A stretch of DNA of 64,000 nucleotides, taken from the NCBI GenBank assembly GCA_009783565.1, contig WRDF01000002.1:124001-188000 (forward strand), given 5' to 3'. This stretch comes from Rikenellaceae bacterium. GTDB taxonomy: Bacteria > Bacteroidota > Bacteroidia > Bacteroidales > Rikenellaceae. A program made the position numbers and the translations under genes. The notes under the pieces are model-generated. The model was not told the origin of the DNA and made no database searches. It worked only from the letters and a program-made list of their open reading frames with translations. Positions 1 through 64,000 of this stretch are shown here, in pieces (positions within the stretch are counted from its first letter, which is position 1; the number at the start of each line of letters is the position of its first letter).

Positions 1-524
1 TGCGGGCGGCGGTCAAAGAAGAGAATATGCAGACATTCAAGAGCGGTGTGGCGCATATTATGGTCGCCACGTCGGTCATCGAGGTGGGTGTCGATGTACC
101 GAACGCATCGGTCATGGTCATCGAAAGCGCCGAACGGTTCGGGCTATCTCAGCTTCACCAGCTGCGCGGCCGCGTGGGGCGCGGGGCGGAGCAGTCGTAC
201 TGTATCCTGATGAGCGGCGACAAGCTCTCGCGCGAGGCCCGCGAACGGTTGTCGGCAATGGTGCGCACCAACGACGGTTTCGAACTCTCGGAACTCGACC
301 TGCGGCTGCGTGGCTCAGGCGATCTGACAGGCACGCAGCAGAGCGGTATTGCGTTCGACCTGAAAATTGCGAATCTGGGGCGCGACTCGGCAATCGTCGA
401 ACGCGCGAGAGAGGCGGCTCTTGCCGTGCTGAATGCCGACCCCGCGCTGAGCGATCCGCTGCTGGCCACCATGCGCCAACGATATTCCGCGAAAAAAGAG
501 ATAGATTTTTCCCTGATTTCGTAA
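1..524 (+). CDS. recG: ATP-dependent DNA helicase RecG, C-terminal part (truncated by window edge)
   Basis: The open frame runs from the first bases of the window to a TAA at 522-524, so the gene starts upstream. RecG is a superfamily 2 helicase that remodels stalled forks and Holliday junctions. Visible are the end of the second helicase lobe, with VATSVIEVGVDVPNA and the QLRGRVGRG arginine-finger motif, and the RecG-typical tail with RLRGSGDLTGTQQSG. The length after motif VI matches the normal RecG C-terminus, so the end is complete. A GTCATTGCGG-type repeat follows the stop. Confidence 0.93.
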   Translation, partial: RAAVKEENMQTFKSGVAHIMVATSVIEVGVDVPNASVMVIESAERFGLSQLHQLRGRVGRGAEQSYCILMSGDKLSREARERLSAMVRTNDGFELSELDLRLRGSGDLTGTQQSGIAFDLKIANLGRDSAIVERAREAALAVLNADPALSDPLLATMRQRYSAKKEIDFSLIS

Positions 525-546
525 AAGCGGAGAAAGTAAATAAGCT

Positions 547-603
547 GTCATTGCGGCCTCCGAGCCGCAATGACAAAGATTTGATCAAAACACGCGCGCG
601 CGT
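547..603. repeat. Composite intergenic repeat (GTCATTGCGG hairpin plus CACGCG tract)
   Basis: Positions 547-574 form an 11-bp perfect stem (GTCATTGCGGC / GCCGCAATGAC, 6-nt loop). A 14-nt alternating purine-pyrimidine tract, ACACGCGCGCGCGT, follows at 590-603. The same pairing of elements recurs many times in this window, always between genes. Confidence 0.8.
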
Positions 604-656
604 TCGGAACGATATTTGTGAAATAATCGAGCTACACGATACGTTATAAGGTTACT

Positions 657-1499
657 ATGAGAATAAGACTATTCGGCTTGGCGTCGCTCGTGATAATGAC
701 AGCGGCGGCAATATCGCAGAAAGCATACGCGCAACCGCGCGAGGCGGCGTTCCAGAACGGCGAGCGGCTGACCTACAATCTTGGCTGGGCACTCAGGGGT
801 GTTATGACCGCAAATGCGGGAGAGGTGGTGTTCACTACATCGCTTACGAATATCAGCGGGCAGCAGACATACAAGGTAAGTGCCAACGGGCGCACGCTGC
901 CGGCGGTGAGGCTGCTGTTCGACATGAACGACACCTATGAAACGTGGCTCGATATGGAGACACTGCGGCCGCTGCGATTCCGCAACGAACTGAAAGAGAA
1001 CAAGTACCGCTTTCGGTCGGAGTTCGCCTACGATTGGGGTGCGATGAAAGTTCACACCACTTATCAGAACCTGCGGCGGCATCCCGAGCCTCAGACGATG
1101 ACGATGGATCTCACGCCGCAAAGCGCCGATGCCGTAGCGTTCTTTTTCAGTCTGCGTTCGCAGGACCTCGATTCGTTCACTGTCGGCGAAATGCACTACT
1201 TCGACCTGGTGCTGTATAATAAGATAACGCGGCTGGGATTCAAAGTACTGGGACGCGAAACGAGGCGGATAGGGCGGCTGGGAACGTTCAACACCATAAA
1301 GCTCTCGTGCCAGCTCACCTCGACCGACGACGAAGAGGGACAGACATTCGAAGACGGTACGGAGTTCTTTATGTGGCTGTCTGACGACCGGAATCGCATT
1401 CCGCTGCTGCTCGAATCGCCGACGAAAATAGGCAGCATCGTGGCGACTATTTCGCGTTTCGAAGGATTGAAATATCCGCTCGATAGCAGAGTTCGGTAA
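657..1499 (+). CDS. DUF3108 domain protein, exported
   Basis: A 280-residue protein with an N-terminal signal peptide (about 1-25, ending near AYAQ). The mature part has the DUF3108 pattern: GERLTYNLGW near the start of the mature domain, a central DTYETWLD segment and a C-terminal WLSDDRNRIPL segment. The family is periplasmic or outer-membrane associated, with no assigned reaction. It stands as a single gene between recG and a coiled-coil membrane protein. Start chosen at the ATG that opens the signal peptide. Confidence 0.8.
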   Translation: MRIRLFGLASLVIMTAAAISQKAYAQPREAAFQNGERLTYNLGWALRGVMTANAGEVVFTTSLTNISGQQTYKVSANGRTLPAVRLLFDMNDTYETWLDMETLRPLRFRNELKENKYRFRSEFAYDWGAMKVHTTYQNLRRHPEPQTMTMDLTPQSADAVAFFFSLRSQDLDSFTVGEMHYFDLVLYNKITRLGFKVLGRETRRIGRLGTFNTIKLSCQLTSTDDEEGQTFEDGTEFFMWLSDDRNRIPLLLESPTKIGSIVATISRFEGLKYPLDSRVR

Positions 1500-1506
1500 A
1501 AAAATG

Positions 1507-1514
1507 TATATTTG
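1507..1514 (+). promoter_or_regulatory. Bacteroidetes -7 box TATATTTG
   Basis: TATATTTG lies 64 nt before the ATG at 1578 and just after the previous stop codon. It matches the TAnnTTTG -7 consensus of the primary sigma factor in Bacteroidota. No clear TTTG -33 box is seen at the expected distance. Confidence 0.55.
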
Positions 1515-1577
1515 CGCGAACGTTCGCTCGGCAGCGACGTTGCATCGTAAGGGACGCTTTAACCCGAAACCACACTT

Positions 1578-2498
1578 ATGACAGATTACGATTACGGATA
1601 CGGTTACGACGACGAGTACGGACAGGAGAACCAACCGTCGCCGCGCAAGACGATCCGCGGTTATCAGTTTATCATCATCGCGCTGGCGGGGATTCTCGGC
1701 GTGCTGTCGTTCATCTATTTTCGGCAGATGAACAACCTGAAAGAGGATTTCGACATCGAACGCCGTCATTTGAACGCTCAGTTTGCAGGGCTTATGAGCG
1801 ATTATGACGAATTGCGTTCCGACCACGACACTATCAATATTCGTCTTGCCGAACAGCGTCATATCGCCGATTCGCTGATGGAGAGTCTGGCCAACGAGCG
1901 GCGGCTGAACGTCTCGCGGATACGTCAATACGAACGCGAAATAGGTACTTTGCGTTCGGTGATGCGCGAATATGTGGTGACGATCGACTCGCTGAACACA
2001 GTCAATACGCGACTTGCGAGTGAAAATGTGTCGATCCGCCGCGACGTGCAGACAGAACGTCTGCGCGCCCAGCGGGCTGAGGAGACAGCGAGCGAACTGT
2101 CGCAGAGAGTGCAGCGCGGGTCGGTGATTCTGGCGCGCGGAATATCGCTCAGTCCGGTGAACCGGAACGGTCGTGAGGTGAGCCGCGTGAACAACGCCAC
2201 GGCTCTCGATACGGGACTTACTCTGGCTGCCAACGAACTTGCGCAGCCGGGCGTTAAGCCGGTTTATGTCCGCATTATCGGTCCCGACGGCTATGTGCTG
2301 GCCAACAGCGAGGGGCGCACGTTCACATTCGAGGGCGAGGGGCGCATCTTCTCTGCCGTGCGTGAGGTGGATTATCAGAACGACGATCTGGGTGTGGTTA
2401 TACACTATCCCGTGTCGGGCATCGGCTCAGGAACGTACAAAGTCGAGGTCTACGTGGACGGCCGCCTCGCCGGAACGAACGAAATTAATCTGAGATAG
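1578..2498 (+). CDS. Single-pass membrane protein with long coiled coil, function unknown
   Basis: A 306-residue protein. The first ~25 residues are acidic and rich in Tyr, Gly and Asp. One transmembrane helix follows (about 28-50, GYQFIIIALAGILGVLSFIYF region), then a heptad-rich coiled coil (about 50-175), then a globular C-terminal domain (about 185-306) containing VYVRIIGPDGYVLA and ending GTNEINLR. The topology suggests an inner-membrane anchor with a long periplasmic stalk. I do not recognise a named family. It has its own -7 box and ends at a bidirectional terminator shared with rny. Confidence 0.75.
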   Translation: MTDYDYGYGYDDEYGQENQPSPRKTIRGYQFIIIALAGILGVLSFIYFRQMNNLKEDFDIERRHLNAQFAGLMSDYDELRSDHDTINIRLAEQRHIADSLMESLANERRLNVSRIRQYEREIGTLRSVMREYVVTIDSLNTVNTRLASENVSIRRDVQTERLRAQRAEETASELSQRVQRGSVILARGISLSPVNRNGREVSRVNNATALDTGLTLAANELAQPGVKPVYVRIIGPDGYVLANSEGRTFTFEGEGRIFSAVREVDYQNDDLGVVIHYPVSGIGSGTYKVEVYVDGRLAGTNEINLR

Positions 2499-2517
2499 CA
2501 CGCGTTGAGCGGCACTA

Positions 2518-2562
2518 AAAATAACAGTGGGTTCGTCTTTCGGACGAACCCACTGTTATTTT
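2518..2562. terminator. Bidirectional intrinsic terminator between convergent genes
   Basis: A perfect 20-bp inverted repeat (2518-2537 and 2543-2562, loop TTTCG) has A-rich sequence on one side and T-rich on the other, so it can end transcripts from both the upstream plus-strand gene and rny on the minus strand. Confidence 0.9.
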
Positions 2563-2588
2563 GTAATTGCACTCCTTGAAAACCACCC

Positions 2589-4145
2589 TTACTTTGCGTA
2601 GCTCACCGCGCGCGTTTCGCGAATCACGGTAATCTTCACCTGACCGGGATAGGTCATTTCGTCCTGAATCTTCTTGGCGATTTCGTGCGACAGGTTGTCG
2701 GCCTCCTGATCCGAAAGTTTCTCGCTGCCCACGATCACGCGCAACTCACGCCCGGCCTGAATGGCATAGGTTTTCGTCACCCCGTCGTAAGACATCGCTA
2801 TGTCCTCCATCTCTTTGAGGCGCTTGATGTACGACTCCACGACCTCGCGCCGCGCGCCCGGACGCGCTCCCGAAATAGCATCGCACACCTGCACGATGGG
2901 CGCGATGAGCGACGTCATCTCCATTTCGTCGTGGTGCGCCCCGATGGCGTTCACCACGTCGGGCTTCTCCTTGTATTTTTCGGCGAGTTTCATGCCGATG
3001 ATCGCGTGCGGCAATTCCGGCTCGTCGTCGGGCACTTTGCCGATGTCGTGCAGCAACCCCGCCCGGCGCGCCGCCTTCGGGTTCAGCCCAAGTTCGGCAG
3101 CCATAATACCGCACAGATTCGCCGTCTCGCGCGAGTGTTGCAGCAGGTTTTGCCCGTATGACGAACGGTATTTCATTTTGCCGATGAGACGTACCAATTC
3201 CGGATGCAGACCGTGAATGCCCAGGTCGATCGTCGTGCGTTTGCCCGCCTCGACGATCTCCTCCTCAATTTGCTTCTGCACCTTCGCCACGACCTCCTCG
3301 ATACGCGCCGGATGGATACGTCCATCGGTGACCAGTTGATGCAGTGCCAGACGCGCAACTTCGCGCCGAACGGGGTCGAATCCCGACAGAATAATAGCCT
3401 CCGGCGTGTCATCTACGATAATTTCGATGCCCGTGGCCGCTTCCAGCGCGCGTATGTTGCGTCCCTCGCGGCCGATAATCCGCCCCTTGATTTCGTCGTT
3501 CTCGATGTTGAACACCGTCACCGAGTTCTCAATGGCCGCCTCTGTGGCGACGCGCTGTATCGTCTGAACCACAATCTTTTTTGCCTCCTTGCCCGCCGTC
3601 ATCTTGGCTTCCTCGACAGTCTCGCTTATATATGCCATCGCTGCCGTCTTGGCCTCCTCCTTCATGTTCTCCATAAGGATTCCGCGCGCCTCGTCGCTGC
3701 TCATGCCGCCGATTTGCTCCAAACGCATGTTCTGCTCGCGCATCAGGCGATCCAGCTCCTCGCGCCGACGGTCGAGACTCGCAAGCTGTCCTTCCAACTG
3801 TTCGCGCACCTTATCGGCGCTCTGCGTCCGGCGTTCAAGTTCGCCCTGCTTACTTTGCAGCGTATGCTCGATCTGTTTGATGTCCTGCTCGCGCTGGTTG
3901 AGTTTCTGCGTGCGGTCGTTCACCATGCGGTCGTGCTCGCTTTTGAGCTGTATGAACTTCTCTTTCGCTTGGAGTATCTTCTCCTTTTTGATCATCTCGC
4001 CTTCGGCTTCTGCGTCTCTGATCGCTGCGTCTACGCGCCGTTTGGCAGTGTTCTTGCCCAGCGCTCCGGCGATAAGCATATATGCCACGATGCCGCCGAT
4101 GGCCGCCGCGATGGCGATCACTATCACTATCCATGTATTGATCAT
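2589..4145 (-). CDS. rny: Ribonuclease Y
   Basis: A 518-residue membrane-anchored endoribonuclease that starts mRNA decay. The order is complete: N-terminal TM helix (about 4-25), long charged coiled coil (about 30-170), KH RNA-binding domain with [15 protein letters not shown] (about 210-270), and a metal-dependent HD domain with LLHDIGK (H366 D367) and a downstream AHHDE. The C-terminus has the usual [12 protein letters not shown] motif. Length is normal. It lies downstream of the candidate 6S RNA, separated from it by an intergenic repeat. Confidence 0.97.
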
Positions 4146-4184
4146 TGCTGTATGTTTTAGTTAAAAATAAGTCCAATTTATTTT

Positions 4185-4277
4185 GTCATCCCTCCATCTC
4201 GAAGAGATGGAGGGATCTATCGCTATTATTGTTTTAGATATACTCGCGATAGATTCCTAACGTTCGTTCGGAATGAC
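4185..4277. repeat. GTCATCC...ATCTATCG type intergenic palindromic repeat (family B, copy 1)
   Basis: The copy begins GTCATCCCTCC and ends TTCGGAATGAC. Inside, GGATCTATCGC and GCGATAGATTCC face each other as imperfect inverted arms. Related copies are at 40318-40429 and 51015-51119, and a half copy at 22116-22166. It sits between rny and the probable 6S RNA and has no coding capacity. Confidence 0.75.
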
Positions 4278-4296
4278 GGCAGAGCGCGAAGGACAC

Positions 4297-4508
4297 AAAA
4301 AACCCGCACAGACGCTCCTCTTTTGTTTGACGAACACTACGACTCGTCATGTATGAAGCCTCCGTCTCCGTCGCAAACGTCCAATGGCGCGGTTGTATAG
4401 TGCGCACCTCTTTTTCAAGAGGTTAAGGCCTGTTTTTGATGGCACGAGTACAGCTCCAAAGTGAAAAATGTTTAGTTTCGCAAAGCTTAAAGGAATCCAT
4501 GCGGGTAT
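4297..4508 (-). ncRNA. ssrS: Probable 6S RNA between zapA and rny
   Basis: About 210 nt on the minus strand without a credible ORF. The ends pair: ACCCGCA (4506-4500) with TGCGGGT (4308-4302), followed inward by TCCTTT / AGAGGA, giving an interrupted terminal stem as in 6S RNA. Six T follow the 3' arm (4302-4297), as in a terminator. An inner hairpin CCTCTT-GAAA-AAGAGG is also visible. A promoter-like TTTG-N18-TAGAGTTG lies immediately upstream. The position beside zapA is the known ssrS neighbourhood in many bacteria. Identity rests on size, fold outline and position, not on a covariance-model match. Confidence 0.58.
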
Positions 4509-4513
4509 ATTCC

Positions 4514-4543
4514 CAACTCTATGTCTAAGAACCTTTTTGCAAA
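4514..4543 (-). promoter_or_regulatory. Promoter of the probable 6S RNA
   Basis: On the minus strand TTTG (4543-4540), an 18-nt spacer and TAGAGTTG (4521-4514) resemble the Bacteroidetes TTTG / TAnnTTTG promoter with one mismatch. The predicted start, near 4508, coincides with the 5' arm of the RNA's terminal stem. Confidence 0.5.
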
Positions 4544-4598
4544 CCGCCGCGATTCACACATAGCGGTTTCTTATATAACGCACCTAAGGCGCGCCTTA

Positions 4599-4892
4599 TT
4601 ATTCGAGTGCATCGAGGTAGTTGCCCAGCCGGCGATCGATCTGTGCCAATGCATCCACCTCCTTGTCGCCCAGACTGCGGCTCATTTCCATCTCGATATT
4701 TGCCAGCGCGATTTGCAACGCCGCCATTGCGAGATAGTCTTCATTTTCAGCCCGAAACCGACCACGGAATTCCGTCACCAGCTCGTTTATCTCAACCTCT
4801 GCACGCCTATATTTCTCCTCGTTCTCGCGCTCTATGCTCAGAGGATAGCTCTTTCCCGCGATGGTCAGCCTTATGTTCAGTTTCTGCGACAC
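4599..4892 (-). CDS. zapA: Cell division protein ZapA
   Basis: A 97-residue ZapA: an N-terminal alpha/beta part with LNIRLTIAGKSYPLSIERENEE, then a long C-terminal helix. ZapA bundles FtsZ filaments at the septum. Length and layout are typical of the family. It follows a small coiled-coil gene by 47 nt on the same strand, so the two are probably co-transcribed. Confidence 0.88.
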   Translation of the reverse strand: MSQKLNIRLTIAGKSYPLSIERENEEKYRRAEVEINELVTEFRGRFRAENEDYLAMAALQIALANIEMEMSRSLGDKEVDALAQIDRRLGNYLDALE

Positions 4893-4939
4893 GGCAAATA
4901 TACTCCTCGTTACACTTTTTGAATTTTATGACACTCCTC

Positions 4940-5239
4940 CTATTTATTGAGGAGTGCGATGCACTTGTCCACCTCCCGCATAAGGCGATTGACGCGCGCA
5001 CGCGCTGCTTTCGTGTCTTCGCTCGTTCCCGCTGCACCACCTGTCATCCCTTCGCGCAATTCCAACACCCGGACGCGCTTCTCCAAACGTACGATGTGTT
5101 CCGTGAGTTCGCGATTCTCGGCTTTCGCCTTATCGCGTTGCTGCATGACCTTTGCATGATCCGCACGCAACTTCGTATTGTCGGCGATCAGGCGGTCGAT
5201 CTTGACCTTAATAGCGTCTATAACAGCGGTTTTCGACAT
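4940..5239 (-). CDS. Small coiled-coil protein upstream of zapA
   Basis: A 99-residue protein that is almost entirely helical. A heptad-rich coiled coil covers about residues 5-65, then a Gly/Ala/Thr-rich break (GMTGGAAGTSE), then a second short helix. There is no signal peptide or membrane segment. Its place directly before zapA, and its coiled-coil character, suggest a divisome accessory factor acting like ZapB. That is inferred from context; no sequence match to ZapB is claimed. Confidence 0.7.
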   Translation of the reverse strand: MSKTAVIDAIKVKIDRLIADNTKLRADHAKVMQQRDKAKAENRELTEHIVRLEKRVRVLELREGMTGGAAGTSEDTKAARARVNRLMREVDKCIALLNK

Positions 5240-5321
5240 TTCGCCCTCCTACCTTCGGAACATTAACACACCCCAAAGTTAATTATTTTCCCGGATATTT
5301 TTTAAGGCAGGCTAAAAAATA

Positions 5322-7232
5322 TTAAAATAAAACCTCTTTTATCGGCACTAACCTAATAGCTATCGGGCGCATATATTGCCCTCCGGTGTACTCTTTTCCT
5401 TTCAGGGTGGCTGTGAACTCTCCCCGATCCAGATTTATTCGGCCTGCATGAATAGTGCTCACCCTATTCCATCCGCTCTGGGGAGTATACTCTACTTCAT
5501 ACGAATTACCGGCTATCCGAATCGTTACGACCCCCGCATCGTTAGCCGAGTCGGTATTGTAATCGATATAAATGTCATAAGCGGCAGATTCCGCGAGGCG
5601 CAGATCCCACTGCATGTATTGCTCGTCGCAAGTCCAGTCGTGAACATAGTTCCTGCTCACTTTCCCGTCCCCGAATTTCATGTTACGGCAGCTCAGACGA
5701 CTGTCGAACGCAGCAAGCACGTTCTCCGCCGAAGGCGTGAGCAGTCTCACCGGATAGGATTTGCGGAAATGTCTCACCTGCAAAGCTATAACGGTATTGA
5801 CGCTGTCCGGCGCGGCAGCAGGCAGCGAGAACAATAGATCGTGAGCGCCCGTACGCACAGCGGCAAGCGGTTTTCTCTCCGGGTCGGCAATGAGCCATGC
5901 GCGTTCCACTTCCGACTGCAAACCGCCGACGATAAGTTGCCCGTCTGCCGGCCAATCGAACACATGCAGATAAAGCAGGTCACCTTTTCGGGTCGCCACA
6001 CCCCAATGTTGCACCGGCAAATCGGTGCGCTCAGCACCATAGATCGCCTCGCCGTTCATTTTCAGCCAGTCGCCCACTCCGCGAAAGATCGCTATGTCCG
6101 TTTCGTCCCACTTGCCGTTGCCCATTGGGCCTACATTCATCAGGATATTGCCTCCTTTGGCCGCCGCGCTCGCCAACAGGCGCACGAAATGACTGACGGG
6201 TTTATGGCTGAAATCCACCCTGCTGTATCCGTAGGATTCGTTCGTGGTCGGGATGGACTCCCAATAGCCCTCGACCGGCGCAAAAAATGCAGCCCGGTCG
6301 CCCGTGTTCACGTAATCGCCCAGCTGGATGGCCGAGCTTCGCGCCAGACGCCCGTTGATGACTATTCCCATATCCTTGTCCGCCTCACGGATGGCGTGCA
6401 GTATCCGTATATTTTCGTATAGCGGCAGTTTATGCGGCGTGTCGAACCACAGTATGTCCGGTTCGTATTTATCTATGAGTTCCAGTATTTGAGGGATCGA
6501 TTTGTGGTCTACGTAATTCGCAGCACGCGGCAGGAACTGCGGATAATTGAGCCACCACTGGGCGCCATGCAACAGTTTGTCTCCTCCCGGATTATCGTAA
6601 TCCCAATCGTTGCCCGGAGCATCGGGATGCTCCCAGTCGAACGCATGAGAGTAATAGAACCCAAATTTCATCCCATGTTTACGTGCGGCATCGCGCAGCT
6701 CCCGCATCGGGTCACGTCCGAACTCTGTCATGCGAATGTCATAAGGATATGCGTCAGACGGATATAGGGCGAACCCGTCATGGTGCTTGGCCGTAATGAT
6801 AAAATACCTCATGCCTGCATCTGCCGCAAGTTGTATCCACTCCTCCGCGTCGAACTCCACAGGGTTGAACGGGCGAACCAACTCGTTCTTATATCTTTCC
6901 AGAGGGATTCTGGCCGCACGCATAAGATGCTCCGTATAGCCGCCGATGCGCCGCTCATCCCAGATTCCGGCCGGCACGGAGTAAACTCCCCAATGTATAA
7001 AGCAGCCGAACTTGGCCTCGTTGTACCATTCCATTCTCTCGTCGAGGCTCTCCATACTCTCACGCCACCAGCCGCCCAGAGCTTCCTGCATGGCCACGCT
7101 GTCGCGGCGAAGGTCGAGCTGCCCTAACTCCATACCCTGCTCGTCTCCCTTATTTTGCGAGTGGGCAGGTGCAAAAAAGCCGACGCTTATTACGATCGAC
7201 ATTATCAATTTAAAACAGGTCTGCTTTTTCAT
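5322..7232 (-). CDS. Alpha-L-fucosidase, glycoside hydrolase family 29
   Basis: A 636-residue exported enzyme (signal peptide about 1-26). GH29 hydrolases release alpha-linked L-fucose from host glycans with retention of configuration. Family landmarks are FGCFIHWG (about 75-82), TAKHHDGF (147-154), and the nucleophile region DILWFD with Asp264. The TIM barrel is followed by a C-terminal beta domain (about 480-636) that looks carbohydrate-binding-like. There is no SusC/SusD pair or other hydrolase beside it, so it is not in a visible polysaccharide utilisation locus. Confidence 0.93.
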   Translation of the reverse strand: MKKQTCFKLIMSIVISVGFFAPAHSQNKGDEQGMELGQLDLRRDSVAMQEALGGWWRESMESLDERMEWYNEAKFGCFIHWGVYSVPAGIWDERRIGGYTEHLMRAARIPLERYKNELVRPFNPVEFDAEEWIQLAADAGMRYFIITAKHHDGFALYPSDAYPYDIRMTEFGRDPMRELRDAARKHGMKFGFYYSHAFDWEHPDAPGNDWDYDNPGGDKLLHGAQWWLNYPQFLPRAANYVDHKSIPQILELIDKYEPDILWFDTPHKLPLYENIRILHAIREADKDMGIVINGRLARSSAIQLGDYVNTGDRAAFFAPVEGYWESIPTTNESYGYSRVDFSHKPVSHFVRLLASAAAKGGNILMNVGPMGNGKWDETDIAIFRGVGDWLKMNGEAIYGAERTDLPVQHWGVATRKGDLLYLHVFDWPADGQLIVGGLQSEVERAWLIADPERKPLAAVRTGAHDLLFSLPAAAPDSVNTVIALQVRHFRKSYPVRLLTPSAENVLAAFDSRLSCRNMKFGDGKVSRNYVHDWTCDEQYMQWDLRLAESAAYDIYIDYNTDSANDAGVVTIRIAGNSYEVEYTPQSGWNRVSTIHAGRINLDRGEFTATLKGKEYTGGQYMRPIAIRLVPIKEVLF

Positions 7233-7243
7233 AATATTAAATT

Positions 7244-8572
7244 TTAAATTATCTCCCCGTAAAGGTCATACTCTTCGGCGGCTGTTATGCGCACGGCGTG
7301 GAACGTGCCGGGACGCAGGCGGCATTTCGTATCGCCGACCGGAATAAGTATCTCCTGATCCACTTCGGGCGAGTCGTACTGCGAACGCGCGACGTAGAAT
7401 TCGCCCTCGCGACGGTCGATAATAACGTGCTCGACAGCGCCTTCGCGCCGCACGTTGTTGTCGAACGAAATGCGCGCTTGAAGCTGCATTATGGTCTCGA
7501 TGCGCTGCTCTTTGACCTCGCTCGGGACATCGTCGGCGAGTCGCGCCGCCGCCGTGCCCTCTTCTTCACTGTATGGGAACACGCCGAGGCGGTCGAAACG
7601 GGTTTCACGCACAAAATCGACAAGCTCGACAAAATCGGCATCCGTCTCGCCCGGATAACCGACAATAAGCGTCGTGCGAATGGCAATGCCGGGTATCGCC
7701 GCACGCAGGCGTTCGATAAGCGCACGTGTCTCGGCAGTCGTAATTCCGCGCCGCATCGATGAAAGCTGACTGTCGGAAATATGTTGGAGCGGTATGTCGA
7801 TGTATTTGCAAATCTTCGGCTCGGTCGCGATTGCCTCTATTACGTCGTCTGGAAAACCCGCAGGGTAGGTGTAGTGCAGCCGCACCCACTCGATACCCTC
7901 TACACGGCACAGTTCGCGCAGCAGGTGCGCCAACCGCCGCTCGCCATAAAGGTCTACGCCATAGAACGTCGTGTCCTGAGCAATGACTATCAGCTCTTTA
8001 ACTCCTTTGGCTGCGAGATTGCGCGCCTCTTCGACAAGCTGCTCGACAGGCCGCGAACGGTGTCGTCCCCGTATAAGCGGGATCGCACAGAACGCGCAGT
8101 TCCAGTTGCACCCCTCTCCGATTTTCAGGTAAGCGTAGTGAGGCGGGGTGGACAGCAGACGCGTGGTCGCGAGTTCTTCGCGCCATTCGGCATCGAGCGC
8201 GCGCACCACATCGTCGATGGTGCGCGCGCCGAACCAGCCGTCCACCTCCGGAATTTCGGCGCGCAACTCGTCGGCATAGCGCTGGCTCAGGCATCCCATA
8301 ACGTACAGCCGCTCAATGTCTCCGTTCGTGCGACGGGCGGCCGCGGCGAGGATTGTGTTCACCGACTCCTCCTTCGCGTCGCCTATGAACCCGCATGTAT
8401 TGAGAATTACGACGGCGGCGGGTTCGTCGGTATCATAAATAACTTCTCGCCCCGCCGCCGCGAGTTGCGCGCCGATGTGCTCCGAATCGACCACGTTCTT
8501 AGCACAACCGAGCGTGATTATGTTGACACGCGCGCGTGATTTATCGGCTGCCGCGAAACTCTTAATTCTCAA
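7244..8572 (-). CDS. rimO: Ribosomal protein S12 methylthiotransferase RimO
   Basis: A 442-residue radical-SAM enzyme that methylthiolates an aspartate of ribosomal protein S12. The N-terminal domain has three conserved Cys (C23, C60, C94) for the auxiliary [4Fe-4S] cluster. The radical-SAM motif CNWNCAFC (C155, C159, C162) binds the SAM-cleaving cluster. A C-terminal TRAM-like domain follows. The 10-nt gap to the upstream peptidase gene suggests co-transcription. Confidence 0.93.
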   Translation of the reverse strand: MRIKSFAAADKSRARVNIITLGCAKNVVDSEHIGAQLAAAGREVIYDTDEPAAVVILNTCGFIGDAKEESVNTILAAAARRTNGDIERLYVMGCLSQRYADELRAEIPEVDGWFGARTIDDVVRALDAEWREELATTRLLSTPPHYAYLKIGEGCNWNCAFCAIPLIRGRHRSRPVEQLVEEARNLAAKGVKELIVIAQDTTFYGVDLYGERRLAHLLRELCRVEGIEWVRLHYTYPAGFPDDVIEAIATEPKICKYIDIPLQHISDSQLSSMRRGITTAETRALIERLRAAIPGIAIRTTLIVGYPGETDADFVELVDFVRETRFDRLGVFPYSEEEGTAAARLADDVPSEVKEQRIETIMQLQARISFDNNVRREGAVEHVIIDRREGEFYVARSQYDSPEVDQEILIPVGDTKCRLRPGTFHAVRITAAEEYDLYGEII

Positions 8573-8582
8573 TTCTTAATTC

Positions 8583-10682
8583 TTAATTGATCAAATATTC
8601 CCCCAGCCACCCGAAGAACTCACGATTCCAGGCCATGGCGTTCTGGGGTTTAAAAATCTGATGAGCTTCATCCTCGAAGAGAACCAGACGCGAGGGAATT
8701 TCGCGCACCCGCGCTGCCGTGAATGCTTCGAGAGCCTGCGTATACGGCACGCGGAAGTCGAGCAGGCCACCCGTAATAAGGATCGGCGTATCCCAACGAG
8801 CCACGAGCGTGTGCGGCGAGTTGGCGTAAGAACGCTGCGCCACGGGATTGCTCGTGTCCCAATACGGGCCGCCGTAATCGTTGGTAACGAAGAAAAGCTC
8901 TTCGGTCGAGCCGTACATGCTCTCGAAATTGAAAATGCCGTTATGGGAGATGAACGCCTTGAAGCGTCCGTTATGTATGCCGGCGAGGTAGAACGCCGAA
9001 TAACCGCCATAGCTCGCACCGATACATCCCAATCGCGCCGCATCGACGAAAGGCTCGCGCGCCACGTTATCGATCGCGCTAAGGTAGTCGCGAATATTCT
9101 GCCCGCTGTAATCGCCCGAAATCTGGTCGAGCCACTCGCTGCCGAACGACGGCACGCCGCGCCGGTTCGGAGCGACGACGATGTAACCCTGTGCCGCCAT
9201 CAGCTGGAAGTTCCAGCGGTAGCTCCATGATTGGCTTACGGTACTCTGCGGTCCGCCCTGACAGTATAGCAATGCGGGATATTTCCTGGCGGGGTCGAAA
9301 TCGGGCGGATAAACGATCCACGTGAGCATCTGCTTATTATCGGTGGTCGTTATCCAACGTTTCTCGACGCGTCCCATCCGGACGTGTTCATAGACGTGGG
9401 CGTTGATATCGGTGAGCCGCTCCATAGCGCCCGTCGCAGGGTCGATGTCATACAGCTCGGTTGGACGGGTGAGGCGCGTCACGCCCGCGACGATGCGTCC
9501 GCCGCCGCCGACCGAAAATTCATTGATGTCGTGGTCGCCCGCAGTGATGACCACCGGGCCGCCCGCAGTGCCGACGCGCACTAATTGGTGCGTCCCTTCT
9601 ATCGGAGCCTGGAACAACAGCGTATCGTCACCAATCCATGTGATGTAGTCGGCATGGTAATCGAACCCTTCGGTGAGGTAACGCTTGTTGCTGCCGTCGA
9701 TGTTCATCACAAAGAGCCGCTGCTTGTCGGCCTCGTTAACCGGTCGGCGCATACTCATGAAAGCGATCTGCGTGTCGTCGGGCGAAAACACCGGGTATTT
9801 GTCGTAACCTGGCATCTCCGGCGTGAGGTTAGTCGTGAGACCCGTCCGCGTATCATATAAATATATATCCGAGTCGGTACTGAGAGCATATTCGCGCCCC
9901 GTCAACTTCTTGCACGTGTAGGCGAGCATCAGGCTGTTGTTGCTCCATGCAATTTCGCGGATGTTGAAATACGGCGACATCGGGGCATCCCACGGCTCGC
10001 CGGGCATGATATCCACACCCTCCTGCATCCGTCCGTCGCGCATTTCGGCGATGAAGATGTGGGAGAAGTCGCCGCGATTCCACCTGTTCCAGTGACGCAC
10101 CATCAGGTCGTCATAGATGAGTGCGCGCGACTTCGGAAGGTCGGGGAAAACGTCCGCCGACTCCTGCTGTGTCACGCGCACCTTTTTGGTATAGAACGCG
10201 CGGCTGCCGTCCGGAGCTACGCCATAACCGTCGATACCGCCCCCGATATCCGAGATTCTCCGCATATTCCCGCCGCACGGGTCTGCGCGCCACAGTTGCC
10301 GTTCGCCGCTGCGGTCGCTCAGGAAGTATACCGTGCGCCCGTCGGCGCTCCATCGCGGTGCTGTGTCGTTGCCCTGATAGTCGGTGATGCGCTTCGGCTC
10401 TTCGCCTTTTTCGACGATGTAAAGCGCCGTCTCGCTGCGGTTCTCCGGTACGCTGTACCACGCTGCCGCAAAGACAACCCGCTCGCCGTCGGGCGAAACC
10501 CGATGCGCCCCGATGCGCCCCATTTTGTACATCACCTCAGGCGTCAGTATGCCTGCCGCAATTTCGGCTTCCGTAAGCCGAACGTCTATCGGGCTTGCCT
10601 CATTCTTTTTCTCGGCCCCGTCTCCGCAAGCCGCCATAACACCGACTGCCATCGCCATCGCGCAAAAGTGTTTAAGTTTCAT
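8583..10682 (-). CDS. S9 family prolyl oligopeptidase, lipoprotein
   Basis: A 699-residue peptidase of the acylaminoacyl-peptidase / dipeptidyl-peptidase group. The N-terminus is a lipoprotein signal (VMAACGDG, lipobox Cys about 19). A beta-propeller with repeated WSADGRTVYFLSDRSG-like blades (about 50-420) precedes an alpha/beta-hydrolase domain. The catalytic triad is Ser557 in GASYGG, Asp642 in GGLLDFR and His674 in DEAHQIF. It is likely to act on peptides in the periplasm or at the outer membrane. Confidence 0.92.
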   Translation of the reverse strand: MKLKHFCAMAMAVGVMAACGDGAEKKNEASPIDVRLTEAEIAAGILTPEVMYKMGRIGAHRVSPDGERVVFAAAWYSVPENRSETALYIVEKGEEPKRITDYQGNDTAPRWSADGRTVYFLSDRSGERQLWRADPCGGNMRRISDIGGGIDGYGVAPDGSRAFYTKKVRVTQQESADVFPDLPKSRALIYDDLMVRHWNRWNRGDFSHIFIAEMRDGRMQEGVDIMPGEPWDAPMSPYFNIREIAWSNNSLMLAYTCKKLTGREYALSTDSDIYLYDTRTGLTTNLTPEMPGYDKYPVFSPDDTQIAFMSMRRPVNEADKQRLFVMNIDGSNKRYLTEGFDYHADYITWIGDDTLLFQAPIEGTHQLVRVGTAGGPVVITAGDHDINEFSVGGGGRIVAGVTRLTRPTELYDIDPATGAMERLTDINAHVYEHVRMGRVEKRWITTTDNKQMLTWIVYPPDFDPARKYPALLYCQGGPQSTVSQSWSYRWNFQLMAAQGYIVVAPNRRGVPSFGSEWLDQISGDYSGQNIRDYLSAIDNVAREPFVDAARLGCIGASYGGYSAFYLAGIHNGRFKAFISHNGIFNFESMYGSTEELFFVTNDYGGPYWDTSNPVAQRSYANSPHTLVARWDTPILITGGLLDFRVPYTQALEAFTAARVREIPSRLVLFEDEAHQIFKPQNAMAWNREFFGWLGEYLIN

Positions 10683-10711
10683 CTTCGTTATATTATTTGA
10701 GGTTAGATTTT

Positions 10712-11983
10712 TTATGTGACTACGCGCGGCTGTGCCGACGGACGCTGGAAGAAACGGATACCGAACACGGGAGCGAGCGTCATGGTGTATTCCATAACAT
10801 CCGCGATAACGTGTTCATAATCATACAACATTTTTTCGAGCGAAAAGGCGTGTACCTCCATCCGTATGCCAAAATCCGAGCTGTCCAGATAACGCACCAG
10901 CCGCCAGTGGTCCTGATTTATCTTGGGGTGTGCGCGCAGATAAGCCTCTATGTAGAGGCGATATAGCCCCAGATTCGTCATAAACGGTGCGGTTGTCGTT
11001 TCTTTCATTTCGGCGAGAGCAGCTGCCAAAAACTCCGGCGAGACGACCTCGTTCGCGGCGAGCCGTTCTATCCACTCTTCGTCCACGCGCACGAGGCTGT
11101 CGTTCTCTATGAGCAACGGGCGCATGAATCGCCGCCCGCCGCTCTCCTGCATATTGCGCCAGTTGGTGAACGTCTCCGAAATCATTACGTATGTGGGCAC
11201 CATCGACACCGAATTGTCGAAATTCCGCACCTTGATGTTCATCACGTTGATTTGCTCCACGCGCCCGTTTGCGCCCCTCGACGGTATCTCGACCCAGTCG
11301 CCCGGACGGAACATATCCTGTACCGAGACCTGTATCGACGCCACGAAGCTCAGTATCAGGTCGCGGAAGATAAGCGCTATAACGGCGGCGAACGCCCCCA
11401 GCCAGGGAAGGCCGCTGACACCGTCCGAACTGCTGCCGATGAGTATGACGATAGCCACGATCGCAGCAATGATGCTCAGTATAATATTTACTGTCTGCAC
11501 GAGACTGCGGATAGAGCGGAACTGCGCCTGCGGCTTGGTCTCGTAAACATCGTTCACCGTGCCCAGTATAGCCATAACGAGCCGCAGTACGACTATCGTA
11601 GTGTAGATATTGATTATGCGGTTGGCCCACAAAATCCAGTCGATGCCGAACCCGCTGAAAATTATTTGCGACGTGGCGATAAGCACGAATGCGGCGACGA
11701 AATTGATGAACCGCCGATAGACCTTCCGTTTTCTGAGAAAATGATCGAGAGCGGCATAGCGATGATTTCGCATCGCCATGCGCACCAGATAAGAAAATGT
11801 CTTGGCGAAAACGAGCCTCAGCATCCATATCAGCAGCACGAGCGTAGTACACGCCACAAGGAATGTGACGAAACTCGCGCCGTCGTCGCCGAATCCGAAT
11901 TCCGTAAGCCGTTTGTATATCGTTTCGAGAAAAAGGAGCTTTTCTTCGGGAATTGTATCTATGATAACGAGTTTTTCTTCCAT
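10712..11983 (-). CDS. Mechanosensitive ion channel, MscS family
   Basis: About 423 residues with several N-terminal TM helices, the MscS core (FRDLILSFVASIQVSVQDMF followed by RPGDWVEIPSRGANGRVEQI) and a cytoplasmic C-terminal domain. It resembles the YbdG-like branch that has a long soluble tail. The start is set at the ATG at 11983 (MEEKLVIIDT) rather than the in-frame GTG at 12004, because a promoter-like TATCTTTG box on this strand overlaps 12004-12011. Confidence 0.88.
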   Translation of the reverse strand: MEEKLVIIDTIPEEKLLFLETIYKRLTEFGFGDDGASFVTFLVACTTLVLLIWMLRLVFAKTFSYLVRMAMRNHRYAALDHFLRKRKVYRRFINFVAAFVLIATSQIIFSGFGIDWILWANRIINIYTTIVVLRLVMAILGTVNDVYETKPQAQFRSIRSLVQTVNIILSIIAAIVAIVILIGSSSDGVSGLPWLGAFAAVIALIFRDLILSFVASIQVSVQDMFRPGDWVEIPSRGANGRVEQINVMNIKVRNFDNSVSMVPTYVMISETFTNWRNMQESGGRRFMRPLLIENDSLVRVDEEWIERLAANEVVSPEFLAAALAEMKETTTAPFMTNLGLYRLYIEAYLRAHPKINQDHWRLVRYLDSSDFGIRMEVHAFSLEKMLYDYEHVIADVMEYTMTLAPVFGIRFFQRPSAQPRVVT

Positions 11984-12003
11984 CGCCTGTTCGAATATCC
12001 GCA

Positions 12004-12011
12004 CAAAGATA
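12004..12011 (-). promoter_or_regulatory. -7 box TATCTTTG of the MscS-type channel
   Basis: On the minus strand TATCTTTG (12011-12004) lies about 20 nt before the ATG at 11983. It rules out the upstream GTG as the working start, because that codon would lie in the promoter. Confidence 0.55.
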
Positions 12012-12044
12012 CGAAAAATAAAAGCGTGATTTTTCGATTATTAT

Positions 12045-12074
12045 TTTGAAAGTCGCTCTCTTTTTGTACCTTTG
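12045..12074 (+). promoter_or_regulatory. Promoter of tRNA(CAU)
   Basis: TTTG (12045-12048), 18-nt spacer, TACCTTTG (12067-12074). This is a near-ideal Bacteroidetes promoter, 28 nt before the mature tRNA 5' end. Confidence 0.75.
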
Positions 12075-12102
12075 TGGTCGCAAATCGCGAAACTTCGCGG
12101 CG

Positions 12103-12176
12103 GGGCCCATAGCTCAGTTGGTCAGAGCAGCGGACTCATAATCCGAAGGTCGGGGGATCATGACCCTCTGGGCCCA
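12103..12176 (+). tRNA. tRNA with CAU anticodon (Met or lysidine-modified Ile)
   Basis: A 74-nt cloverleaf: acceptor GGGCCCA / TGGGCCC with discriminator A, D-arm with AGCTCAGTTGGTCAGAGC, anticodon loop CTCATAA (CAT at 12137-12139), CCA not encoded. Two oddities are visible. Pair 27-43 of the anticodon stem is G-A. The T-loop reads ATCATGA, lacking T54 and A58, while the T-stem GGGGG / CCCTC still pairs. It may be a functional variant or a decaying copy. Confidence 0.82.
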
Positions 12177-12184
12177 CATGACGA

Positions 12185-12215
12185 GGCAGTTACGGGGATC
12201 GTAGCTGCCTTTTTT
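12185..12215 (+). terminator. Intrinsic terminator after tRNA(CAU)
   Basis: A 10-bp stem, GGCAGTTACG / CGTAGCTGCC (12185-12194 and 12200-12209, one G-U pair), with a 5-nt loop and a run of T at 12210-12215. Confidence 0.85.
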
Positions 12216-12217
12216 AT

Positions 12218-12339
12218 GGAAACTCCAAAAAATCCAAAATACTTCGTTACGCTCTCTTGCCAAAATGCTCTTTACATTTAAGTAAACTCCGCTTTTGGCT
12301 CGGTCGCAAGCCTTGTCTTTTGGATTTTTAGAAGTTCCC
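12218..12339. repeat. Nested hairpin element between tRNA and truB
   Basis: Outer arms at about 12218-12240 and 12316-12339 (AAAATCCAAAA against TTTTGGATTTT, with few mismatches) enclose an inner inverted repeat, GCCAAAATGC...GCTTTTGGC, around TTTACATTTAAGTAAA. It has no credible coding capacity. The layout resembles a non-autonomous palindromic repeat; I have an uncertain memory of similar intergenic sequence in other Bacteroidales genomes. Confidence 0.6.
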
Positions 12340-12369
12340 TTATTAAATAGTAGTCTTTTTCAAAAGACC

Positions 12370-13083
12370 ATGACAGGAATAAATCTCGAAGAAGGGTATG
12401 TGCTCAGCGTCGATAAGCCCTACGGGTGGACATCGACCGACGTGGTGCGCAAGGTGAAGTTCGGGCTGCAACGCGCCGGGCACAGGAAGTTGAAGGTGGG
12501 GCACGCCGGAACGCTCGATCCGTTGGCGACGGGCGTACTGCTGATATGTCTGGGGCGCGCAACGAAGCGCGTGGAAGAGCTGCAAGCCGAGACGAAAGAG
12601 TACGTGACCGAGCTGATGTTCGGCGCGACGACTCCGAGCTATGATCTCGAACACGAGATAGACCGCACATTCCCCTATGAACATATCACGCACGAGATGC
12701 TGGAACGGGCGGCGACTGAACTATGCGGCGAGCGGTTGCAGACGCCGCCCGCCTATTCGGCGAAAAAGATCGACGGTCTGCGCGCTTACGAGTATGCCCG
12801 CGAGGGCGCAGAAGTCGAAATGAAGCGCGCAACGGTGCATATCCACGCCATCGAGGTACTGGAATTCACGCCGCCGCGCGCACGTCTGCGCATCGAGTGC
12901 GGCAAAGGGACATATATCCGCTCCATAGCGATGGAACTCGGCGAGTTGCTCGGCAGTGGCGCGCATCTGGTCTCGCTGCGTCGCACGCGTAGCGGCGATT
13001 TTGCCGCCGCCGAGGGTCTATCGATAGAAGACGTGGAAAATTTCCTGCTCCGCGTGAAACAAAATCGGGATTCTTACGTATAA
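12370..13083 (+). CDS. truB: tRNA pseudouridine(55) synthase TruB
   Basis: A 237-residue enzyme that makes pseudouridine 55 in the tRNA T-loop. The catalytic motif VGHAGTLDPLATG has the nucleophile at Asp50. The ATG at 12370 (MTGINLEEGYVLSVDKP) gives normal family length; the longer frame from 12295 would run into the hairpin element upstream. In Bacteroidales relatives truB is commonly followed by queA. Here an R-M system lies between them. Confidence 0.93.
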   Translation: MTGINLEEGYVLSVDKPYGWTSTDVVRKVKFGLQRAGHRKLKVGHAGTLDPLATGVLLICLGRATKRVEELQAETKEYVTELMFGATTPSYDLEHEIDRTFPYEHITHEMLERAATELCGERLQTPPAYSAKKIDGLRAYEYAREGAEVEMKRATVHIHAIEVLEFTPPRARLRIECGKGTYIRSIAMELGELLGSGAHLVSLRRTRSGDFAAAEGLSIEDVENFLLRVKQNRDSYV

Positions 13084-13108
13084 TAATAAGTTGTTTTTGT
13101 TTGTTGTA

Positions 13109-14389
13109 ATGGGGACGCACCATAAAATAATAAATGGCGATAGCAGAAATATGGCAGACTTGCCTGATAAGTCTGTCCATCTGGTCATTACGTCACCCCC
13201 ATATTGGCAGCTCAAAGACTATGGAACGGAGGATCAGATCGGATTTAATACAGATTATGAGGGCTACATCAACAATTTGAATCTTGTATGGAAAGAGTGT
13301 TACAGGGTTTTGCATGACGGGTGTCGTTTATGTGTCAATATAGGGGATCAGTTTGCGCGCGCTGTCTATTATGGGCGTTACAAGGTGATACCGATAAGAG
13401 AGGAGATCATCAAATTTTGCGAAAATATAGGTTTCGATTATATGGGAGCTATAATATGGCAAAAAGTGACTACCTCAAATACTTCCGGCGGCGGCGTTCA
13501 GATGGGGTCATACCCTTATCCCCGAAACGGAATCCTTAAACTCGATTATGAGTTTATTCTTATTTTCAAGAAACTCGGAGATGCCCCAAAGCCCACTTTG
13601 GAGCAGAAAGAACGCTCTAAAATGACTCCGGAAGAATGGAATACTTTTTTTGCAGGTCATTGGAATTTTCCCGGTGTGAAGCAGAGTGAGCATATAGCGA
13701 TGTTTCCGGAAATGTTGCCTCACAGATTGATAAAGATGTTTTCTTTTGTCGGAGAGACGGTTTTGGACCCGTTTTTGGGTAGTGGCACCACGTCTTTGGC
13801 AGCAAAAAATCTCGGCCGTAATTCGGTTGGATATGAAATAAATCCCGAATATATTTTGGTCATTGAGGGTAAGTTGAGCGCTAAACAAAGCGATTTATTG
13901 GGAATGCGGTATGAATTTATCAAATCTGTTCAAGCGCCGGTGGATTACGAATCGTTGATAAAAAATCAGCCGTATATCTTCAAAGACCCTCACGCATTCA
14001 ACAAAAAAATAGATGTAAAAAAACTTCAATTCGGCTCGAAATTAGATAAAAATGGCGCAAAAAAGAACGACGAGCTATTTACTGTGAAAGAAGTTATCAG
14101 CGTGAATAAGGTGCGATTGAGTAATGGGCTTACTATTGGTCTGTTGGGCGTAAAGAAACATCCTGAGATAAACGGCGAGGCTGAGGAGTTTCTTGTTAAT
14201 AAGATCAGAGGGAAGCGTGTTTTTCTAAAATACGACAAAGTGAAGTACGACAAAGACGATACCCTGATGTGTTATTTATATCTTGAAAACAAGACTTTTA
14301 TCAATGCTCACATAATCAAAAATAAGTTGGCGTTGGTCGATACGGAAATCGACTATAAATACAAATCAAAATTTTTATCCTTGATGTAA
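13109..14389 (+). CDS. Type II DNA methyltransferase with C-terminal SNase-like domain
   Basis: A 426-residue beta-class amino-methyltransferase. TSPPYW (about 28-33) comes before the SAM-binding DPFLGSGTT, the permuted order of the class; SPPY favours N4-cytosine but does not prove it. Residues about 330-426 look like a staphylococcal-nuclease fold (VRLSNGLTIGLLGV ... CYLYLENKTFINAHIIK). The catalytic Arg expected before LLGV is Gly here, so this part probably binds DNA instead of cutting it. Start at ATG 13109, preferred over the upstream in-frame codon at 13091. Clearly AT-rich relative to truB. The nuclease partner starts 2 nt downstream. Confidence 0.85.
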   Translation: MGTHHKIINGDSRNMADLPDKSVHLVITSPPYWQLKDYGTEDQIGFNTDYEGYINNLNLVWKECYRVLHDGCRLCVNIGDQFARAVYYGRYKVIPIREEIIKFCENIGFDYMGAIIWQKVTTSNTSGGGVQMGSYPYPRNGILKLDYEFILIFKKLGDAPKPTLEQKERSKMTPEEWNTFFAGHWNFPGVKQSEHIAMFPEMLPHRLIKMFSFVGETVLDPFLGSGTTSLAAKNLGRNSVGYEINPEYILVIEGKLSAKQSDLLGMRYEFIKSVQAPVDYESLIKNQPYIFKDPHAFNKKIDVKKLQFGSKLDKNGAKKNDELFTVKEVISVNKVRLSNGLTIGLLGVKKHPEINGEAEEFLVNKIRGKRVFLKYDKVKYDKDDTLMCYLYLENKTFINAHIIKNKLALVDTEIDYKYKSKFLSLM

Positions 14390-14391
14390 CT

Positions 14392-15027
14392 ATGGCAAAA
14401 GAGTGGATATTAAATAGCGCAATGAACCGCTTTCAACTTAATTTCAAACGTAATGTCGGGGCGACTTCTGAATCTATTAGAAAATGCTCGCCCAAAGATA
14501 TTGAGGAGTGGCGGCGATATTATTTCCAAAATGTAAGACCCAAAGAACATATTGAAGAACTCGGCAAAAAGTTATTCGTTAAAATAACCGAGGTGATTCA
14601 ATCCGAAGTTCTGGAAGTTACGGAAAAGGATTGCATCGACTATATGATGCAAATGGTTATCGAAAGAACCTACGACGGTTATGTTACAGAAATTCAAACC
14701 ATTTACGGGCAACTTGAAAATGAATTGTCAGTGAAAATTCATTCTGCACCCTATGAATGGGACAGGCTGTTTAATGTCGATTTTTATATCCAAATAGGAG
14801 ATAAGTATATCGGACTACAAATTAAACCCGTCAATACGGGAATACAACTCCCTGAGATTTTTAAAGAGTATAATTTACAGGCAGATACTCACTCCAAATT
14901 CACTGAGGTTTTTGGCGGTAAGGTTTTCTATCTTTTCTCGGAGAAAGTCGGAGACAAGAAAGTCATCAAAAACAGAGAAGTTATTGCTGAAATTAAAAAA
15001 GAAATAGAACGTTTGGAACATAAATAA
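14392..15027 (+). CDS. Type II restriction endonuclease, probable MjaI family
   Basis: A 211-residue protein starting 2 nt after the methyltransferase stop. The N-terminus [14 protein letters not shown] and overall size fit what I recall of the MjaI restriction family, whose prototype cuts CTAG. A PD-(D/E)xK-like core can be traced as [18 protein letters not shown] (Asp, then Gln-x-Lys). The specificity of this copy is not shown by the sequence. AT-rich, like its partner. The family call is from memory of motifs, not a search. Confidence 0.68.
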
Positions 15028-15041
15028 AAAACTTTACACCG

Positions 15042-16091
15042 ATGAAACTTTCACAATATACTTATCCGTTTTCGCCCGATATGCTGGCAATGTATCCGAC
15101 CGATAACCGCGACGATTCGCGGCTGATGGTCGTGCGGCGCAAGACGGGCGAGATCGAGCACCGCGATTTTAAGGATATACTCGAATATTTTAATGCGGAC
15201 GACGTGTTTATATTCAATGACACGAAGGTCTTTCCGGCGCGCCTGTACGGGAATAAGGAAAAGACTGGCGCGGAGATCGAGGTGTTTCTTCTGCGCGAGT
15301 TGAACCGCGACCTGCGGCTGTGGGACGTGCTTGTCGATCCGGCGCGTAAGATACGCATAGGTAATAAGCTCTACTTCGGCGAGGACGACATGCTGGTGGC
15401 CGAGGTTATCGACAACACCACATCGCGCGGACGCACGCTGCGTTTTTTGTTCGACGGCACTTACGACGAATTCAAGGCGACGCTCTACCGGATGGGCGAG
15501 ACGCCGCTGCCCAAGTGGGTGCGCGAGAAAGTTGAGGACTTGGACGCGGAACGCTATCAGACCATATATGCCAAACATGAGGGCGCGGTAGCAGCGCCGA
15601 CGGCAGGGTTGCATTTCAGCAAGCACCTGATGAAACGTATGGAGATAAAAGGCGTTCAGCAGGCGTTCATAACGCTGCATGTGGGTCTGGGGAACTTCCG
15701 CACGGTGGACGTAGAGGACCTTACCAAGCACAAGATGGATTCCGAGAGGATGATAATATCGCCCGAAACGACCGAGATGGTGAACGAAATCAAACGCAAC
15801 GGCGGCCGTGTAACGGCTATCGGGACGACGGTGATGCGTGCGATAGAGAGTTCTGTGACCACGGGCGGGATGATCAAACCTTATGACGGCTGGACGAACA
15901 AGTTCATATTTTATCCTTACGAGTTCAGCGTTGCGGATTCTCTGGTGAGCAATTTTCATCTGCCCTATTCGCCTCACCTGATGATGGTCGCGGCATTCGG
16001 CGGCTTTGATCTGGTCATGAAAGCCTATAAGGTCGCCAAGCAGGAGAAATACCGCTTCGGGACTTATGGCGATGCGATGCTGATACTGTAA
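15042..16091 (+). CDS. queA: S-adenosylmethionine:tRNA ribosyltransferase-isomerase QueA
   Basis: A 349-residue enzyme that transfers and isomerises the ribosyl part of SAM onto preQ1 in tRNA, making epoxyqueuosine. Diagnostic segments are [40 protein letters not shown] and the C-terminal [18 protein letters not shown]. Length is standard. Base composition is that of the host chromosome, although both flanks are AT-rich R-M genes, so queA is a native gene between two acquired blocks. Confidence 0.95.
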
Positions 16092-16108
16092 GGTTAATTT
16101 TCTTGAAA

Positions 16109-16996
16109 ATGCCATTAAGACCGGAGCTATATTTAGGAGATTGTCGAGAAGAATTAAGAAAAATTCCGAGCGATTCCATCGATTTAATCGTAACATCGCC
16201 TCCATACGCCGATCAGCGACAAACGACGTATGGCGGAGTGAGTGTCGATGGATATGTCGAATGGTTTTTGCCTATTTCCGAAGAACTTCTTCGGGTTTTG
16301 AAACCAACAGGGACATTTATACTGAACATAAAAGAGAAGGTCGTCGAAGGAGAAAGAAGTACGTATGTTATGGAGCTTATTCTCGAAATGAGAAAACAAG
16401 GCTGGCTTTGGACCGAAGAGTTTATTTGGCATAAAAAAAACTGTGTACCCGGCAAATGGCCGAATCGTTTTCGTGATGCGTGGGAGCGGCTTTTGCAATT
16501 CAATAAAAATAAGAAATTTCATATGTATCAGGATGCCGTAAAAGTTCCTATCGGCAATTGGGCAAAAGATAGATTGAAAAATTTAAGTGAGACGGATAAA
16601 ATCCGTGATAATGCGAAGAATGGTAGCGGTTTTGGAAAAAACGTATCTAATTGGCTTGGGAAAGAGACTGTATATCCGACAAACGTTATTCACATAGCGA
16701 CAGAATGCAATAATAAAAATCATAGTGCTGCATTTCCGAGAGAGTTGCCCGAATGGTTCATAAAATTATTTACGCGAGAGAACGACACTGTACTTGATCC
16801 ATTCATGGGATCGGGAACGACGATAGATGTCGCCAATCGAATGAACAGAAATTCCATCGGCATAGAAATCCTCCCATCGTATTACGAAGAAGTCGAACGA
16901 CAATTCGCCTCGTTACAACAAAGCGAAGTTTCACTTAATGAATCCTCATCAGAGCATGAATCCGTTGAACTTACAAGACGTTACGCATTACGTTGA
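16109..16996 (+). CDS. Type II DNA methyltransferase (second R-M system)
   Basis: A 295-residue beta-class amino-methyltransferase with TSPPYADQRQ (near residue 30) and a later SAM-binding DPFMGSGTT. SPPY suggests N4-cytosine methylation, but N6-adenine enzymes with SPPY exist. The ATG at 16109 is preferred over the in-frame TTG at 16103. AT-rich. Its 3' end overlaps the nuclease gene, which implies coupled expression. Confidence 0.87.
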   Translation: MPLRPELYLGDCREELRKIPSDSIDLIVTSPPYADQRQTTYGGVSVDGYVEWFLPISEELLRVLKPTGTFILNIKEKVVEGERSTYVMELILEMRKQGWLWTEEFIWHKKNCVPGKWPNRFRDAWERLLQFNKNKKFHMYQDAVKVPIGNWAKDRLKNLSETDKIRDNAKNGSGFGKNVSNWLGKETVYPTNVIHIATECNNKNHSAAFPRELPEWFIKLFTRENDTVLDPFMGSGTTIDVANRMNRNSIGIEILPSYYEEVERQFASLQQSEVSLNESSSEHESVELTRRYALR

Positions 16997-17693
16997 AAAT
17001 AACATCAATACATTTCACGAAAAGCGCACAAGGAGCTTGGATACACTGCGGCTCGACAAGGTTTTAAAGCGTAAAAATCCTTATTTGTTTAAAGCAAAAT
17101 ACACAACGACTTCGGAGCAGATTGTCAGAGGTATTGTCGATGCGCATATTTCTTCCAACGAAGAAACTATTTTTGGAGATTGGCTGGAGGGATTGGCTAT
17201 TTTTATTAATGGGAGGGTATATGGTGGACGGAAATCGGGGATACAAGGCATTGATCTTGAATTTGACAGAGATGGAATGAGGTATATAGTTACGATAAAA
17301 TCAGGGCCTAATTGGGGTAATAGCAGTCAAATCAAAAAAATGAAGTCGGATTTTAGCACTGCTAAAAGGACTTTGAGAACAAGCAATTCTCAATTAAACA
17401 TAGTAGCCGTAAACGGTTGTTGCTATGGCATAGATAACCATCCTGACAAAGGTGATTATTTTAAATATTGTGGTCAGAGATTTTGGTCGTTCATTTCGGG
17501 CGAAGAAAACCTTTACATTGATATTATCGAGCCATTGGGATGTAATGCGAGAGTACGAAACGAGGAATTTCAAAACTCATATACGCAGATGATCAACAGG
17601 TTTACCAGACAATTTTCCAATGATTATTGCAATGATAATGGAGAGATAAACTGGGATAGACTCGTTCGGTTCAATTCGGGAACAATTTTGTAA
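16956..17693 (+). CDS. Type II restriction endonuclease, PmeII/EcoO109I-like
   Basis: About 245 residues from ATG 16956; an in-frame ATG at 16938 would add six. The start overlaps the methyltransferase by about 40 nt. The core GIDLEFDRDGMRYIVTIKSG fits a PD-(D/E)xK nuclease (Asp, then T-I-K in place of E-x-K). The block NVNGCCYG-like region (IVAVNGCCYG), KGDYFKYCGQRFW and the ENLYIDIIEPLG stretch match the group annotated as PmeII family, related to EcoO109I. Assignment is from memory, and specificity is unknown. Confidence 0.72.
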   Translation: MNPLNLQDVTHYVENNINTFHEKRTRSLDTLRLDKVLKRKNPYLFKAKYTTTSEQIVRGIVDAHISSNEETIFGDWLEGLAIFINGRVYGGRKSGIQGIDLEFDRDGMRYIVTIKSGPNWGNSSQIKKMKSDFSTAKRTLRTSNSQLNIVAVNGCCYGIDNHPDKGDYFKYCGQRFWSFISGEENLYIDIIEPLGCNARVRNEEFQNSYTQMINRFTRQFSNDYCNDNGEINWDRLVRFNSGTIL

Positions 17694-17721
17694 TTTGTTA
17701 AGGAACTAAAAACAAAAACCA

Positions 17722-18840
17722 ATGTACTCAAACGATAGCAGGACGGTCGTGACGCTCGATGCGGGCGGGACGAATTTTGTGTTCGGGGCCGTGCGCGGCA
17801 ATCTCGAAATTGTCGAGCCTGTGCGGCTTGCGTCGCAGGCGGACGATTTGGATAAATGTATGGCGGCGCTTGTCGAGGGGTTTTCGCAGGTGTTGGGCCT
17901 ACTCGAAGCGGCCGGCGAGAAGCCCGTGGCGATCAGCTTCGCATTTCCCGGCCCGGCCGATTACCCTAACGGCATCATCGGCGGCTATCTGCCGAATTTT
18001 CCGTCGTTTCGGGATGGCGTTGCGCTCGGCCCGTTCCTGGAAGAGCGGTTCGGGTTGCCCGTTTTTATCAATAACGACGGCGACCTGTATGCCTACGGCG
18101 AGGCGCTGGCGGGCGCGCTGCCGGAAATCAATGAAAAACTACGGGCGGCGGGTAGCGCAAAGCAGTTTCACAACTTGTTGGGATATACGCTCGGCACTGG
18201 GTTCGGGATGGGAATGGTCGTTGAGGGTAGGTTGAACAGAGGCGATAATTCGTGCGTCGAGACCTGGTGTCTGCCACACCGCACGAAGCGCGAGGTCATA
18301 GTGGAGGATGGCGTGGCGATCCGCGCCATACATCGCGTTTACGGAAAGCGTATCGGTGATTCGGCGCACGGCCTCGAACCGCGTGAAATATATGAGATTG
18401 CGCGCGAAGAACGCCTGGGTCGCGGTATTGCGGCACGCACGGCATTCATAGAGATGGGCAAAGTGTTGGGCGATGCCATAGCGACAGCGGTGACGCTTGT
18501 CGATGGGTTGGTGGTTATCGGCGGCGGGCTGGCGGCGGCACATGAGTTCTTTATGCCCGCGCTGCTCGGCGAGATGCGCGGACGGATGCGCACGTTGAGT
18601 GGCGATACGATCGACCGTATGCAGATGCGGGTTTACAACCTCGACAACGAGGCGGAATTTGCCGCCTTTGCGCGCGGCGACTCCCGCGAATTGAAAGTAT
18701 ATGGTTCGGATCGTACGGTGACCTATGACCCCCAGAAGCGTACGGGCATTATGATTTCGAAACTGGGCGCATCGCGTGCGATCTCTTTGGGCGCTTATGC
18801 CTTTGCTCTCAGTGCGCTCGATACGCACGCGTGCGTGTGA
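17722..18840 (+). CDS. ROK family sugar kinase / transcription-factor-like protein
   Basis: A 372-residue ROK protein with the N-terminal phosphate loop LDAGGTNFVFG, a FAFPGPADYPNG segment, the active-site region INNDGDLYAYGE and GYTLGTGFGMGM. There is no N-terminal HTH, so a kinase is more likely than a repressor. The classic ROK zinc motif CxCGxxGC is not intact (CVETWCLP instead), so metal binding may be lost. The last codons (T-H-A-C-V) are encoded inside a CACGCGTG-type repeat. Confidence 0.83.
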   Translation: MYSNDSRTVVTLDAGGTNFVFGAVRGNLEIVEPVRLASQADDLDKCMAALVEGFSQVLGLLEAAGEKPVAISFAFPGPADYPNGIIGGYLPNFPSFRDGVALGPFLEERFGLPVFINNDGDLYAYGEALAGALPEINEKLRAAGSAKQFHNLLGYTLGTGFGMGMVVEGRLNRGDNSCVETWCLPHRTKREVIVEDGVAIRAIHRVYGKRIGDSAHGLEPREIYEIAREERLGRGIAARTAFIEMGKVLGDAIATAVTLVDGLVVIGGGLAAAHEFFMPALLGEMRGRMRTLSGDTIDRMQMRVYNLDNEAEFAAFARGDSRELKVYGSDRTVTYDPQKRTGIMISKLGASRAISLGAYAFALSALDTHACV

Positions 18841-18949
18841 TTTTCAGCTTTGTCACTGCGGACTTGATCCGCAGTCTTATCGGGCGAGATTGCGGCTCGC
18901 AGGCCGCAATGACAAAAGCGCCCGGCAGGCTATAAACCACACGCGTGTG
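18821..18949. repeat. Composite intergenic repeat spanning two convergent gene ends
   Basis: An alternating purine-pyrimidine tract at 18821-18839 contains the ROK 3' end. A GTCACTGCGG...CCGCAATGAC region follows at 18852-18913, then CCGGCAGG and the perfect 12-bp palindrome CACACGCGTGTG at 18938-18949 inside the 3' end of cysQ. On the minus strand the last part reads palindrome, GTTTATAG, CCTGCCGGG, the same order as other copies. Confidence 0.8.
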
Positions 18950-19775
18950 ATTTACACTCGAAGTTAGGGTTCACGAGCGATTCTTTGTTATAGGCCAACG
19001 GCAATCTGTCGGGGTAGGAGAGTACCGAACCGCCGGCCTGTTCGAGGATAAGTTCGCCGGCTGCCGTATCCCATTCCATAGTGGGCGTGGTGCGGATGTA
19101 GTAATCCACCGCACCTTCGGCCAGCAGGCAGAATTTGTAGGAACTTCCCTGCTCCATGACCTCCATATCGGGATGTACGGCGCGCATCGCGTCCAGAACG
19201 GCAAATGTTTCCGGAGTATTGTGCGATCGGCTGATAGCGGCGCGAAACGGCCGCGCGGCATCTTGCGCCAAAGGCAGTGACCGCCCGCCGCCCATTATCT
19301 CGTCGATCGAATATTCCGCATCTTCTTCGGCGAGTACATTTTCGCGCAGGAATGCTCCTTTACCATGTACGGCGAAGTATATGCGTCCGATATACGGCAC
19401 ATAGACCACGGCCAGCGCGGGTCGGTTATCGACCATCAGCGCTATGTTTACTGTAAATTCGCCGTTGCCCTTTATGAACTCTTTCGTACCGTCGAGCGGA
19501 TCGACCATCCAGAACATGTCCCACCCCCTGCGTTCACAGTAGAGCATCTCGCGCCCCTCCTCACTCAGCAGCGGCACGTGGGTACGCCCCAGATAGTCCT
19601 TTATTATGTTGTGCGCGCGGTTATCGGCCTCCGTAAGCGGGGTATGGTCGCTTTTCATGGTGACCCCATAGTCGTCGCCGTCCGCCGCGTAGACTTCCAA
19701 TATCGCCGCGCCCGCCCGCAATGCCGCGTTATACGCTTTCGGAAGCAGATAGTCTGCCTGTTCCTGTGTAAGCAT
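18930..19775 (-). CDS. cysQ: 3'(2'),5'-bisphosphate nucleotidase CysQ
   Basis: A 281-residue phosphatase of the inositol monophosphatase fold that hydrolyses PAP, a by-product of sulfate assimilation and sulfotransfer. The metal site is visible as LLSEEG, WMVDPLDGTKEFIKG and the later EWDTAAGELILEQAGG. Its C-terminal residues (H-A-C-G-L) are encoded by a repeat palindrome. A DASS-type anion transporter lies upstream on the same strand, which fits sulfur metabolism. Confidence 0.93.
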   Translation of the reverse strand: MLTQEQADYLLPKAYNAALRAGAAILEVYAADGDDYGVTMKSDHTPLTEADNRAHNIIKDYLGRTHVPLLSEEGREMLYCERRGWDMFWMVDPLDGTKEFIKGNGEFTVNIALMVDNRPALAVVYVPYIGRIYFAVHGKGAFLRENVLAEEDAEYSIDEIMGGGRSLPLAQDAARPFRAAISRSHNTPETFAVLDAMRAVHPDMEVMEQGSSYKFCLLAEGAVDYYIRTTPTMEWDTAAGELILEQAGGSVLSYPDRLPLAYNKESLVNPNFECKSHACGL

Positions 19776-19820
19776 TTATATTTGTTTTTATGCAAAGATA
19801 CAAATTAGGCAGTGACAAAA

Positions 19821-19852
19821 CTACCGGTAGGCCGGAATACACACGCACGTGT
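19821..19852 (-). repeat. Palindrome-hairpin repeat after the DASS transporter
   Basis: On the minus strand, directly at the TAA of the transporter: ACACGTGCGTGTGTAT (19852-19837), then TCCGGCCTACCGGTAG. This is the same order (palindrome, short T-rich link, CCGGCC..CCGG hairpin) as the copies after rnfA, cysQ and others. Confidence 0.75.
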
Positions 19853-21474
19853 TAAAAGAACACCCCGTTCGGCGTATATCCCAACCAACGCAATACCGTC
19901 TCGCCCCACACGATTATCATGCCGTAGGCTATGACCATCATCGTTATCCCGTATTTCACACCGTCGGTGATACTGTATTGGTTGGTGGTGTAGAGCAGTG
20001 CGGCAGGCTTGCTGTTGAACGGCAGCACATAGACGTGTTCGATCAGCAGCGCCAGCGGGAACGAAAGGCTCATCACCGGAAACCCGAAACGCTGCTCGAC
20101 CCCGATGGCAATGGGAATAAATATCATTGCGCGCATGGTCTTGGACTGGAACAGCACCGCGCTGAACAGCATCAAGGCCGTAAGAATCAGATATATTTTC
20201 CAGAACGGCGTCGAAGCGTCGAGTCCCGCGCTGGTGAATATGGCATCGACCGACGTATTGGCGATGCTCGTTGCGTCCAGTCCCGCGCCTAACGCATACG
20301 CTCCGGCCGAGAAGAGCATCAGATGCCAGGGGATGTCAACGTCGTTCCATTTCACGATGCCTATGCCAGGCAGCAGTGCAACGACAGCGCCGAGAAACGC
20401 CACGGCCGTCTGGTTGATGCCGTGCTGCTGGTCGGTCGCCCACAGCCCCAGCACGCCGATGAAAATCGCAAGCGCACGCCACTCGATAGGTTTAACCCGT
20501 CCCATCTTATGATATTCCGCGCGCAGATATTCCATACCGCCCTCAATCGACGGCCGCCGTTCGTGGGGTTTGAGCGGGAAAATTATTTTCATCCCGACGA
20601 ACCATCCGGTGAAAATCAGTATCAACATCAGCGGGAACGCCGCTACGAACCAGGCCTGATAACTGAACATATCCATCCCCATCGACCCTGCGATAAGCGC
20701 CCCTGCCAGCAGGTTCGCTCCCGAGCCGGTGAGAAAGCCGCTCGCACCGATGTTTATCTGAAAAAGGTTCTGCAACACCAGGTTGCGCCCGAAGTTGTTG
20801 CGATGCGCACCGCCGCGCGCGCCATAGATCGCCGCGATGACCATGAAAATAGGCAGTAGAATGGTAGCCTTTGCCGTCGTCGCCGAGATGAACGCCGACA
20901 GCACGATGTTGATGACGATGAAACTGAAAATCACCCACGACGCATTCTTGCCGAACCGTATGACGAACCACAGCGCGAACCGCTTGGCCACCTGCGTTTT
21001 GACCAGCATACTCGCCAGCACGAACGACAGAATATTGAGCCACATCACCGGGTGTCCCAACTGTGCATAAACCGTCTGGTCGCTCGTGACTTTGGTCAGC
21101 ACCATCGCAAGGATCAGACACATCGACGTGAGGTAATTCGGAATGGCCTCCGTTATCCACAGCACGATCGCCGCCGCGAAGATCGCCAGAATTGCGTAAT
21201 TTATCCGAATAAAATCGTCGAACCCGACGGCCTTATACCGCGCGATGGCTGTCGCCGCCGTATCGGGATTGAACGTTTCAGGGTTTATATTATTGATAAA
21301 CGCAAAGTCGCCGAAGTAATAAATAAATATGAACGTAAGTATTGCCAGCGGACCGCCCACGCGCATCATCCACCGCTCGAAGTTCGATTTCTCGACCTTC
21401 GGCAGTTTCTCCACCCTGTAATTGCTCATGTCCAGCGGATCATAATGCGCCGCTGCTTTCTTTTCTTCTGTCAT
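19852..21474 (-). CDS. DASS/SLC13 family divalent anion:sodium symporter
   Basis: About 540 residues with a dozen or more hydrophobic helices. The two SNT-type substrate and sodium loops are present: SATTAKATILLPIF in the first half and LPFNSKPAALLYTTNQYS in the second. Family substrates are dicarboxylates or sulfate; sequence alone does not decide. The neighbouring cysQ makes sulfate plausible. Start taken at the ATG at 21474 (MTEEKKAAAH); the frame extends six codons further to 21492. Confidence 0.87.
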   Translation of the reverse strand: MTEEKKAAAHYDPLDMSNYRVEKLPKVEKSNFERWMMRVGGPLAILTFIFIYYFGDFAFINNINPETFNPDTAATAIARYKAVGFDDFIRINYAILAIFAAAIVLWITEAIPNYLTSMCLILAMVLTKVTSDQTVYAQLGHPVMWLNILSFVLASMLVKTQVAKRFALWFVIRFGKNASWVIFSFIVINIVLSAFISATTAKATILLPIFMVIAAIYGARGGAHRNNFGRNLVLQNLFQINIGASGFLTGSGANLLAGALIAGSMGMDMFSYQAWFVAAFPLMLILIFTGWFVGMKIIFPLKPHERRPSIEGGMEYLRAEYHKMGRVKPIEWRALAIFIGVLGLWATDQQHGINQTAVAFLGAVVALLPGIGIVKWNDVDIPWHLMLFSAGAYALGAGLDATSIANTSVDAIFTSAGLDASTPFWKIYLILTALMLFSAVLFQSKTMRAMIFIPIAIGVEQRFGFPVMSLSFPLALLIEHVYVLPFNSKPAALLYTTNQYSITDGVKYGITMMVIAYGMIIVWGETVLRWLGYTPNGVFF

Positions 21475-21494
21475 TACCAAACGAAAAAACAACT

Positions 21495-21622
21495 GTCATT
21501 GCGGGCTTGACCCGCAATCTGCATCGATCGTCATTGCGAGCCTGAAAGGCGAGGCAATCCAAAGGCTTTTGTCTGGATTGCCTCGGGTTTTACAACCCTC
21601 GCAATGACGCACATGCGCATGT
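21495..21622. repeat. Composite intergenic repeat (family A plus ACATGCGCATGT)
   Basis: A short GTCATTGCGGG...CCCGCAAT hairpin is followed by a longer inverted pair, GTCATTGCGAG...GCAATCC / GGATTGCC...CTCGCAATGAC, ending at 21608. The 16-nt alternating tract at 21607-21622 contains the perfect 12-bp palindrome ACATGCGCATGT and touches the stop codon of the CYTH gene. Confidence 0.8.
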
Positions 21623-22095
21623 CACCATTTCTTATACGGATGCTTCATAAGCATCGAGTTATAATAGCGCGGATTGCCGGTGATTTCCAAGCCCACCCAT
21701 GCGGGAACTTCGAACGTGTCGTCTTCGTCGTTCAGCTCGATCTCGGCAACTACCAGCCCTTCGTTATCGCCCAGAAACTCATCGACCTCGAACCTGTGCC
21801 CGTCGCCGGTGGGCACGAAATAACGGAACTTGTCGATAATGCCCGGCTCGGCGATCTGCAACAGATCTTCGGCATCGGCAAGCGGGATTTCGGTCTCCCA
21901 CTCGAAACGGCTCGCACCGCTTGCGTTGCCTATCCCTTTAATTGTAAGGTAACCCTTGTCGCCTTTTATCCTCACGCGCACGGTGCGTTCTGGAACGGAC
22001 GACAGATAGCCTTGCACGATGCGTGTGCGGCTGGTGGCCTCGCGGCGAAAATCATCGCGCGCAACGAGAAATTTCTTTTCTATTTCCTGTGCCAT
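21622..22095 (-). CDS. CYTH domain protein (triphosphatase-like)
   Basis: A 157-residue single-domain CYTH protein. The signature EIEKKFLV (ExExK) is at residues 4-11, followed by RVRIKGDKGYLTIKG and the acidic strands FEWETEI, FEVDEFLG and VAEIELNDED that line the tunnel and bind metal. Known members hydrolyse inorganic tripolyphosphate or related triphosphates, and a few make cAMP. The short bacterial form favours a triphosphatase. A second CYTH-like protein and a porin O/P gene lie upstream. Confidence 0.88.
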   Translation of the reverse strand: MAQEIEKKFLVARDDFRREATSRTRIVQGYLSSVPERTVRVRIKGDKGYLTIKGIGNASGASRFEWETEIPLADAEDLLQIAEPGIIDKFRYFVPTGDGHRFEVDEFLGDNEGLVVAEIELNDEDDTFEVPAWVGLEITGNPRYYNSMLMKHPYKKW

Positions 22096-22115
22096 AATGA
22101 GATGTTTTTGAAAAT

Positions 22116-22332
22116 GTCATCCCGGACGTCCGCAGGGCGGAGGGATCTATCGCGAGTTTATAATTTCTTTGTTCTTTTGTTTCAAGACAAAAGAACCAGA
22201 AGTTCAAGGCACGCTATTTCGGCTTGACCCGCTAAATGTTTTCACTTAGCTTGCGAACCGAAATCCCGCTTTGTCGAAAAACCGCATCGTTTCGGTTTCG
22301 GTATCGCTTCCCGCTCGTGAAAACAAAGCGGG
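22116..22332. repeat. Decayed repeat cluster between two CYTH-like genes
   Basis: A half copy of the family B repeat (GTCATCCCGGA...GGATCTATCGCGAG, 22116-22166) is followed by a perfect 10-bp hairpin, GTTCTTTTGT / ACAAAAGAAC (22171-22180, 22187-22196), and a larger inverted pair, CCCGCTAAATGTTTTCAC / GTGAAAACAAAGCGGG (22228-22245, 22317-22332). I see no gene in the stretch from 22096 to 22390. Confidence 0.6.
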
Positions 22333-22390
22333 TGACCCCAAACCTACATAGAGTGCCGATTGCCTGCCGGGTGCGTATTTGCGATGACAA

Positions 22391-23044
22391 CTATTTGCAG
22401 AATTGTTCATTTGCCAGCGGCCGGTCGCTCATACCGATGACGCGCTTTATGGCTTGCAGATAGTTGATATTTTCTACTCCCTCCAACCCGATGTCGGCGA
22501 GCGTTCGCTTAATATCTTCTACCTCTGTCGATTCGGAATTTATCGTGAAGACCCGCGCGCCGTTTATAAGCACGTTGCCCGCCTCGCAGATCGTGTCGTT
22601 CACCATATATCCGAACCGCTGTTTGCTTACGCGCACCGCTGCCAAATCAGGATGTTCGCGCACCATCGTGATGAACTCCTCGTAGGTATAGCTCTCTTTC
22701 AGCAGCGCGGGCATCCCGACCATGAACGCGGGAAAAACTTCTTTTTCCAACACTGTGCGCGTGAGCGGGAACTCGCCCTTCATCAGCGGATTCCACTGCT
22801 CCAAGCCATCCACAGTGCGCACGAACGTCTTGATGTCCATCTTGCCGTCGCGGATCTTGGTGTTGTTCACGTCGTTGGTACGTGATATTATGTATATCTC
22901 GTCGCTGCGTCGTTCCCACACTTTCTCCGGCACGGGGACGGACAGCCGTGCCATGCGCCTGTGCGCCTCGCCGAAGCACTGCCCGAACGTACGAAACTCG
23001 AAGCGCGGCTTCGACTCAGAACCTATTTCAAGTTTTTCTTTCAT
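22391..23044 (-). CDS. Conserved protein, possible divergent CYTH-like fold
   Basis: About 217 residues from MKEKLEIGSES. No signal peptide or membrane helix. Features reminiscent of CYTH-type tunnels are FEFRTFG near the N-terminus, NTKIRDGKMDIKTFV, EQWNPLMKGEFPL and a late INGARVFTINSES. That makes it a possible second CYTH-superfamily protein next to a clear one, but this is inference. The in-frame start at 23086 lies inside the terminator hairpin of the upstream operon, so 23044 is preferred. Confidence 0.65.
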   Translation of the reverse strand: MKEKLEIGSESKPRFEFRTFGQCFGEAHRRMARLSVPVPEKVWERRSDEIYIISRTNDVNNTKIRDGKMDIKTFVRTVDGLEQWNPLMKGEFPLTRTVLEKEVFPAFMVGMPALLKESYTYEEFITMVREHPDLAAVRVSKQRFGYMVNDTICEAGNVLINGARVFTINSESTEVEDIKRTLADIGLEGVENINYLQAIKRVIGMSDRPLANEQFCK

Positions 23045-23059
23045 CCTGCACTTTGAATT

Positions 23060-23095
23060 ATCCGGAGCGTGGAGCATAAACTCCACGCTCCGGAT
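23060..23095 (-). terminator. Strong hairpin after the lamin-tail lipoprotein gene
   Basis: A perfect 15-bp stem, ATCCGGAGCGTGGAG / CTCCACGCTCCGGAT (23060-23074 and 23081-23095), with a 6-nt loop. It lies 26 nt beyond the stop codon on the minus strand. No long T run follows. Confidence 0.7.
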
Positions 23096-23120
23096 GGCAA
23101 TGTAAATATTTAAAGATTAA

Positions 23121-24011
23121 TTAAATACCAGGTGTCTGCAAATTCGGGATCGGAGTGGTTGTCGGCAGGTTCGCCGCTCCTGCGGTGCTGTTCGCAGCCG
23201 TATTGGCAAACCAGCCGCCCGTACCGTTCGGAGAACGGGTGTAAGTACCTACGCTGGCATGTCCCGGCCCTGTCGTGCCCCAGCTCGCGCTCCCTTCCCG
23301 TCTGATAAACAGGTCAAGTACATTATCTCCGGGATCGGAAAGCCGGATCATCAACGCCTGCTGAGCTGAAAGACCGGAGCCGAGTGCGCCGTGTACAAGC
23401 GCCGCAACCGGCGGCGGCGGCACCGGATTATAATCATTGGCAGTGATCACCCAATAGCCTCCGGCCGGAAGCATGACACTGGGGTCACTGGGGCCATTGG
23501 GTACCGTAAATCCGCTTGCGTTGTCGTTTCTGTCCACTCTTACGCCTTTCAGGTCGATGGCTTTCGTGCCTTTATTGTATACCTCGATGAACTTCTGCTC
23601 GCCGTTGATCTCATTCAGCACAAGTTGAGTGTAATCTATTGCTTCTGCGACTACGGTAAAACTCTGCGTAGCCGATTGCGATGTACCGCTCGTGCCTTCG
23701 GCTACTACCCAGAAAGCCACTACCGTCCCTACTGCGGCTTGACCCGGTATAGTTCCCACAAAAGTATTCGCGGCCGTACCGGCTGTCATGGCAACGCTCT
23801 GCGCCGCACCGCTGCCGATCTGATAGAAAAGTGTGGCGGACGAGATGTTCACCGTCGTAGCTATTACATCCACTGCGGTATTGGCCTCAACCGATGGCAC
23901 CGATAATGCTACGCCGGATATTCCCGACCAGGGGTTATCTTCGACACATGCCGCAAGACCCAGCGCGGCAATGGCTGCGAGGGCGAATGAAAGTATTTTT
24001 TTCATAGTCAT
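23121..24011 (-). CDS. Lipoprotein with lamin-tail domain
   Basis: A 296-residue surface lipoprotein candidate: signal peptide with the lipobox GLAACVED (Cys about 22), an Ig-like beta region (about 30-125) and a lamin-tail domain (about 128-240) with LVLNEINGEQKFIEVYNKGTKAIDL. The C-terminus is Thr/Asn/Pro rich. Such domains occur on Bacteroidetes surface proteins, often with binding roles. It follows porin O/P by 41 nt, so it is probably in the same operon. Confidence 0.82.
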   Translation of the reverse strand: MTMKKILSFALAAIAALGLAACVEDNPWSGISGVALSVPSVEANTAVDVIATTVNISSATLFYQIGSGAAQSVAMTAGTAANTFVGTIPGQAAVGTVVAFWVVAEGTSGTSQSATQSFTVVAEAIDYTQLVLNEINGEQKFIEVYNKGTKAIDLKGVRVDRNDNASGFTVPNGPSDPSVMLPAGGYWVITANDYNPVPPPPVAALVHGALGSGLSAQQALMIRLSDPGDNVLDLFIRREGSASWGTTGPGHASVGTYTRSPNGTGGWFANTAANSTAGAANLPTTTPIPNLQTPGI

Positions 24012-24052
24012 TATTTTTAATTATTAGACTGTTTTGGCGTCGCCATAGCAAC

Positions 24053-25453
24053 TTAGAAGTCAATTTCCATTCTCAACGCAATCATCTGAATTCTTACGCC
24101 ACCTTCGCCTTTCGGCGCAGCGATCTGTCTGAAATCAGTAGTCGGTGTGCCGTCGGCGGTTACCCCCGAGAAAAGGCGCGTACGTCCGTTGGCATAGCGG
24201 TCATTCTTCGAGTACTGATAATTGAGCACGAACTTCACATTATCGTTCACATAATAATTCAAACCGACAGTGTAGTTCTCGCCCGAGCCGCCGAAGATAT
24301 TCTGGTCATTGAGGTTGAGGTGGTCATAGCGCACCAGAAGCTCGATATCGCCCCATGAACGTCCGCGCGTAGGTTGCGTGAATTTCGCGCCGCCCATGTT
24401 GTAGCGCTGCTCGCCGCCGAAGAGCGTTATACCGGCCATCGCATACCATCCGTCGAACGTATACTTTTTAATTCCGCTGAAATCGACGCTATTGACAATG
24501 CCCGTGCCATCCTTGATGTAGTTGTTCGCCTGAACGTACTCGGCCTGCACGCGTAGTCCGCGATAGTGACCGGCAAGCTCGACGTTCCACAGCAGTTCAT
24601 GATCGGTAACGTTCGGGAAACGGTCCGTGTCGATATACTTCTTGCGGTTGATCGATGTCGAGTTGCGCGCGTCGTAGCGGAAGCCGCCCAGCTGACGCGG
24701 ATCGACACTGGTTTTGGGTGTGCGGTGAGATGCCGCGCCACCGATGTGAATGCCTCTCCAAATGTCTTTCCAGAACGGATTGAACACCAGCCTTCCGGTG
24801 TACGACATGCCCTGGCTGCGGCCCAAGTCCTGGTTGGCATCCTGCACCCAGTTCGCAGTCTCAAAATCGCTGACCTCCTGGAAGAAAACACCGGCCGCTC
24901 CGTAGAACCACTTATGACGATACTTGGCATCGACCCCCAGGCTGCGCGACGGAGCGAAAGCGCTCATTGCCATCGGACGCTCCATCATCGGCAGATAGCG
25001 CGACGAGGTGAGCTGTTCCATCGAGAATTCCTCCTTGAAGTTACCCGCGCGGAACTCCCAATTGCATGTGCTGAACTGTATGATAGCATCTTTAAGCTCG
25101 AAGAACCCGTTCGTGAAGTCGGTATCGATCTCGCCATACCAGTTGCGGTTGATCTGTGATTTTATTCCCAGACGCGCACGGCGTATCGAAGCGTTGTTGC
25201 CGATCGGATTCATCCAATCCTTAGTGCCGAAAAATACCGCGCCATCCAACTGCACACGGATGTCGAACCAGAAGCGCGTCTGCTGATCCCAGCTTTCGAA
25301 AACCATGATCCCGTCGCGCGACTCGGCCACCATCGGGACGCGGTTCACTTCCATTCCATACTGGTTCAGGCGCGTGCCATCGCCCGTCTGCGTCTGAGCC
25401 GCGAGCGAGAACGCCATTGAACCGAACAAAAATGTAAAAAACAGTTTTTTCAT
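24053..25453 (-). CDS. Porin O/P family (phosphate/polyphosphate-selective porin)
   Basis: A 466-residue outer-membrane beta-barrel. Signal peptide 1-19 (AAQ). Alternating beta-strands follow, with many aromatic residues, and the last residue is Phe (MALRMEIDF-type end), the usual BAM signal. GNFKEEFSMEQLTSSRYLPMMERP is a hallmark of the OprP/OprO family. Members pass phosphate or polyphosphate, though specificity in Bacteroidetes is little tested. It is followed by the lamin-tail lipoprotein. Confidence 0.85.
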   Translation of the reverse strand: MKKLFFTFLFGSMAFSLAAQTQTGDGTRLNQYGMEVNRVPMVAESRDGIMVFESWDQQTRFWFDIRVQLDGAVFFGTKDWMNPIGNNASIRRARLGIKSQINRNWYGEIDTDFTNGFFELKDAIIQFSTCNWEFRAGNFKEEFSMEQLTSSRYLPMMERPMAMSAFAPSRSLGVDAKYRHKWFYGAAGVFFQEVSDFETANWVQDANQDLGRSQGMSYTGRLVFNPFWKDIWRGIHIGGAASHRTPKTSVDPRQLGGFRYDARNSTSINRKKYIDTDRFPNVTDHELLWNVELAGHYRGLRVQAEYVQANNYIKDGTGIVNSVDFSGIKKYTFDGWYAMAGITLFGGEQRYNMGGAKFTQPTRGRSWGDIELLVRYDHLNLNDQNIFGGSGENYTVGLNYYVNDNVKFVLNYQYSKNDRYANGRTRLFSGVTADGTPTTDFRQIAAPKGEGGVRIQMIALRMEIDF

Positions 25454-25516
25454 ACTTATCAGATTTAGTTAATAAATTTTCGAACGTTAGGGTGTGTTCA
25501 CACGAATTTAAATCAT

Positions 25517-25545
25517 CCGGCCGGGCCGGAAACACATGCGTGTGT
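25517..25545 (-). repeat. Palindrome-hairpin repeat between OmpA-like and porin genes
   Basis: On the minus strand ACACACGCATGTGT (25545-25532) is followed by TTCCGGCCCGGCCGG. The order and link length match the other copies. The 264-nt gap between the two genes holds this element and no visible gene. Confidence 0.72.
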
Positions 25546-25717
25546 TCACCGCAAAGATACGCTTTGCAAATTTAATTTCCGTGTGTTTGTGTTAAGTATT
25601 TGTTATTTTTTTCACAGAAAAACCATAGAGAGCGGCGACGGCGTGTCTGCGGAAAAAGGATTTCCGTGCCCGCTCGATACCGCTCTCTCGCTGTGTTGTT
25701 GTACGGATCAAAATACG

Positions 25718-26953
25718 TTATTTCACGAATCTCATTGCGATGTCGCGGTCGCGGGCGCGCTCGGCGTTGGTCGCAGTTGCTGGGATCATGGCGTGGGTCT
25801 CGCCGAAGCCTTCAATCGTGATGCGTGCGGCGGCGACTCCGCCGGCAACCAGACGCTGCTTTATCGTTTCGGCGCGACGCTGCGAAATTGCCATGTTGAA
25901 CTGTTCTGTGCCGCGGTGGTCGGCATTACCGCCGATGCGCATACGTGCGTCGGGGAAATAATGCAGCAGGAACACCAGGTCGGATACATGCTGGTCAGAA
26001 CCTTCTACGAATTCCGTCGCGCTGCCGAATTCGAAATCGAGTTTCTCGAACTCGAACCAGTGGTTGTTAAGTTCCGCATCCGTAGCGTTTTTGTACTCGT
26101 CTGATTGCAGGAACGCGATCATCCGATCCATTACCGAGCCGCGCGTCACTACGAGCGTCTGTCCCGTGTCCGGCATCGTGAGCGTGTAAGTGTTGTTTAC
26201 CGGCGCAGGCGGCGGTGTCACGACTTGCTCCACAACGGCTACTCTTCTTTCTTCGCAATGCTCTTTGCATCCTCTGCACAGCAGCCACCATAGCAGCAGA
26301 CCTATCAGCAGGAGTGCCAGCAACCACCATAACCAGCCCATGCCTTTCTTCTTCTTCGGCGGCGGGGGCGGTGTGTGATGCACTGCTTGATGCGTCGCGG
26401 CATGATGCGGTACGGCAGTCGGAGCGGCGCAGTGACATGCGCATTCCTTCATTTCCTTGATGCCGAGTTTCTCCTTGTACTCCTTCGGTACTGCCGCGAG
26501 CAGCGCATGCTGTTCGGCCAGCAGGTCGTTGCACGCCGAGTGATCGGCGCGGTGTACTGCCAGAACGCCCGCAACGACAGCCGCGATCCTGTCTATGAGC
26601 TTGTGCGAGTTGGCTTTGCTCATGATTTCATCCTCGGCGACGAGATTTTGCAACGTTACCTCTTTTTTCTCGAAAAGACCGGCTACGAATTTGCTGCCGA
26701 TCTTCTCGCTCGCCATGTCGTGTCCTGAGAAAATTGTAGGCACTTTCGACAGCACATTGGCCGAATGCGCCTCGGTGATCGCGTCCTGCACCGACTTGTG
26801 GTTGCCAAAGTTCATTGCGCCCGTAAGCAGCATGGGCACGACCTTTTGTAATGTTTCCACGATCTGCTTGTGGCTCTCGCCAAGTTCTTTCGCGGCTTTC
26901 GAAATCGACTCTTCGCAAATGAGCGATTTGAGTTGTTCATAAATTTTTGCCAT
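25718..26953 (-). CDS. DUF937-like N-terminus fused to OmpA C-terminal domain
   Basis: A 411-residue protein. Residues about 1-170 are helical and resemble DUF937 proteins. A His/Pro/Lys-rich linker with PPPPPKKKKG follows, then one TM helix (about 205-226, WLWWLLALLLIGLLLWWLL), then an OmpA-like peptidoglycan-binding domain with FPDARMRIGGNADHRG, NMAISQRRAETIKQRL and GFGETHAM. With an uncleaved internal helix, the DUF937 part should be cytoplasmic and the OmpA domain periplasmic. Its role may be to tie cell wall to cytoplasm. Confidence 0.82.
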   Translation of the reverse strand: MAKIYEQLKSLICEESISKAAKELGESHKQIVETLQKVVPMLLTGAMNFGNHKSVQDAITEAHSANVLSKVPTIFSGHDMASEKIGSKFVAGLFEKKEVTLQNLVAEDEIMSKANSHKLIDRIAAVVAGVLAVHRADHSACNDLLAEQHALLAAVPKEYKEKLGIKEMKECACHCAAPTAVPHHAATHQAVHHTPPPPPKKKKGMGWLWWLLALLLIGLLLWWLLCRGCKEHCEERRVAVVEQVVTPPPAPVNNTYTLTMPDTGQTLVVTRGSVMDRMIAFLQSDEYKNATDAELNNHWFEFEKLDFEFGSATEFVEGSDQHVSDLVFLLHYFPDARMRIGGNADHRGTEQFNMAISQRRAETIKQRLVAGGVAAARITIEGFGETHAMIPATATNAERARDRDIAMRFVK

Positions 26954-27118
26954 AATTCAAGGTGGTTTTAAAGTTATTATTAAAGCTGTTGCTTTTTCGT
27001 CCTTTTAAAAAGCAATGCAAATACTGTACAAATTTTTACCGTGCGCGTTTTTTCGGCGATTTTTATTAACCGCTGCTTATTAATCGGCCTCATTTTATGA
27101 CCGTAGAAAATAAAAGTG

Positions 27119-27126
27119 TATATTTG
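27119..27126 (+). promoter_or_regulatory. -7 box TATATTTG immediately before uppS
   Basis: TATATTTG ends 9 nt before the uppS ATG at 27136, leaving room for only a few leader bases. The transcript is probably leaderless or nearly so. Confidence 0.6.
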
Positions 27127-27135
27127 TCCCTTTGA

Positions 27136-27849
27136 ATGGGCGAGCAAAACAACATACCGCGCCATGTTGCCGTTATAATGGATGGCAACGGGCGGTGGGC
27201 TGTCGAGCGCGGTCTTCCGCGCGCCGAAGGTCATGCCGCCGGTGTCGAAAGCGTGCGCGAGGCCATTAGATCGGCGGTGCGGCACGGTGTCGAGTACCTG
27301 ACGCTTTACGTTTTCTCGCGCGAGAACTGGGGGCGGCCGACCGAGGAAGTCGATGCGCTGATGGAACTGTTGTGCCGGTGTGTGCGTCAGGAGACGCCTG
27401 AGTTGCTGCGGCAGGGTGTGCGTGTCATGATGGTAGGCGACCGCAGCGACCTGCCCGCAGAGGTGCGCGGCGATATAGAACGCATAGAGGCCGATACGGC
27501 AGAGCAGAAGACCATAACGGTGATCCTTGCGCTGAGCTACGGCTCGCGCGCAGAGATAGCGGAAGCGGCGCGGCGGATAGCCCGGACGGCAGTGCGTGGT
27601 GAGATAGCTGTGGCGGATATTACGACTGAGACGGTTGCCGCGAATCTTTATACGGCAGGTGTTCCCGACCCCGATCTGGTCATACGCACGGGTGGTGACC
27701 AACGGTTGAGCAACTTTCTGCTGTGGCAGGCAGCTTATGCCGAGTTTTATTTTACGCCTGAGTATTGGCCTGATTTCGGCGCTGCGTCTTTCGACCGCGC
27801 CATGGCAGCCTACGGCGGGAGAGAGCGGAAGTTTGGTTTAGTAAAGTAA
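27136..27849 (+). CDS. uppS: Undecaprenyl diphosphate synthase (isoprenyl transferase)
   Basis: A 237-residue cis-prenyltransferase that makes the C55 carrier lipid for peptidoglycan and O-antigen synthesis. HVAVIMDGNGRWA holds the catalytic Asp, followed by GHAAGVESVREA, TLYVFSRENWGRP, and the C-terminal DLVIRTGGDQRLSNFLLWQAAYAEFYF. Length is standard. It heads the uppS-bamA-skp-skp cluster common in this phylum. Confidence 0.95.
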   Translation: MGEQNNIPRHVAVIMDGNGRWAVERGLPRAEGHAAGVESVREAIRSAVRHGVEYLTLYVFSRENWGRPTEEVDALMELLCRCVRQETPELLRQGVRVMMVGDRSDLPAEVRGDIERIEADTAEQKTITVILALSYGSRAEIAEAARRIARTAVRGEIAVADITTETVAANLYTAGVPDPDLVIRTGGDQRLSNFLLWQAAYAEFYFTPEYWPDFGAASFDRAMAAYGGRERKFGLVK

Positions 27850-27860
27850 ATTATGAGTTG

Positions 27861-27868
27861 CCTGCCGG
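27861..27868 (+). repeat. Isolated CCTGCCGG half of the intergenic repeat
   Basis: CCTGCCGGTTG stands 12 nt after the uppS stop, matching the second half of the palindrome-hairpin element, but no CACGCG palindrome precedes it. It may be a remnant. Confidence 0.4.
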
Positions 27869-27904
27869 TTGCAATAATAAAAGACCCGAACAACAATACA
27901 TACG

Positions 27905-30472
27905 ATGAAAAATAAGCTGCTGTTTCTTATATTAATTATGAGCGCTGCAACGCCATGGCGGAGCGTTGTGGGTGCGGAGAATCTGCAAAGTCCCCCCGCC
28001 GGATACTCGGCGACGGAGGAGATAGACGTGCGCCGCGATTATCCGATGACGAACTTCCGCGAGCCGCGCCGGATGGTGATTGCCGAAGTGGAATTTGAGA
28101 TACGGGGATCGTTCGTGCACGATGCGGTGACGATGGCCGAGCAATATGGCATACTAATAGGCGATACGATCACGGTGCCGGGTCCGTATATCACGGCGGC
28201 GATTAACCGCTTTGTCGCGCGGCGTCAGTTCTCTTATGTGGATATCGTGGCCGAGCCACTGGACGACGAGAGAGTGAAACTGATCATTCTGCTCGAATCG
28301 GTGCCGCGTGTGAGCGATTGGCGGTTCGAGGGTATACGTAAAGGGCAGGCAACGACGCTCACCGATAATATGGGACTGCGGCAAGCGCAGCCGCTGTCGG
28401 ATTTCGACATCAACAGGCATAAGAATTATATAAGGAGATATTACCGCGACAAAGGATTCCGTAACACGGAGGTCGATGTGCGCATCGAGACCGACCCTCG
28501 CTATCCGAGCCTGGTGATTGTGACATTCGTGATCGACCGCCGGCATCGGGTGAAAATCGAGGAAATCACGTTTTCGGGTAATGAGGAATTCAGCGACCGC
28601 AGATTGCGGCGGGCGCTGAAAAATACGCACCGCCGGAGTTGGAATATCTTCCGCAGCGCGAAGCTGCGCGACGAGAAATTCGAGGAGGACAGGGACGTGA
28701 ATCTCATCGATTTCTATAACTCTAAGGGATTCCGCAATGCGTTCGTACTTGGCGACGAGGTTTTCGACATCAACGAACGACGAATCGGCATCCATATCGA
28801 CCTTTCGGAAGGGAATAAATATTTTTTCCGAAACATCAGTTTCGTGGGTAACACAATTATCCCGACCGATGATCTGGAACGAATGCTCGGGTTGCAAAGA
28901 GGGCAGATATACGACCGCCGGACGCTCCACAAGCGACTGGGAATTGGACCCAATGCCAACCATGATGACCCGAACACGGTGAATTCGTTCTACCAGAACC
29001 ACGGCTATCTCACGGCAAATATCGAGCCGTCGGAGATCATCGTCGGAAGAGACTCCATCGATTTGGAAATCAAGATATTCGAGGGCAGACAGTTTACGGT
29101 GAACAATGTGACCATCTCCGGTAACGAGATGGTGGACGACGAGGTCATAAGGCGTGATATTTTCGTTTTTCCGGGCGAGCTGTACAGTCAGGAAATGTTG
29201 ATGATGACTATGCGCAGGCTGGCCGGCATGGGACATTTCGATCAACAGAGTATCGTGCCCGGCATCCAGCCCGTTACCGACCGGTTGGTCGATCTCAGCT
29301 TCTCGCTGACCGAAATGGCGAGCGACCAGTTCGAGCTTTCGGGCGGTTTCGGTGCGGGTATGTTCATCGGTTCGGTGGGCATAACGCTGAACAACCTCTC
29401 GACGCGCCGTTTCCGCGATCGCGACGCATGGAGACCGTATCCGCGCGGGCAGAACCAGTCTTTGAGCCTCAGGGCACAGACCAACGGACAATACTACAAG
29501 GCATTTTCGGCGAGCTTTACCGAGCCATGGCTCGGCGGCCGCAGACCAATATCGCTCAGCGTCGGTGCGCATTATTCGGCCGAAACGGATGCTTATTTCC
29601 TGTTCCAGCGATCGGACCGCTATTTCCGTACGTTCGGCATTTCGACGGGGATAGGACGTATGCTGCGGTGGCCCGACCCCCACTTCCAACTCTACAACGA
29701 AGTGTCGTACACGCGCTATATGCTCGAAAAATGGAACTATTTCATAATGAGCGACGGGGCGTCGAACATCTTCGCTTTCACTACCGTGCTGGGACGCAAG
29801 ACAACCGACTGGGATATTTTTCCGAGCAGAGGGTCGAACTTTTCGCTGTCTGTCGCGCTCACGCCGCCCTACTCGTTGTTCGACGGTAAGGATTACAGCG
29901 ACCCTACGATGCCGGAGCGCGAACGCTATAAGTGGATCGAATACCATAAATGGAAGTTCAAAGGCGATTGGTACACGCCGATTTCGATGAACAACAAATT
30001 CGTACTGCGCGCGGCAGTCGAGATGGGTTATCTCGGGCATTACGACCGGCATAAACTCTCGCCGTTCGAGGGCTTCGACATGGGCGGTTCGGGCATGAGC
30101 GGATATAACGTCTACGGGGTGGACATTATCAGTATGCGCGGTTACGAGGACGGAGGGCTTACTCCCTCGTCGGGGATCGGCGATTACGCCCGCGTATACA
30201 ATAAATACACTGCCGAGTTGCGTTATCTGATTATCCAACAGCAGATGACGAACATCTACGGACTTGCGTTCGTGGAAGGGGGCAACGCTTTCCGCAACTG
30301 GAAAGAGTTCAACCCGTTCCAGATAAAGCGCGCGGCGGGTCTGGGCGTAAGGATACAACTGCCGATGGTGGGGATGTTAGGCTTTGACTGGGGCTGGGGT
30401 TTCGACACACAGGTCGGTGCGACGAAACGGCACGGTAGCCAGATAACGTTTACGTTCGGCAATCAATTTTAG
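27905..30472 (+). CDS. bamA: Outer membrane protein assembly factor BamA
   Basis: An 855-residue Omp85 protein, the central insertase for beta-barrel proteins. A signal peptide is followed by a series of POTRA domains (about 60-440, seen as repeated RVKIEEITFSGNEEFSDRRLRRAL-like units) and a 16-strand barrel ending VTFGNQF-like (ITFTFGNQF) with terminal Phe. The barrel contains the conserved SMRGYEDGG loop, the VRGY/F equivalent. Length is typical for Bacteroidetes. Two Skp-like chaperone genes follow. Confidence 0.94.
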   Translation: MKNKLLFLILIMSAATPWRSVVGAENLQSPPAGYSATEEIDVRRDYPMTNFREPRRMVIAEVEFEIRGSFVHDAVTMAEQYGILIGDTITVPGPYITAAINRFVARRQFSYVDIVAEPLDDERVKLIILLESVPRVSDWRFEGIRKGQATTLTDNMGLRQAQPLSDFDINRHKNYIRRYYRDKGFRNTEVDVRIETDPRYPSLVIVTFVIDRRHRVKIEEITFSGNEEFSDRRLRRALKNTHRRSWNIFRSAKLRDEKFEEDRDVNLIDFYNSKGFRNAFVLGDEVFDINERRIGIHIDLSEGNKYFFRNISFVGNTIIPTDDLERMLGLQRGQIYDRRTLHKRLGIGPNANHDDPNTVNSFYQNHGYLTANIEPSEIIVGRDSIDLEIKIFEGRQFTVNNVTISGNEMVDDEVIRRDIFVFPGELYSQEMLMMTMRRLAGMGHFDQQSIVPGIQPVTDRLVDLSFSLTEMASDQFELSGGFGAGMFIGSVGITLNNLSTRRFRDRDAWRPYPRGQNQSLSLRAQTNGQYYKAFSASFTEPWLGGRRPISLSVGAHYSAETDAYFLFQRSDRYFRTFGISTGIGRMLRWPDPHFQLYNEVSYTRYMLEKWNYFIMSDGASNIFAFTTVLGRKTTDWDIFPSRGSNFSLSVALTPPYSLFDGKDYSDPTMPERERYKWIEYHKWKFKGDWYTPISMNNKFVLRAAVEMGYLGHYDRHKLSPFEGFDMGGSGMSGYNVYGVDIISMRGYEDGGLTPSSGIGDYARVYNKYTAELRYLIIQQQMTNIYGLAFVEGGNAFRNWKEFNPFQIKRAAGLGVRIQLPMVGMLGFDWGWGFDTQVGATKRHGSQITFTFGNQF

Positions 30473-30530
30473 CACGCGCGCAATGACAGAATAACCGACA
30501 GTGCGTAAAACACGCGCGTATGCGGCAGGG
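30472..30530 (+). repeat. Intergenic repeat after bamA
   Basis: GCACGCGCGCA starts on the last base of the bamA TAG and runs into GCAATGAC, the end of a family A element. A second tract at 30510-30524, ACACGCGCGTATGCG, is followed by GGCAGGG. Confidence 0.65.
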
Positions 30531-30576
30531 TATTTGATACAAATAAACTTGTCGAACAACTAAAAACATTATTGAT

Positions 30577-31083
30577 ATGAAAAAGTTTTTTCTTCTTTCT
30601 ATTGCGGCGGCGCTGATTAGTTTTGCCGCGAGTGCGCAGAATTATATGGTGGTTAACACGGAAACGATTTTCCGCTCGCTGCCCGCCTTCAATCAGGCGA
30701 ATGAAACGCTCGACAGGCTTGGACAGCAATTCCAGCAACAGGTGGACGACGCTTTCGCCGAGGTCGAGGAGATGTTCAACCAGTATGTAGCCCAACGGCA
30801 ATTCCTGACCGAGGCGGCCCGCAATGCGCGTGAAAATGCGATCTTGGAGCGCGAGGCGGAAATTCTGGAATGGCAGGAAAGCGTATTCGGCCCCGAAGGC
30901 GAGATGATGCGGCGACGGGTCGAGATGATGACGCCTATAATGGAGCGGGTGTTCGGCGTGGTCAGCGCCTATGCGGAAAGGAACGGTTATGTGCTTGTCA
31001 TCGATCTGGCTAACAATCCGACGGTAATATATTACGCTCCGTCGGCCGATAAAACGGCGGAAATCATCAAACTTTTAGAATAA
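30577..31083 (+). CDS. OmpH/Skp family periplasmic chaperone (first copy)
   Basis: A 168-residue protein with a signal peptide (about 1-21, ASAQ) and a long coiled-coil hairpin rich in Gln, Glu and Arg, the tentacle architecture of Skp. Skp holds unfolded outer-membrane proteins on the way to BamA. The first strand NYMVVNTETIF matches the family's K/YVxxxxIF start. It lies between bamA and a second skp-like gene. Confidence 0.88.
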   Translation: MKKFFLLSIAAALISFAASAQNYMVVNTETIFRSLPAFNQANETLDRLGQQFQQQVDDAFAEVEEMFNQYVAQRQFLTEAARNARENAILEREAEILEWQESVFGPEGEMMRRRVEMMTPIMERVFGVVSAYAERNGYVLVIDLANNPTVIYYAPSADKTAEIIKLLE

Positions 31084-31114
31084 CACACTATTTAGTAATA
31101 ACACACTTTCAAAA

Positions 31115-31636
31115 ATGAGAAAAACGATCGTTAAACTAACCCTTGCCGTTGCAGCGCTGCTGTTTATCGGCGGTGTCGGCACTACTGCGTCGGCACAAAA
31201 ATTCGGATATATCGACATGCAGGAACTCGTATTCTCGATGCCTGAGGTTGCCGAAGTGGAGGCCAAACTCATGGCTCTCGCACGGGAACTCGAAACTCAG
31301 GGCATGACTATGATGGAGGAGTTCGAGCGCAAACGCGACGAGTTTAACCGTACGGCCGAAACGATGAGTGAAAGCGTGCGTCGCTTCCGCGAGGAGGAGC
31401 TTTCAAATCTCATCCAGCGAATCGAGAATTTCCAGCAAACGGCGCAGGGAGACATTCAGCGTCAGCAGAGCGTACTGTTCGAGCCGCTGATCGAAAAAGC
31501 GCAGGTGGCGGTGAGGAACGTGGCTGTGGAGCAGGGACTTACGGCTGTTTTTGCCGCGACTGCGCTGGTCTATTCCGATCCCGCAACGATGGTCGATGTA
31601 CTGCCGCTGGCCAGAAGACGACTGGGGATAAACTAA
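31115..31636 (+). CDS. OmpH/Skp family periplasmic chaperone (second copy)
   Basis: A 173-residue protein with a signal peptide (about 1-26, ASAQ), the family start KFGYIDMQELVFSMPEV and a long coiled coil. It is 31 nt downstream of the first copy. Tandem ompH genes after bamA are usual in this phylum, and sequence differences suggest old paralogues. Confidence 0.9.
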   Translation: MRKTIVKLTLAVAALLFIGGVGTTASAQKFGYIDMQELVFSMPEVAEVEAKLMALARELETQGMTMMEEFERKRDEFNRTAETMSESVRRFREEELSNLIQRIENFQQTAQGDIQRQQSVLFEPLIEKAQVAVRNVAVEQGLTAVFAATALVYSDPATMVDVLPLARRRLGIN

Positions 31637-31662
31637 GGGACTTCCCCGTAAATTCTGTAATC

Positions 31663-31810
31663 CGGCAGACTGTAAGACACATATGTGTCTTACAGTCTGC
31701 CGATTGCTTTTGTCATTGCGGCCTCCGAGCCGCAACCTGACGGAGAAAGGTATTACGGGTCAAGCCCGCAATGACTGTTTTCCGGCCTGTCGGTAAACAC
31801 ACGCGCGTGT
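31663..31810. repeat. Composite intergenic repeat with perfect 40-bp palindrome
   Basis: 31663-31702 is a perfect 40-bp palindrome with no loop, centred on ACACATATGTGT and flanked by CTGTAAG / CTTACAG and CGGCAG / CTGCCG. A family A element (GTCATTGCGGCC...CCCGCAATGAC) covers 31712-31775. CCGGCCTGTCGG and the tract ACACACGCGCGTGT (31797-31810) close the far side. Two palindromic ends thus flank one family A core. Confidence 0.8.
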
Positions 31811-31824
31811 TTACGTTTTTTTCG

Positions 31825-31886
31825 TATCTTTGTCCGAGCAAAGTCATTCATGCGAGTGCCGCAAGGCACTTTTTTTGTTACCTTTG
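31825..31886 (+). promoter_or_regulatory. Two -7 boxes before the aminotransferase gene
   Basis: TATCTTTG at 31825-31832 and TACCTTTG at 31879-31886 both fit TAnnTTTG. Either could serve the gene starting at 31927. No clear -33 box was found for either. Confidence 0.5.
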
Positions 31887-31926
31887 TGTTTTGGGAAAAA
31901 TCTCAAACTAAAAATAGCAAACAACT

Positions 31927-33126
31927 ATGTTGCACCTTTCGAAAAAAGGCATCGAGATGCCGCCGTCACCGATCCGTAAACTCGTGCCTTATGCCGAGGC
32001 GGCCAAGAAACGCGGTACGAAAGTATATCATCTTAATATCGGCCAACCGGACATCGATACGCCGCAAGTGGCTATCGATGCCGTTCGCAGCATCACGGAC
32101 AAGGTGTTCGAATATACCCATTCGGCAGGCATGGAGACCTATCGCCGCAAACTGGCGGAATATTATCAAAAAGCGGGCATCGATGTGACTTACGACCAGC
32201 TGATGGCAACGGTCGGAGGATCGGAGGCGTTGTTCATGGCATTTACGGTGTGTGTGGACGAAGGCGATGAAATCCTGTGTCCCGAACCTTTCTATGCCAA
32301 TTACAACGGTTTCGCGGTGGAAGCGGGTGTGGTGATAAAACCCATTCGCTCGACCATCGAGAATGATTTCGCGCTACCGGCGATGGAGGAGTTCGAGAAA
32401 CTGATAGGCCCGCGTACACGCGCGATCCTTATCTGTAATCCCAACAATCCGACGGGGTATGTCTATTCGCGCGAGGAATTGGAAAAGTTGGCGGAAATCG
32501 TTAAAAAACATAATCTTTATCTGATAAGCGACGAGGTGTACCGTGAATTTTGCTACGATGGCATAGAGCATTTTTCGGTGATGAACCTGCGCGGGGTCGA
32601 GCAGAACGTCATCATGACCGACTCGGTGTCGAAGCGTTACAGCATGTGCGGGGTGCGGTTGGGTGCGCTGGTGACGCGCAATAAAGAGGTGTTCGATGCG
32701 GCGATGAAGATGGCGCAGGCACGCCTTTCGCCGCCTTATCTGGCGCAGGTTGCAGGGTTGGCGGCCGTAGATACGCCGCAGAGCTACTTCGATGAGGTGA
32801 TCGGCGAATATAAATTGCGGCGCGACCTGTTCGTCGAGTTGTTGAATCGTATTCCGGGCGTTTACTGTCCCATGCCGAAAGGTGCATTTTACGCTACGGC
32901 GCAACTGCCCATAGACGATTGCGACCGGTTCGCACAATGGCTGTTGGAGGAATTTTCCTATGAAGGGCAGACCGTGATGCTCGCGCCTGCGACAGGTTTT
33001 TATTCGACGAAAGGCATCGGACTCAGCGAAGTCCGTATCGCGTATGTACTTAATCGTGACGACCTTACGGCGGCGGCCAAGTGCCTCGAAGAGGCATTGA
33101 AGGTCTATCCGGGGCGGACGTTGTAA
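31927..33126 (+). CDS. Pyridoxal-phosphate aminotransferase, aspartate aminotransferase family
   Basis: A 399-residue fold-type I class I/II aminotransferase. Landmarks are HLNIGQPDIDTP near the N-terminus, CNPNNPTGYVYSREEL, the cofactor Asp/Tyr region LISDEVYREF, and the PLP lysine in DSVSKRYSMCGVRLG. The substrate cannot be fixed from sequence; aspartate or a broad amino-acid range is usual. It is a single gene ending at a hairpin terminator. Confidence 0.9.
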   Translation: MLHLSKKGIEMPPSPIRKLVPYAEAAKKRGTKVYHLNIGQPDIDTPQVAIDAVRSITDKVFEYTHSAGMETYRRKLAEYYQKAGIDVTYDQLMATVGGSEALFMAFTVCVDEGDEILCPEPFYANYNGFAVEAGVVIKPIRSTIENDFALPAMEEFEKLIGPRTRAILICNPNNPTGYVYSREELEKLAEIVKKHNLYLISDEVYREFCYDGIEHFSVMNLRGVEQNVIMTDSVSKRYSMCGVRLGALVTRNKEVFDAAMKMAQARLSPPYLAQVAGLAAVDTPQSYFDEVIGEYKLRRDLFVELLNRIPGVYCPMPKGAFYATAQLPIDDCDRFAQWLLEEFSYEGQTVMLAPATGFYSTKGIGLSEVRIAYVLNRDDLTAAAKCLEEALKVYPGRTL

Positions 33127-33151
33127 AGAGGCGGTTTACGCAAATTTTGTT

Positions 33152-33185
33152 ATCCCCCCGTCTTGTGCAGATGGGGGGATTTATT
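33152..33185 (+). terminator. Intrinsic terminator after the aminotransferase
   Basis: ATCCCCCCGTC pairs with GATGGGGGGAT (33152-33162 and 33170-33180, one G-U), loop TTGTGCA, followed by TTATTGTTAATTT. Confidence 0.7.
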
Positions 33186-33204
33186 GTTAATTTACTTTTG
33201 AAAA

Positions 33205-33741
33205 ATGATTGAATTCAGGAAAATAGAGAATTCTTCCGATTTGCTGTTCAGCAAAATATATGAGTTGTATCTCAGTACTTTTCCTGCTGCCGAGCGGCGG
33301 AATTTGGACAGTTTAGAGCAGATTCTGAATTGCGATAAGAACTTTGAAATGGATGCGCTGATGAGAAACGGCGATTTTGTCGGGTTTTTCGACTTCTGGG
33401 CGTTCGAGCATTTTACTTATGTCGAACATTTTGCTGTAAGTTCAAAAATGCGCGGACAAAATATCGGCTCGGAAGTGGTGAAAACTTTTTTATCGAGAAT
33501 AAATCTGCCCGTTGTGCTCGAAGTGGAGATGCCGCAAGACGAGCAATCGATAAGAAGGGTCGGTTTTTATGAGCGTTTGGGTTTCAAAGTGCTTTCGCAC
33601 GATTATGCGCAACCGTATTACGATGGTTCCGGGAAATTATTGCCCATGCTGCTGATGAGTAATGATCATCATTTTGCCGAGAAACATTTTGGGATGATAA
33701 AAAACACGTTGTACCGAGATGTTTATCGGTATTCCCCTTGA
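33205..33741 (+). CDS. GNAT family N-acetyltransferase
   Basis: A 178-residue single-domain GNAT. The acetyl-CoA motif region reads VEHFAVSSKMRGQNIGSEVV (the R/Q-x-x-G-x-G/A-like RGQNIGS), followed by RRVGFYERLGF, the usual motif B. The target is unknown. It is monocistronic, between a terminator and a GTCATTGCGGG repeat. Confidence 0.85.
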   Translation: MIEFRKIENSSDLLFSKIYELYLSTFPAAERRNLDSLEQILNCDKNFEMDALMRNGDFVGFFDFWAFEHFTYVEHFAVSSKMRGQNIGSEVVKTFLSRINLPVVLEVEMPQDEQSIRRVGFYERLGFKVLSHDYAQPYYDGSGKLLPMLLMSNDHHFAEKHFGMIKNTLYRDVYRYSP

Positions 33742-33756
33742 AAGCGGAAAATAAAT

Positions 33757-33808
33757 GTCATTGCGGGTCTGGCCCGCAATGACATAGAAATAGAACCCGC
33801 GCGCGCGT
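33757..33808. repeat. Composite intergenic repeat at the fabG stop
   Basis: GTCATTGCGGG / CCCGCAATGAC hairpin at 33757-33783, then an alternating tract, CGCGCGCGCGT (33798-33808), whose last base is the first base of the fabG stop triplet on the minus strand. Confidence 0.75.
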
Positions 33809-34536
33809 CAAACCGTCATTCCGCCGTCGGCGCTGAGGGTGTGGCCATTGATATACGCCGCGTCGTCCGACGCGAGGAACGCATACACGGCGGCGATTTC
33901 CTCCGGAGTGCCCAAGCGCCCGAGCGGAACTTTCGCCTTCATCGTTTCGATCACCTCCGGCGGCATCGCCGCGACCATCTCGGTAGCGATGAAGCCCGGA
34001 GCTACGGCGTTCACGGTGATGCCCTTACGCCCCAGTTCGCGTGCCCATGTCTTGGTCATGCCGATGATTGCCGACTTTGTGGCGACGTAGTTGGTCTGCC
34101 CGAAATTGCCATAAATACCGACCACCGACGATGCGCTCACTATGCGCCCCCAGCCTGTGGCCAGCATGTATTCGCTTACGACCTTGGTGCAGTAGAACAC
34201 TCCGGTGAGGTTAACGTCGATGACTTGCTGCCACTGTTCGGGCGTCATTTTTTTGAGCGTGCTGTCGCGCGTGATTCCGGCGTTGTTGATCAGGATATCG
34301 ATGCGCCCGTAACGGTCGCTGACCGTCCGTGCTGCGGCTTCGATCTCGGCATAATCCGCCGTATTTACGCGCATAAATTCTGCGCCCGTCTTTGCCGCAA
34401 CCGCGCTGCCGCGCTGCTCGTCGAGGTCCCAAATTATGACGCGCGCACCGTCTTCGGCGAACCTCACCGCCGTAGCAGCTCCGATACCCGCCGCGCCGCC
34501 TGTGATTATGGCGACCTTGTTTTCAAGTCTTTTCAT
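33808..34536 (-). CDS. fabG: Short-chain dehydrogenase, FabG/PhaB type
   Basis: A 242-residue Rossmann SDR. It has the cofactor motif TGGAAGIGAA, NNAG, the catalytic Ser-Tyr-Lys in SASSVVGIYGNFGQTNYVATK and PGFIATEM. Such enzymes reduce 3-oxoacyl-ACP or acetoacetyl-CoA using NADPH. Its ATG overlaps the stop of the HNH nuclease gene (ATGA), so translation is coupled to the R-M genes. A maoC-type hydratase beyond the R-M pair suggests an original maoC-fabG unit. Confidence 0.9.
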   Translation of the reverse strand: MKRLENKVAIITGGAAGIGAATAVRFAEDGARVIIWDLDEQRGSAVAAKTGAEFMRVNTADYAEIEAAARTVSDRYGRIDILINNAGITRDSTLKKMTPEQWQQVIDVNLTGVFYCTKVVSEYMLATGWGRIVSASSVVGIYGNFGQTNYVATKSAIIGMTKTWARELGRKGITVNAVAPGFIATEMVAAMPPEVIETMKAKVPLGRLGTPEEIAAVYAFLASDDAAYINGHTLSADGGMTV

Positions 34537-35267
34537 ATTCGTGATTTTTCTATTTTAGTCCTTTCGGCTATTATATCTTTCACAAATTCAGGCAATTCAA
34601 TGTCGTTTCTTTCGGCAATCAGTTTTATTGCATCATAATATTTGACTTCTTCGCCCGACCATTGTAAATCCATACGCCTCATCTCTTTGCCCGCTATATG
34701 AATGTAATTTTCAGGTACTCCCCAATAGCATGATAGGCAGATTTTAAAATCTTTATCTTCACGCCAATTATCACAATGTTCACACGACCATGATTTTGCG
34801 CGGTTGCAAGAACTGCAAAGCAACATGAAGTCAGATATTTTCCGCTCGGAATAAACATCTCCGCCAATTTGATATGGAATTCTATGGTCAATTTGCAAAT
34901 AACGGTCTTCAAATATTGCATTACAGATAGAGCAATGTCCGTCAAACCGTTCGCAGAGTTGCTTTTTGAATTCTTTAGAAAAAGCTACTCTTCCTTCGAC
35001 TCTGCTTTTTTGTAGTTGATTCAAATCGCCAAATCGATATGCCGCGATAGATTTTCCCGCCTTGGATTTCGTCTTAAACGTTTCGAGTGGTATGCCCGAT
35101 TCTCTTACGTCTCTTGCTGCTCTTGGCGGATGACTATAACCGTATATTGTTTCCAAATCTTCGGTTGTGATAAAACCATGCTTAATTATATGTTCAATAA
35201 CGATCTTTGCACGTTTATTCGTGATCGATGCTATTTGTTCGAGAAATTCTTTGGGGTATTTAAGCAT
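34533..35267 (-). CDS. HNH endonuclease, probable type II restriction enzyme
   Basis: A 244-residue protein. The N-terminal ~90 residues look like a DNA-binding region (TTEDLETIYGYSHPPRAARDVR). The HNH-type zinc nuclease core is CSICNAIFEDRYLQIDHRIPYQIGG ... LLCSSCNRAKSW, with a further CEHCDNW ... CLSC zinc pair. The gene overlaps the adenine methylase by 8 nt and fabG by 4 nt. AT-rich. With the methylase it forms a type II R-M pair; the site is unknown. Confidence 0.8.
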   Translation of the reverse strand: MLKYPKEFLEQIASITNKRAKIVIEHIIKHGFITTEDLETIYGYSHPPRAARDVRESGIPLETFKTKSKAGKSIAAYRFGDLNQLQKSRVEGRVAFSKEFKKQLCERFDGHCSICNAIFEDRYLQIDHRIPYQIGGDVYSERKISDFMLLCSSCNRAKSWSCEHCDNWREDKDFKICLSCYWGVPENYIHIAGKEMRRMDLQWSGEEVKYYDAIKLIAERNDIELPEFVKDIIAERTKIEKSRI

Positions 35268-36171
35268 AAGCTTCGAATAATTGTGTTTGTAGCGGATTTC
35301 TCGTTGAATGAGGTAAGGAAATATCTATTTTTTGGAGCAGTGCCGGCGACAAATAAATTGCTTCAAATGTGTATTCCTTTCTATTAAGAAGAGTTGCTTG
35401 TGTAGAGCGTCCTGCGTTTACTTCTATCTTTGTTAAAGTTAATTCTTCGGGCAATGGACGACCATAAGTTTTATTTTCTGTTCGGCCATCAAAACTTAAA
35501 ATAAAAGGTATGTTTTTTTTGTTGAGATAATAAAGAGATGCGGTAAAATCATCAAAATTAACAGTTCCTGCATAATTAAATCCACCGTTTACACCTGTGC
35601 CCTGATAAGGAGGGTCCATATAAATCAGATCATGCTCCGTCGCCTTATCCAAAATATCAGAATAACCTGTGGAGTATAATGTTGTTTTATTTTTTAACAA
35701 ATGTGATACGCGCAAAATATCCTCTCTCATCATCTGAGGATTTCGCCCCAATCTACGTTTGTCGGGACTTTGATTAAATTCACCCGCAGCATTATATCTA
35801 ACAGCGGCTTTTACGCATTTAGCCAACAAGAATAAAAGATATTCAGGCTGTTTTGTCTCGTTAAATCTGTCGCGAATGGAGTAATAGTACTCTTCCTCAT
35901 TTCCTATTTGCCCATTCCATATGTCATAATATTTTTTTATGATTTGAGTCGGAGCATTAATAATTTCATCCCATAAAGCTATAAGCGGCTGGTTAATATC
36001 ATTAATAATGTATTCATCGGTTTTATAATAAAACGCCGATGCAATGGATATTGCGGCAGAACCTGCAAAAGGTTCTATTAAACGATGAAATTCTCTCGGG
36101 AAATATCGCAGAATCTGATCTGCCAAATTTCGCTTACTGCCTTGGTATGGTATAGGATGAGGTAACTTCAT
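35260..36171 (-). CDS. D12-class N6-adenine DNA methyltransferase
   Basis: About 303 residues. The alpha-class order is clear: a SAM-binding PYQGSKRNLADQI and EPFAGSAAIS at the N-terminus, then DLIYMDPPYQGTG carrying the DPPY catalytic motif. It methylates adenine N6 like Dam. Start at ATG 36171 (MKLPHPIPYQGSKR); an in-frame start at 36195 would add eight residues. AT-rich; partner of the overlapping HNH nuclease. Confidence 0.88.
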   Translation of the reverse strand: MKLPHPIPYQGSKRNLADQILRYFPREFHRLIEPFAGSAAISIASAFYYKTDEYIINDINQPLIALWDEIINAPTQIIKKYYDIWNGQIGNEEEYYYSIRDRFNETKQPEYLLFLLAKCVKAAVRYNAAGEFNQSPDKRRLGRNPQMMREDILRVSHLLKNKTTLYSTGYSDILDKATEHDLIYMDPPYQGTGVNGGFNYAGTVNFDDFTASLYYLNKKNIPFILSFDGRTENKTYGRPLPEELTLTKIEVNAGRSTQATLLNRKEYTFEAIYLSPALLQKIDISLPHSTRNPLQTQLFEAYA

Positions 36172-36217
36172 GTCATTGTTAACTTTATAAAACAAAGATA
36201 CTGTTTTTTAACGATGT

Positions 36218-36628
36218 TCAAAATCTCCCTGCGTTCATTAATTTCGCTTCTCCTTCGATGACCACGCGACCGTCGGCGGCATCTTCCAGCGTGCAGCGCA
36301 CTGTGCCGCGATGCTTCTCTGCGTTCACTTCGGCAATCTCGAAACGCGCTACATAATCGCGCTCGACGAACACCGGCGCACGGAACGACATGCTCTGATA
36401 CATGTAGATAGTCCCCTCTCCCGGCCACGTCGTGCCGAAAACTTTCGAGAATACCGCCCCTGCCAGAAAACCGTGTACGATGGGACGACCGAACGGCGTG
36501 GTGGCCGCATACTCCGCGTCGATATGTATGGGGTTGTTGTCGCCCGAAATCTCGGCGAACCGGTTCACGTTCTCCTGCATAAAGCGCACAGTTTCGGTGT
36601 AAGTGTCGCCCGTTGTCAGTTTTTTCAT
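36218..36628 (-). CDS. MaoC-like (R)-specific enoyl-CoA hydratase
   Basis: A 136-residue hot-dog-fold hydratase. The catalytic segment FAEISGDNNPIHIDAEYAATTPFGRPIVHG carries Asp and His of the R-hydratase motif. It hydrates trans-2-enoyl thioesters to (R)-3-hydroxyacyl forms, the substrates or products of FabG/PhaB-type SDRs. On the minus strand the order is maoC, methylase, HNH nuclease, fabG. Confidence 0.88.
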   Translation of the reverse strand: MKKLTTGDTYTETVRFMQENVNRFAEISGDNNPIHIDAEYAATTPFGRPIVHGFLAGAVFSKVFGTTWPGEGTIYMYQSMSFRAPVFVERDYVARFEIAEVNAEKHRGTVRCTLEDAADGRVVIEGEAKLMNAGRF

Positions 36629-36669
36629 ATTGTGTTAGGTTTAAGAATTATTAGTACTAACTCTGTTGT

Positions 36670-36697
36670 CCGGCAGTCTGGGAAACGTGCGTGTGCG
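36670..36697 (-). repeat. Palindrome-hairpin repeat downstream of the histidine kinase
   Basis: On the minus strand an alternating tract, CGCACACGCACGT (36697-36685), is followed by TTCCCAGACTGCCGG. This is the usual order relative to the upstream gene, the kinase at 36803-37750. Confidence 0.65.
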
Positions 36698-36768
36698 GCA
36701 CGCAGCCAGCGTAGGGTTGTACGAGCATCGCGAGTGGCGACCCTACGCCGCCGGTGGCTGCGGGTCGC

Positions 36769-36792
36769 GGGCTTTCGTTAATACGAAAGCCC
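36769..36792. terminator. Hairpin just after the histidine kinase stop
   Basis: A 9-bp stem, GGGCTTTCG / CGAAAGCCC (36769-36777, 36784-36792), with loop TTAATA. It lies 11 nt beyond the kinase stop on the minus strand. No T run follows, so its function as a terminator is uncertain. Confidence 0.35.
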
Positions 36793-36802
36793 CTGCCGAA
36801 CA

Positions 36803-37750
36803 CTATCTCGGAGTTGCCGTAGCGACCGTTATCGCGGCTTTCATCCCGCTGCCGGGCGTGCTGCTGATGTCGCACTCGCCTTTGAGCGAGCCGATGCGTG
36901 AGGCGATGTTCGACAGCCCCATCCCTACGTCCATCATCGCATCGCGGTTGAAGCCGCGCCCGTCGTCGGCGTAGGCGAGCGCCAGAGCGTTGTCGGCGTA
37001 TGTGAGCGCAATGTTTATGCGCCGCCCGCCGGAATGTTTCAGGCTGTTGTTCACAAGTTCGCACACCACACGGTAAAGAATGACCTCGATGTCGGTGTCG
37101 AACCGCTCGTCGCGCAGGTTGGTCTGAAAGTCGATTTCCATGCCGCCGGGCGGAATTTTGCCGATAAAGTTCGCAATCCCTTTCGCCAGCCCGAAGTCGT
37201 TGAGGATGTGCGGACTGAGGTTATTTGAAATCTCACGCAGTGAACGTATGGCCTCTTCGATGACATGTGCCGTGTTGTCCATGATCTCACGGTTCGCCGC
37301 GCTCAGTCCGTCTTTCTTCAATGCCGAAAGCGACATGCGCGCCGAGCTGAGCAACGGCCCGAGTCCGTCGTGCAGTTCTTTCGAGAAACGCATCCGCTCG
37401 CGTTCCTCAGTGCGCAGAACGGTGTTCAGAATGCGCCGTCCGGAGAGCGTGCGCTGATGGTCGCGCTGGTCCTGATAGTTGAAGATTTTCAACACATAGA
37501 ACATTCCCATCGCGAAGCATAACGATGTGATCACCCCCAGCCACACGAAAAAATATGGGCCTACGCGCATATCGAACGCCCGCGTGATCTCTACGTACTC
37601 GCCCAGCCTCAGTGCCGACATCAGCATAAGGGCGATGGAAAACGCGATCCATGAGAAGTTGAACTTCGTGCGCCGCGTCATGCCGATGGCGATGATCGTC
37701 GCCGCCAATTGCAGCACGATCGAAATTATAAGAAGAATTTTAAGTACCAT
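36803..37750 (-). CDS. Sensor histidine kinase, NarX/HisKA_3 type
   Basis: A 315-residue kinase with three or four N-terminal TM helices (to about residue 90) and no periplasmic sensor domain. The dimerisation helix has EERERMRFSKELHDGLGP with the phospho-accepting His in ELHDG. The ATPase domain shows ELVNNSLKHS (N box), ADDGRGF (G1) and VGMGLSNI (G2). Kinases of this kind pair with NarL/LuxR regulators; none is adjacent, so it is an orphan here. It starts 5 nt after the TPR-like gene, so co-transcribed. Confidence 0.9.
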   Translation of the reverse strand: MVLKILLIISIVLQLAATIIAIGMTRRTKFNFSWIAFSIALMLMSALRLGEYVEITRAFDMRVGPYFFVWLGVITSLCFAMGMFYVLKIFNYQDQRDHQRTLSGRRILNTVLRTEERERMRFSKELHDGLGPLLSSARMSLSALKKDGLSAANREIMDNTAHVIEEAIRSLREISNNLSPHILNDFGLAKGIANFIGKIPPGGMEIDFQTNLRDERFDTDIEVILYRVVCELVNNSLKHSGGRRINIALTYADNALALAYADDGRGFNRDAMMDVGMGLSNIASRIGSLKGECDISSTPGSGMKAAITVATATPR

Positions 37751-37754
37751 GATC

Positions 37755-38435
37755 TTATATGTTTTTTAACGCCTCTATGAATCCCGGAAACTGCGCCCAG
37801 AGGTGTTCGGTTTGCAGCCACAGTTGCCGTACCAGCGTCTCGCGCGACGGGCGGCCGCTGTCCACATCACGCAGATAGGCCTCGTCGGCTGGATGCTCTT
37901 CGGCGGTGAACTCACGCATATAGACGGCGGGCAGACCGTCTTTCGGCAATTCGCCCGTTCGCCGGAACGTGCTCCATGCTACAAGCAGAGGTTTATCTAT
38001 CGACCGCTCGTCGATGTCGTGCATCGCTTCGTCGAAAAGCTCCCATTCTTCGAGTGCGATATATGCGTACGCAAGCCGTCGCGTAGCCTCGAACCGGTCT
38101 TCGGGATCGAGTTCGAGCAGCGTTTCGAGCATCGCGGCGCACATCTCGAAATCACCCGCCAAGAAATGATCGATCGCCGAATCGTGCAGCAGCGTCATCG
38201 CGTCGCGCGTGTCAGCATCAGCCGTGTCGAGTTCCACCGTCTCCGAGTCGGGGAGCAGTTCCATAAATTGCTGAACGGCCTCGAAGCGCGTGTTACATGC
38301 TCCGACGATGTCGCCGTCGGCTTCCTGCCGCCGCGATTTGTCGAGCGCACGGCCGAAATCGCATGTTATGCCCTTTGTGCCATACGCCACTTTGTATGTA
38401 TTTTCGGCCGTCGGCCGCAGCTGTGCTTTTCGCAT
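37755..38435 (-). CDS. TPR-like helical protein, function unknown
   Basis: About 226 residues from MRKAQLRPTAENTYK. The middle (about 75-175) is helical with repeat-like pairs such as AAMLETLLELDPEDRFEATRRLAYAYIALEEWELF, resembling tetratricopeptide repeats. Very acidic; no signal peptide. In-frame start at 38498 was rejected because it would abut the tRNA-Thr promoter region and adds a lysine- and threonine-rich leader. Co-oriented with the kinase directly downstream. Confidence 0.7.
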   Translation of the reverse strand: MRKAQLRPTAENTYKVAYGTKGITCDFGRALDKSRRQEADGDIVGACNTRFEAVQQFMELLPDSETVELDTADADTRDAMTLLHDSAIDHFLAGDFEMCAAMLETLLELDPEDRFEATRRLAYAYIALEEWELFDEAMHDIDERSIDKPLLVAWSTFRRTGELPKDGLPAVYMREFTAEEHPADEAYLRDVDSGRPSRETLVRQLWLQTEHLWAQFPGFIEALKNI

Positions 38436-38520
38436 TATTTTGTTAAAATTGGTATCTACAAAAATATGTTTTTTTGTTGGACTTTCGATAATATTCACGA
38501 TATTTGCACCCGCCGTTATC

Positions 38521-38593
38521 GCCGCAATAGCTCAGTCGGTAGAGCGCTTCACTCGTAATGAAGAGGTCGCCGGTTCAAGTCCGGCTTGCGGCT
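38521..38593 (+). tRNA. tRNA-Thr (CGU anticodon)
   Basis: A 73-nt cloverleaf: acceptor GCCGCAA / TTGCGGC with discriminator T, anticodon stem TTCA-type pair around loop CTCGTAA (CGT anticodon), and a normal T-arm GCCGG-TTCAAGT-CCGGC. CCA is not encoded. An ORF6N-domain gene follows closely. Confidence 0.95.
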
Positions 38594-38671
38594 CGAACAA
38601 AACAGATTCGCTCACCTTATTGCAATTATCGTAATTGCTATCTAAAATGCCCCCATGCCTGATTTCGAGCT

Positions 38672-39256
38672 ATGAACTTACAGGTAATACAGAGCAAGAT
38701 CTACGAGATTCGGGGGCAACGCGTGATGTTGGACTTCGATCTGGCCGAATTGTATCAGGTAGAAACCCGTGCGCTCAAACAGGCGGTGCGGCGTAATATC
38801 GAGCGATTTCCCGATGATTTTTTGTTTCGGTTATCACGAAGCGAGGCTAACTATCTGATAAACATAGGGGTATCACAAAATGTGATACCCTCCGATTACA
38901 ACATAAGCTCGTCGGAAATGTTCGCTTTTACAGAACAAGGCGTATCCATGTTGTCTTCGATCCTTCGCAGCCCCGTTGCCGTACAGACGAGTATAACCAT
39001 AATGCGTGCATTTGTTGTTATGCGGGATTACATTCTCTCGACCCGACAGATCACGGCTGAGTTGGAGGTTATGCGCGAGAAGATTCTGCGTTTGGAGCGT
39101 GCCGACGAGGACAATATTGAGGCGATCAACGATCTGTCGGAGGATATGCGCAAGGACATCGACATAATCTATACTGCCATCGGCGAGCTGTCGGCTCGAC
39201 CACCGTTGCTCGAAAAAGACCGCAAGCGGATAGGGTTCAAACGAGGTGATGAATAA
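38672..39256 (+). CDS. ORF6N domain protein
   Basis: A 194-residue protein. The N-terminal ORF6N DNA-binding domain reads QSKIYEIRGQRVMLDFDLAELYQVETRALKQAVRRN with FPDDFLFRLS, the KilA-N-associated fold common on phages and mobile elements. A coiled C-terminal half follows. It lies 79 nt after tRNA-Thr, a classical integration site, but no integrase or direct repeat is visible, so it may be a domesticated remnant. Confidence 0.88.
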   Translation: MNLQVIQSKIYEIRGQRVMLDFDLAELYQVETRALKQAVRRNIERFPDDFLFRLSRSEANYLINIGVSQNVIPSDYNISSSEMFAFTEQGVSMLSSILRSPVAVQTSITIMRAFVVMRDYILSTRQITAELEVMREKILRLERADEDNIEAINDLSEDMRKDIDIIYTAIGELSARPPLLEKDRKRIGFKRGDE

Positions 39257-39277
39257 GGTTGTTTAAGCAGAAATATT

Positions 39278-40300
39278 ATGGGACTTTTCGATATTTTCAA
39301 AAAACGGCGCGACGAGGAGCTGCGACAAGCCCCCGAGCAGGAGCGCGAACAGATCGAACGCAAAGAGACACAGGAACTTAGCGCGGGATTGGAGAAGACC
39401 AAAGAGGGAATCTTCGGCAAGTTGGCGCGCGCCGTAGCGGGCAAGTCGCGGGTGGACGACGAGGTGCTGGACAGTCTCGAAGAAGTGCTCATAACGTCGG
39501 ACGTAGGGGTGGAAACTACCGTGAAGATCATCGGGCGCATTGAGGCGCGCGTGGCACGGGATAAGTATATGAATTCCACTGAGTTGCAGGCGATTCTGCG
39601 CGAAGAAATCGCACGACTTCTGCTCGAATCGGACGGGAGTTCCGGTGACGGCGAAACGTTCGGGCTGGGCGCGCGTGCGGAGGAGCAAAAACCATATGTC
39701 GTGATGGTTGTGGGAGTGAACGGCGTGGGCAAAACTACTACTATCGGCAAACTTGCCGCGCAGTTGCGTAAGGCGGGCAAGCGGGTTTACATAGGCGCGG
39801 CGGACACGTTCCGTGCGGCGGCGATAGACCAGCTTGCTGTATGGGCCGACCGTGCCGGAGCGACGATCGTGCGGCAACAGATGGGCAGCGATCCGGCGTC
39901 GGTGGCGTTCGACACGCTGCGCTCGGCTGTCGCGAACGATGCCGACGTGGTGCTGATCGACACCGCCGGGCGGTTGCACAACAAGGTTGGGTTGATGAAC
40001 GAGCTGACCAAAATCCGCAACGTGATGGCGAAAGTCATTCCCGACGCGCCGCACGAGGTTATGCTTGTTCTGGACGGCAGTACCGGCCAGAATGCTTTCG
40101 AACAGGCGCGGCAATTTACTCAGGCCACGCAGGTCAATTCGCTGGCTATCACCAAGTTGGATGGCACGGCGAAGGGTGGCGTGGTGATCGGTATCAGCGA
40201 CCAACTCCAAATCCCCGTGCGCTATATCGGCATCGGTGAGGGCATAGATCAGCTCCGTATCTTCGACCGCCGCGAGTTTGTCGATGCGCTGTTCGGGTAA
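39278..40300 (+). CDS. ftsY: Signal recognition particle receptor FtsY
   Basis: A 340-residue SRP GTPase. The charged N-terminal region is short, followed by the N domain and the G domain: VVGVNGVGKTTTIGKLA (G1), DTFRAAAIDQL (the SRP insertion), DTAGRLHNK (G3), TKLDGTAKGG (G4) and the closing FVDALF. It docks SRP-ribosome complexes at the membrane. The stop TAA is the first part of a CACGCG repeat. Confidence 0.96.
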   Translation: MGLFDIFKKRRDEELRQAPEQEREQIERKETQELSAGLEKTKEGIFGKLARAVAGKSRVDDEVLDSLEEVLITSDVGVETTVKIIGRIEARVARDKYMNSTELQAILREEIARLLLESDGSSGDGETFGLGARAEEQKPYVVMVVGVNGVGKTTTIGKLAAQLRKAGKRVYIGAADTFRAAAIDQLAVWADRAGATIVRQQMGSDPASVAFDTLRSAVANDADVVLIDTAGRLHNKVGLMNELTKIRNVMAKVIPDAPHEVMLVLDGSTGQNAFEQARQFTQATQVNSLAITKLDGTAKGGVVIGISDQLQIPVRYIGIGEGIDQLRIFDRREFVDALFG

Positions 40301-40429
40301 CACGCGCGTCCAGATTTGTCATTCCGAGCGAGGCACGTAGTGCGACGAGGAATCTATCGCGAGTTTATAAATTCAAAGACAGGCTAACGATAGATTCCTC
40401 GTCGCACTACGTGCCTCGCTAGGAATGAC
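40300..40429. repeat. CACGCG tract plus long family B palindrome after ftsY
   Basis: ACACGCGCGT begins on the last base of the ftsY stop. 40318-40429 is a long imperfect palindrome. The arms GTCATTCCGAGCGAGGCACG and CGTGCCTCGCTAGGAATGAC pair over most of their length, continuing through TAGTGCGACGAGGAATCTATCG and its complement. Confidence 0.8.
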
Positions 40430-40517
40430 GATTACTTACAAAAAAGCCTACCCCTTTATATAATATCCCGCCACGTTTTTCGTTAGAGACAGATAAGGCA
40501 ACTACCCCGAACTGTCG

Positions 40518-41594
40518 ATGACACATAATAAATGCGATAAGCCTCATCTGCTGTTGATGCGCCTCTCGACGATGGGAGACGTGGCTATGTTAGCACCCGT
40601 TGTAAAAGCACTGCGCGAGGCAGAGCCGGAGTTACGTATCACGGTTATGACACGGCCGTTTTACCGTCCGTTTTTTCGCGATGTAGCGGGGAGTGTTGAG
40701 TTCTTGGATGCCGATTTCGACGGGAGGCATAGAGGGCTTGTCGGGCTATATCGCCTGCGTAACGATATGGATGCAGTGGGTGTGACGCATGTGGTAGATC
40801 TTCATGATACGCTGCGAACGCGAATTTTGGGCCGGATGCTGCGGTCGCGAGGAAAGAAAGTAGCGAAGATCGATGCCGGACGCAATGAAAAGCGTGAACT
40901 GACGCGCAAATTCCGCAAGCGCCTGCAACAGCTGCGTCCTACGATAGAGAGGTATACCGATGCGGTGCGCGAACTTGGATTCCGGCTTGCCGACCTCACG
41001 CCACCTGCAAAGCCGGCGCGCCCGTTGCCGCCGCAGATATCCGACATCACGGGGACGAAAAAAGGTGTGTGGGTGGGCGTATCGCCGTTTGCGCGCTACA
41101 ATGGCAAGATTTACCCGACCGGCGCGACCAATGACGTGATCGCTGCACTCGCTGCACGGTACGAACGCGTTTTCGTTTTTGGCGGCGGCGCGTATGAAAA
41201 AGATTTTGCCGAACACATGGAACGGCTTCACGCAGGGGTGGTTTCGGTGATCGGGCGCATCAGGCTCGATGCCGAGCTCGACCTGATCGCCAACCTCGAT
41301 GCGATGGTTTCGATGGACTCGTCGGCAATGCACATGGCCTCGCTCGTGGGCGTGCCTGTGGTTTCGGTGTGGGGCGCGACGCATCCTTACGCGGGGTCTT
41401 ATGGTTTCGGACAGGACGCGGCGAACGCCGTGCAACTCGAAATGCACTGCCGCCCGTGCTCGACGCTCGGCGAGCGTGCATGTATGCACCGCGATTATCG
41501 CTGTCTTACGGAGATCGCGCCGGAGACGATAGTGGAGCGGGTGGCGAAGATTTGTGAGAAACCGAAAAACAAAAATAAAAGTAATCCTAAATAG
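40518..41594 (+). CDS. Glycosyltransferase family 9 (heptosyltransferase-like)
   Basis: A 358-residue GT-B enzyme of the LPS heptosyltransferase family. LLMRLSTMGDVAMLAPVVKAL is the family's N-terminal motif, and the nucleotide-sugar site includes DAMVSMDSSAMHMASLVGVPVVSVWGATHP. It transfers a sugar, commonly heptose, during LPS or surface glycan assembly at the inner membrane. It stands alone before the ferredoxin. Confidence 0.88.
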   Translation: MTHNKCDKPHLLLMRLSTMGDVAMLAPVVKALREAEPELRITVMTRPFYRPFFRDVAGSVEFLDADFDGRHRGLVGLYRLRNDMDAVGVTHVVDLHDTLRTRILGRMLRSRGKKVAKIDAGRNEKRELTRKFRKRLQQLRPTIERYTDAVRELGFRLADLTPPAKPARPLPPQISDITGTKKGVWVGVSPFARYNGKIYPTGATNDVIAALAARYERVFVFGGGAYEKDFAEHMERLHAGVVSVIGRIRLDAELDLIANLDAMVSMDSSAMHMASLVGVPVVSVWGATHPYAGSYGFGQDAANAVQLEMHCRPCSTLGERACMHRDYRCLTEIAPETIVERVAKICEKPKNKNKSNPK

Positions 41595-41604
41595 GTCATA
41601 AAAT

Positions 41605-41635
41605 TTTGGAATTACAAATATCGGTCATACCTTTG
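41605..41635 (+). promoter_or_regulatory. Consensus promoter of the ferredoxin gene
   Basis: TTTG (41605-41608), exactly 19 nt, then TACCTTTG (41628-41635). It is the best match to the Bacteroidetes consensus in the window, 31 nt before the ATG, and fits a highly expressed gene. Confidence 0.85.
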
Positions 41636-41666
41636 TGGTCGTAAAACATCTATTAAATCTGAAAAA

Positions 41667-41834
41667 ATGGCTTACAAAATTACAGACGCTTGCATTGCTT
41701 GCGGCAGTTGCGTGGACGAGTGTCCGGTCGAGGCTATCTCGGCAGGTGATATTTATGTTATCGACGAGGCAACTTGTATCGATTGCGGTTCGTGCGTAGA
41801 CGTTTGCCCGACCGAAGCTATCGTAGCAGAATAA
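41667..41834 (+). CDS. Small 2[4Fe-4S] ferredoxin
   Basis: A 55-residue clostridial-type ferredoxin. It has two CxxCxxCxxxCP motifs, CIACGSCVDECP (about 9-20) and CIDCGSCVDVCP (about 37-48), each holding one [4Fe-4S] cluster. It carries low-potential electrons, and with an Rnf complex encoded 8 kb away it is a candidate Rnf partner, as well as serving pyruvate:ferredoxin oxidoreductase. Own promoter and terminator. Confidence 0.95.
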   Translation: MAYKITDACIACGSCVDECPVEAISAGDIYVIDEATCIDCGSCVDVCPTEAIVAE

Positions 41835-41861
41835 GGGGAAGCGCTCGTAAGGAGCATGAGC

Positions 41862-41899
41862 AAGCGCCGCCTTCCGACAAGGAAGAGCGGCGCTTTTTT
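41862..41899 (+). terminator. Intrinsic terminator after the ferredoxin
   Basis: AAGCGCCGCCTTCC pairs with GGAAGAGCGGCGCTT (one bulged base), loop GACAA, followed by six T. Confidence 0.88.
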
Positions 41900-41925
41900 G
41901 AATTATTCTTTATCGGGTGTTTTGA

Positions 41926-42177
41926 TTACTGTTTCTCCTTTTCCGATTCCTCTGATCTTTTTGCCTCGTCATCAAATTTTATTAATTTATTGCGCTTAAC
42001 TACTATTGCATGCGCAATAAATAGGAAATTGAAAAGCAAAGACATTCTTAGAATAAAAGGTATCACTTCCGGATTGCTCCCATATATAAGCCAGGACACA
42101 ATAAAAGCATAAGGAAGAATCAATATAAGAACAACTGTTAGAAGTTGTTTTTGGAACCTTTTCTTTTCCATAATCAT
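41926..42177 (-). CDS. Small membrane protein with two TM helices, unknown function
   Basis: An 83-residue protein. Two hydrophobic helices (about 12-32 and 40-60) are joined by GSNPEVIPFILRM, with a basic N-terminus and a charged C-terminal tail (FDDEAKRSEESEKEKQ). It starts 20 nt after the glycine-zipper lipoprotein on the same strand, so the two are likely to be one unit. The arrangement resembles an effector and its small membrane partner, but no immunity-protein family is recognised. Confidence 0.62.
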   Translation of the reverse strand: MIMEKKRFQKQLLTVVLILILPYAFIVSWLIYGSNPEVIPFILRMSLLFNFLFIAHAIVVKRNKLIKFDDEAKRSEESEKEKQ

Positions 42178-42197
42178 CCGATTTTAATCGTTAATAT

Positions 42198-43292
42198 TCA
42201 AAAGATCCATTTAAATATTTGAATAATACCTTCGACAGCAGACGCAACAAGTCCGCCTCCGGCTGCTCCTGGAAGTGCTCCAACTCCTCCTGCCATTGAT
42301 CCTGCTGCCGCACCTCCTATTGCCCCGGCCACATCAGCAGCCCAAAGATCAGCAGTACTAGGGTTGGAGGAGCTACCTGACGAATTTTGATCTTCCTCCT
42401 CGTCGGGGTCCGGCCAATCGCAAGCACATAAATTCGGATTAAAAACCAAGTTTGCTGGGCATTCTATCAGAGTTGCAGTACCGTTATCCAAATCGATAAT
42501 TATGAACCAGTTTTTATAGTACGGATGTGGAACTAAAAAAAAGTTCTCGTTAGACTCCGGCCCCGACCTCGTCGCCACACTTTGTATTATCTCCTGATAT
42601 AAATCTTCGGAAGGATCGATGGCGCGCACGATCCGCGAGTTCAGAACGGTGTTCCATTTCATAAGGTTCTCCGTCCAATACTCGGCGGAATGAACGGCGA
42701 TGCTCATTGCAGCCAACAGGTGCTCGGCCTCCTCTATCGTCGTAGCTTCTCTGATAATTTCTTCTTCCAATTCAGCTAATTCTTTTCTCAAAATGACGGG
42801 GGTCATACCATCTCTGCCCATGATAGCCATAATCCGGTTGTAATACTCCTGCTGGAAAGGCGTGAGGATTTCCATGACCTCTGCATCTCTTTCCGCTGCG
42901 GAACTTTGCGTGAGAGAGCGGGTTTTCGTACTTGACAACACCACATTCAAGAAGTCTTCATCCAATTCCGGAGCGATCGTTTTCATAAACCTCCCGGTGG
43001 AACTAATGGCAAACTGCTCGAAGTCGAATGTTTCGGGGAATGCTCCGCCCGAAGAACTTCTCGTTTGGGGATTGCCCCCCGATTCCTTGAACAGGCGAAT
43101 CTTTTCTGCCATCAGGTCGGCAAGGATGAAGTCAAGCCCCTCGTTATGCAGAATGCCCACCTGCTCGATCTGCGCTCTCTGCTCCGCCGTGATTCTGACC
43201 ACGCTCTTCGACCTTTCACCCGAAAAATCACAGGCAATTACCGCTATCAGCAAGCCGACGGTCGCACTCGAAAAAAATAGTTTTCTTTTCAT
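42198..43292 (-). CDS. Lipoprotein with CBM14-like motif and C-terminal glycine zipper
   Basis: A 364-residue lipoprotein (lipobox AVIACDFSG, Cys about 21). A helical Glu-rich middle (about 35-240) is followed by IECPANLVFNPNLCACDWPDPDEEE, which resembles the end of a chitin-binding type 2 (CBM14) module. An Asp/Ser-rich linker and a hydrophobic glycine-zipper tail follow (about 315-364, AGAIGGAAAGSMAGGVGALP then GAAGGGLVASAVEGIIQIF). Such GxxxG tails occur in two-peptide bacteriocins and pore formers. Function is unknown. Confidence 0.68.
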   Translation of the reverse strand: MKRKLFFSSATVGLLIAVIACDFSGERSKSVVRITAEQRAQIEQVGILHNEGLDFILADLMAEKIRLFKESGGNPQTRSSSGGAFPETFDFEQFAISSTGRFMKTIAPELDEDFLNVVLSSTKTRSLTQSSAAERDAEVMEILTPFQQEYYNRIMAIMGRDGMTPVILRKELAELEEEIIREATTIEEAEHLLAAMSIAVHSAEYWTENLMKWNTVLNSRIVRAIDPSEDLYQEIIQSVATRSGPESNENFFLVPHPYYKNWFIIIDLDNGTATLIECPANLVFNPNLCACDWPDPDEEEDQNSSGSSSNPSTADLWAADVAGAIGGAAAGSMAGGVGALPGAAGGGLVASAVEGIIQIFKWIF

Positions 43293-43320
43293 ATCTTTAA
43301 GGTATTAAAGGAATTATGTG

Positions 43321-44586
43321 TTAAAGATTCCCCGATGCGTATATTTTCACGTCGTCGAGAGTGATCTGCTCGCCGCTGAGGATTATAAGGCGTTCCACGA
43401 CGTTGCGCAACTCGCGTATGTTGCCTGTCCAGTGCATGGTTTGCAGCTCGGCGAATGCCGATTGTTCGACGCTCTTTTCCGGAATGCCGTACTCCACACA
43501 GATCTTGCGGACAAAATAATTTACTAATAAAGGTATGTCGTCGAGGCGGTCTATGAGCGGCGGAACGTGAATGATGATAACGCTCAGGCGATGATAGAGG
43601 TCTTCGCGGAAATTGCCGATCCGAATCTCCTCGCGAAGGTTTTTATTGGTGGCCGAGACGATGCGTACATTTATATGTATATCCTTGTCGCCTCCTACAC
43701 GTGATACTTTGTGCTCCTGCAACGCGCGCAACACTTTGGCCTGCGCCGAGAGGCTCATGTCGCCTATCTCGTCGAGGAACAAAGTGCCGCCGTCGGCCTG
43801 TTCGAACTTGCCCTTGCGCTGCTTTACGGCGGAGGTGAACGCGCCTTTCTCGTGGCCGAACAACTCGCTTTCGATTAGTTCCGACGGGATGGCGGCGCAG
43901 TTAACTTCGACAAACGGTGCACCGTGACGTCCGCTTTTCTCATGCAGCCAGCGTGCCACAAGCTCTTTACCCGTGCCGTTGGGACCGGTGATCAGCACGC
44001 GCGCATCCGACGGGCCGACCTTGTCGATCAGCGATTTCACGTGATTTATCGATACCGACTCGCCGATGATCGACTCTATGACGCTCTCTTTGTGGTGAGG
44101 GCAATCGAGCGCACGGCTGCTGCTGACGCTAATGCCGCTACGATTAGCAATGCCGTCGCTTTTGTTCGCGGCCGCGCCATCCGTTTGCGGTTCTTCCGCC
44201 CGTTCGCCGTTATGCCGGGCGAGTGCCACTACACCGCGTATGGCAGCGAGCAACTGGTTCATGTCGATCGGCTTGGACACGAAGTCGAACGCCTCGTTGT
44301 CGCGAATCGCATGAACGACCGTTTCGACCGAAGGGTTGCCCGACATGATAATCGTGCTGAGCGAGCGAAACACCTCACGCCGCCCCGCAGAGGCATGTTC
44401 ATCGCCGATCGCACCGTCGCACAGCAATATGTCATATATCCTCTCAGCGTGTGCCGCGTAGCCCTCTTCGAGCGTCTCATAGGCATCGACCACGAACTCT
44501 TCGAATTCGAGCCGTTCTTTCAGGGCGTTGCGGATGCTTTTTGACGAATCAAGGATCAGTATTTTCAATTTGTCGAGATTGTCCAT
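43321..44586 (-). CDS. Sigma-54-type response regulator lacking an HTH domain
   Basis: A 421-residue NtrC-like protein. The receiver domain (about 7-125) has phospho-acceptor Asp57 in ILLCDGAIG and Lys in FVSKPID. The AAA+ domain (about 170-400) has Walker A GPNGTGKE, Walker B GGTLFLDEIGDMS and the sigma-54 contact loop as GAFTSA instead of GAFTGA. It stops after ERLIILSGEQITLDDVKIYA, with no Fis-type HTH. It may act from solution or through another protein. Confidence 0.85.
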   Translation of the reverse strand: MDNLDKLKILILDSSKSIRNALKERLEFEEFVVDAYETLEEGYAAHAERIYDILLCDGAIGDEHASAGRREVFRSLSTIIMSGNPSVETVVHAIRDNEAFDFVSKPIDMNQLLAAIRGVVALARHNGERAEEPQTDGAAANKSDGIANRSGISVSSSRALDCPHHKESVIESIIGESVSINHVKSLIDKVGPSDARVLITGPNGTGKELVARWLHEKSGRHGAPFVEVNCAAIPSELIESELFGHEKGAFTSAVKQRKGKFEQADGGTLFLDEIGDMSLSAQAKVLRALQEHKVSRVGGDKDIHINVRIVSATNKNLREEIRIGNFREDLYHRLSVIIIHVPPLIDRLDDIPLLVNYFVRKICVEYGIPEKSVEQSAFAELQTMHWTGNIRELRNVVERLIILSGEQITLDDVKIYASGNL

Positions 44587-44626
44587 ATTCGTTTAAATTT
44601 ATGTTTAAATAAATAGGACGGAACTG

Positions 44627-44658
44627 TTTGCACTTTTTGAGAAAAGGCACTATCTTTG
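44627..44658 (+). promoter_or_regulatory. Promoter TTTG-N20-TATCTTTG, with palindromic -7 region
   Basis: TTTG at 44627-44630 and TATCTTTG at 44651-44658. Positions 44651-44667 read TATCTTTG-T-CAAAGATA, so the minus strand also carries a -7-like box at the same place, facing the sigma-54-type gene. The 270-nt gap (44587-44856) holds no other recognised feature. Confidence 0.55.
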
Positions 44659-44856
44659 TCAAAGATATGGAAAAAGATTGGCATTTTTGCTCAAATCATT
44701 TGCAATCTTATTTTTATTTTTCAAAAGCGGGTGTCGCCCGCTGTCTGAATTTGCGATAAATCGGTTGGCTTTTTATGTTATCTTGCGGTCTGTTCGGCGT
44801 GTTTCGTGCGTCTGCCGCGGGTTTCACCGACCACCCCTGTCGATTACTGTTTTCTG

Positions 44857-45534
44857 ATGAAAAAAAATTATAACTACGAGCGCAAGAAGCTCAGGCTGCC
44901 CGAATACGGGCGGCACATACACGAGATGGTAGATTATCTTTCGACTATCGAAGACCGTGATGAACGCAACCGCCAGGCGAGGGCTGTGATCGGAGTGATG
45001 GGGAATCTGTTCCCCATGCTGCGCGATACGGCCGACTATACCCACAAACTGTGGGATCATTTGTTCATAATGGCCGATTTCCGGCTGGATGTCGATTCGC
45101 CTTATCCGATCCCTTCGGCGGAAGAGTTGGCGCCGCATCCGGCGCGGATGAGCTACCCGTCGAGGCGCATCGCCATAAAGCACTATGGCAAGAATGTGGA
45201 GAACATCCTGCGGTCGCTGAGCGCGGCAGGCGATACGGGCGCAGTGGGAGAGGTCGTGGCAAATGTGGCCCGGTATATGCGTGCGAAGGGCTATGAGTAC
45301 AATCAGGAGCACCCTAATAATGAGTCGGTTATAAAAGACATAAAACGATTGTCCGATAATGCTGTTTTTGTGGACGAAAGTGTTATCGATGCCATGCGAA
45401 GCGAATATAAACAGCACCATTCGGCGCATCAAAAAAAGACTGCACACCAGAACGGACGGCAGAATAAATGCGTTAAAAACGGTAAAACGTCGTCGGGCAG
45501 AGGTGCGGGCTCGCACCGCGAGCGGATGAAATGA
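44857..45534 (+). CDS. DUF4290 domain protein
   Basis: A 225-residue protein. The core (about 1-180) matches DUF4290, a family restricted to Bacteroidetes: NYNYERKKLRLPEYGRHIHEMVDY at the N-terminus and LWDHLFIMADFRLDVDSPYP in the middle. The C-terminal ~45 residues are basic and low complexity (His, Lys, Gly, Arg), suggesting nucleic-acid contact. ATG 44857 fits the family start; an in-frame GTG at 44806 would add 17 residues. About 200 nt of leader follow the promoter. Confidence 0.83.
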   Translation: MKKNYNYERKKLRLPEYGRHIHEMVDYLSTIEDRDERNRQARAVIGVMGNLFPMLRDTADYTHKLWDHLFIMADFRLDVDSPYPIPSAEELAPHPARMSYPSRRIAIKHYGKNVENILRSLSAAGDTGAVGEVVANVARYMRAKGYEYNQEHPNNESVIKDIKRLSDNAVFVDESVIDAMRSEYKQHHSAHQKKTAHQNGRQNKCVKNGKTSSGRGAGSHRERMK

Positions 45535-45565
45535 CACACGCGGCGTGTGGTTTAATAGCCTGCCG
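45534..45565 (+). repeat. Palindrome-hairpin repeat at the DUF4290 stop
   Basis: ACACACGCGGCGTGTGG starts on the last base of the TGA. TTTAATAG and CCTGCCG follow. Same order and orientation as the copies after cysQ, the GT2 gene and rnfA. Confidence 0.75.
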
Positions 45566-45629
45566 CATGACGGAATATGTGGTTTTGATGTTTTACGTTT
45601 GTCCGGAATAGACAGTCCGGCCGACAAAA

Positions 45630-46544
45630 ATGATCCGAATATCCATAATAATAGCGACGTATAATCGCGCGCAGAGTCTCCTTCGCACGCTGGAAAGCGT
45701 TGTGGGGCAGTCGTTGGAGCCGCAGCTGTGGGAATGTGTGGTGGTGGATAACAACTCGCGCGACGAGACGCAGAAACTTTTCGCGAAATTTGCGGCAAAG
45801 CACAAAGGGTTTAACCTGCGTATGGTACGTGAGACGCAGCAGGGGCTTTCTCATGCGCGCAATCGCGGCATTACCGGGAGCGTGGGCGGGATCATTGCGA
45901 TCATCGACGACGACGAGGAGGTGAATCCGAGCTTTGCGCGCGCCTATCTCGAACTTTTCGGTGCACATCCCGATGCCGCTGCCGCCGGTGGGAAGATCAT
46001 GCCTTTTTATGATAAAACGCCGCCGAAATGGCTTTCGCCTATCACCGAGCGACCCATTGCCGGTACGCTCGACTTGGGGGAACGGGTGCGGCTTTTTCGC
46101 GGCGAGAGATACCCCGGCGGCGGAAATATGGCGTTGCGGCGCACGGCAGTAGAGAAATACGGCATGTTCGATCCCGCGCTGGGACGTATCGGTAAAAAAC
46201 TGCTCGCAGGCGAGGAAAAGGACCTGTTCCGCAGATTGCAGGCGGGTGGTGAAAGAATCTACTATACCCCTCAGGCCCAGATACTTCACATAATTCCCGC
46301 GTCACGTCTCACGCTTTCGTATTTCGCCCGCGCCACGCGCATGGTAGGCGTCAGCGAGCGCATTCGCACGCTCGGCATCTCGCGGTGGGCGTATCTCAAA
46401 CGCCTGCTCGCCGAGGGCGTAAAATGGTGTGCTACAATCGTATACGGAGTCTTATATCTATTTTCGTTCAGACCCGCAAAAGCACGCGGTCTGCTGGTCA
46501 TGCGCCGCAATATCACGTTAGGGTTGTTAGGCGTCGAGGCTTGA
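45630..46544 (+). CDS. Glycosyltransferase family 2
   Basis: A 304-residue GT-A enzyme. IRISIIIATYNRAQSL opens the nucleotide-sugar fold, followed by VVDNNSRDETQ, ARNRGITGS and the metal-binding AIIDDDEEV. The C-terminal part has a hydrophobic stretch (about 265-285, WCATIVYGVLYLFSF) that probably associates with the membrane. It likely builds LPS or capsule. Its stop codon lies inside the arm of an inverted repeat. Confidence 0.88.
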   Translation: MIRISIIIATYNRAQSLLRTLESVVGQSLEPQLWECVVVDNNSRDETQKLFAKFAAKHKGFNLRMVRETQQGLSHARNRGITGSVGGIIAIIDDDEEVNPSFARAYLELFGAHPDAAAAGGKIMPFYDKTPPKWLSPITERPIAGTLDLGERVRLFRGERYPGGGNMALRRTAVEKYGMFDPALGRIGKKLLAGEEKDLFRRLQAGGERIYYTPQAQILHIIPASRLTLSYFARATRMVGVSERIRTLGISRWAYLKRLLAEGVKWCATIVYGVLYLFSFRPAKARGLLVMRRNITLGLLGVEA

Positions 46545-46575
46545 AACCACACGTGTGTGGTTTCAAGCCTGCCGG
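46538..46575 (+). repeat. Palindrome-hairpin repeat overlapping the GT2 stop codon
   Basis: 15-bp perfect arms (46538-46552 and 46555-46569) enclose GT; the left arm contains the last Ala codon and TGA of the gene. CCTGCCGG follows at 46568-46575, overlapping the right arm end. Confidence 0.82.
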
Positions 46576-46598
46576 GTGACATATCTATAAAATAGCCC

Positions 46599-47030
46599 TT
46601 ATTTCTTAGCTAAATCTTTTTCTTCCCTTTTAAGAATATCACGGATCTCGGTGAGCAATTTTTCTTCGGCCGTTGGCGCGGGAGGCGGTGCTGCGGGCGC
46701 CGGGGCATGCTTTCGCAAATGATCGAGGCGGTTGATCGTGCGCACTATCAGGAAAACGGAGAAGGCGATGATGAGGAAACTTACGACGGTGTTGAGGAAT
46801 GCGCCGTATTTTACGGCAACCGCAGGCGCATCCGGCGTGGCGTGCTTGACAGTGAAGGCGAGGTCGGAGAAATCTACGCCGCCGAGCAACATGCCGATCG
46901 GCGGCATTATGACGTCGTTCACGAGAGAATTGACTACGGTCCCGAAGGCCGCGCCGACGATGATGCCCACGGCCATGTCGATCATGTTGCCGCGCATCGC
47001 AAATTTCTTGAATTCAGAGAGGAAGCTCAT
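46599..47030 (-). CDS. mscL: Large-conductance mechanosensitive channel MscL
   Basis: A 143-residue homopentameric channel that opens under membrane tension. It shows [27 protein letters not shown] (N-terminal helix and TM1) and TM2 (about 75-95, [17 protein letters not shown]), a cytoplasmic Pro/Ala linker ([11 protein letters not shown]) and the final [12 protein letters not shown] helix. Length is standard. Confidence 0.96.
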
Positions 47031-47182
47031 GGTTTTGCAGGTTTAGCGTTTTTCAAAAAGCATTTTGCAAATTTAATGCCCGAGTAGCATATGTTCTAAC
47101 TTTTTCTCTCATAATTCACGATGCGATTAAACATAATAATGCAAAACAGAGCATAAAAAGAACCAAATAGCGCATTTATTCG

Positions 47183-47190
47183 TATATTTG
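47183..47190 (+). promoter_or_regulatory. -7 box TATATTTG before the AraC-type regulator
   Basis: TATATTTG lies about 120 nt before the ATG at 47309. The -33 element is not obvious. Confidence 0.5.
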
Positions 47191-47308
47191 CATAATATAG
47201 GGTGCGGTTCGGCAATCCTTGCGAAAACGAGTTTCAGACGACTGCGCTCACTTCCACCATATTTGTAAAACGGAATCATTTTTGCGACAATTACGTTTTA
47301 GCAATAAA

Positions 47309-48217
47309 ATGAATCTTTCGAAAAATATGCGTACAGAAAACCATTGTCAGGGAATTCACAGTATTGAAGAGTGTCTCTCCTGCTACAACTATGGTAATGG
47401 CGACAAGTCTATGGTCGAGATGCTCGTGAAGGCGGCTGGCGAGTGCGGAGAGACGATGCTTACGGCTGACATCATAGCGTTTGTCATGGAAGGCGAAGTA
47501 CGCTTTACGGTTAATGATAATGATGTGCGGTCTGTGCAGTTGAGCGGAGGACAGATGGTGTTCATGTCGTTGGGGAGCGTACTGCGCTACGAGACACTGC
47601 GGCAAAGCATTGTGCTGATCATGCGGTTGAACGGGTTCGCGTTCCAATTGTGCCAGGACTTTGAACTGGAACGATTGCAAGGGTATACAGCGAAGCTGAA
47701 CAGCGAAATGCGCAAGACGATTCATATATTGGAAGCCAACGATAGCGTGCGCCATCTGGCGAAGGGATTGGCCAGGAATTATAATAACGGACTGAGGTGT
47801 CGTGAATATTTTCGCAATGAGATATTGAACTTTTTCATTATGCTACGGGCTTATTATTCCGGCGAGGAGCTGGGGCGGTTTTTAAGTTCGTTATTGAGCG
47901 TCGACGTTTTATTTTCGAAGTATGTGCGGACGAATTGGATGCTCCACCGCTCGGTAGGTTCGTTGGCCGCGGCTATGAAAATGACCCCGCAGCAATTCAC
48001 GCGTAAATTTCACCGCGTGTTCGGGCAAGCACCGTACGAGTGGATGCAGCACGAAAGGGCGCGGATGGTTTATGCCGAAATTTGTGAGACGAACAAGCCT
48101 CTGAAAGAGATCGTTGCGCAGTACGGCTTTCCGGCACGGGCGAATTTCAATCGTTTCTGCAAGCGTTTTTTCGGGATGAATCCGGGAAGCATACGTAAAA
48201 AGAAACATAAAGGGTAA
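47309..48217 (+). CDS. AraC family transcriptional regulator
   Basis: A 302-residue protein. The N-terminal cupin-like half (about 30-120, IIAFVMEGEVRFTVNDND) probably senses a ligand. The C-terminal AraC domain has two HTH units (about 200-300: VGSLAAAMKMTPQQFTRKFHRVFG and LKEIVAQYGFPARANFNRFCKRFFGMNPGS). Start at ATG 47309; the frame extends upstream to a TTG at 47219 without support. Target genes are unknown. Confidence 0.87.
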   Translation: MNLSKNMRTENHCQGIHSIEECLSCYNYGNGDKSMVEMLVKAAGECGETMLTADIIAFVMEGEVRFTVNDNDVRSVQLSGGQMVFMSLGSVLRYETLRQSIVLIMRLNGFAFQLCQDFELERLQGYTAKLNSEMRKTIHILEANDSVRHLAKGLARNYNNGLRCREYFRNEILNFFIMLRAYYSGEELGRFLSSLLSVDVLFSKYVRTNWMLHRSVGSLAAAMKMTPQQFTRKFHRVFGQAPYEWMQHERARMVYAEICETNKPLKEIVAQYGFPARANFNRFCKRFFGMNPGSIRKKKHKG

Positions 48218-48261
48218 TAGACCGCCGAATGAGGCATGTGCGAACAGACCTCTGAACGCAT

Positions 48262-49575
48262 CTACCCTCCAATACAAAAATATTCGATTCCGGCGCGAGT
48301 AAGTTCGCGGCGGTCGTAGATATTCCGGCCGTCGAAGACCGCAGGAATGCGCATCAGGCGGCGCACGACATCCCATGACGGCATCCGAAACTCCTTCCAT
48401 TCCGTTACCATCAACAGCGCATCACAACCGGCCAGAGCCTCGTATTTATCATCTGCATAGGCGACGCGCGAGCCGAGCAGGCGTCGGGCGTCGGGCGTCG
48501 CAACGGGGTCGTAGACCACCACCTGCGCTCCGGCCGCAAGCAGCAGGTCGATCAGCACGAGCGACGGCGCTTCGCGCATATCGTCGGTTTCGGGCTTGAA
48601 CGCCAGTCCCCAGACCGCTATGCGCCGCCCCTCCAAATCGCCGCCGAAATAAGCGGATAACTTATTGAACAACAGCTGTTTCTGGTCTTCGTTCACCGCT
48701 TCGACCGCCCTTAGCACGCGCATGTCGTAGCCGAGCGAAGAGGCCGTCTGCACGATAGCTTTCACATCTTTCGGCAGGCACGAGCCGCCATACCCGCAGC
48801 CCGGATAAAGAAATTTCGTACCGATGCGTGTGTCGCTGCCGATACCCTGCCGCACCATATTCACGTCCGCGCCCGTGAGTTCACACAGGTTCGCAATGTC
48901 GTTCATAAAGCTGATGCGCGTGGCAAGCATGGCGTTGGCGGCGTATTTCGTCATCTCGGCCGACGGTATGTCCATGAATATCACGCGGAAACGGTTGAGA
49001 AGCATCGGGCGGTAGAGCCGTGTAAAATATTCGCGCGCCTCGTCGCTGTCCACGCCGACGACCACGCGGTCGGGCGACATGAAGTCCTGCACCGCCGTGC
49101 CTTCTTTGAGAAATTCGGGGTTCGCAGCCACGTCGAACGGAATTTCCACGCCGCGCCGCGCCAGTTCGTCGGCTATGACCCGCCGCACCCGCGCCGCCGT
49201 CCCTACGGGGACGGTGCTCTTGGTAACTATCAGTTTATAGGAGCATATCGCGCTGCCCACTTCGCGCGCGACGTCCAGCACATGGCGCAGATCGGCACTC
49301 CCGTCCTCATCGGATGGCGTTCCGACGGCGATGAACACCACCTCGCAACTTTCCAGCACATCGGCCAGCGACGTGGAGAACGAAAGCCGCCCGGCGGCCG
49401 TATTCTTGGTTATGAGGTCGTCCAGTCCCGGCTCGTATATCGTCGATTCGCCGCGCCTCAGCTGCTCGACCTTCTCCGCATCCACGTCCACGCACACCAC
49501 CTCTGCGCCCAGCTCGGCAAAACATGTGCCGGTGACCAAACCTACGTATCCTGTCCCTGCGATGGCTATTTTCAT
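48262..49575 (-). CDS. ugd: UDP-glucose 6-dehydrogenase
   Basis: A 437-residue enzyme of the UDP-glucose/GDP-mannose dehydrogenase family that makes UDP-glucuronate in two NAD-dependent oxidations. It has GTGYVGLVTGTCFAELG (NAD site), the substrate-binding FLYPGCGYGGSCLPKDV with the catalytic Cys, and the third domain with VWGLAFKPETDDMREAPS. It supplies glucuronate for capsule or LPS; no glycan cluster is adjacent. Confidence 0.95.
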   Translation of the reverse strand: MKIAIAGTGYVGLVTGTCFAELGAEVVCVDVDAEKVEQLRRGESTIYEPGLDDLITKNTAAGRLSFSTSLADVLESCEVVFIAVGTPSDEDGSADLRHVLDVAREVGSAICSYKLIVTKSTVPVGTAARVRRVIADELARRGVEIPFDVAANPEFLKEGTAVQDFMSPDRVVVGVDSDEAREYFTRLYRPMLLNRFRVIFMDIPSAEMTKYAANAMLATRISFMNDIANLCELTGADVNMVRQGIGSDTRIGTKFLYPGCGYGGSCLPKDVKAIVQTASSLGYDMRVLRAVEAVNEDQKQLLFNKLSAYFGGDLEGRRIAVWGLAFKPETDDMREAPSLVLIDLLLAAGAQVVVYDPVATPDARRLLGSRVAYADDKYEALAGCDALLMVTEWKEFRMPSWDVVRRLMRIPAVFDGRNIYDRRELTRAGIEYFCIGG

Positions 49576-49687
49576 AACACTTTTCTCTGATTTTCATACA
49601 AATATACAAACTTTCGTCGAAAAGCACATCTGAACCTGCTGTTCCTAAACTAACAGCATAAAGGCGTGATTTTATGATGAAAGTTTA

Positions 49688-49695
49688 TATATTTG
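49688..49695 (+). promoter_or_regulatory. -7 box of the rseC-rnf operon
   Basis: TATATTTG, 31 nt before the ATG of the rseC-like gene, in an AT-rich gap. No strong -33 box is seen. Confidence 0.55.
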
Positions 49696-49726
49696 CGAAT
49701 CCGAAAACCCGAATATTCGCACAAAA

Positions 49727-50143
49727 ATGAAGTACGATATCGTTCACGAGGGCATTGTGAAAGAAATAATGGGTAACATGGTGGTGGTCGCCGTCGAACA
49801 GAATTGCGCCTGCGGATCGTGTCGCGTGAAGAGCCTTTGCGGTCTGGGTGAGCGAGGCGAGAACGAAGTGGCTGTGTACGATCGCGATGCGGAGCGGTAC
49901 AGCGTCGGCGAGACGGTGGTTGTCGCCATCGGCACGGCGATGGGGATGAAGGCGGTGCTGTGGGCCTATATAATGCCTTTCCTGCTGATGCTGGCCACGC
50001 TTTTGATTACGAAAGAACTCGGTGCGACGGAACTTGTGTCGGGACTGCTGACGCTCGGCGCAGTGGGGGGTTACTATGCCTGCCTGTGGTTTGCGCGCCA
50101 TAAGATGGAGCGCGAGATAGTGTTTAAGATAATGAAAAGATAA
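49727..50143 (+). CDS. RseC family protein (SoxR-reducing / Rnf-associated)
   Basis: A 138-residue protein. The cytoplasmic N-terminal part has Cys motif CACGSCRVKSLCGLGE, as in RseC, followed by two TM helices (about 75-95 and 100-122). In Bacteroidetes it often heads the rnf operon, and may help assemble or tune it. It is 3 nt upstream of rnfB. Confidence 0.85.
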   Translation: MKYDIVHEGIVKEIMGNMVVVAVEQNCACGSCRVKSLCGLGERGENEVAVYDRDAERYSVGETVVVAIGTAMGMKAVLWAYIMPFLLMLATLLITKELGATELVSGLLTLGAVGGYYACLWFARHKMEREIVFKIMKR

Positions 50144-50146
50144 TAG

Positions 50147-51001
50147 ATGAACGAAACATTGATTGCGGTTCTCACGACGGCGGGAGCGCTCGTCGGGCTT
50201 GGGGTCTTTTCGGCGGCGGTGCTGTATTTGGTTTCGCTGAAATTCAAGGTTGACGAAGATCCGCGCATCGATACCGTCGAGGCTTTGCTTTCGGGTGCGA
50301 ACTGCGGCGGATGCGGGCTGCCCGGATGCCGCGGACTGGCTGAAATGCTCGTCGGTGAAGACGATATAAGCAAGCTCTACTGCCCGCCGGCAGGAGCGGA
50401 TACGATGGGGCAGATCGCGACGATGCTGGGCAAAGCAGCGCCTGCGCGCGAGCCGTCGGTGGCCGTTGTGCGATGCGCGGGCAGCTATGCGCGGCGCGAG
50501 AGGACGAACCGCTATGACGGTGCGGGGTCGTGTGCCGTAGCGGCTGCGCTGTACGGAGGCGAGACCGGTTGCACGTTCGGCTGTCTTAGCGAGGGCGACT
50601 GCGTTCGCGCGTGTCCGTTCGATGCCATTCATATGAATCCCGAAACAGGGCTGCCGGAAGTGGTGGATGAGAAATGCACGGCGTGCGGCAAATGCGTGAC
50701 GGCGTGTCCGAAGGCTTTGATAGAGCTTCGCAGGCAGGGGGCGCGTAATCGGCGTGTGTGCGTGACGTGCCGCAATCGGGACAAGGGCGCGGTGGCGCGC
50801 AAAGTGTGCGAGGTGGCGTGCATCGCGTGCGGCAAATGTGTGAAAGCGTGCACGTTCGATGCGATCGTTCTCGAAAACAATCTTGCGTTCATAGACTCGC
50901 ATAAGTGCAAGCTGTGCCGCAAGTGCGTGCCCGAATGCCCTACGGGAGCGATCGAAGAAACGGGCTTTCCTGCGCGTAAGGAAGAAAAGGAAACAGTGTA
51001 G
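50147..51001 (+). CDS. rnfB: Rnf electron transport complex subunit B
   Basis: A 284-residue iron-sulfur subunit. An N-terminal membrane helix (about 5-27) comes before the NCGGCGLPGCRG cluster motif and several ferredoxin-type motifs, including CTACGKCVTACP, CIACGKCVKACT and CKLCRKCVPECP. RnfB accepts electrons from reduced ferredoxin. A repeat of about 105 nt separates it from rnfC. Confidence 0.94.
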   Translation: MNETLIAVLTTAGALVGLGVFSAAVLYLVSLKFKVDEDPRIDTVEALLSGANCGGCGLPGCRGLAEMLVGEDDISKLYCPPAGADTMGQIATMLGKAAPAREPSVAVVRCAGSYARRERTNRYDGAGSCAVAAALYGGETGCTFGCLSEGDCVRACPFDAIHMNPETGLPEVVDEKCTACGKCVTACPKALIELRRQGARNRRVCVTCRNRDKGAVARKVCEVACIACGKCVKACTFDAIVLENNLAFIDSHKCKLCRKCVPECPTGAIEETGFPARKEEKETV

Positions 51002-51014
51002 GTTTTATTATTAT

Positions 51015-51119
51015 GTCATCCCGAGCGAGCGCGTAGGCGCGACGAGGGATCTATCGCGAGTCTTATTTTATATATATACTAGCGATAGATTCCTCCGCCT
51101 TTCAGGCGTTCGGAATGAC
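51015..51119. repeat. Family B intergenic palindrome inside the rnf operon
   Basis: Begins GTCATCCCGAGCGAGCGCG, contains GGATCTATCGCGAG facing AGCGATAGATTCC, and ends TTCGGAATGAC. It lies between rnfB and rnfC and carries no CACGCG tract. Confidence 0.75.
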
Positions 51120-51136
51120 AAAGCATAATTTGAAAT

Positions 51137-52471
51137 ATGTCTAAAACTTTTCGCAAGGGCGGGGGGCATCCGTCGGATAATAAGCTGAGTCGCGCGGACG
51201 AGGTGGAGCGGATGCCGCTACCTCAGACGGTGGTGATTCCTCTCTCGCAGCATATCGGCGCACCGGCAACGGCAGTGGTCGCTAAGGGCGACCGCGTGAA
51301 AGTCGGGCAGTTGATAGGCGAGGCGGCGGGATTCGTGTCGAGCAATGTACACTCGTCGGTATCGGGGACTGTGCTGTCGGTGGATGCCGTGCCCGACCTG
51401 GGTGGTGTGCGGCGGCAGGCAGTGACGATAAAGGTGGAGGGCGACGAGTGGGCGGAAGGCATAGACCTCGACGGCTCGCTACGGCGCGAGTGTACGCTTT
51501 CGCCAGCCGAGATCATCGATAAGGTTAAGGAGGCGGGGGTCGTCGGGATGGGTGGCGCGCAGTTCCCCACGCATGTAAAACTCTCGATCCCGCAGGGCAA
51601 ACGTGCCGAGTATCTGTTGATCAACGGTGCGGAGTGCGAGCCTTACCTCACGTCCGACCATCGCGTGATGTTGGAACGTGGCGAGGAATTGCTTGCAGGG
51701 GTGAAGATACTTGCTAAAGCGCTGGGCGTCGGCAAGTCGTATATCGGAATCGAAAACAATAAGCCGGATGCGGTCGCTCATCTGCGCAAACTGGCGGCCG
51801 GCGACGCTGAGGTAGAAGTAATCGCGCTCAGGGCGCGTTATCCGCAGGGCGGCGAAAAACAGCTTATCGATGCCGTGCTGGGGCGTGAAGTGCCGTCGGG
51901 CGGGCTGCCGATAGACGTGGGGTGTGTGGTGCAGAACGTGGACACGGCGTTGGCGGTTTATGAGGCCGTACAGAAGAACAAACCGTTGGTCGAGCGCGTG
52001 GTGACCGTTACGGGAAAGTCGGTCGAGCGCCACGCGAATCTGCTGGTACGCATCGGGACGCCTCTGCAAGCGATCCTGGACTACTGCGGCGGGATGCCGG
52101 AGGATACGGGCAAGGTGATAAACGGCGGCCCGATGATGGGCAAAGCGGTGGCGAACCTCGACAGCGTGGTGACCAAGGGAACGTCGGGTATCGTGCTGAT
52201 GCGTGACGACGAGGCCGAGCGGCGCAAGTCCGGCGGAGCGTGTATCAAATGCGCCAAATGTGTACGGGGTTGCCCGATGGGTCTCGAACCGTACTATCTT
52301 TTCAAGTTAGGCGTTCGCGGCCGACTGACCGAGATGGAGGGCTACTGGGCGGCGGACTGCATCGAATGCGGGCTGTGCTCGTGGGTTTGCCCTGCCAACC
52401 TGCCGCTGTTGGACTACATCCGGCTCGGCAAGGTGGAGGTGATGAGAATTATGCGGGAGCGCAAAGGATAG
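51137..52471 (+). CDS. rnfC: Rnf electron transport complex subunit C
   Basis: A 444-residue peripheral subunit. The N-terminal barrel-like region is followed by the NADH/FMN domain (VVGMGGAQFPTHVKL, LINGAECEPYLTSDHR) and two C-terminal ferredoxin motifs, CIKCAKCVRGCP and CIECGLCSWVCP. RnfC passes electrons to NAD+. The TAG stop is the first part of a repeat. Confidence 0.94.
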   Translation: MSKTFRKGGGHPSDNKLSRADEVERMPLPQTVVIPLSQHIGAPATAVVAKGDRVKVGQLIGEAAGFVSSNVHSSVSGTVLSVDAVPDLGGVRRQAVTIKVEGDEWAEGIDLDGSLRRECTLSPAEIIDKVKEAGVVGMGGAQFPTHVKLSIPQGKRAEYLLINGAECEPYLTSDHRVMLERGEELLAGVKILAKALGVGKSYIGIENNKPDAVAHLRKLAAGDAEVEVIALRARYPQGGEKQLIDAVLGREVPSGGLPIDVGCVVQNVDTALAVYEAVQKNKPLVERVVTVTGKSVERHANLLVRIGTPLQAILDYCGGMPEDTGKVINGGPMMGKAVANLDSVVTKGTSGIVLMRDDEAERRKSGGACIKCAKCVRGCPMGLEPYYLFKLGVRGRLTEMEGYWAADCIECGLCSWVCPANLPLLDYIRLGKVEVMRIMRERKG

Positions 52472-52585
52472 CACGCGCGTATGTGAGCCTAAACCACGTG
52501 GTCGTCATTGCGAGGGCTGCATAGCCCCAAGCAATCCAGTTACAAGAAAGGACTGGATTGCGTCGCCTTTCAGGCTCGCAATGAC
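52471..52585. repeat. Composite repeat between rnfC and rnfD
   Basis: An alternating tract, GCACGCGCGTATGTG (52471-52485), starts on the last base of the rnfC TAG. The palindrome ACCACGTGGT follows, then a family A element at 52504-52585 (GTCATTGCGAG...GCAATCC facing GGATTGC...CTCGCAATGAC). Confidence 0.8.
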
Positions 52586-52650
52586 GGTCAATGAGAGTTG
52601 TAGCTCATAGGTCGTAATGACCATGAAAAAGCAGAAAAAGAAACGAAAAA

Positions 52651-53637
52651 ATGGACAAAAAACTGATTGTGTCGCCATCGCCGCATGTGTATAGCGGTGA
52701 ATCGACGCGAAAAATAATGCGCGACATTCTGATCGCCCTCGCGCCGGCTTTTGCCGTATCGTGGTTCTTCTACGGGGTGTCGGTGCTGGTGGTGACGGCG
52801 GTGAGCGTTATGACGTGCGTGCTGTTCGAGTGGCTGATACAACGCTTTATGCTTGGCGGGCAAAATACGATCAGAGACCTGTCGGCAGTGGTGACGGGCG
52901 TTCTGCTGGCTTTTAACCTGCCGTCGTCCGTGCCGTTGTGGATGGTGGCGGTGGGTGCGCTCGCTGCGATCGGGATCGGCAAGATGGCGTTCGGCGGGCT
53001 GGGGCGTAACCCGTTCAATCCGGCGTTGGTGGGGCGTGTATTCCTGCTGTTGTCGTTTCCGGTGGCCATGACATCGTTCCCTGCTCCGGAGGCAGTGGCT
53101 GACGGATTCACTGGCGCGACGCCGTTGATGCTGGCCAAAGAGGCGCTGATGAGCGGACAGCCGCTAAGCGCGCTGATGCCGGAAATGTCGTACGGCAATC
53201 TGCTGCTGGGAGCGAATGCGGGATCGATAGGCGAGATCGCGGCGTTGGCGCTGCTGCTGGGATTCGCTTACCTGCTAATCCGGCGCGTTATAACGTGGCA
53301 CATTCCGGTGTTGATACTGGGCACGATGGCCGTTTTTGCGGGTGTGCTGCACGGGGCGAACCCGGAGATATACGCAAGTCCGCTGTTCCACGTTTTGACG
53401 GGCGGGGCTATTCTGGGTGCGGTTTTCATGGCAACGGATTACTCCACGTCGCCGATGAGTACGGGCGGAATAATCGTTTATGCGGTGGCGATAGGCGCGA
53501 TCACGATGCTTATTCGCGTATGGGGGGCATATCCTGAGGGCATCTCGTTCGCGATACTCATAATGAACGCTATGGTGCCGCTGCTTAATAAATATATGCG
53601 GCCAAAGAAATTCGGGGCAATAAAAAGAGTAGCATGA
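52651..53637 (+). CDS. rnfD: Rnf electron transport complex subunit D
   Basis: A 328-residue integral membrane subunit with about nine or ten TM helices. The FMN attachment threonine lies in DGFTGATPLMLA. GRNPFNPALVGRVFL is the family's signature. It overlaps rnfG by 4 nt (ATGA). Confidence 0.94.
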   Translation: MDKKLIVSPSPHVYSGESTRKIMRDILIALAPAFAVSWFFYGVSVLVVTAVSVMTCVLFEWLIQRFMLGGQNTIRDLSAVVTGVLLAFNLPSSVPLWMVAVGALAAIGIGKMAFGGLGRNPFNPALVGRVFLLLSFPVAMTSFPAPEAVADGFTGATPLMLAKEALMSGQPLSALMPEMSYGNLLLGANAGSIGEIAALALLLGFAYLLIRRVITWHIPVLILGTMAVFAGVLHGANPEIYASPLFHVLTGGAILGAVFMATDYSTSPMSTGGIIVYAVAIGAITMLIRVWGAYPEGISFAILIMNAMVPLLNKYMRPKKFGAIKRVA

Positions 53638-54830
53638 AAAGTTCGTTAAAAAATATGATCCTCTGTCTTGGCGTTATCGGGCTGGTATCGGCTGTGGGGC
53701 TGACGCTGATCTATAATATGACCAAGGGTACGATCGCGGCGGCGAATCTTGCACGGACGACGGGAGCGCTGGCCAATGTCATGCCGCCGTTCGACAACAA
53801 CCCGATGGAGGGCGCGGTAGAGATGGAACTGGACGGCATTGCAACGCGTGTTTTCACCGGACGGATGGACGGCCGGACGACGGGATTTGCCGTAGAGACG
53901 AGCACACGGCTGGGTTACAGCGGCATCATACGTATGCTGGTAGGGTTCACCCCCGAAGGCGAGGTGCATAATATCGAAGTGCTGGAACAAAGCGAAACGC
54001 CGGGTCTGGGCGATAAGATACTGCATCCGGACAACGTGCTGGTGGTGAGTTTTCGCGGGCGCAACCCTGTCGATATGCAGATGGCGGTGGTGAAAGACGG
54101 CGGTGAGGTGGATGCTATAACAGCCTCGACGGTCACCTCGCGTGCGTACATCGATGCGGTAGACAGGGCGCACAGGGCATTCGTGGCGGTGAGCACGGGG
54201 GCGGTCGCGCTGCCTTCGGTAATGACCGGAGCGACCGCACATACGGCGGAGGCAGAGACGACGGCCGGCATCGATGCGATGGCATTCGTGGCGGCGGTGT
54301 TGCCTGTGCATAACGTGGTCTCGACACATGACCTTATGTTGAACTCGGAGCGCATGGTGGTTCACACTGCCCAACAGAACGGTGTGACGGTGGGCTATGC
54401 CGTGCAGACGGAAAGCGATGAGGGATGGAGCGGTGTGATCCGTCTGATGGTAGGTTTTCTGCCTGACGGTACGATCTACGATATTGCGGTGATGGAGCAG
54501 AACGAAACTCCGGGCTACGGCGATGTGATTACACGGCCCGACAACGCGCTTGCCAAGAGTTTACGCGGACGTAATGCACATGAGGTACAATTCGGCTTGC
54601 GGGGCGGAGGCGGAGGGACTGCTGCGCCGACCGATGTTTCCCGCACAAGAGGGCGCGAAGGAGGGCGTGAGAGAGAAGGACGCGAAGGCGGCCATAGGCG
54701 TATTACGCTGGCCGACGCTGTGGCGGGCGACGTGGACGGCATCACGGGTTCGACGGTAACATCGGTCGCCTACGTCGATGCCGTAGAGCGTGCCTACAAG
54801 GCTTTCGCGGCGATGAAGCATCTTGAATAA
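53634..54830 (+). CDS. rnfG: Rnf complex subunit G with two FMN-binding domains
   Basis: A 398-residue protein; RnfG is usually a little over 200. One N-terminal TM helix (about 8-28) is followed by two similar periplasmic FMN-binding domains. Domain 1 (about 60-190) has YSGIIRMLVGFTPEGEVHNI and DAITASTVTSRAYIDAV. Domain 2 (about 230-395) has WSGVIRLMVGFLPDGTIYDI and DGITGSTVTSVAYVDAV. Both keep the Ser/Thr-x-Thr for covalent FMN. Domain 2 has an inserted Arg/Gly/Glu-rich loop (GREGGREREGREGGHRR). Confidence 0.92.
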   Translation: MKSSLKNMILCLGVIGLVSAVGLTLIYNMTKGTIAAANLARTTGALANVMPPFDNNPMEGAVEMELDGIATRVFTGRMDGRTTGFAVETSTRLGYSGIIRMLVGFTPEGEVHNIEVLEQSETPGLGDKILHPDNVLVVSFRGRNPVDMQMAVVKDGGEVDAITASTVTSRAYIDAVDRAHRAFVAVSTGAVALPSVMTGATAHTAEAETTAGIDAMAFVAAVLPVHNVVSTHDLMLNSERMVVHTAQQNGVTVGYAVQTESDEGWSGVIRLMVGFLPDGTIYDIAVMEQNETPGYGDVITRPDNALAKSLRGRNAHEVQFGLRGGGGGTAAPTDVSRTRGREGGREREGREGGHRRITLADAVAGDVDGITGSTVTSVAYVDAVERAYKAFAAMKHLE

Positions 54831-54849
54831 TACAAGTAATACAGGAGTT

Positions 54850-55440
54850 ATGGGCAAAATACAGATACTGACGCGCGGGATTATAAAAGACAACCCGATA
54901 TTCGTATTGCTGCTGGGCTTGTGTCCCACGTTGGGGACGACGTCGTCGGCCATGAACGGTCTGGGTATGGGGGTGGCTACGATGTTTATTCTCGTGCTGG
55001 CGAATATTGTGATCTCTATTTTTAAGGACGTCATTCCGAACAAGGTGCGTATCCCCGCTTACATCGTGATAATCACGACGCTGGTGACCGTTTTGGAGCT
55101 GCTGATAAAGGCCTACATGCCCGGATTGAACAGTGCGCTGGGAGTGTTCATTCCGCTCATTGCGGTGAACTGTATCGTCTTTGCCCGGGTGGAAGCCTTT
55201 GCGTCGAAGAACAATGTGGTGAACTCGGCGCTCGACGGATTGGGCGCGGGACTCGGTTTTACGATGGCGCTCACGCTGCTCGGCGTTGTGCGCGAGATGT
55301 TGGGGACAGGTATGTTCTTCGGATATAAATTCATAGAAGGCGACGGCGTGCTGATCTTCGTCCTCGCGCCCGGAGCGTTCATTGCACTCGGATTCCTTAT
55401 CGCGATTTTCAGAAAAGTCGCCAAAGCGACTTCGATATAA
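54850..55440 (+). CDS. rnfE: Rnf complex subunit E, first copy
   Basis: A 196-residue, six-TM subunit. The two Cys that, with RnfA, are thought to bind the intramembrane [2Fe-2S] cluster are kept: LLLGLCPTLG and AVNCIVFAR. The C-terminus has EGDGVLIFVLAPGAFIALGF. Start at ATG 54850 (MGKIQILTRG). A close second copy follows 59 nt downstream. Confidence 0.94.
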   Translation: MGKIQILTRGIIKDNPIFVLLLGLCPTLGTTSSAMNGLGMGVATMFILVLANIVISIFKDVIPNKVRIPAYIVIITTLVTVLELLIKAYMPGLNSALGVFIPLIAVNCIVFARVEAFASKNNVVNSALDGLGAGLGFTMALTLLGVVREMLGTGMFFGYKFIEGDGVLIFVLAPGAFIALGFLIAIFRKVAKATSI

Positions 55441-55499
55441 AATGCAAGATCCGGAGAACAATTTACAAATGTTTTCGTAATAGGTAACAATAAATTCGG

Positions 55500-56087
55500 A
55501 TGAGCAAGATACAGATACTGACACGGGGGATCATAAAAGACAATCCGATATTCGTGCTTCTGCTGGGCATTTGTCCCATGCTGGGAACGACATCGTCGGC
55601 CATGAACGGTCTGGGTATGGGTATAGCGACCATGTCCGTACTCTTGTTGTCGAATATCATGATCTCTTTGTTCAAAAATCTGATACCCAACAAAGTACGT
55701 ATTCCGGCATACATCGTGATAATCACGACGCTGGTAACCGCTCTCCAACTGTTGATGAATGCCTATACGCCCGCGCTATACAACACACTGGGAGTATTCA
55801 TTCCGCTCATCGCTACGAACTGTTTGATTTTCGCACGCGTGGAAGCCTTTGCGTCAAAGAACAATGTAGTGAACTCGGCGATAGACGGACTGGGTACAGG
55901 GTTTGGATTCTTGGGTGCGCTCGTGTTGCTGGGTACTATCCGTGAGATATTGGGGACGGGTACGTTCTTCGGACATAAATTCATCGAAGGCGATGGTGTG
56001 TTGATCTTTGTCCTTGCGCCGGGAGCGTTCATAGCCCTCGGATTTCTTATCGCGATTTTCAGAAAAGTGACTGCCAAAATATCTTAA
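55500..56087 (+). CDS. rnfE: Rnf complex subunit E, second tandem copy
   Basis: A 195-residue paralogue of the preceding gene. The N-terminus (IQILTRGIIKDNPIFVLLLG) and C-terminal 35 residues are nearly identical; the middle helices differ more. Both cluster cysteines are kept (LLLGICPMLG, ATNCLIFAR), so it could work as RnfE. The frame is intact with its own ATG. No other rnf operon I know of carries two adjacent rnfE genes as standard. Confidence 0.92.
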   Translation: MSKIQILTRGIIKDNPIFVLLLGICPMLGTTSSAMNGLGMGIATMSVLLLSNIMISLFKNLIPNKVRIPAYIVIITTLVTALQLLMNAYTPALYNTLGVFIPLIATNCLIFARVEAFASKNNVVNSAIDGLGTGFGFLGALVLLGTIREILGTGTFFGHKFIEGDGVLIFVLAPGAFIALGFLIAIFRKVTAKIS

Positions 56088-56120
56088 AAAACTTGTTCTT
56101 AAACGAAATAACCTTTGCAG

Positions 56121-56693
56121 ATGGAGTATCTTATAATAATAATAAGCGCGATTTTTGTTAATAACATCATTCTCGCGCAGTTTCTCGGAATATGCCCCTT
56201 TCTCGGAGTATCGAGCCGGGTGACGACTTCGGTGGGCATGGGCGCGGCCGTTACGTTCGTAATAACCATAGCGGCCTTGCTGGTCTATCTGCTGCAATAT
56301 TATATACTCGTACCGTTGGGCATAGAGTATATGCAGACCATCGCGTTCATACTCACGATCGCCGTGATGGTACAGATGGTGGAGATCATACTCAAAAAGG
56401 TGAGTCCCTCTCTGTACCGTGCTCTGGGGGTTTTTCTGCCGTTGATGACAACCAATTGCGCCATACTCGGAGTTGCGATCATTCTGGTGCAGAAGGAGTA
56501 CAACATGTTCGAATCGGTTGTCTTTGCATCGTCGACGGGCGTGGGGTTCACCGTGGCAATGGTGATTTTCGCCGGTATCCGTGAGCGCCTCGACTTGGAG
56601 GATCTGCCTGCGGGCATGAAAGGCGCACCTATCGCTTTGGTCACCGCCGGAATCCTCGCAATGGCCTTTATGGGATTTTCGGGAGTGGTCTAA
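56121..56693 (+). CDS. rnfA: Rnf complex subunit A
   Basis: A 190-residue, six-TM subunit, structurally the inverted partner of RnfE. FVNNIILAQFLGICPFLG and MTTNCAILG carry the two cluster cysteines. Start at ATG 56121 rather than the in-frame TTG at 56115. Last gene of the rnf operon; the stop TAA is joined to a perfect ACACACGCGTGTGT palindrome. Confidence 0.94.
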   Translation: MEYLIIIISAIFVNNIILAQFLGICPFLGVSSRVTTSVGMGAAVTFVITIAALLVYLLQYYILVPLGIEYMQTIAFILTIAVMVQMVEIILKKVSPSLYRALGVFLPLMTTNCAILGVAIILVQKEYNMFESVVFASSTGVGFTVAMVIFAGIRERLDLEDLPAGMKGAPIALVTAGILAMAFMGFSGVV

Positions 56694-56755
56694 CACACGC
56701 GTGTGTTTTCCGGCCTGCCGGTTGTTTTGTCATTGCGGGCTTGACCCGCAATGAT
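56693..56755 (+). repeat. Complete composite repeat after rnfA
   Basis: The clearest copy: perfect 14-bp palindrome ACACACGCGTGTGT (56693-56706), link TTT, hairpin CCGGCCTGCCGG, spacer TTGTTTT, then GTCATTGCGGG / CCCGCAATGA(T) at 56729-56755. Confidence 0.85.
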
Positions 56756-56786
56756 ATTTTTATACGCATCTTCTGAGTTTTTTCGT

Positions 56787-56794
56787 TATATTTG
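56787..56794 (+). promoter_or_regulatory. -7 box TATATTTG directly before the Omp85-like gene
   Basis: TATATTTG ends 4 nt before the ATG at 56799, so transcription should start at or very near the start codon. Confidence 0.55.
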
Positions 56795-56798
56795 TAGA

Positions 56799-58721
56799 AT
56801 GCGTTCGTCGAAAAAACTCATAATAGCGATGACGGTCGCGGCGGCAGTCGTTGCAACGGATGTGTCATTTACACATGCCGAGACGCGGCAGTTGCCGAGC
56901 TATGAAGATGTAACTCTGCCGAGCGACAGCGCGGCGGTTTCGCCGCTCGACATTTCTCTTCTGCCTTTTCTTGACTCCGCGACAGTTTCCGGAACAACGC
57001 GTATCGTATATGAAACTGCCGTAGAAAAGGATCGGCGCGGGCTGTCGCGTTTTATCCATCGTACCATATTCGTAAACCCCGACGCAAGAACCCGACGCAA
57101 CCCTTTGGTCGTCGATGAGAGAAGTCTGCTGCGGCGGTTCGACGGCAAGACGATCAACAGTATCTCCTACCAACGCCACGACATTTTCGAGGATCGGCGC
57201 AATACCTTGCGGCGAATTGCCGGTGCTGTGCATATACGTACCGCACAGAGCGCGCTGGAACGTGACATGCTACTGCGCGAGGGACAGGCGTTCGATACCG
57301 AAATAGCGACGACGAGCAACCGTATAATCCGCAGCCGCCCGTATATCGCCGACTCGTGGCTCGATGTGCACTTGAATGCCGAGGACACGACGCGCGTCGA
57401 TGTAATTCTCGTGACGCACGATAATTGGACGATCGGTGTGGAGGCGATCGGGTTCAGCGGACAGCGGGCGTTGGTGAGTATTTACGATTACAATTTCCTT
57501 GGGTCGGGTAACCGCGTGGGAGCAGATATGCATTTCAACTACCGCGACCTGAACTATCTACACACGGTAATGCGCTACGATAATCCCAACTTTCTGGGGA
57601 CGTTCTACACGGCCAATCTGAAAGCGGGACAGGATTTCGATAACGCCTACGCCAATGTGGCTATCTACAAGGGTTTCATCCTCCCCACGGATTACGAGTT
57701 GGGCGCATCGTTCATACATGACCGCTTCACGCGTTTTCGTGTGCTGAACCCCGGCGAAATAGACTATAAACAGGTGAGCATGAGTGCGTTCAACTTGTGG
57801 GGCGGCATGTCGTGGTCTATGCCCCGGTTCGGGTCGAGTTTCTATGCAACGACACATTATGCCGACCGGAAATTTCCTGAGCGTCCGGACGACACCTCGC
57901 CACGTGTGCATCCGCTCTTCCACAACCGCCGCGAAATACTATTCGGCGCGGGGTTCTACCGCGAGCGGTTCTACTCTTCGACAATGATCTACGGATACGG
58001 ATTTCAGGAAGACATTCCCACCGGTCACCGGTTCGAACTCACGGGCGGTTATTCCTGGCAGGAGATGGGTGATTTCTGGTACGCGGGTGCGACTATGCGG
58101 CAGGGGTGGCTCACTCCGATCGGCTATCTGTTCGGCGAGGGAACGATAGGGAGCTATATCAACGTCGACGACAGGCAATGGTGGCTCAGTACGCTTAATA
58201 TCAAAGGTTTGTGGTTCTCGAACCTGTGGGATATGGGGCGCAGCCGATTGCGCCAGTTCGTCACGCTACGCTATACCCACGGCTGGAATCGCGGTGAAGG
58301 GGCAGGTTCATACGTGCGTTTTTGGAAAGATATTCGCCCGATGACTTTCAATACATATGCGGCAGGGTCTAATCGCCTGCTGGTCAATACGGAAACGGTT
58401 GTTTTCACCCCATTGCAACCGTTCGGCTTCCGCATCGCGATGTTCGGTTTTGCCGACGCGGGGTGGATCGGATACAATAACAATCCGTTCCAAAACGAGT
58501 TCTTCTCTTCGTTCGGCATCGGCGTGCGCCTGCGCAACGAACGTCTGGTATTTAACGCCATTCAGATACGTTTGGGATTGGTGGCAAACGCACGCGGGAT
58601 GGTTCGCAATCAAATCTTCCGCAGCTCGACCCAACAGCGTATGGAGCAACACCGCTTTATTCCTACCCGGCCGGAGGCAACGGTGTTCGAATGGCCCATG
58701 ACCGACGTATACGAGAGATGA
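56799..58721 (+). CDS. Omp85-like outer membrane protein
   Basis: A 640-residue protein with a signal peptide (about 1-27, FTHA). A POTRA-like periplasmic region (about 110-205) contains LLREGQAFDTEIATTSNRIIRSRPYIADSWLDV. A beta-barrel follows (about 210 to the end), with alternating aromatic strands such as YDYNFLGSGNRVGADMHF. It is shorter than BamA. Roles of such short Omp85 proteins in Bacteroidetes are not settled. Start at ATG 56799, just after the -7 box. Confidence 0.75.
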   Translation: MRSSKKLIIAMTVAAAVVATDVSFTHAETRQLPSYEDVTLPSDSAAVSPLDISLLPFLDSATVSGTTRIVYETAVEKDRRGLSRFIHRTIFVNPDARTRRNPLVVDERSLLRRFDGKTINSISYQRHDIFEDRRNTLRRIAGAVHIRTAQSALERDMLLREGQAFDTEIATTSNRIIRSRPYIADSWLDVHLNAEDTTRVDVILVTHDNWTIGVEAIGFSGQRALVSIYDYNFLGSGNRVGADMHFNYRDLNYLHTVMRYDNPNFLGTFYTANLKAGQDFDNAYANVAIYKGFILPTDYELGASFIHDRFTRFRVLNPGEIDYKQVSMSAFNLWGGMSWSMPRFGSSFYATTHYADRKFPERPDDTSPRVHPLFHNRREILFGAGFYRERFYSSTMIYGYGFQEDIPTGHRFELTGGYSWQEMGDFWYAGATMRQGWLTPIGYLFGEGTIGSYINVDDRQWWLSTLNIKGLWFSNLWDMGRSRLRQFVTLRYTHGWNRGEGAGSYVRFWKDIRPMTFNTYAAGSNRLLVNTETVVFTPLQPFGFRIAMFGFADAGWIGYNNNPFQNEFFSSFGIGVRLRNERLVFNAIQIRLGLVANARGMVRNQIFRSSTQQRMEQHRFIPTRPEATVFEWPMTDVYER

Positions 58722-58723
58722 GT

Positions 58724-58833
58724 CGCACGCGCGGTTTCAGCCTGCCGCACACATAATATCCGGCTTTTTGTCATTTGCGGGTTTGCAACGCAATCTAACG
58801 CGGTAAGAGATTAGGACTCGGAGGCCGCAAGAC
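58724..58833 (+). repeat. Partly decayed composite repeat after the Omp85-like gene
   Basis: CGCACGCGCG (58724-58733), GTTTCAG, CCTGCCG, then a degraded family A element starting GTCATTTGCGGG and ending CCGCAAGAC. Order and strand match the other copies. Confidence 0.65.
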
Positions 58834-58845
58834 ATTTCTTTTTTA

Positions 58846-58853
58846 TATCTTTG
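58846..58853 (+). promoter_or_regulatory. -7 box TATCTTTG before a beta-barrel gene
   Basis: TATCTTTG, 27 nt before the ATG at 58881. No clear -33 element. Confidence 0.5.
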
Positions 58854-58880
58854 ACGCAAGATATAATAATCCTATCGGTC

Positions 58881-59519
58881 ATGAAACGATCATTGTATAT
58901 AGCTATATTGGCGCTTTTATTTCCGGTGGCCGTACAAGCGCAAATAATAAGATACGACACTATCCGCAGCGCACCGCGCCAAAGTCAAACGGCGGTTGCG
59001 CCACAGCAGCGGCAGGTGACGACAGCGTCCGCGCAACAAAAGCAACAGCAGCAAAGTGTGCGACCGCGTACCGGCGGCGAAGGCCGCCACATGTTCGGCG
59101 GCAATATCGGCATAAGCGCCAACGACAACGAGTGGGCGCTGCGTATCTCGCCTCAGTACGGCTATCGGGTGGCTAACCGGGTGATGCTCGGAGCGGGAAT
59201 TTCGTACATCTATGCCGAAGGGCGCGGGCGATACGATTACAGCGCAAGTTCGGCAGGGATCAATGCTTTCGGGCGCGTCTATCCGATCGAGTCACTTATG
59301 CTTTTCGCCCAACCTGAGATTACGCGTCAATGGGGGCATTCGGAGGGTGTGGAGCGCGATACCGGCGCAATTTTCTGCCTGCCGGTGGGTGCGGGCGCGC
59401 TCGTTCCGGCAGGACCGGGAAGCATCTTGATGTCGCTCTATTACGACGTGATACAAAGCCATCGCTCGCCATATGGCAACCGCCTGAACTTCTCGGTGGG
59501 CTATCAGTTCGTGTGGTGA
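58881..59519 (+). CDS. Outer-membrane beta-barrel protein, Gln-rich linker
   Basis: A 212-residue exported protein (signal peptide about 1-20, VQAQ). A low-complexity Gln/Arg/Thr region (about 30-70, QQRQVTTASAQQKQQQQ) precedes an eight-strand-type barrel with GNIGISANDNEWALRISPQYGYRV and a final FSVGYQFVW. It resembles the small OmpW/OmpX-like barrels of Bacteroidetes. Ligand unknown. ATG 58881 follows the -7 box. Confidence 0.75.
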   Translation: MKRSLYIAILALLFPVAVQAQIIRYDTIRSAPRQSQTAVAPQQRQVTTASAQQKQQQQSVRPRTGGEGRHMFGGNIGISANDNEWALRISPQYGYRVANRVMLGAGISYIYAEGRGRYDYSASSAGINAFGRVYPIESLMLFAQPEITRQWGHSEGVERDTGAIFCLPVGAGALVPAGPGSILMSLYYDVIQSHRSPYGNRLNFSVGYQFVW

Positions 59520-59573
59520 TTCATTATGAGTTGGCCGATGGTATGACAATAATTCGTAATTCATAATTATCCC

Positions 59574-60023
59574 ATGGAGTGGCTGGCGGAATATGGATAT
59601 ATCGGACTGTTTTTCGGTGCGTTTTTGGCGGCGACGCTCATTCCGCTGAGTTCCGATATATTGCTGGTGGCGTTGCTGGCGACCGGGGCCGATCCGGTTA
59701 AAGCAGTGGCGGCGGCGGCAGTGGGCAACTGGCTCGGCGGACTTTCGTCGTATGGGCTGGGCTATCTGGCCAAATGGCAATGGTTGGAGAAATGGTTCGG
59801 GGTAACAGAGGCAAAACTGGAACGGCAGCGAGCGCGGATCATACGCTATGGCTCGTGGATCGCGCTGTTCACGTGGCTGCCCCTGATAGGAGATATAATG
59901 GCTGTCGGGCTAGGATTCTATCGCGTTTCGTTCTGGAAGACGGCAGTGTTCATGTTCATCGGCAAGTCGGTGCGCTTCGTGATGTGGGCGATATTATTTC
60001 ATCATTTCGGGCTCTATTTTTAG
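59574..60023 (+). CDS. YqaA/DedA-related membrane protein
   Basis: A 149-residue protein with about four TM helices. The N-terminal EYGYIGLFFGAFLAATLIPLSS and the later WLPLIGDIMAVGLGFYR match the YqaA branch of the SNARE-associated/DedA (VTT) family, some members of which scramble or flip lipids. A start further upstream is not supported. Confidence 0.83.
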   Translation: MEWLAEYGYIGLFFGAFLAATLIPLSSDILLVALLATGADPVKAVAAAAVGNWLGGLSSYGLGYLAKWQWLEKWFGVTEAKLERQRARIIRYGSWIALFTWLPLIGDIMAVGLGFYRVSFWKTAVFMFIGKSVRFVMWAILFHHFGLYF

Positions 60024-60087
60024 GGGTTATTTGCTTTTTACGTAAATATTGTTTATCTTACCGACGCTAACCAATACAAATATCTCT

Positions 60088-61785
60088 ATGAAAAGAGCAG
60101 CGTTTTATTCATGCGTGGCATTTCTGACAGGGGTTTTCCTTGCTTCCTGCGCTCACGACCCATCTATCGAGCGGGAGCACATGCCCGCCGAAAGTATCTT
60201 AACCGCTACCGGACAGGCCTTTATGGAGTCTATCCGCGCTCTTCCCGATTGGGAGACAGATTGGCGGCGAATTTCTAAGAGCGGCACTCCTGTACCGAAC
60301 GAGGCGACCCTCCACTTCGGCTACGGGGAAGCTCACTACCTACTCCCCGTTGTCAACGGGCGAGAGATCACTCATTTGGCGTTGTATCAATTCATTCCTT
60401 ATTATGCGGGCGAAGAGATCACGCATGTCGAGTTGCAAAAACCCGTTATCCTTGACAAGGCTGCTTTGGAGAGCAGCACTATCGCATGGTCGGTGCAAAA
60501 CGGCAGGATCGGCGAGAGATGGCGGGAACTCGGATATAAGTTTTCAGTGGAGGGCAAGCAGCCCGAAGATGCGGTAGCCTTGACAAGGTCGTCAGCCTCT
60601 CCTCCCGGCCAGGGCGGAGGAGCGTATTTGGCGAATATATCTTTTAATTTTTATTTCAACTTACAGTTTTTCCAGTTGTATATTGTAGATGTAATAAAGT
60701 TACACCCTCTGATTTTACATATGTCACTTACCGCAACCTATTTAAAATACCGGCATTTTCTTGATCATCTCAGTTTTACTCCTTGTACAGATCCGAAAAA
60801 GGCTTATCTGCTTATTGCGGGTAGAGTATCAAATGGGGGACCACTTGCACTGCCTACCGGAGTCTCGCCTGGAATGGCTACGGACATAGTTGCGTATTTC
60901 TTGGAATATATGGCGCGGGAATTGCGGTTATATACAGGATTTGCTTCGATTGAGTATGGCAGCCCAGCGATTCAGACCTTAAGTCCTCCATATACTCCTC
61001 CTCCTCTTCCGGGTCTTGGTGATCCTCCGGTAGGTGGCTGGATACCTCCTATCTCTCCCCCTTACGATCCCGGTGTACTTACCATAGAAGTAGAGGAAAC
61101 AAATTGCGCTCCCTCTCTGGTGTTTTCTTCTACTGTTACAAGCCTGATGGAGGCGAACTTCAATTCGGCGGTGAACAATCCGAATGCGATGCAGAGTTTT
61201 ATCGACATGTACAAAGATGCCGGTGCCGAATATTCGGTGTCATTATATAAGGATCATGTCACACAAGAATGGAAGATTCATAACCTTCAAACAGGCACGA
61301 TCAATGATGTTAATATTGTTATTTGCCCGAATACGGCGGCGACAATTCATAATCATACGGGAAACGGAACGAACTGCTACCCTCATACCGTTAGCGATGT
61401 TTTCCAGTTTGCCCACGCGACTACTGTCTCGCCTGAAATGAGAGTATCGTTTGTCGTTACGCCGATAGGGTCGGTTTACGCCTTATTTGCGTTTAATCCT
61501 TTCAATGCTCAGGCTTTCTATACGACTCATCACGCCAATGAGGCGGCTATCAACCAAGAATTTCTTGATTTATTCGCTCAGTTCTTTGTTTTAACTGACG
61601 CTACGACTTCTCCGGCCGATGTCGAAGCCGTACTTCTTCATGCTTTGGCTCATATATTGGTCAAGTATAACACAGGTATGGCAATCATGCGGTTTGAGCT
61701 GGGCGAAGGATACAGAGCGAGAGAGACTGAGGTCACTTACACCGGCGGAAACATAACCGCGGTGAACTTCACGAAATGTCAATAA
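60088..61785 (+). CDS. Large lipoprotein, unknown, with HxH-type C-terminal motif
   Basis: A 565-residue lipoprotein (lipobox FLASCAHD, Cys about 21). The N-terminal half contains a beta-rich domain with LHFGYGEAHYLLPVVNG and a hydrophobic stretch (FNFYFNLQFFQLYIVDVIKL). A Pro-rich linker (about 310-345) leads to a C-terminal domain with TIHNHTGNGTNCYPHTVSDVFQF, which resembles the HxH...T/SxxD metal site of JAB/MPN proteases. That resemblance is weak. No family recognised. Confidence 0.6.
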   Translation: MKRAAFYSCVAFLTGVFLASCAHDPSIEREHMPAESILTATGQAFMESIRALPDWETDWRRISKSGTPVPNEATLHFGYGEAHYLLPVVNGREITHLALYQFIPYYAGEEITHVELQKPVILDKAALESSTIAWSVQNGRIGERWRELGYKFSVEGKQPEDAVALTRSSASPPGQGGGAYLANISFNFYFNLQFFQLYIVDVIKLHPLILHMSLTATYLKYRHFLDHLSFTPCTDPKKAYLLIAGRVSNGGPLALPTGVSPGMATDIVAYFLEYMARELRLYTGFASIEYGSPAIQTLSPPYTPPPLPGLGDPPVGGWIPPISPPYDPGVLTIEVEETNCAPSLVFSSTVTSLMEANFNSAVNNPNAMQSFIDMYKDAGAEYSVSLYKDHVTQEWKIHNLQTGTINDVNIVICPNTAATIHNHTGNGTNCYPHTVSDVFQFAHATTVSPEMRVSFVVTPIGSVYALFAFNPFNAQAFYTTHHANEAAINQEFLDLFAQFFVLTDATTSPADVEAVLLHALAHILVKYNTGMAIMRFELGEGYRARETEVTYTGGNITAVNFTKCQ

Positions 61786-61803
61786 TTCGAAGCCATTATA
61801 GCG

Positions 61804-61831
61804 AAAAGCCATCCCCGTGAGGATGGCTTTT
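61804..61831 (+). terminator. Intrinsic terminator after the large lipoprotein gene
   Basis: AAAAGCCATCC / GGATGGCTTTT (61804-61814, 61821-61831), loop CCGTGA, followed by T-rich sequence. Confidence 0.85.
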
Positions 61832-61873
61832 TGTTTTTTATCGAGGTGGCGAGCAGGATTTAATAAAAATGAT

Positions 61874-61881
61874 TATCTTTG
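61874..61881 (+). promoter_or_regulatory. -7 box of the rpsF-rpsR-rplI operon
   Basis: TATCTTTG, 76 nt before the rpsF ATG. The leader contains a small hairpin, GGC-GAAA-GCC (61907-61916), in the position where S6:S18 autoregulatory leaders occur; that role is not shown. Confidence 0.55.
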
Positions 61882-61956
61882 CAGTCGCGAATTTTTGTAA
61901 AAAGCGGGCGAAAGCCGGACAAAAGAACGCGTAAAACCAACAAATAACAAACACAA

Positions 61957-62340
61957 ATGAGCAATTACGAAACCGTTTTCATTGCCACTCCCGTGCTCTC
62001 GGATGCGCAGGTGCAGGAGATTTTCGGCAAATTCCAGGGTGTCATCACCGAGAACGGCGGTCAGATCGTGAACAAAGAGGACTGGGGGCTGAAAAAACTC
62101 GCATATCCGATCCAGAAAAAGACCACCGGTTTCTACTTCTTCATCGAATTCACGAGTGAAGGCGACATCATCGACAAACTCGAAACGATGTATCGCCGCG
62201 ACGAGCGCGTGATCCGCTTCCTGACGTTCAAGCAGGATAAAAGTGCGTTCGAATACTCGGAAAAACGCCGCAACAAGCTGGCAGGAAAACCTGCCCAAGC
62301 GGCCACCGAAACACACAACGAAACCAAAACAGAAGAGTAG
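61957..62340 (+). CDS. rpsF: 30S ribosomal protein S6
   Basis: A 127-residue S6 with the ferredoxin-like fold: [13 protein letters not shown] at the start, [23 protein letters not shown] in the middle, [14 protein letters not shown] near the end. The C-terminal tail is Lys/Glu/Thr rich and longer than minimal S6. It binds S18 in the 30S platform. First gene of the operon. Confidence 0.96.
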
Positions 62341-62346
62341 AAGACA

Positions 62347-62619
62347 ATGGCACAGCAACAATCATCAGAGATAAGATACCTTAATCCGGTAACGGTCGAG
62401 GTCAAGAAGAAAAAATATTGCCGCTTCAAAAAGCTGGGCATAAAGTATGTCGATTACAAAGACCCGGAGTTTTTGAAAAAGTTCCTTAACGAGCAGGGGA
62501 AAATACTTCCCCGCCGCTTGACCGGAACGTCGCAGAAATTCCAGAAGAAAGTGGCTCAGGCGGTTAAGCGTGCGCGTCACCTCGCTCTGTTGCCGTTCGT
62601 AACCGACATGATGAAATAA
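62347..62619 (+). CDS. rpsR: 30S ribosomal protein S18
   Basis: A 90-residue S18. [25 protein letters not shown] and [32 protein letters not shown] are diagnostic. One cysteine remains (YCRF); the full C+ zinc set is absent. 6 nt after rpsF. Confidence 0.97.
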
Positions 62620-62633
62620 GTAAGGAGGAAGCT

Positions 62634-63074
62634 ATGGAAGTGATACTTTTGAAAGACGTGGAGAAACTGGGTTACAAGAACGACGTGGTGAGCGTCAAGC
62701 CCGGTTATGCAAATAATTTCCTCATCCCGCAAGGGTTTGCCAAGGCGGCGACAGCATCGGCGAAGAAAGTGCTGGCCGAGAATCTGCGCCAGCAATCGCA
62801 CAAAGAAGCGAAGCTCGTGGGCGATGCCGAAGCGATGGCAGGACGATTGGGTGCGATCGCACTGGTAATCCCGATGAAAGCCGAAGAAGGAAAGATATTC
62901 GGTTCGGTGACTTCGACCATATTGGCGGAGGCATTGGCAGCAAAGGGCGTGGAGGTCGACCGTCGCAACATCACGGTCGAACCTGTGAAGACGCTCGGCG
63001 AGTACGAGGCCGTCGTGAAGCTTTATAAGACGATCACCGCTCCGGTACAATTCACGGTGATCGCGGAAGAATAA
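62634..63074 (+). CDS. rplI: 50S ribosomal protein L9
   Basis: A 146-residue L9. The N-terminal RNA-binding domain MEVILLKDVEKLGYKNDVVSVKPGYANNFLIPQG is followed by the connecting helix and the C-terminal domain with KIFGSVTSTILAEAL. The gene is preceded by AAGGAGGAAG, an unusually clear ribosome binding site for this genome. Ends the operon at a strong terminator. Confidence 0.97.
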   Translation: MEVILLKDVEKLGYKNDVVSVKPGYANNFLIPQGFAKAATASAKKVLAENLRQQSHKEAKLVGDAEAMAGRLGAIALVIPMKAEEGKIFGSVTSTILAEALAAKGVEVDRRNITVEPVKTLGEYEAVVKLYKTITAPVQFTVIAEE

Positions 63075-63101
63075 GAGACGAGAGCTATTTTTTACGTGAT
63101 A

Positions 63102-63141
63102 AAAGAAGCCCTGCATAACATAAGTTATGCAGGGCTTCTTT
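63102..63141. terminator. Bidirectional terminator after rplI
   Basis: A perfect 18-bp stem, AAAGAAGCCCTGCATAAC / GTTATGCAGGGCTTCTTT, loop ATAA. A-rich on one side and T-rich on the other, serving rplI and the convergent META gene. Confidence 0.9.
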
Positions 63142-63144
63142 ATA

Positions 63145-63154
63145 GCACACGCGT
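63145..63154. repeat. Short GCACACGCGT tract at the META gene stop
   Basis: A 10-nt alternating tract three bases from the stop triplet of the minus-strand META gene. No CCTGCCG or GTCATTGCGG part accompanies it. Confidence 0.45.
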
Positions 63155-63157
63155 TTG

Positions 63158-63583
63158 TTACCGTTTCTCGAAAGTCATTTTCAACTCGTTCTCGGAGAAG
63201 AGCATCAGCGTGCGCCCGAAAATCTTATAACTGTCGATCGTACCCAATATTCGCAAAAAACGATCCTCGGCCGCCTGATCGAGGCACATCATGCGCGTCG
63301 TAGCGAGCGGGCCGAACGCGAGAGCACCCGCGCCGGCCGAACTCTCGTACGTGCCCGTGACGCGGTTGCAAAAGCCCATGCCCGCAACGTTGCCATTTGC
63401 GGCGAACGAGAGCGTGAACCGGTTATCGACCGGCGTGACCCGATCGTTCTCGATGCGCGTGAGTTGCCACTCACCGCTACCGCCCAGCGGTGCGGTGCGA
63501 CCTGCGCGCTTGCCACAGTTGCAACACGATGTCGCAGTTAGCAGCACGGCGGCAAGCATCAGAATTCCCATAAGTTTTTTCAT
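63158..63583 (-). CDS. META domain lipoprotein (HslJ-like)
   Basis: A 141-residue protein. Lipoprotein signal (LTATSCCNCG, Cys about 20), then one META domain with WQLTRIENDRVTP, NVAGMGFCNRVTGTYE, the conserved TRMMCLDQAAEDRFLRIL and a closing LMLFSENELKMTFEKR. The family is linked to stress and novobiocin resistance in E. coli HslJ, but its biochemical role is unclear. A second META gene lies upstream. Confidence 0.88.
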   Translation of the reverse strand: MKKLMGILMLAAVLLTATSCCNCGKRAGRTAPLGGSGEWQLTRIENDRVTPVDNRFTLSFAANGNVAGMGFCNRVTGTYESSAGAGALAFGPLATTRMMCLDQAAEDRFLRILGTIDSYKIFGRTLMLFSENELKMTFEKR

Positions 63584-63692
63584 GTTACTCAGTTACTTTA
63601 AACATAGGGTTTATTCACACAAAGTTATAGTGAACAAACCCTATATCAGGTGGTTTATACATCGGCAAATAAAAACGTAGCCGCATAGCGAC

Positions 63693-64000
63693 TTACTGTA
63701 CCGCTTGGAGCACCGGACGGAATTTCAGAACCGTATGGTCGCTCTTTATTTTCAGATGCAGTTTGTCCTCATGTACCTCGACCTCATCGACATCTTCGAG
63801 CAGGCGCAGATATTTGTGTTCGAACTCCATGATATGGTCGAGACACATCATCATGGTGCCGGCCATCATACCGAAATTGATACCGTGAGGTTCTTTCAGT
63901 TCGAACGGACCGAAGTATCTGTTGCAGCCGCTAGACCCCGATACCTGGTTGGTCTCTGCATTGAACGTCATAGTAACACTTGCGGGAGGTGTTTCAGTGA
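63693..64000 (-). CDS. META domain protein, C-terminal part (truncated by window edge)
   Basis: The minus-strand frame is open through the window end: residues TETPPASVT precede the internal Met at 63971, so that Met is not the start. The visible part has MTFNAETNQVSGSSGCNRYFG, MMAGTMMMCLDHIMEFEHKYLRLL and a final DHTVLKFRPV, which are META-domain features. It is a paralogue of the neighbouring gene at 63158-63583. Confidence 0.82.
   Translation of the reverse strand, partial: TETPPASVTMTFNAETNQVSGSSGCNRYFGPFELKEPHGINFGMMAGTMMMCLDHIMEFEHKYLRLLEDVDEVEVHEDKLHLKIKSDHTVLKFRPVLQAVQ

Follow-up and report, generated by a model that had tools for sequence, protein, structure and literature searches.

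Tandem FMN-binding domains in RnfG of a Rikenellaceae bacterium and predicted flavin-tag tails on RnfG of other Bacteroidales

The rnf operon and its two-domain RnfG

The window (the whole stretch of 64,000 nucleotides that was analysed) contains a complete rnf operon. Profile searches and gene positions gave the order rseC-rnfB-rnfC-rnfD-rnfG-rnfE-rnfE-rnfA, with all genes on the forward strand, and the operon probably ends at the hairpin that follows rnfA. Its genes and features are:

49727-50143, forward strand: rseC-like gene, first of the operon (position and RseC-type Cys-rich sequence; no NCBIfam match)
50147-51001, forward strand: rnfB (TIGR01944 and FeS matches)
51137-52471, forward strand: rnfC (TIGR01945, 551 bits)
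52651-53637, forward strand: rnfD (TIGR01946, 352 bits)
53634-54830, forward strand: rnfG, fifth gene, tandem two-domain, 398 aa (TIGR01947, 208.5 bits; two PF04205 domains)
54850-55440, forward strand: rnfE, copy 1 (TIGR01948, 245 bits; ATG at 54850)
55500-56087, forward strand: rnfE, copy 2, a lineage-specific duplicate (TIGR01948, 246 bits)
56115-56693, forward strand: rnfA (TIGR01943, 273 bits)
56728-56756, forward strand: terminator-like hairpin, 12-bp stem and T-run, 3' of rnfA (consensus scan only)

The start listed for the first rnfE copy, a TTG at 54823, would overlap rnfG. The two rnfE copies share 80% amino acid identity (dS 0.88, dN/dS 0.15) and both have the conserved CP and NC cysteines; both look functional. 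Two rnfE genes were found only in this genome, with a single one in the other members of the genus and in about 90 other loci.

Profile searches bear out the initial annotation of the fifth gene as a 398-residue RnfG with two FMN-binding domains. The protein scored 208.5 bits against the NCBIfam model rnfG TIGR01947 (cut-off 102) and had two matches to Pfam FMN_bind PF04205, totalling 117.1 bits (cut-off 22); scored separately, its halves reached 63.2 bits (E 4e-17) and 61.2 bits (E 2e-16). We rejected an identity as NqrC (TIGR01938, 28 bits against a cut-off of 144); the genuine NqrC-type gene of this genome lies at a separate locus (G000 contig C1). A CxxCH multi-heme domain is absent from the protein, the sole Cys being residue 11, in the membrane helix. 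Along the gene we distinguished:

53646-53780, forward strand: N-terminal membrane anchor and linker helix, residues 5-49 (a single continuous helix in the AlphaFold2 model)
53802-54194, forward strand: domain 1, canonical periplasmic FMN domain, residues ~57-187 (profile and AlphaFold2)
54111-54131, forward strand: flavinylation motif 1, DAITAST, predicted FMN-Thr166 (sequence; T166 invariant among tandem relatives)
54195-54275, forward strand: flexible interdomain linker, residues 188-214 (pLDDT < 50 at 193-212)
54216-54236, forward strand: SVMTGAT in the linker (T201; alignment with tags of G021, G061 and G062)
54276-54824, forward strand: domain 2, RnfG-type FMN domain, residues ~215-397, interrupted by an insert (profile, AlphaFold2 and structure matches)
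54735-54755, forward strand: flavinylation motif 2, DGITGST, predicted FMN-Thr374 (sequence and alignment)

The motif pairs recognized at the outset, GFTPEG/GFLPDG and DAITASTVTS/DGITGSTVTS, were all found in the protein. The motif modified by ApbE is D-x-x-[S/T]-G-A-[S/T] (PMC12052999), from which DAITAST departs by G>A and A>S; DGITGST fits it, with A>S at position 6.

An AlphaFold2 model of the full protein, built on 14 sequences, shows a single anchor helix followed by two periplasmic domains, both complete and identical in the order of their elements; RnfG in known complexes also has a single transmembrane segment (PMC12174285). The repeat was first described as two FMN-binding cores, which are indeed present, but this understates its extent: in the model the entire periplasmic domain is duplicated. 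Confidence is low (pLDDT < 50) in the linker (193-212) and in the insert (322-365), and the mutual placement of the two domains in the model is unreliable (pTM 0.45). A Foldseek search with the full-protein model matched 8ahx_G, 9eri_G and 7zc6_G, with the anchor helix and the periplasmic fold present. The RnfG fold of domain 2, whose absence would have refuted the initial annotation, is supported: modelled alone, its best solved structures were RnfG and NqrC chains (9eri_G, E 2e-5; 7zc6_G, 1e-4; 8ahx_G, 1e-4; 8rb9_G, within 2e-5 to 1e-4), and its profile retrieved the same chains by sequence (7zc6_G, E 3e-18).

The Arg/Gly/Glu-rich insert

Domain 2 is interrupted, in a loop just 5' of motif 2, by a segment of unusual composition:

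54600-54722, forward strand: Arg/Gly/Glu-rich insert, 41 residues (~323-363), predicted disordered
54598-54718, forward strand: stretch in which the +1 frame has better codon statistics than that of rnfG, a suspected displaced frame (codon model)
54649-54688, forward strand: imperfect 12-bp tandem repeat that encodes GRE-type repeats (TRF score 39)

The insert is present as initially described, but its standing as a feature of the protein is doubtful: the codon signal lies in the +1 frame, and no insert was found in any of the relatives aligned. Under a codon model trained on the other genes of the window, the rnfG frame scored +0.3 nats per codon 5' of the insert and about +0.25 3' of it. Between 54598 and 54718, the +1 frame, which is free of stops and encodes an Ala/Glu-rich rather than an Arg/Gly peptide, totalled 8.0 nats versus 0.7 for the rnfG frame; of 1378 pieces taken from other genes, 0.65% showed a difference that large, although this is a comparison of codon usage over a GC-rich repeat, in which composition bias is possible. 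A search of the insert DNA against the rest of the genus returned nothing beyond short chance matches, and we rejected on these grounds an insert conserved in the genus or moved from elsewhere in it.

Given the frame statistics and the absence of the insert from relatives, it is most likely a segment shifted by one reading frame. The simplest account would be an inserted segment that was displaced by two compensating indels, between which it probably lies, the first of them perhaps at a G-run; either true mutations or assembly errors could have produced them. In either case the length of the insert would stay and its odd composition would go. A genuine selected loop, making for example a polycationic contact with the membrane, peptidoglycan or an acceptor, would be compatible with the GREGGREREGREGG peptide: its frame has no stop over ~41 residues and stays in phase with the flanking sequence at either end, and the 12-bp repeat within it might have expanded locally. 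Its absence from all relatives, its predicted disorder and the codon signal in the +1 frame argue against such a loop, which we consider quite unlikely, and we favour the displaced frame.

Tandem domains and C-terminal tails among relatives

Across the focal genus, tandem RnfG was found in 7/7 genomes, at the same operon position and in one frame. The focal genome is an incomplete draft (22 contigs, 92% complete), in which a mis-assembly might have fused two neighbouring rnfG genes; however, the six further genomes show the same architecture, and we rejected an assembly chimera as having a negligible probability. Other tandem RnfGs are scattered: in Tidjanibacter and its genus, in one genome of the genus with Alistipes-like records, and in a distant Bacteroidales group. 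In a tree of single domains, no fewer than three label changes, on branches with good support, are needed to account for domain 2, and in two lineages (G055 and L058/L068/L175) domains 1 and 2 cluster together. This grouping within lineages therefore points to several origins of the architecture, and tandem RnfG arose at least three times in Bacteroidales. Its repeated origin suggests selection. We also observed a 381-aa RnfG (L139:940-2085, minus strand) whose second domain has diverged and ends in DATSGPT; it may be a tandem copy in decay.

The two domains have not been conserved equally. ETPGLG and the attachment Thr of domain 1 are invariant in all tandem relatives, whereas ETPGLG is only partly kept in domain 2, whose branches are also longer in the single-domain tree; both patterns would follow from an essential role for domain 1. 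At the attachment place of motif 2, all 9 aligned tandem proteins have Thr or Ser (9/9), and the motif Asp and the Thr/Ser of both attachment sites are kept in 7/7 genus members. Together, the profiles, the structure models and the conservation of both sites support a two-domain RnfG that is predicted to bind two flavins.

Domain 2 might instead be a drifting or structural duplicate, with no FMN or no redox role. It evolves faster, ETPG has been lost there in several genus members, the site 2 residue is Ser rather than Thr in 4/7 of them, and a degenerate tandem copy exists in L139; Ser is modified less efficiently than Thr by ApbE (PMC12052999). Yet the Asp and Thr/Ser have persisted throughout the genus over long divergence, the focal copy retains both ETPG and Thr, and the architecture was gained repeatedly and independently. 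We regard a duplicate without FMN or redox role as an unlikely alternative to a flavin-bearing domain 2.

Single-domain RnfGs of many Bacteroidales have disordered-looking C-terminal tails with exact matches to D-x-x-[S/T]-G-A-[S/T] (DxxSGAT). In an order-wide sample, 14/104 RnfGs had the tail motif, compared with a mean of 0.07 and a maximum of 2 for shuffled tails, and the Asp was correctly placed before every [ST]GA[ST] core. A second set gave 21/84 RnfGs, versus 0/452 termini of RnfA-E and RseC and 0/272 other ORFs. The tagged single-domain proteins (L249:265-1140, L251:3248-4078 and L089:4489-5271; also L042, L044, L172 and others) have from one to five motifs, with up to five copies in L249 and L251, and also in L089, separated by differing spacers; the RnfG of genome G045 likewise has a multi-tag tail. 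Found far more often than by chance, and among the termini compared only on RnfG, the tails are predicted to be natural flavin-tags to which FMN would be attached. Among the tandem proteins examined, none had a tag C-terminal to the second domain. A limited literature search found no description of such tails on RnfG.

In one Rikenellaceae genus, tandem RnfGs occur alongside RnfGs with five, three or one tag, with Cys-rich tails or with plain ends. The Cys-rich RnfG tails, found in L033 (G047) and L022 (G053) of the genus that has the tag arrays (e.g., ACGGCTKEEAQECGKGPHGNCGANCKHK), may possibly form a metal or Fe-S site added at the same end. In the focal protein, the linker sequence SVMTGAT aligns with the tag position of Alistipes-type relatives, with the Asp replaced by Ser. 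A degenerate remnant of a tail tag is only suggested by this alignment, because [ST]GA[ST] arises by chance in 6% of shuffled focal linkers. Bacteroidales-like RnfGs were also found in two records labelled Paenibacillus (L121, JAMPHR010000002.1) and Omnitrophota (L066, JADFZM010000006.1), of which the tree clusters the former with a Duncaniella record; both are probably mislabelled bins.

Proposed role and known systems

We propose, with a probability of about 0.6, that the tandem RnfG belongs to an ordinary Rnf complex in which domain 1 shuttles electrons and a flavin-bearing domain 2 is a side branch or buffer, the insert being a displaced frame. In solved Rnf and NQR complexes, the RnfG/NqrC domain moves between the [2Fe-2S] cluster of RnfA/E and the FMN of RnfD/NqrB (PMC12174285). 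After a tandem duplication of the whole periplasmic domain within the genus, domain 1, with FMN on Thr166, would still make this swing from the RnfA/E cluster to the FMN of RnfD. Domain 2, tethered by a flexible linker of ~25 residues, would bear a second covalent FMN on Thr374, attached by the single ApbE of the genome, in which we found one apbE. Electrons would pass from domain 1 through domain 2 to periplasmic acceptors with no obligatory step in series, and the Arg/Gly/Glu insert would play no part in electron transfer.

The presence in relatives of tail motifs that add predicted flavin sites at the same end of the protein argues for such a side branch. Against it, we found no NrfA-type cytochrome c552 as an acceptor in the focal genome (92% complete), whose sole other FMN_bind protein is NqrC; the genome also carries an NQR operon, and the search for acceptors returned two full-length FAD_binding_2 proteins.

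The initial annotation had an extra flavin lengthening the periplasmic electron path. In its strict form, the FMN of domain 2 would be obligatory between RnfA/E and RnfD and the path would run through both flavins, for which two intact attachment motifs and linkers flexible enough to allow hopping can be adduced. However, RnfA, RnfD and RnfE are ordinary and made for a single RnfG domain, domain 1 holds the invariant contact features while domain 2 evolves faster, and other members of the same family manage without a second domain. A lengthened path is disfavoured because domain 1 has to keep moving between RnfA/E and RnfD, and we regard a series relay as very unlikely; a side branch fits better.

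More broadly, the C-terminus of RnfG may be a hot spot at which Bacteroidales have repeatedly added flavins, by domain duplication or by DxxSGAT tails, building a multi-flavin arm or "brush" that taps electrons from the pump, a generalization to which we would give an even chance. Many gut anaerobes have Rnf as their central ferredoxin:NAD+ energy converter, and the complex has been described with one RnfG flavin. If the extra flavins are real, Rnf could here also supply electrons to the periplasm. The repeated gains in one family, which in one genus include both tandem domains and tag arrays, offer natural comparisons for the role of an extra flavin.

The double-domain RnfG is not new as an architecture: multi-flavinylated RnfGs, likewise encoded in rnf clusters and having two or more FMN-binding domains, have been reported, and for them bifurcated transfer to other periplasmic acceptors was proposed, a role like that of the side branch favoured here (Meheust et al. 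2021, eLife, PMC8238504). The focal gene is a further example, its second-site flavinylation being predicted from sequence. That survey counted Pfam domains, so tail tags would be missed, and its main text gives no detail on Rikenellaceae (PMC8238504). The Christensenellales-type RnfG has a multi-heme part, which the focal RnfG lacks. Solved single-domain RnfGs (8AHX/8RB9 from Azotobacter, 9ERI from Acetobacterium, 7ZC6 from Clostridium tetanomorphum) share with it the anchor helix, the fold of domain 1 and the attachment motif, but have one periplasmic domain where the focal protein has two and an insert. Tandem FMN_bind domains also occur in SaFMN3 and CbFMN4, which were purified with each domain covalently flavinylated upon co-expression with ApbE (Tong et al. 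2023, PMC10339131); unlike the focal RnfG, these are stand-alone secreted proteins of three or four domains and not Rnf subunits. Finally, in the engineered flavin-tag (Tong et al. 2021, described in PMC12052999), seven residues, D-x-x-[S/T]-G-A-[S/T], at a terminus suffice for ApbE; the motif is identical to that of the RnfG tails, but the tag is artificial, whereas the tails are natural and form arrays of up to five.
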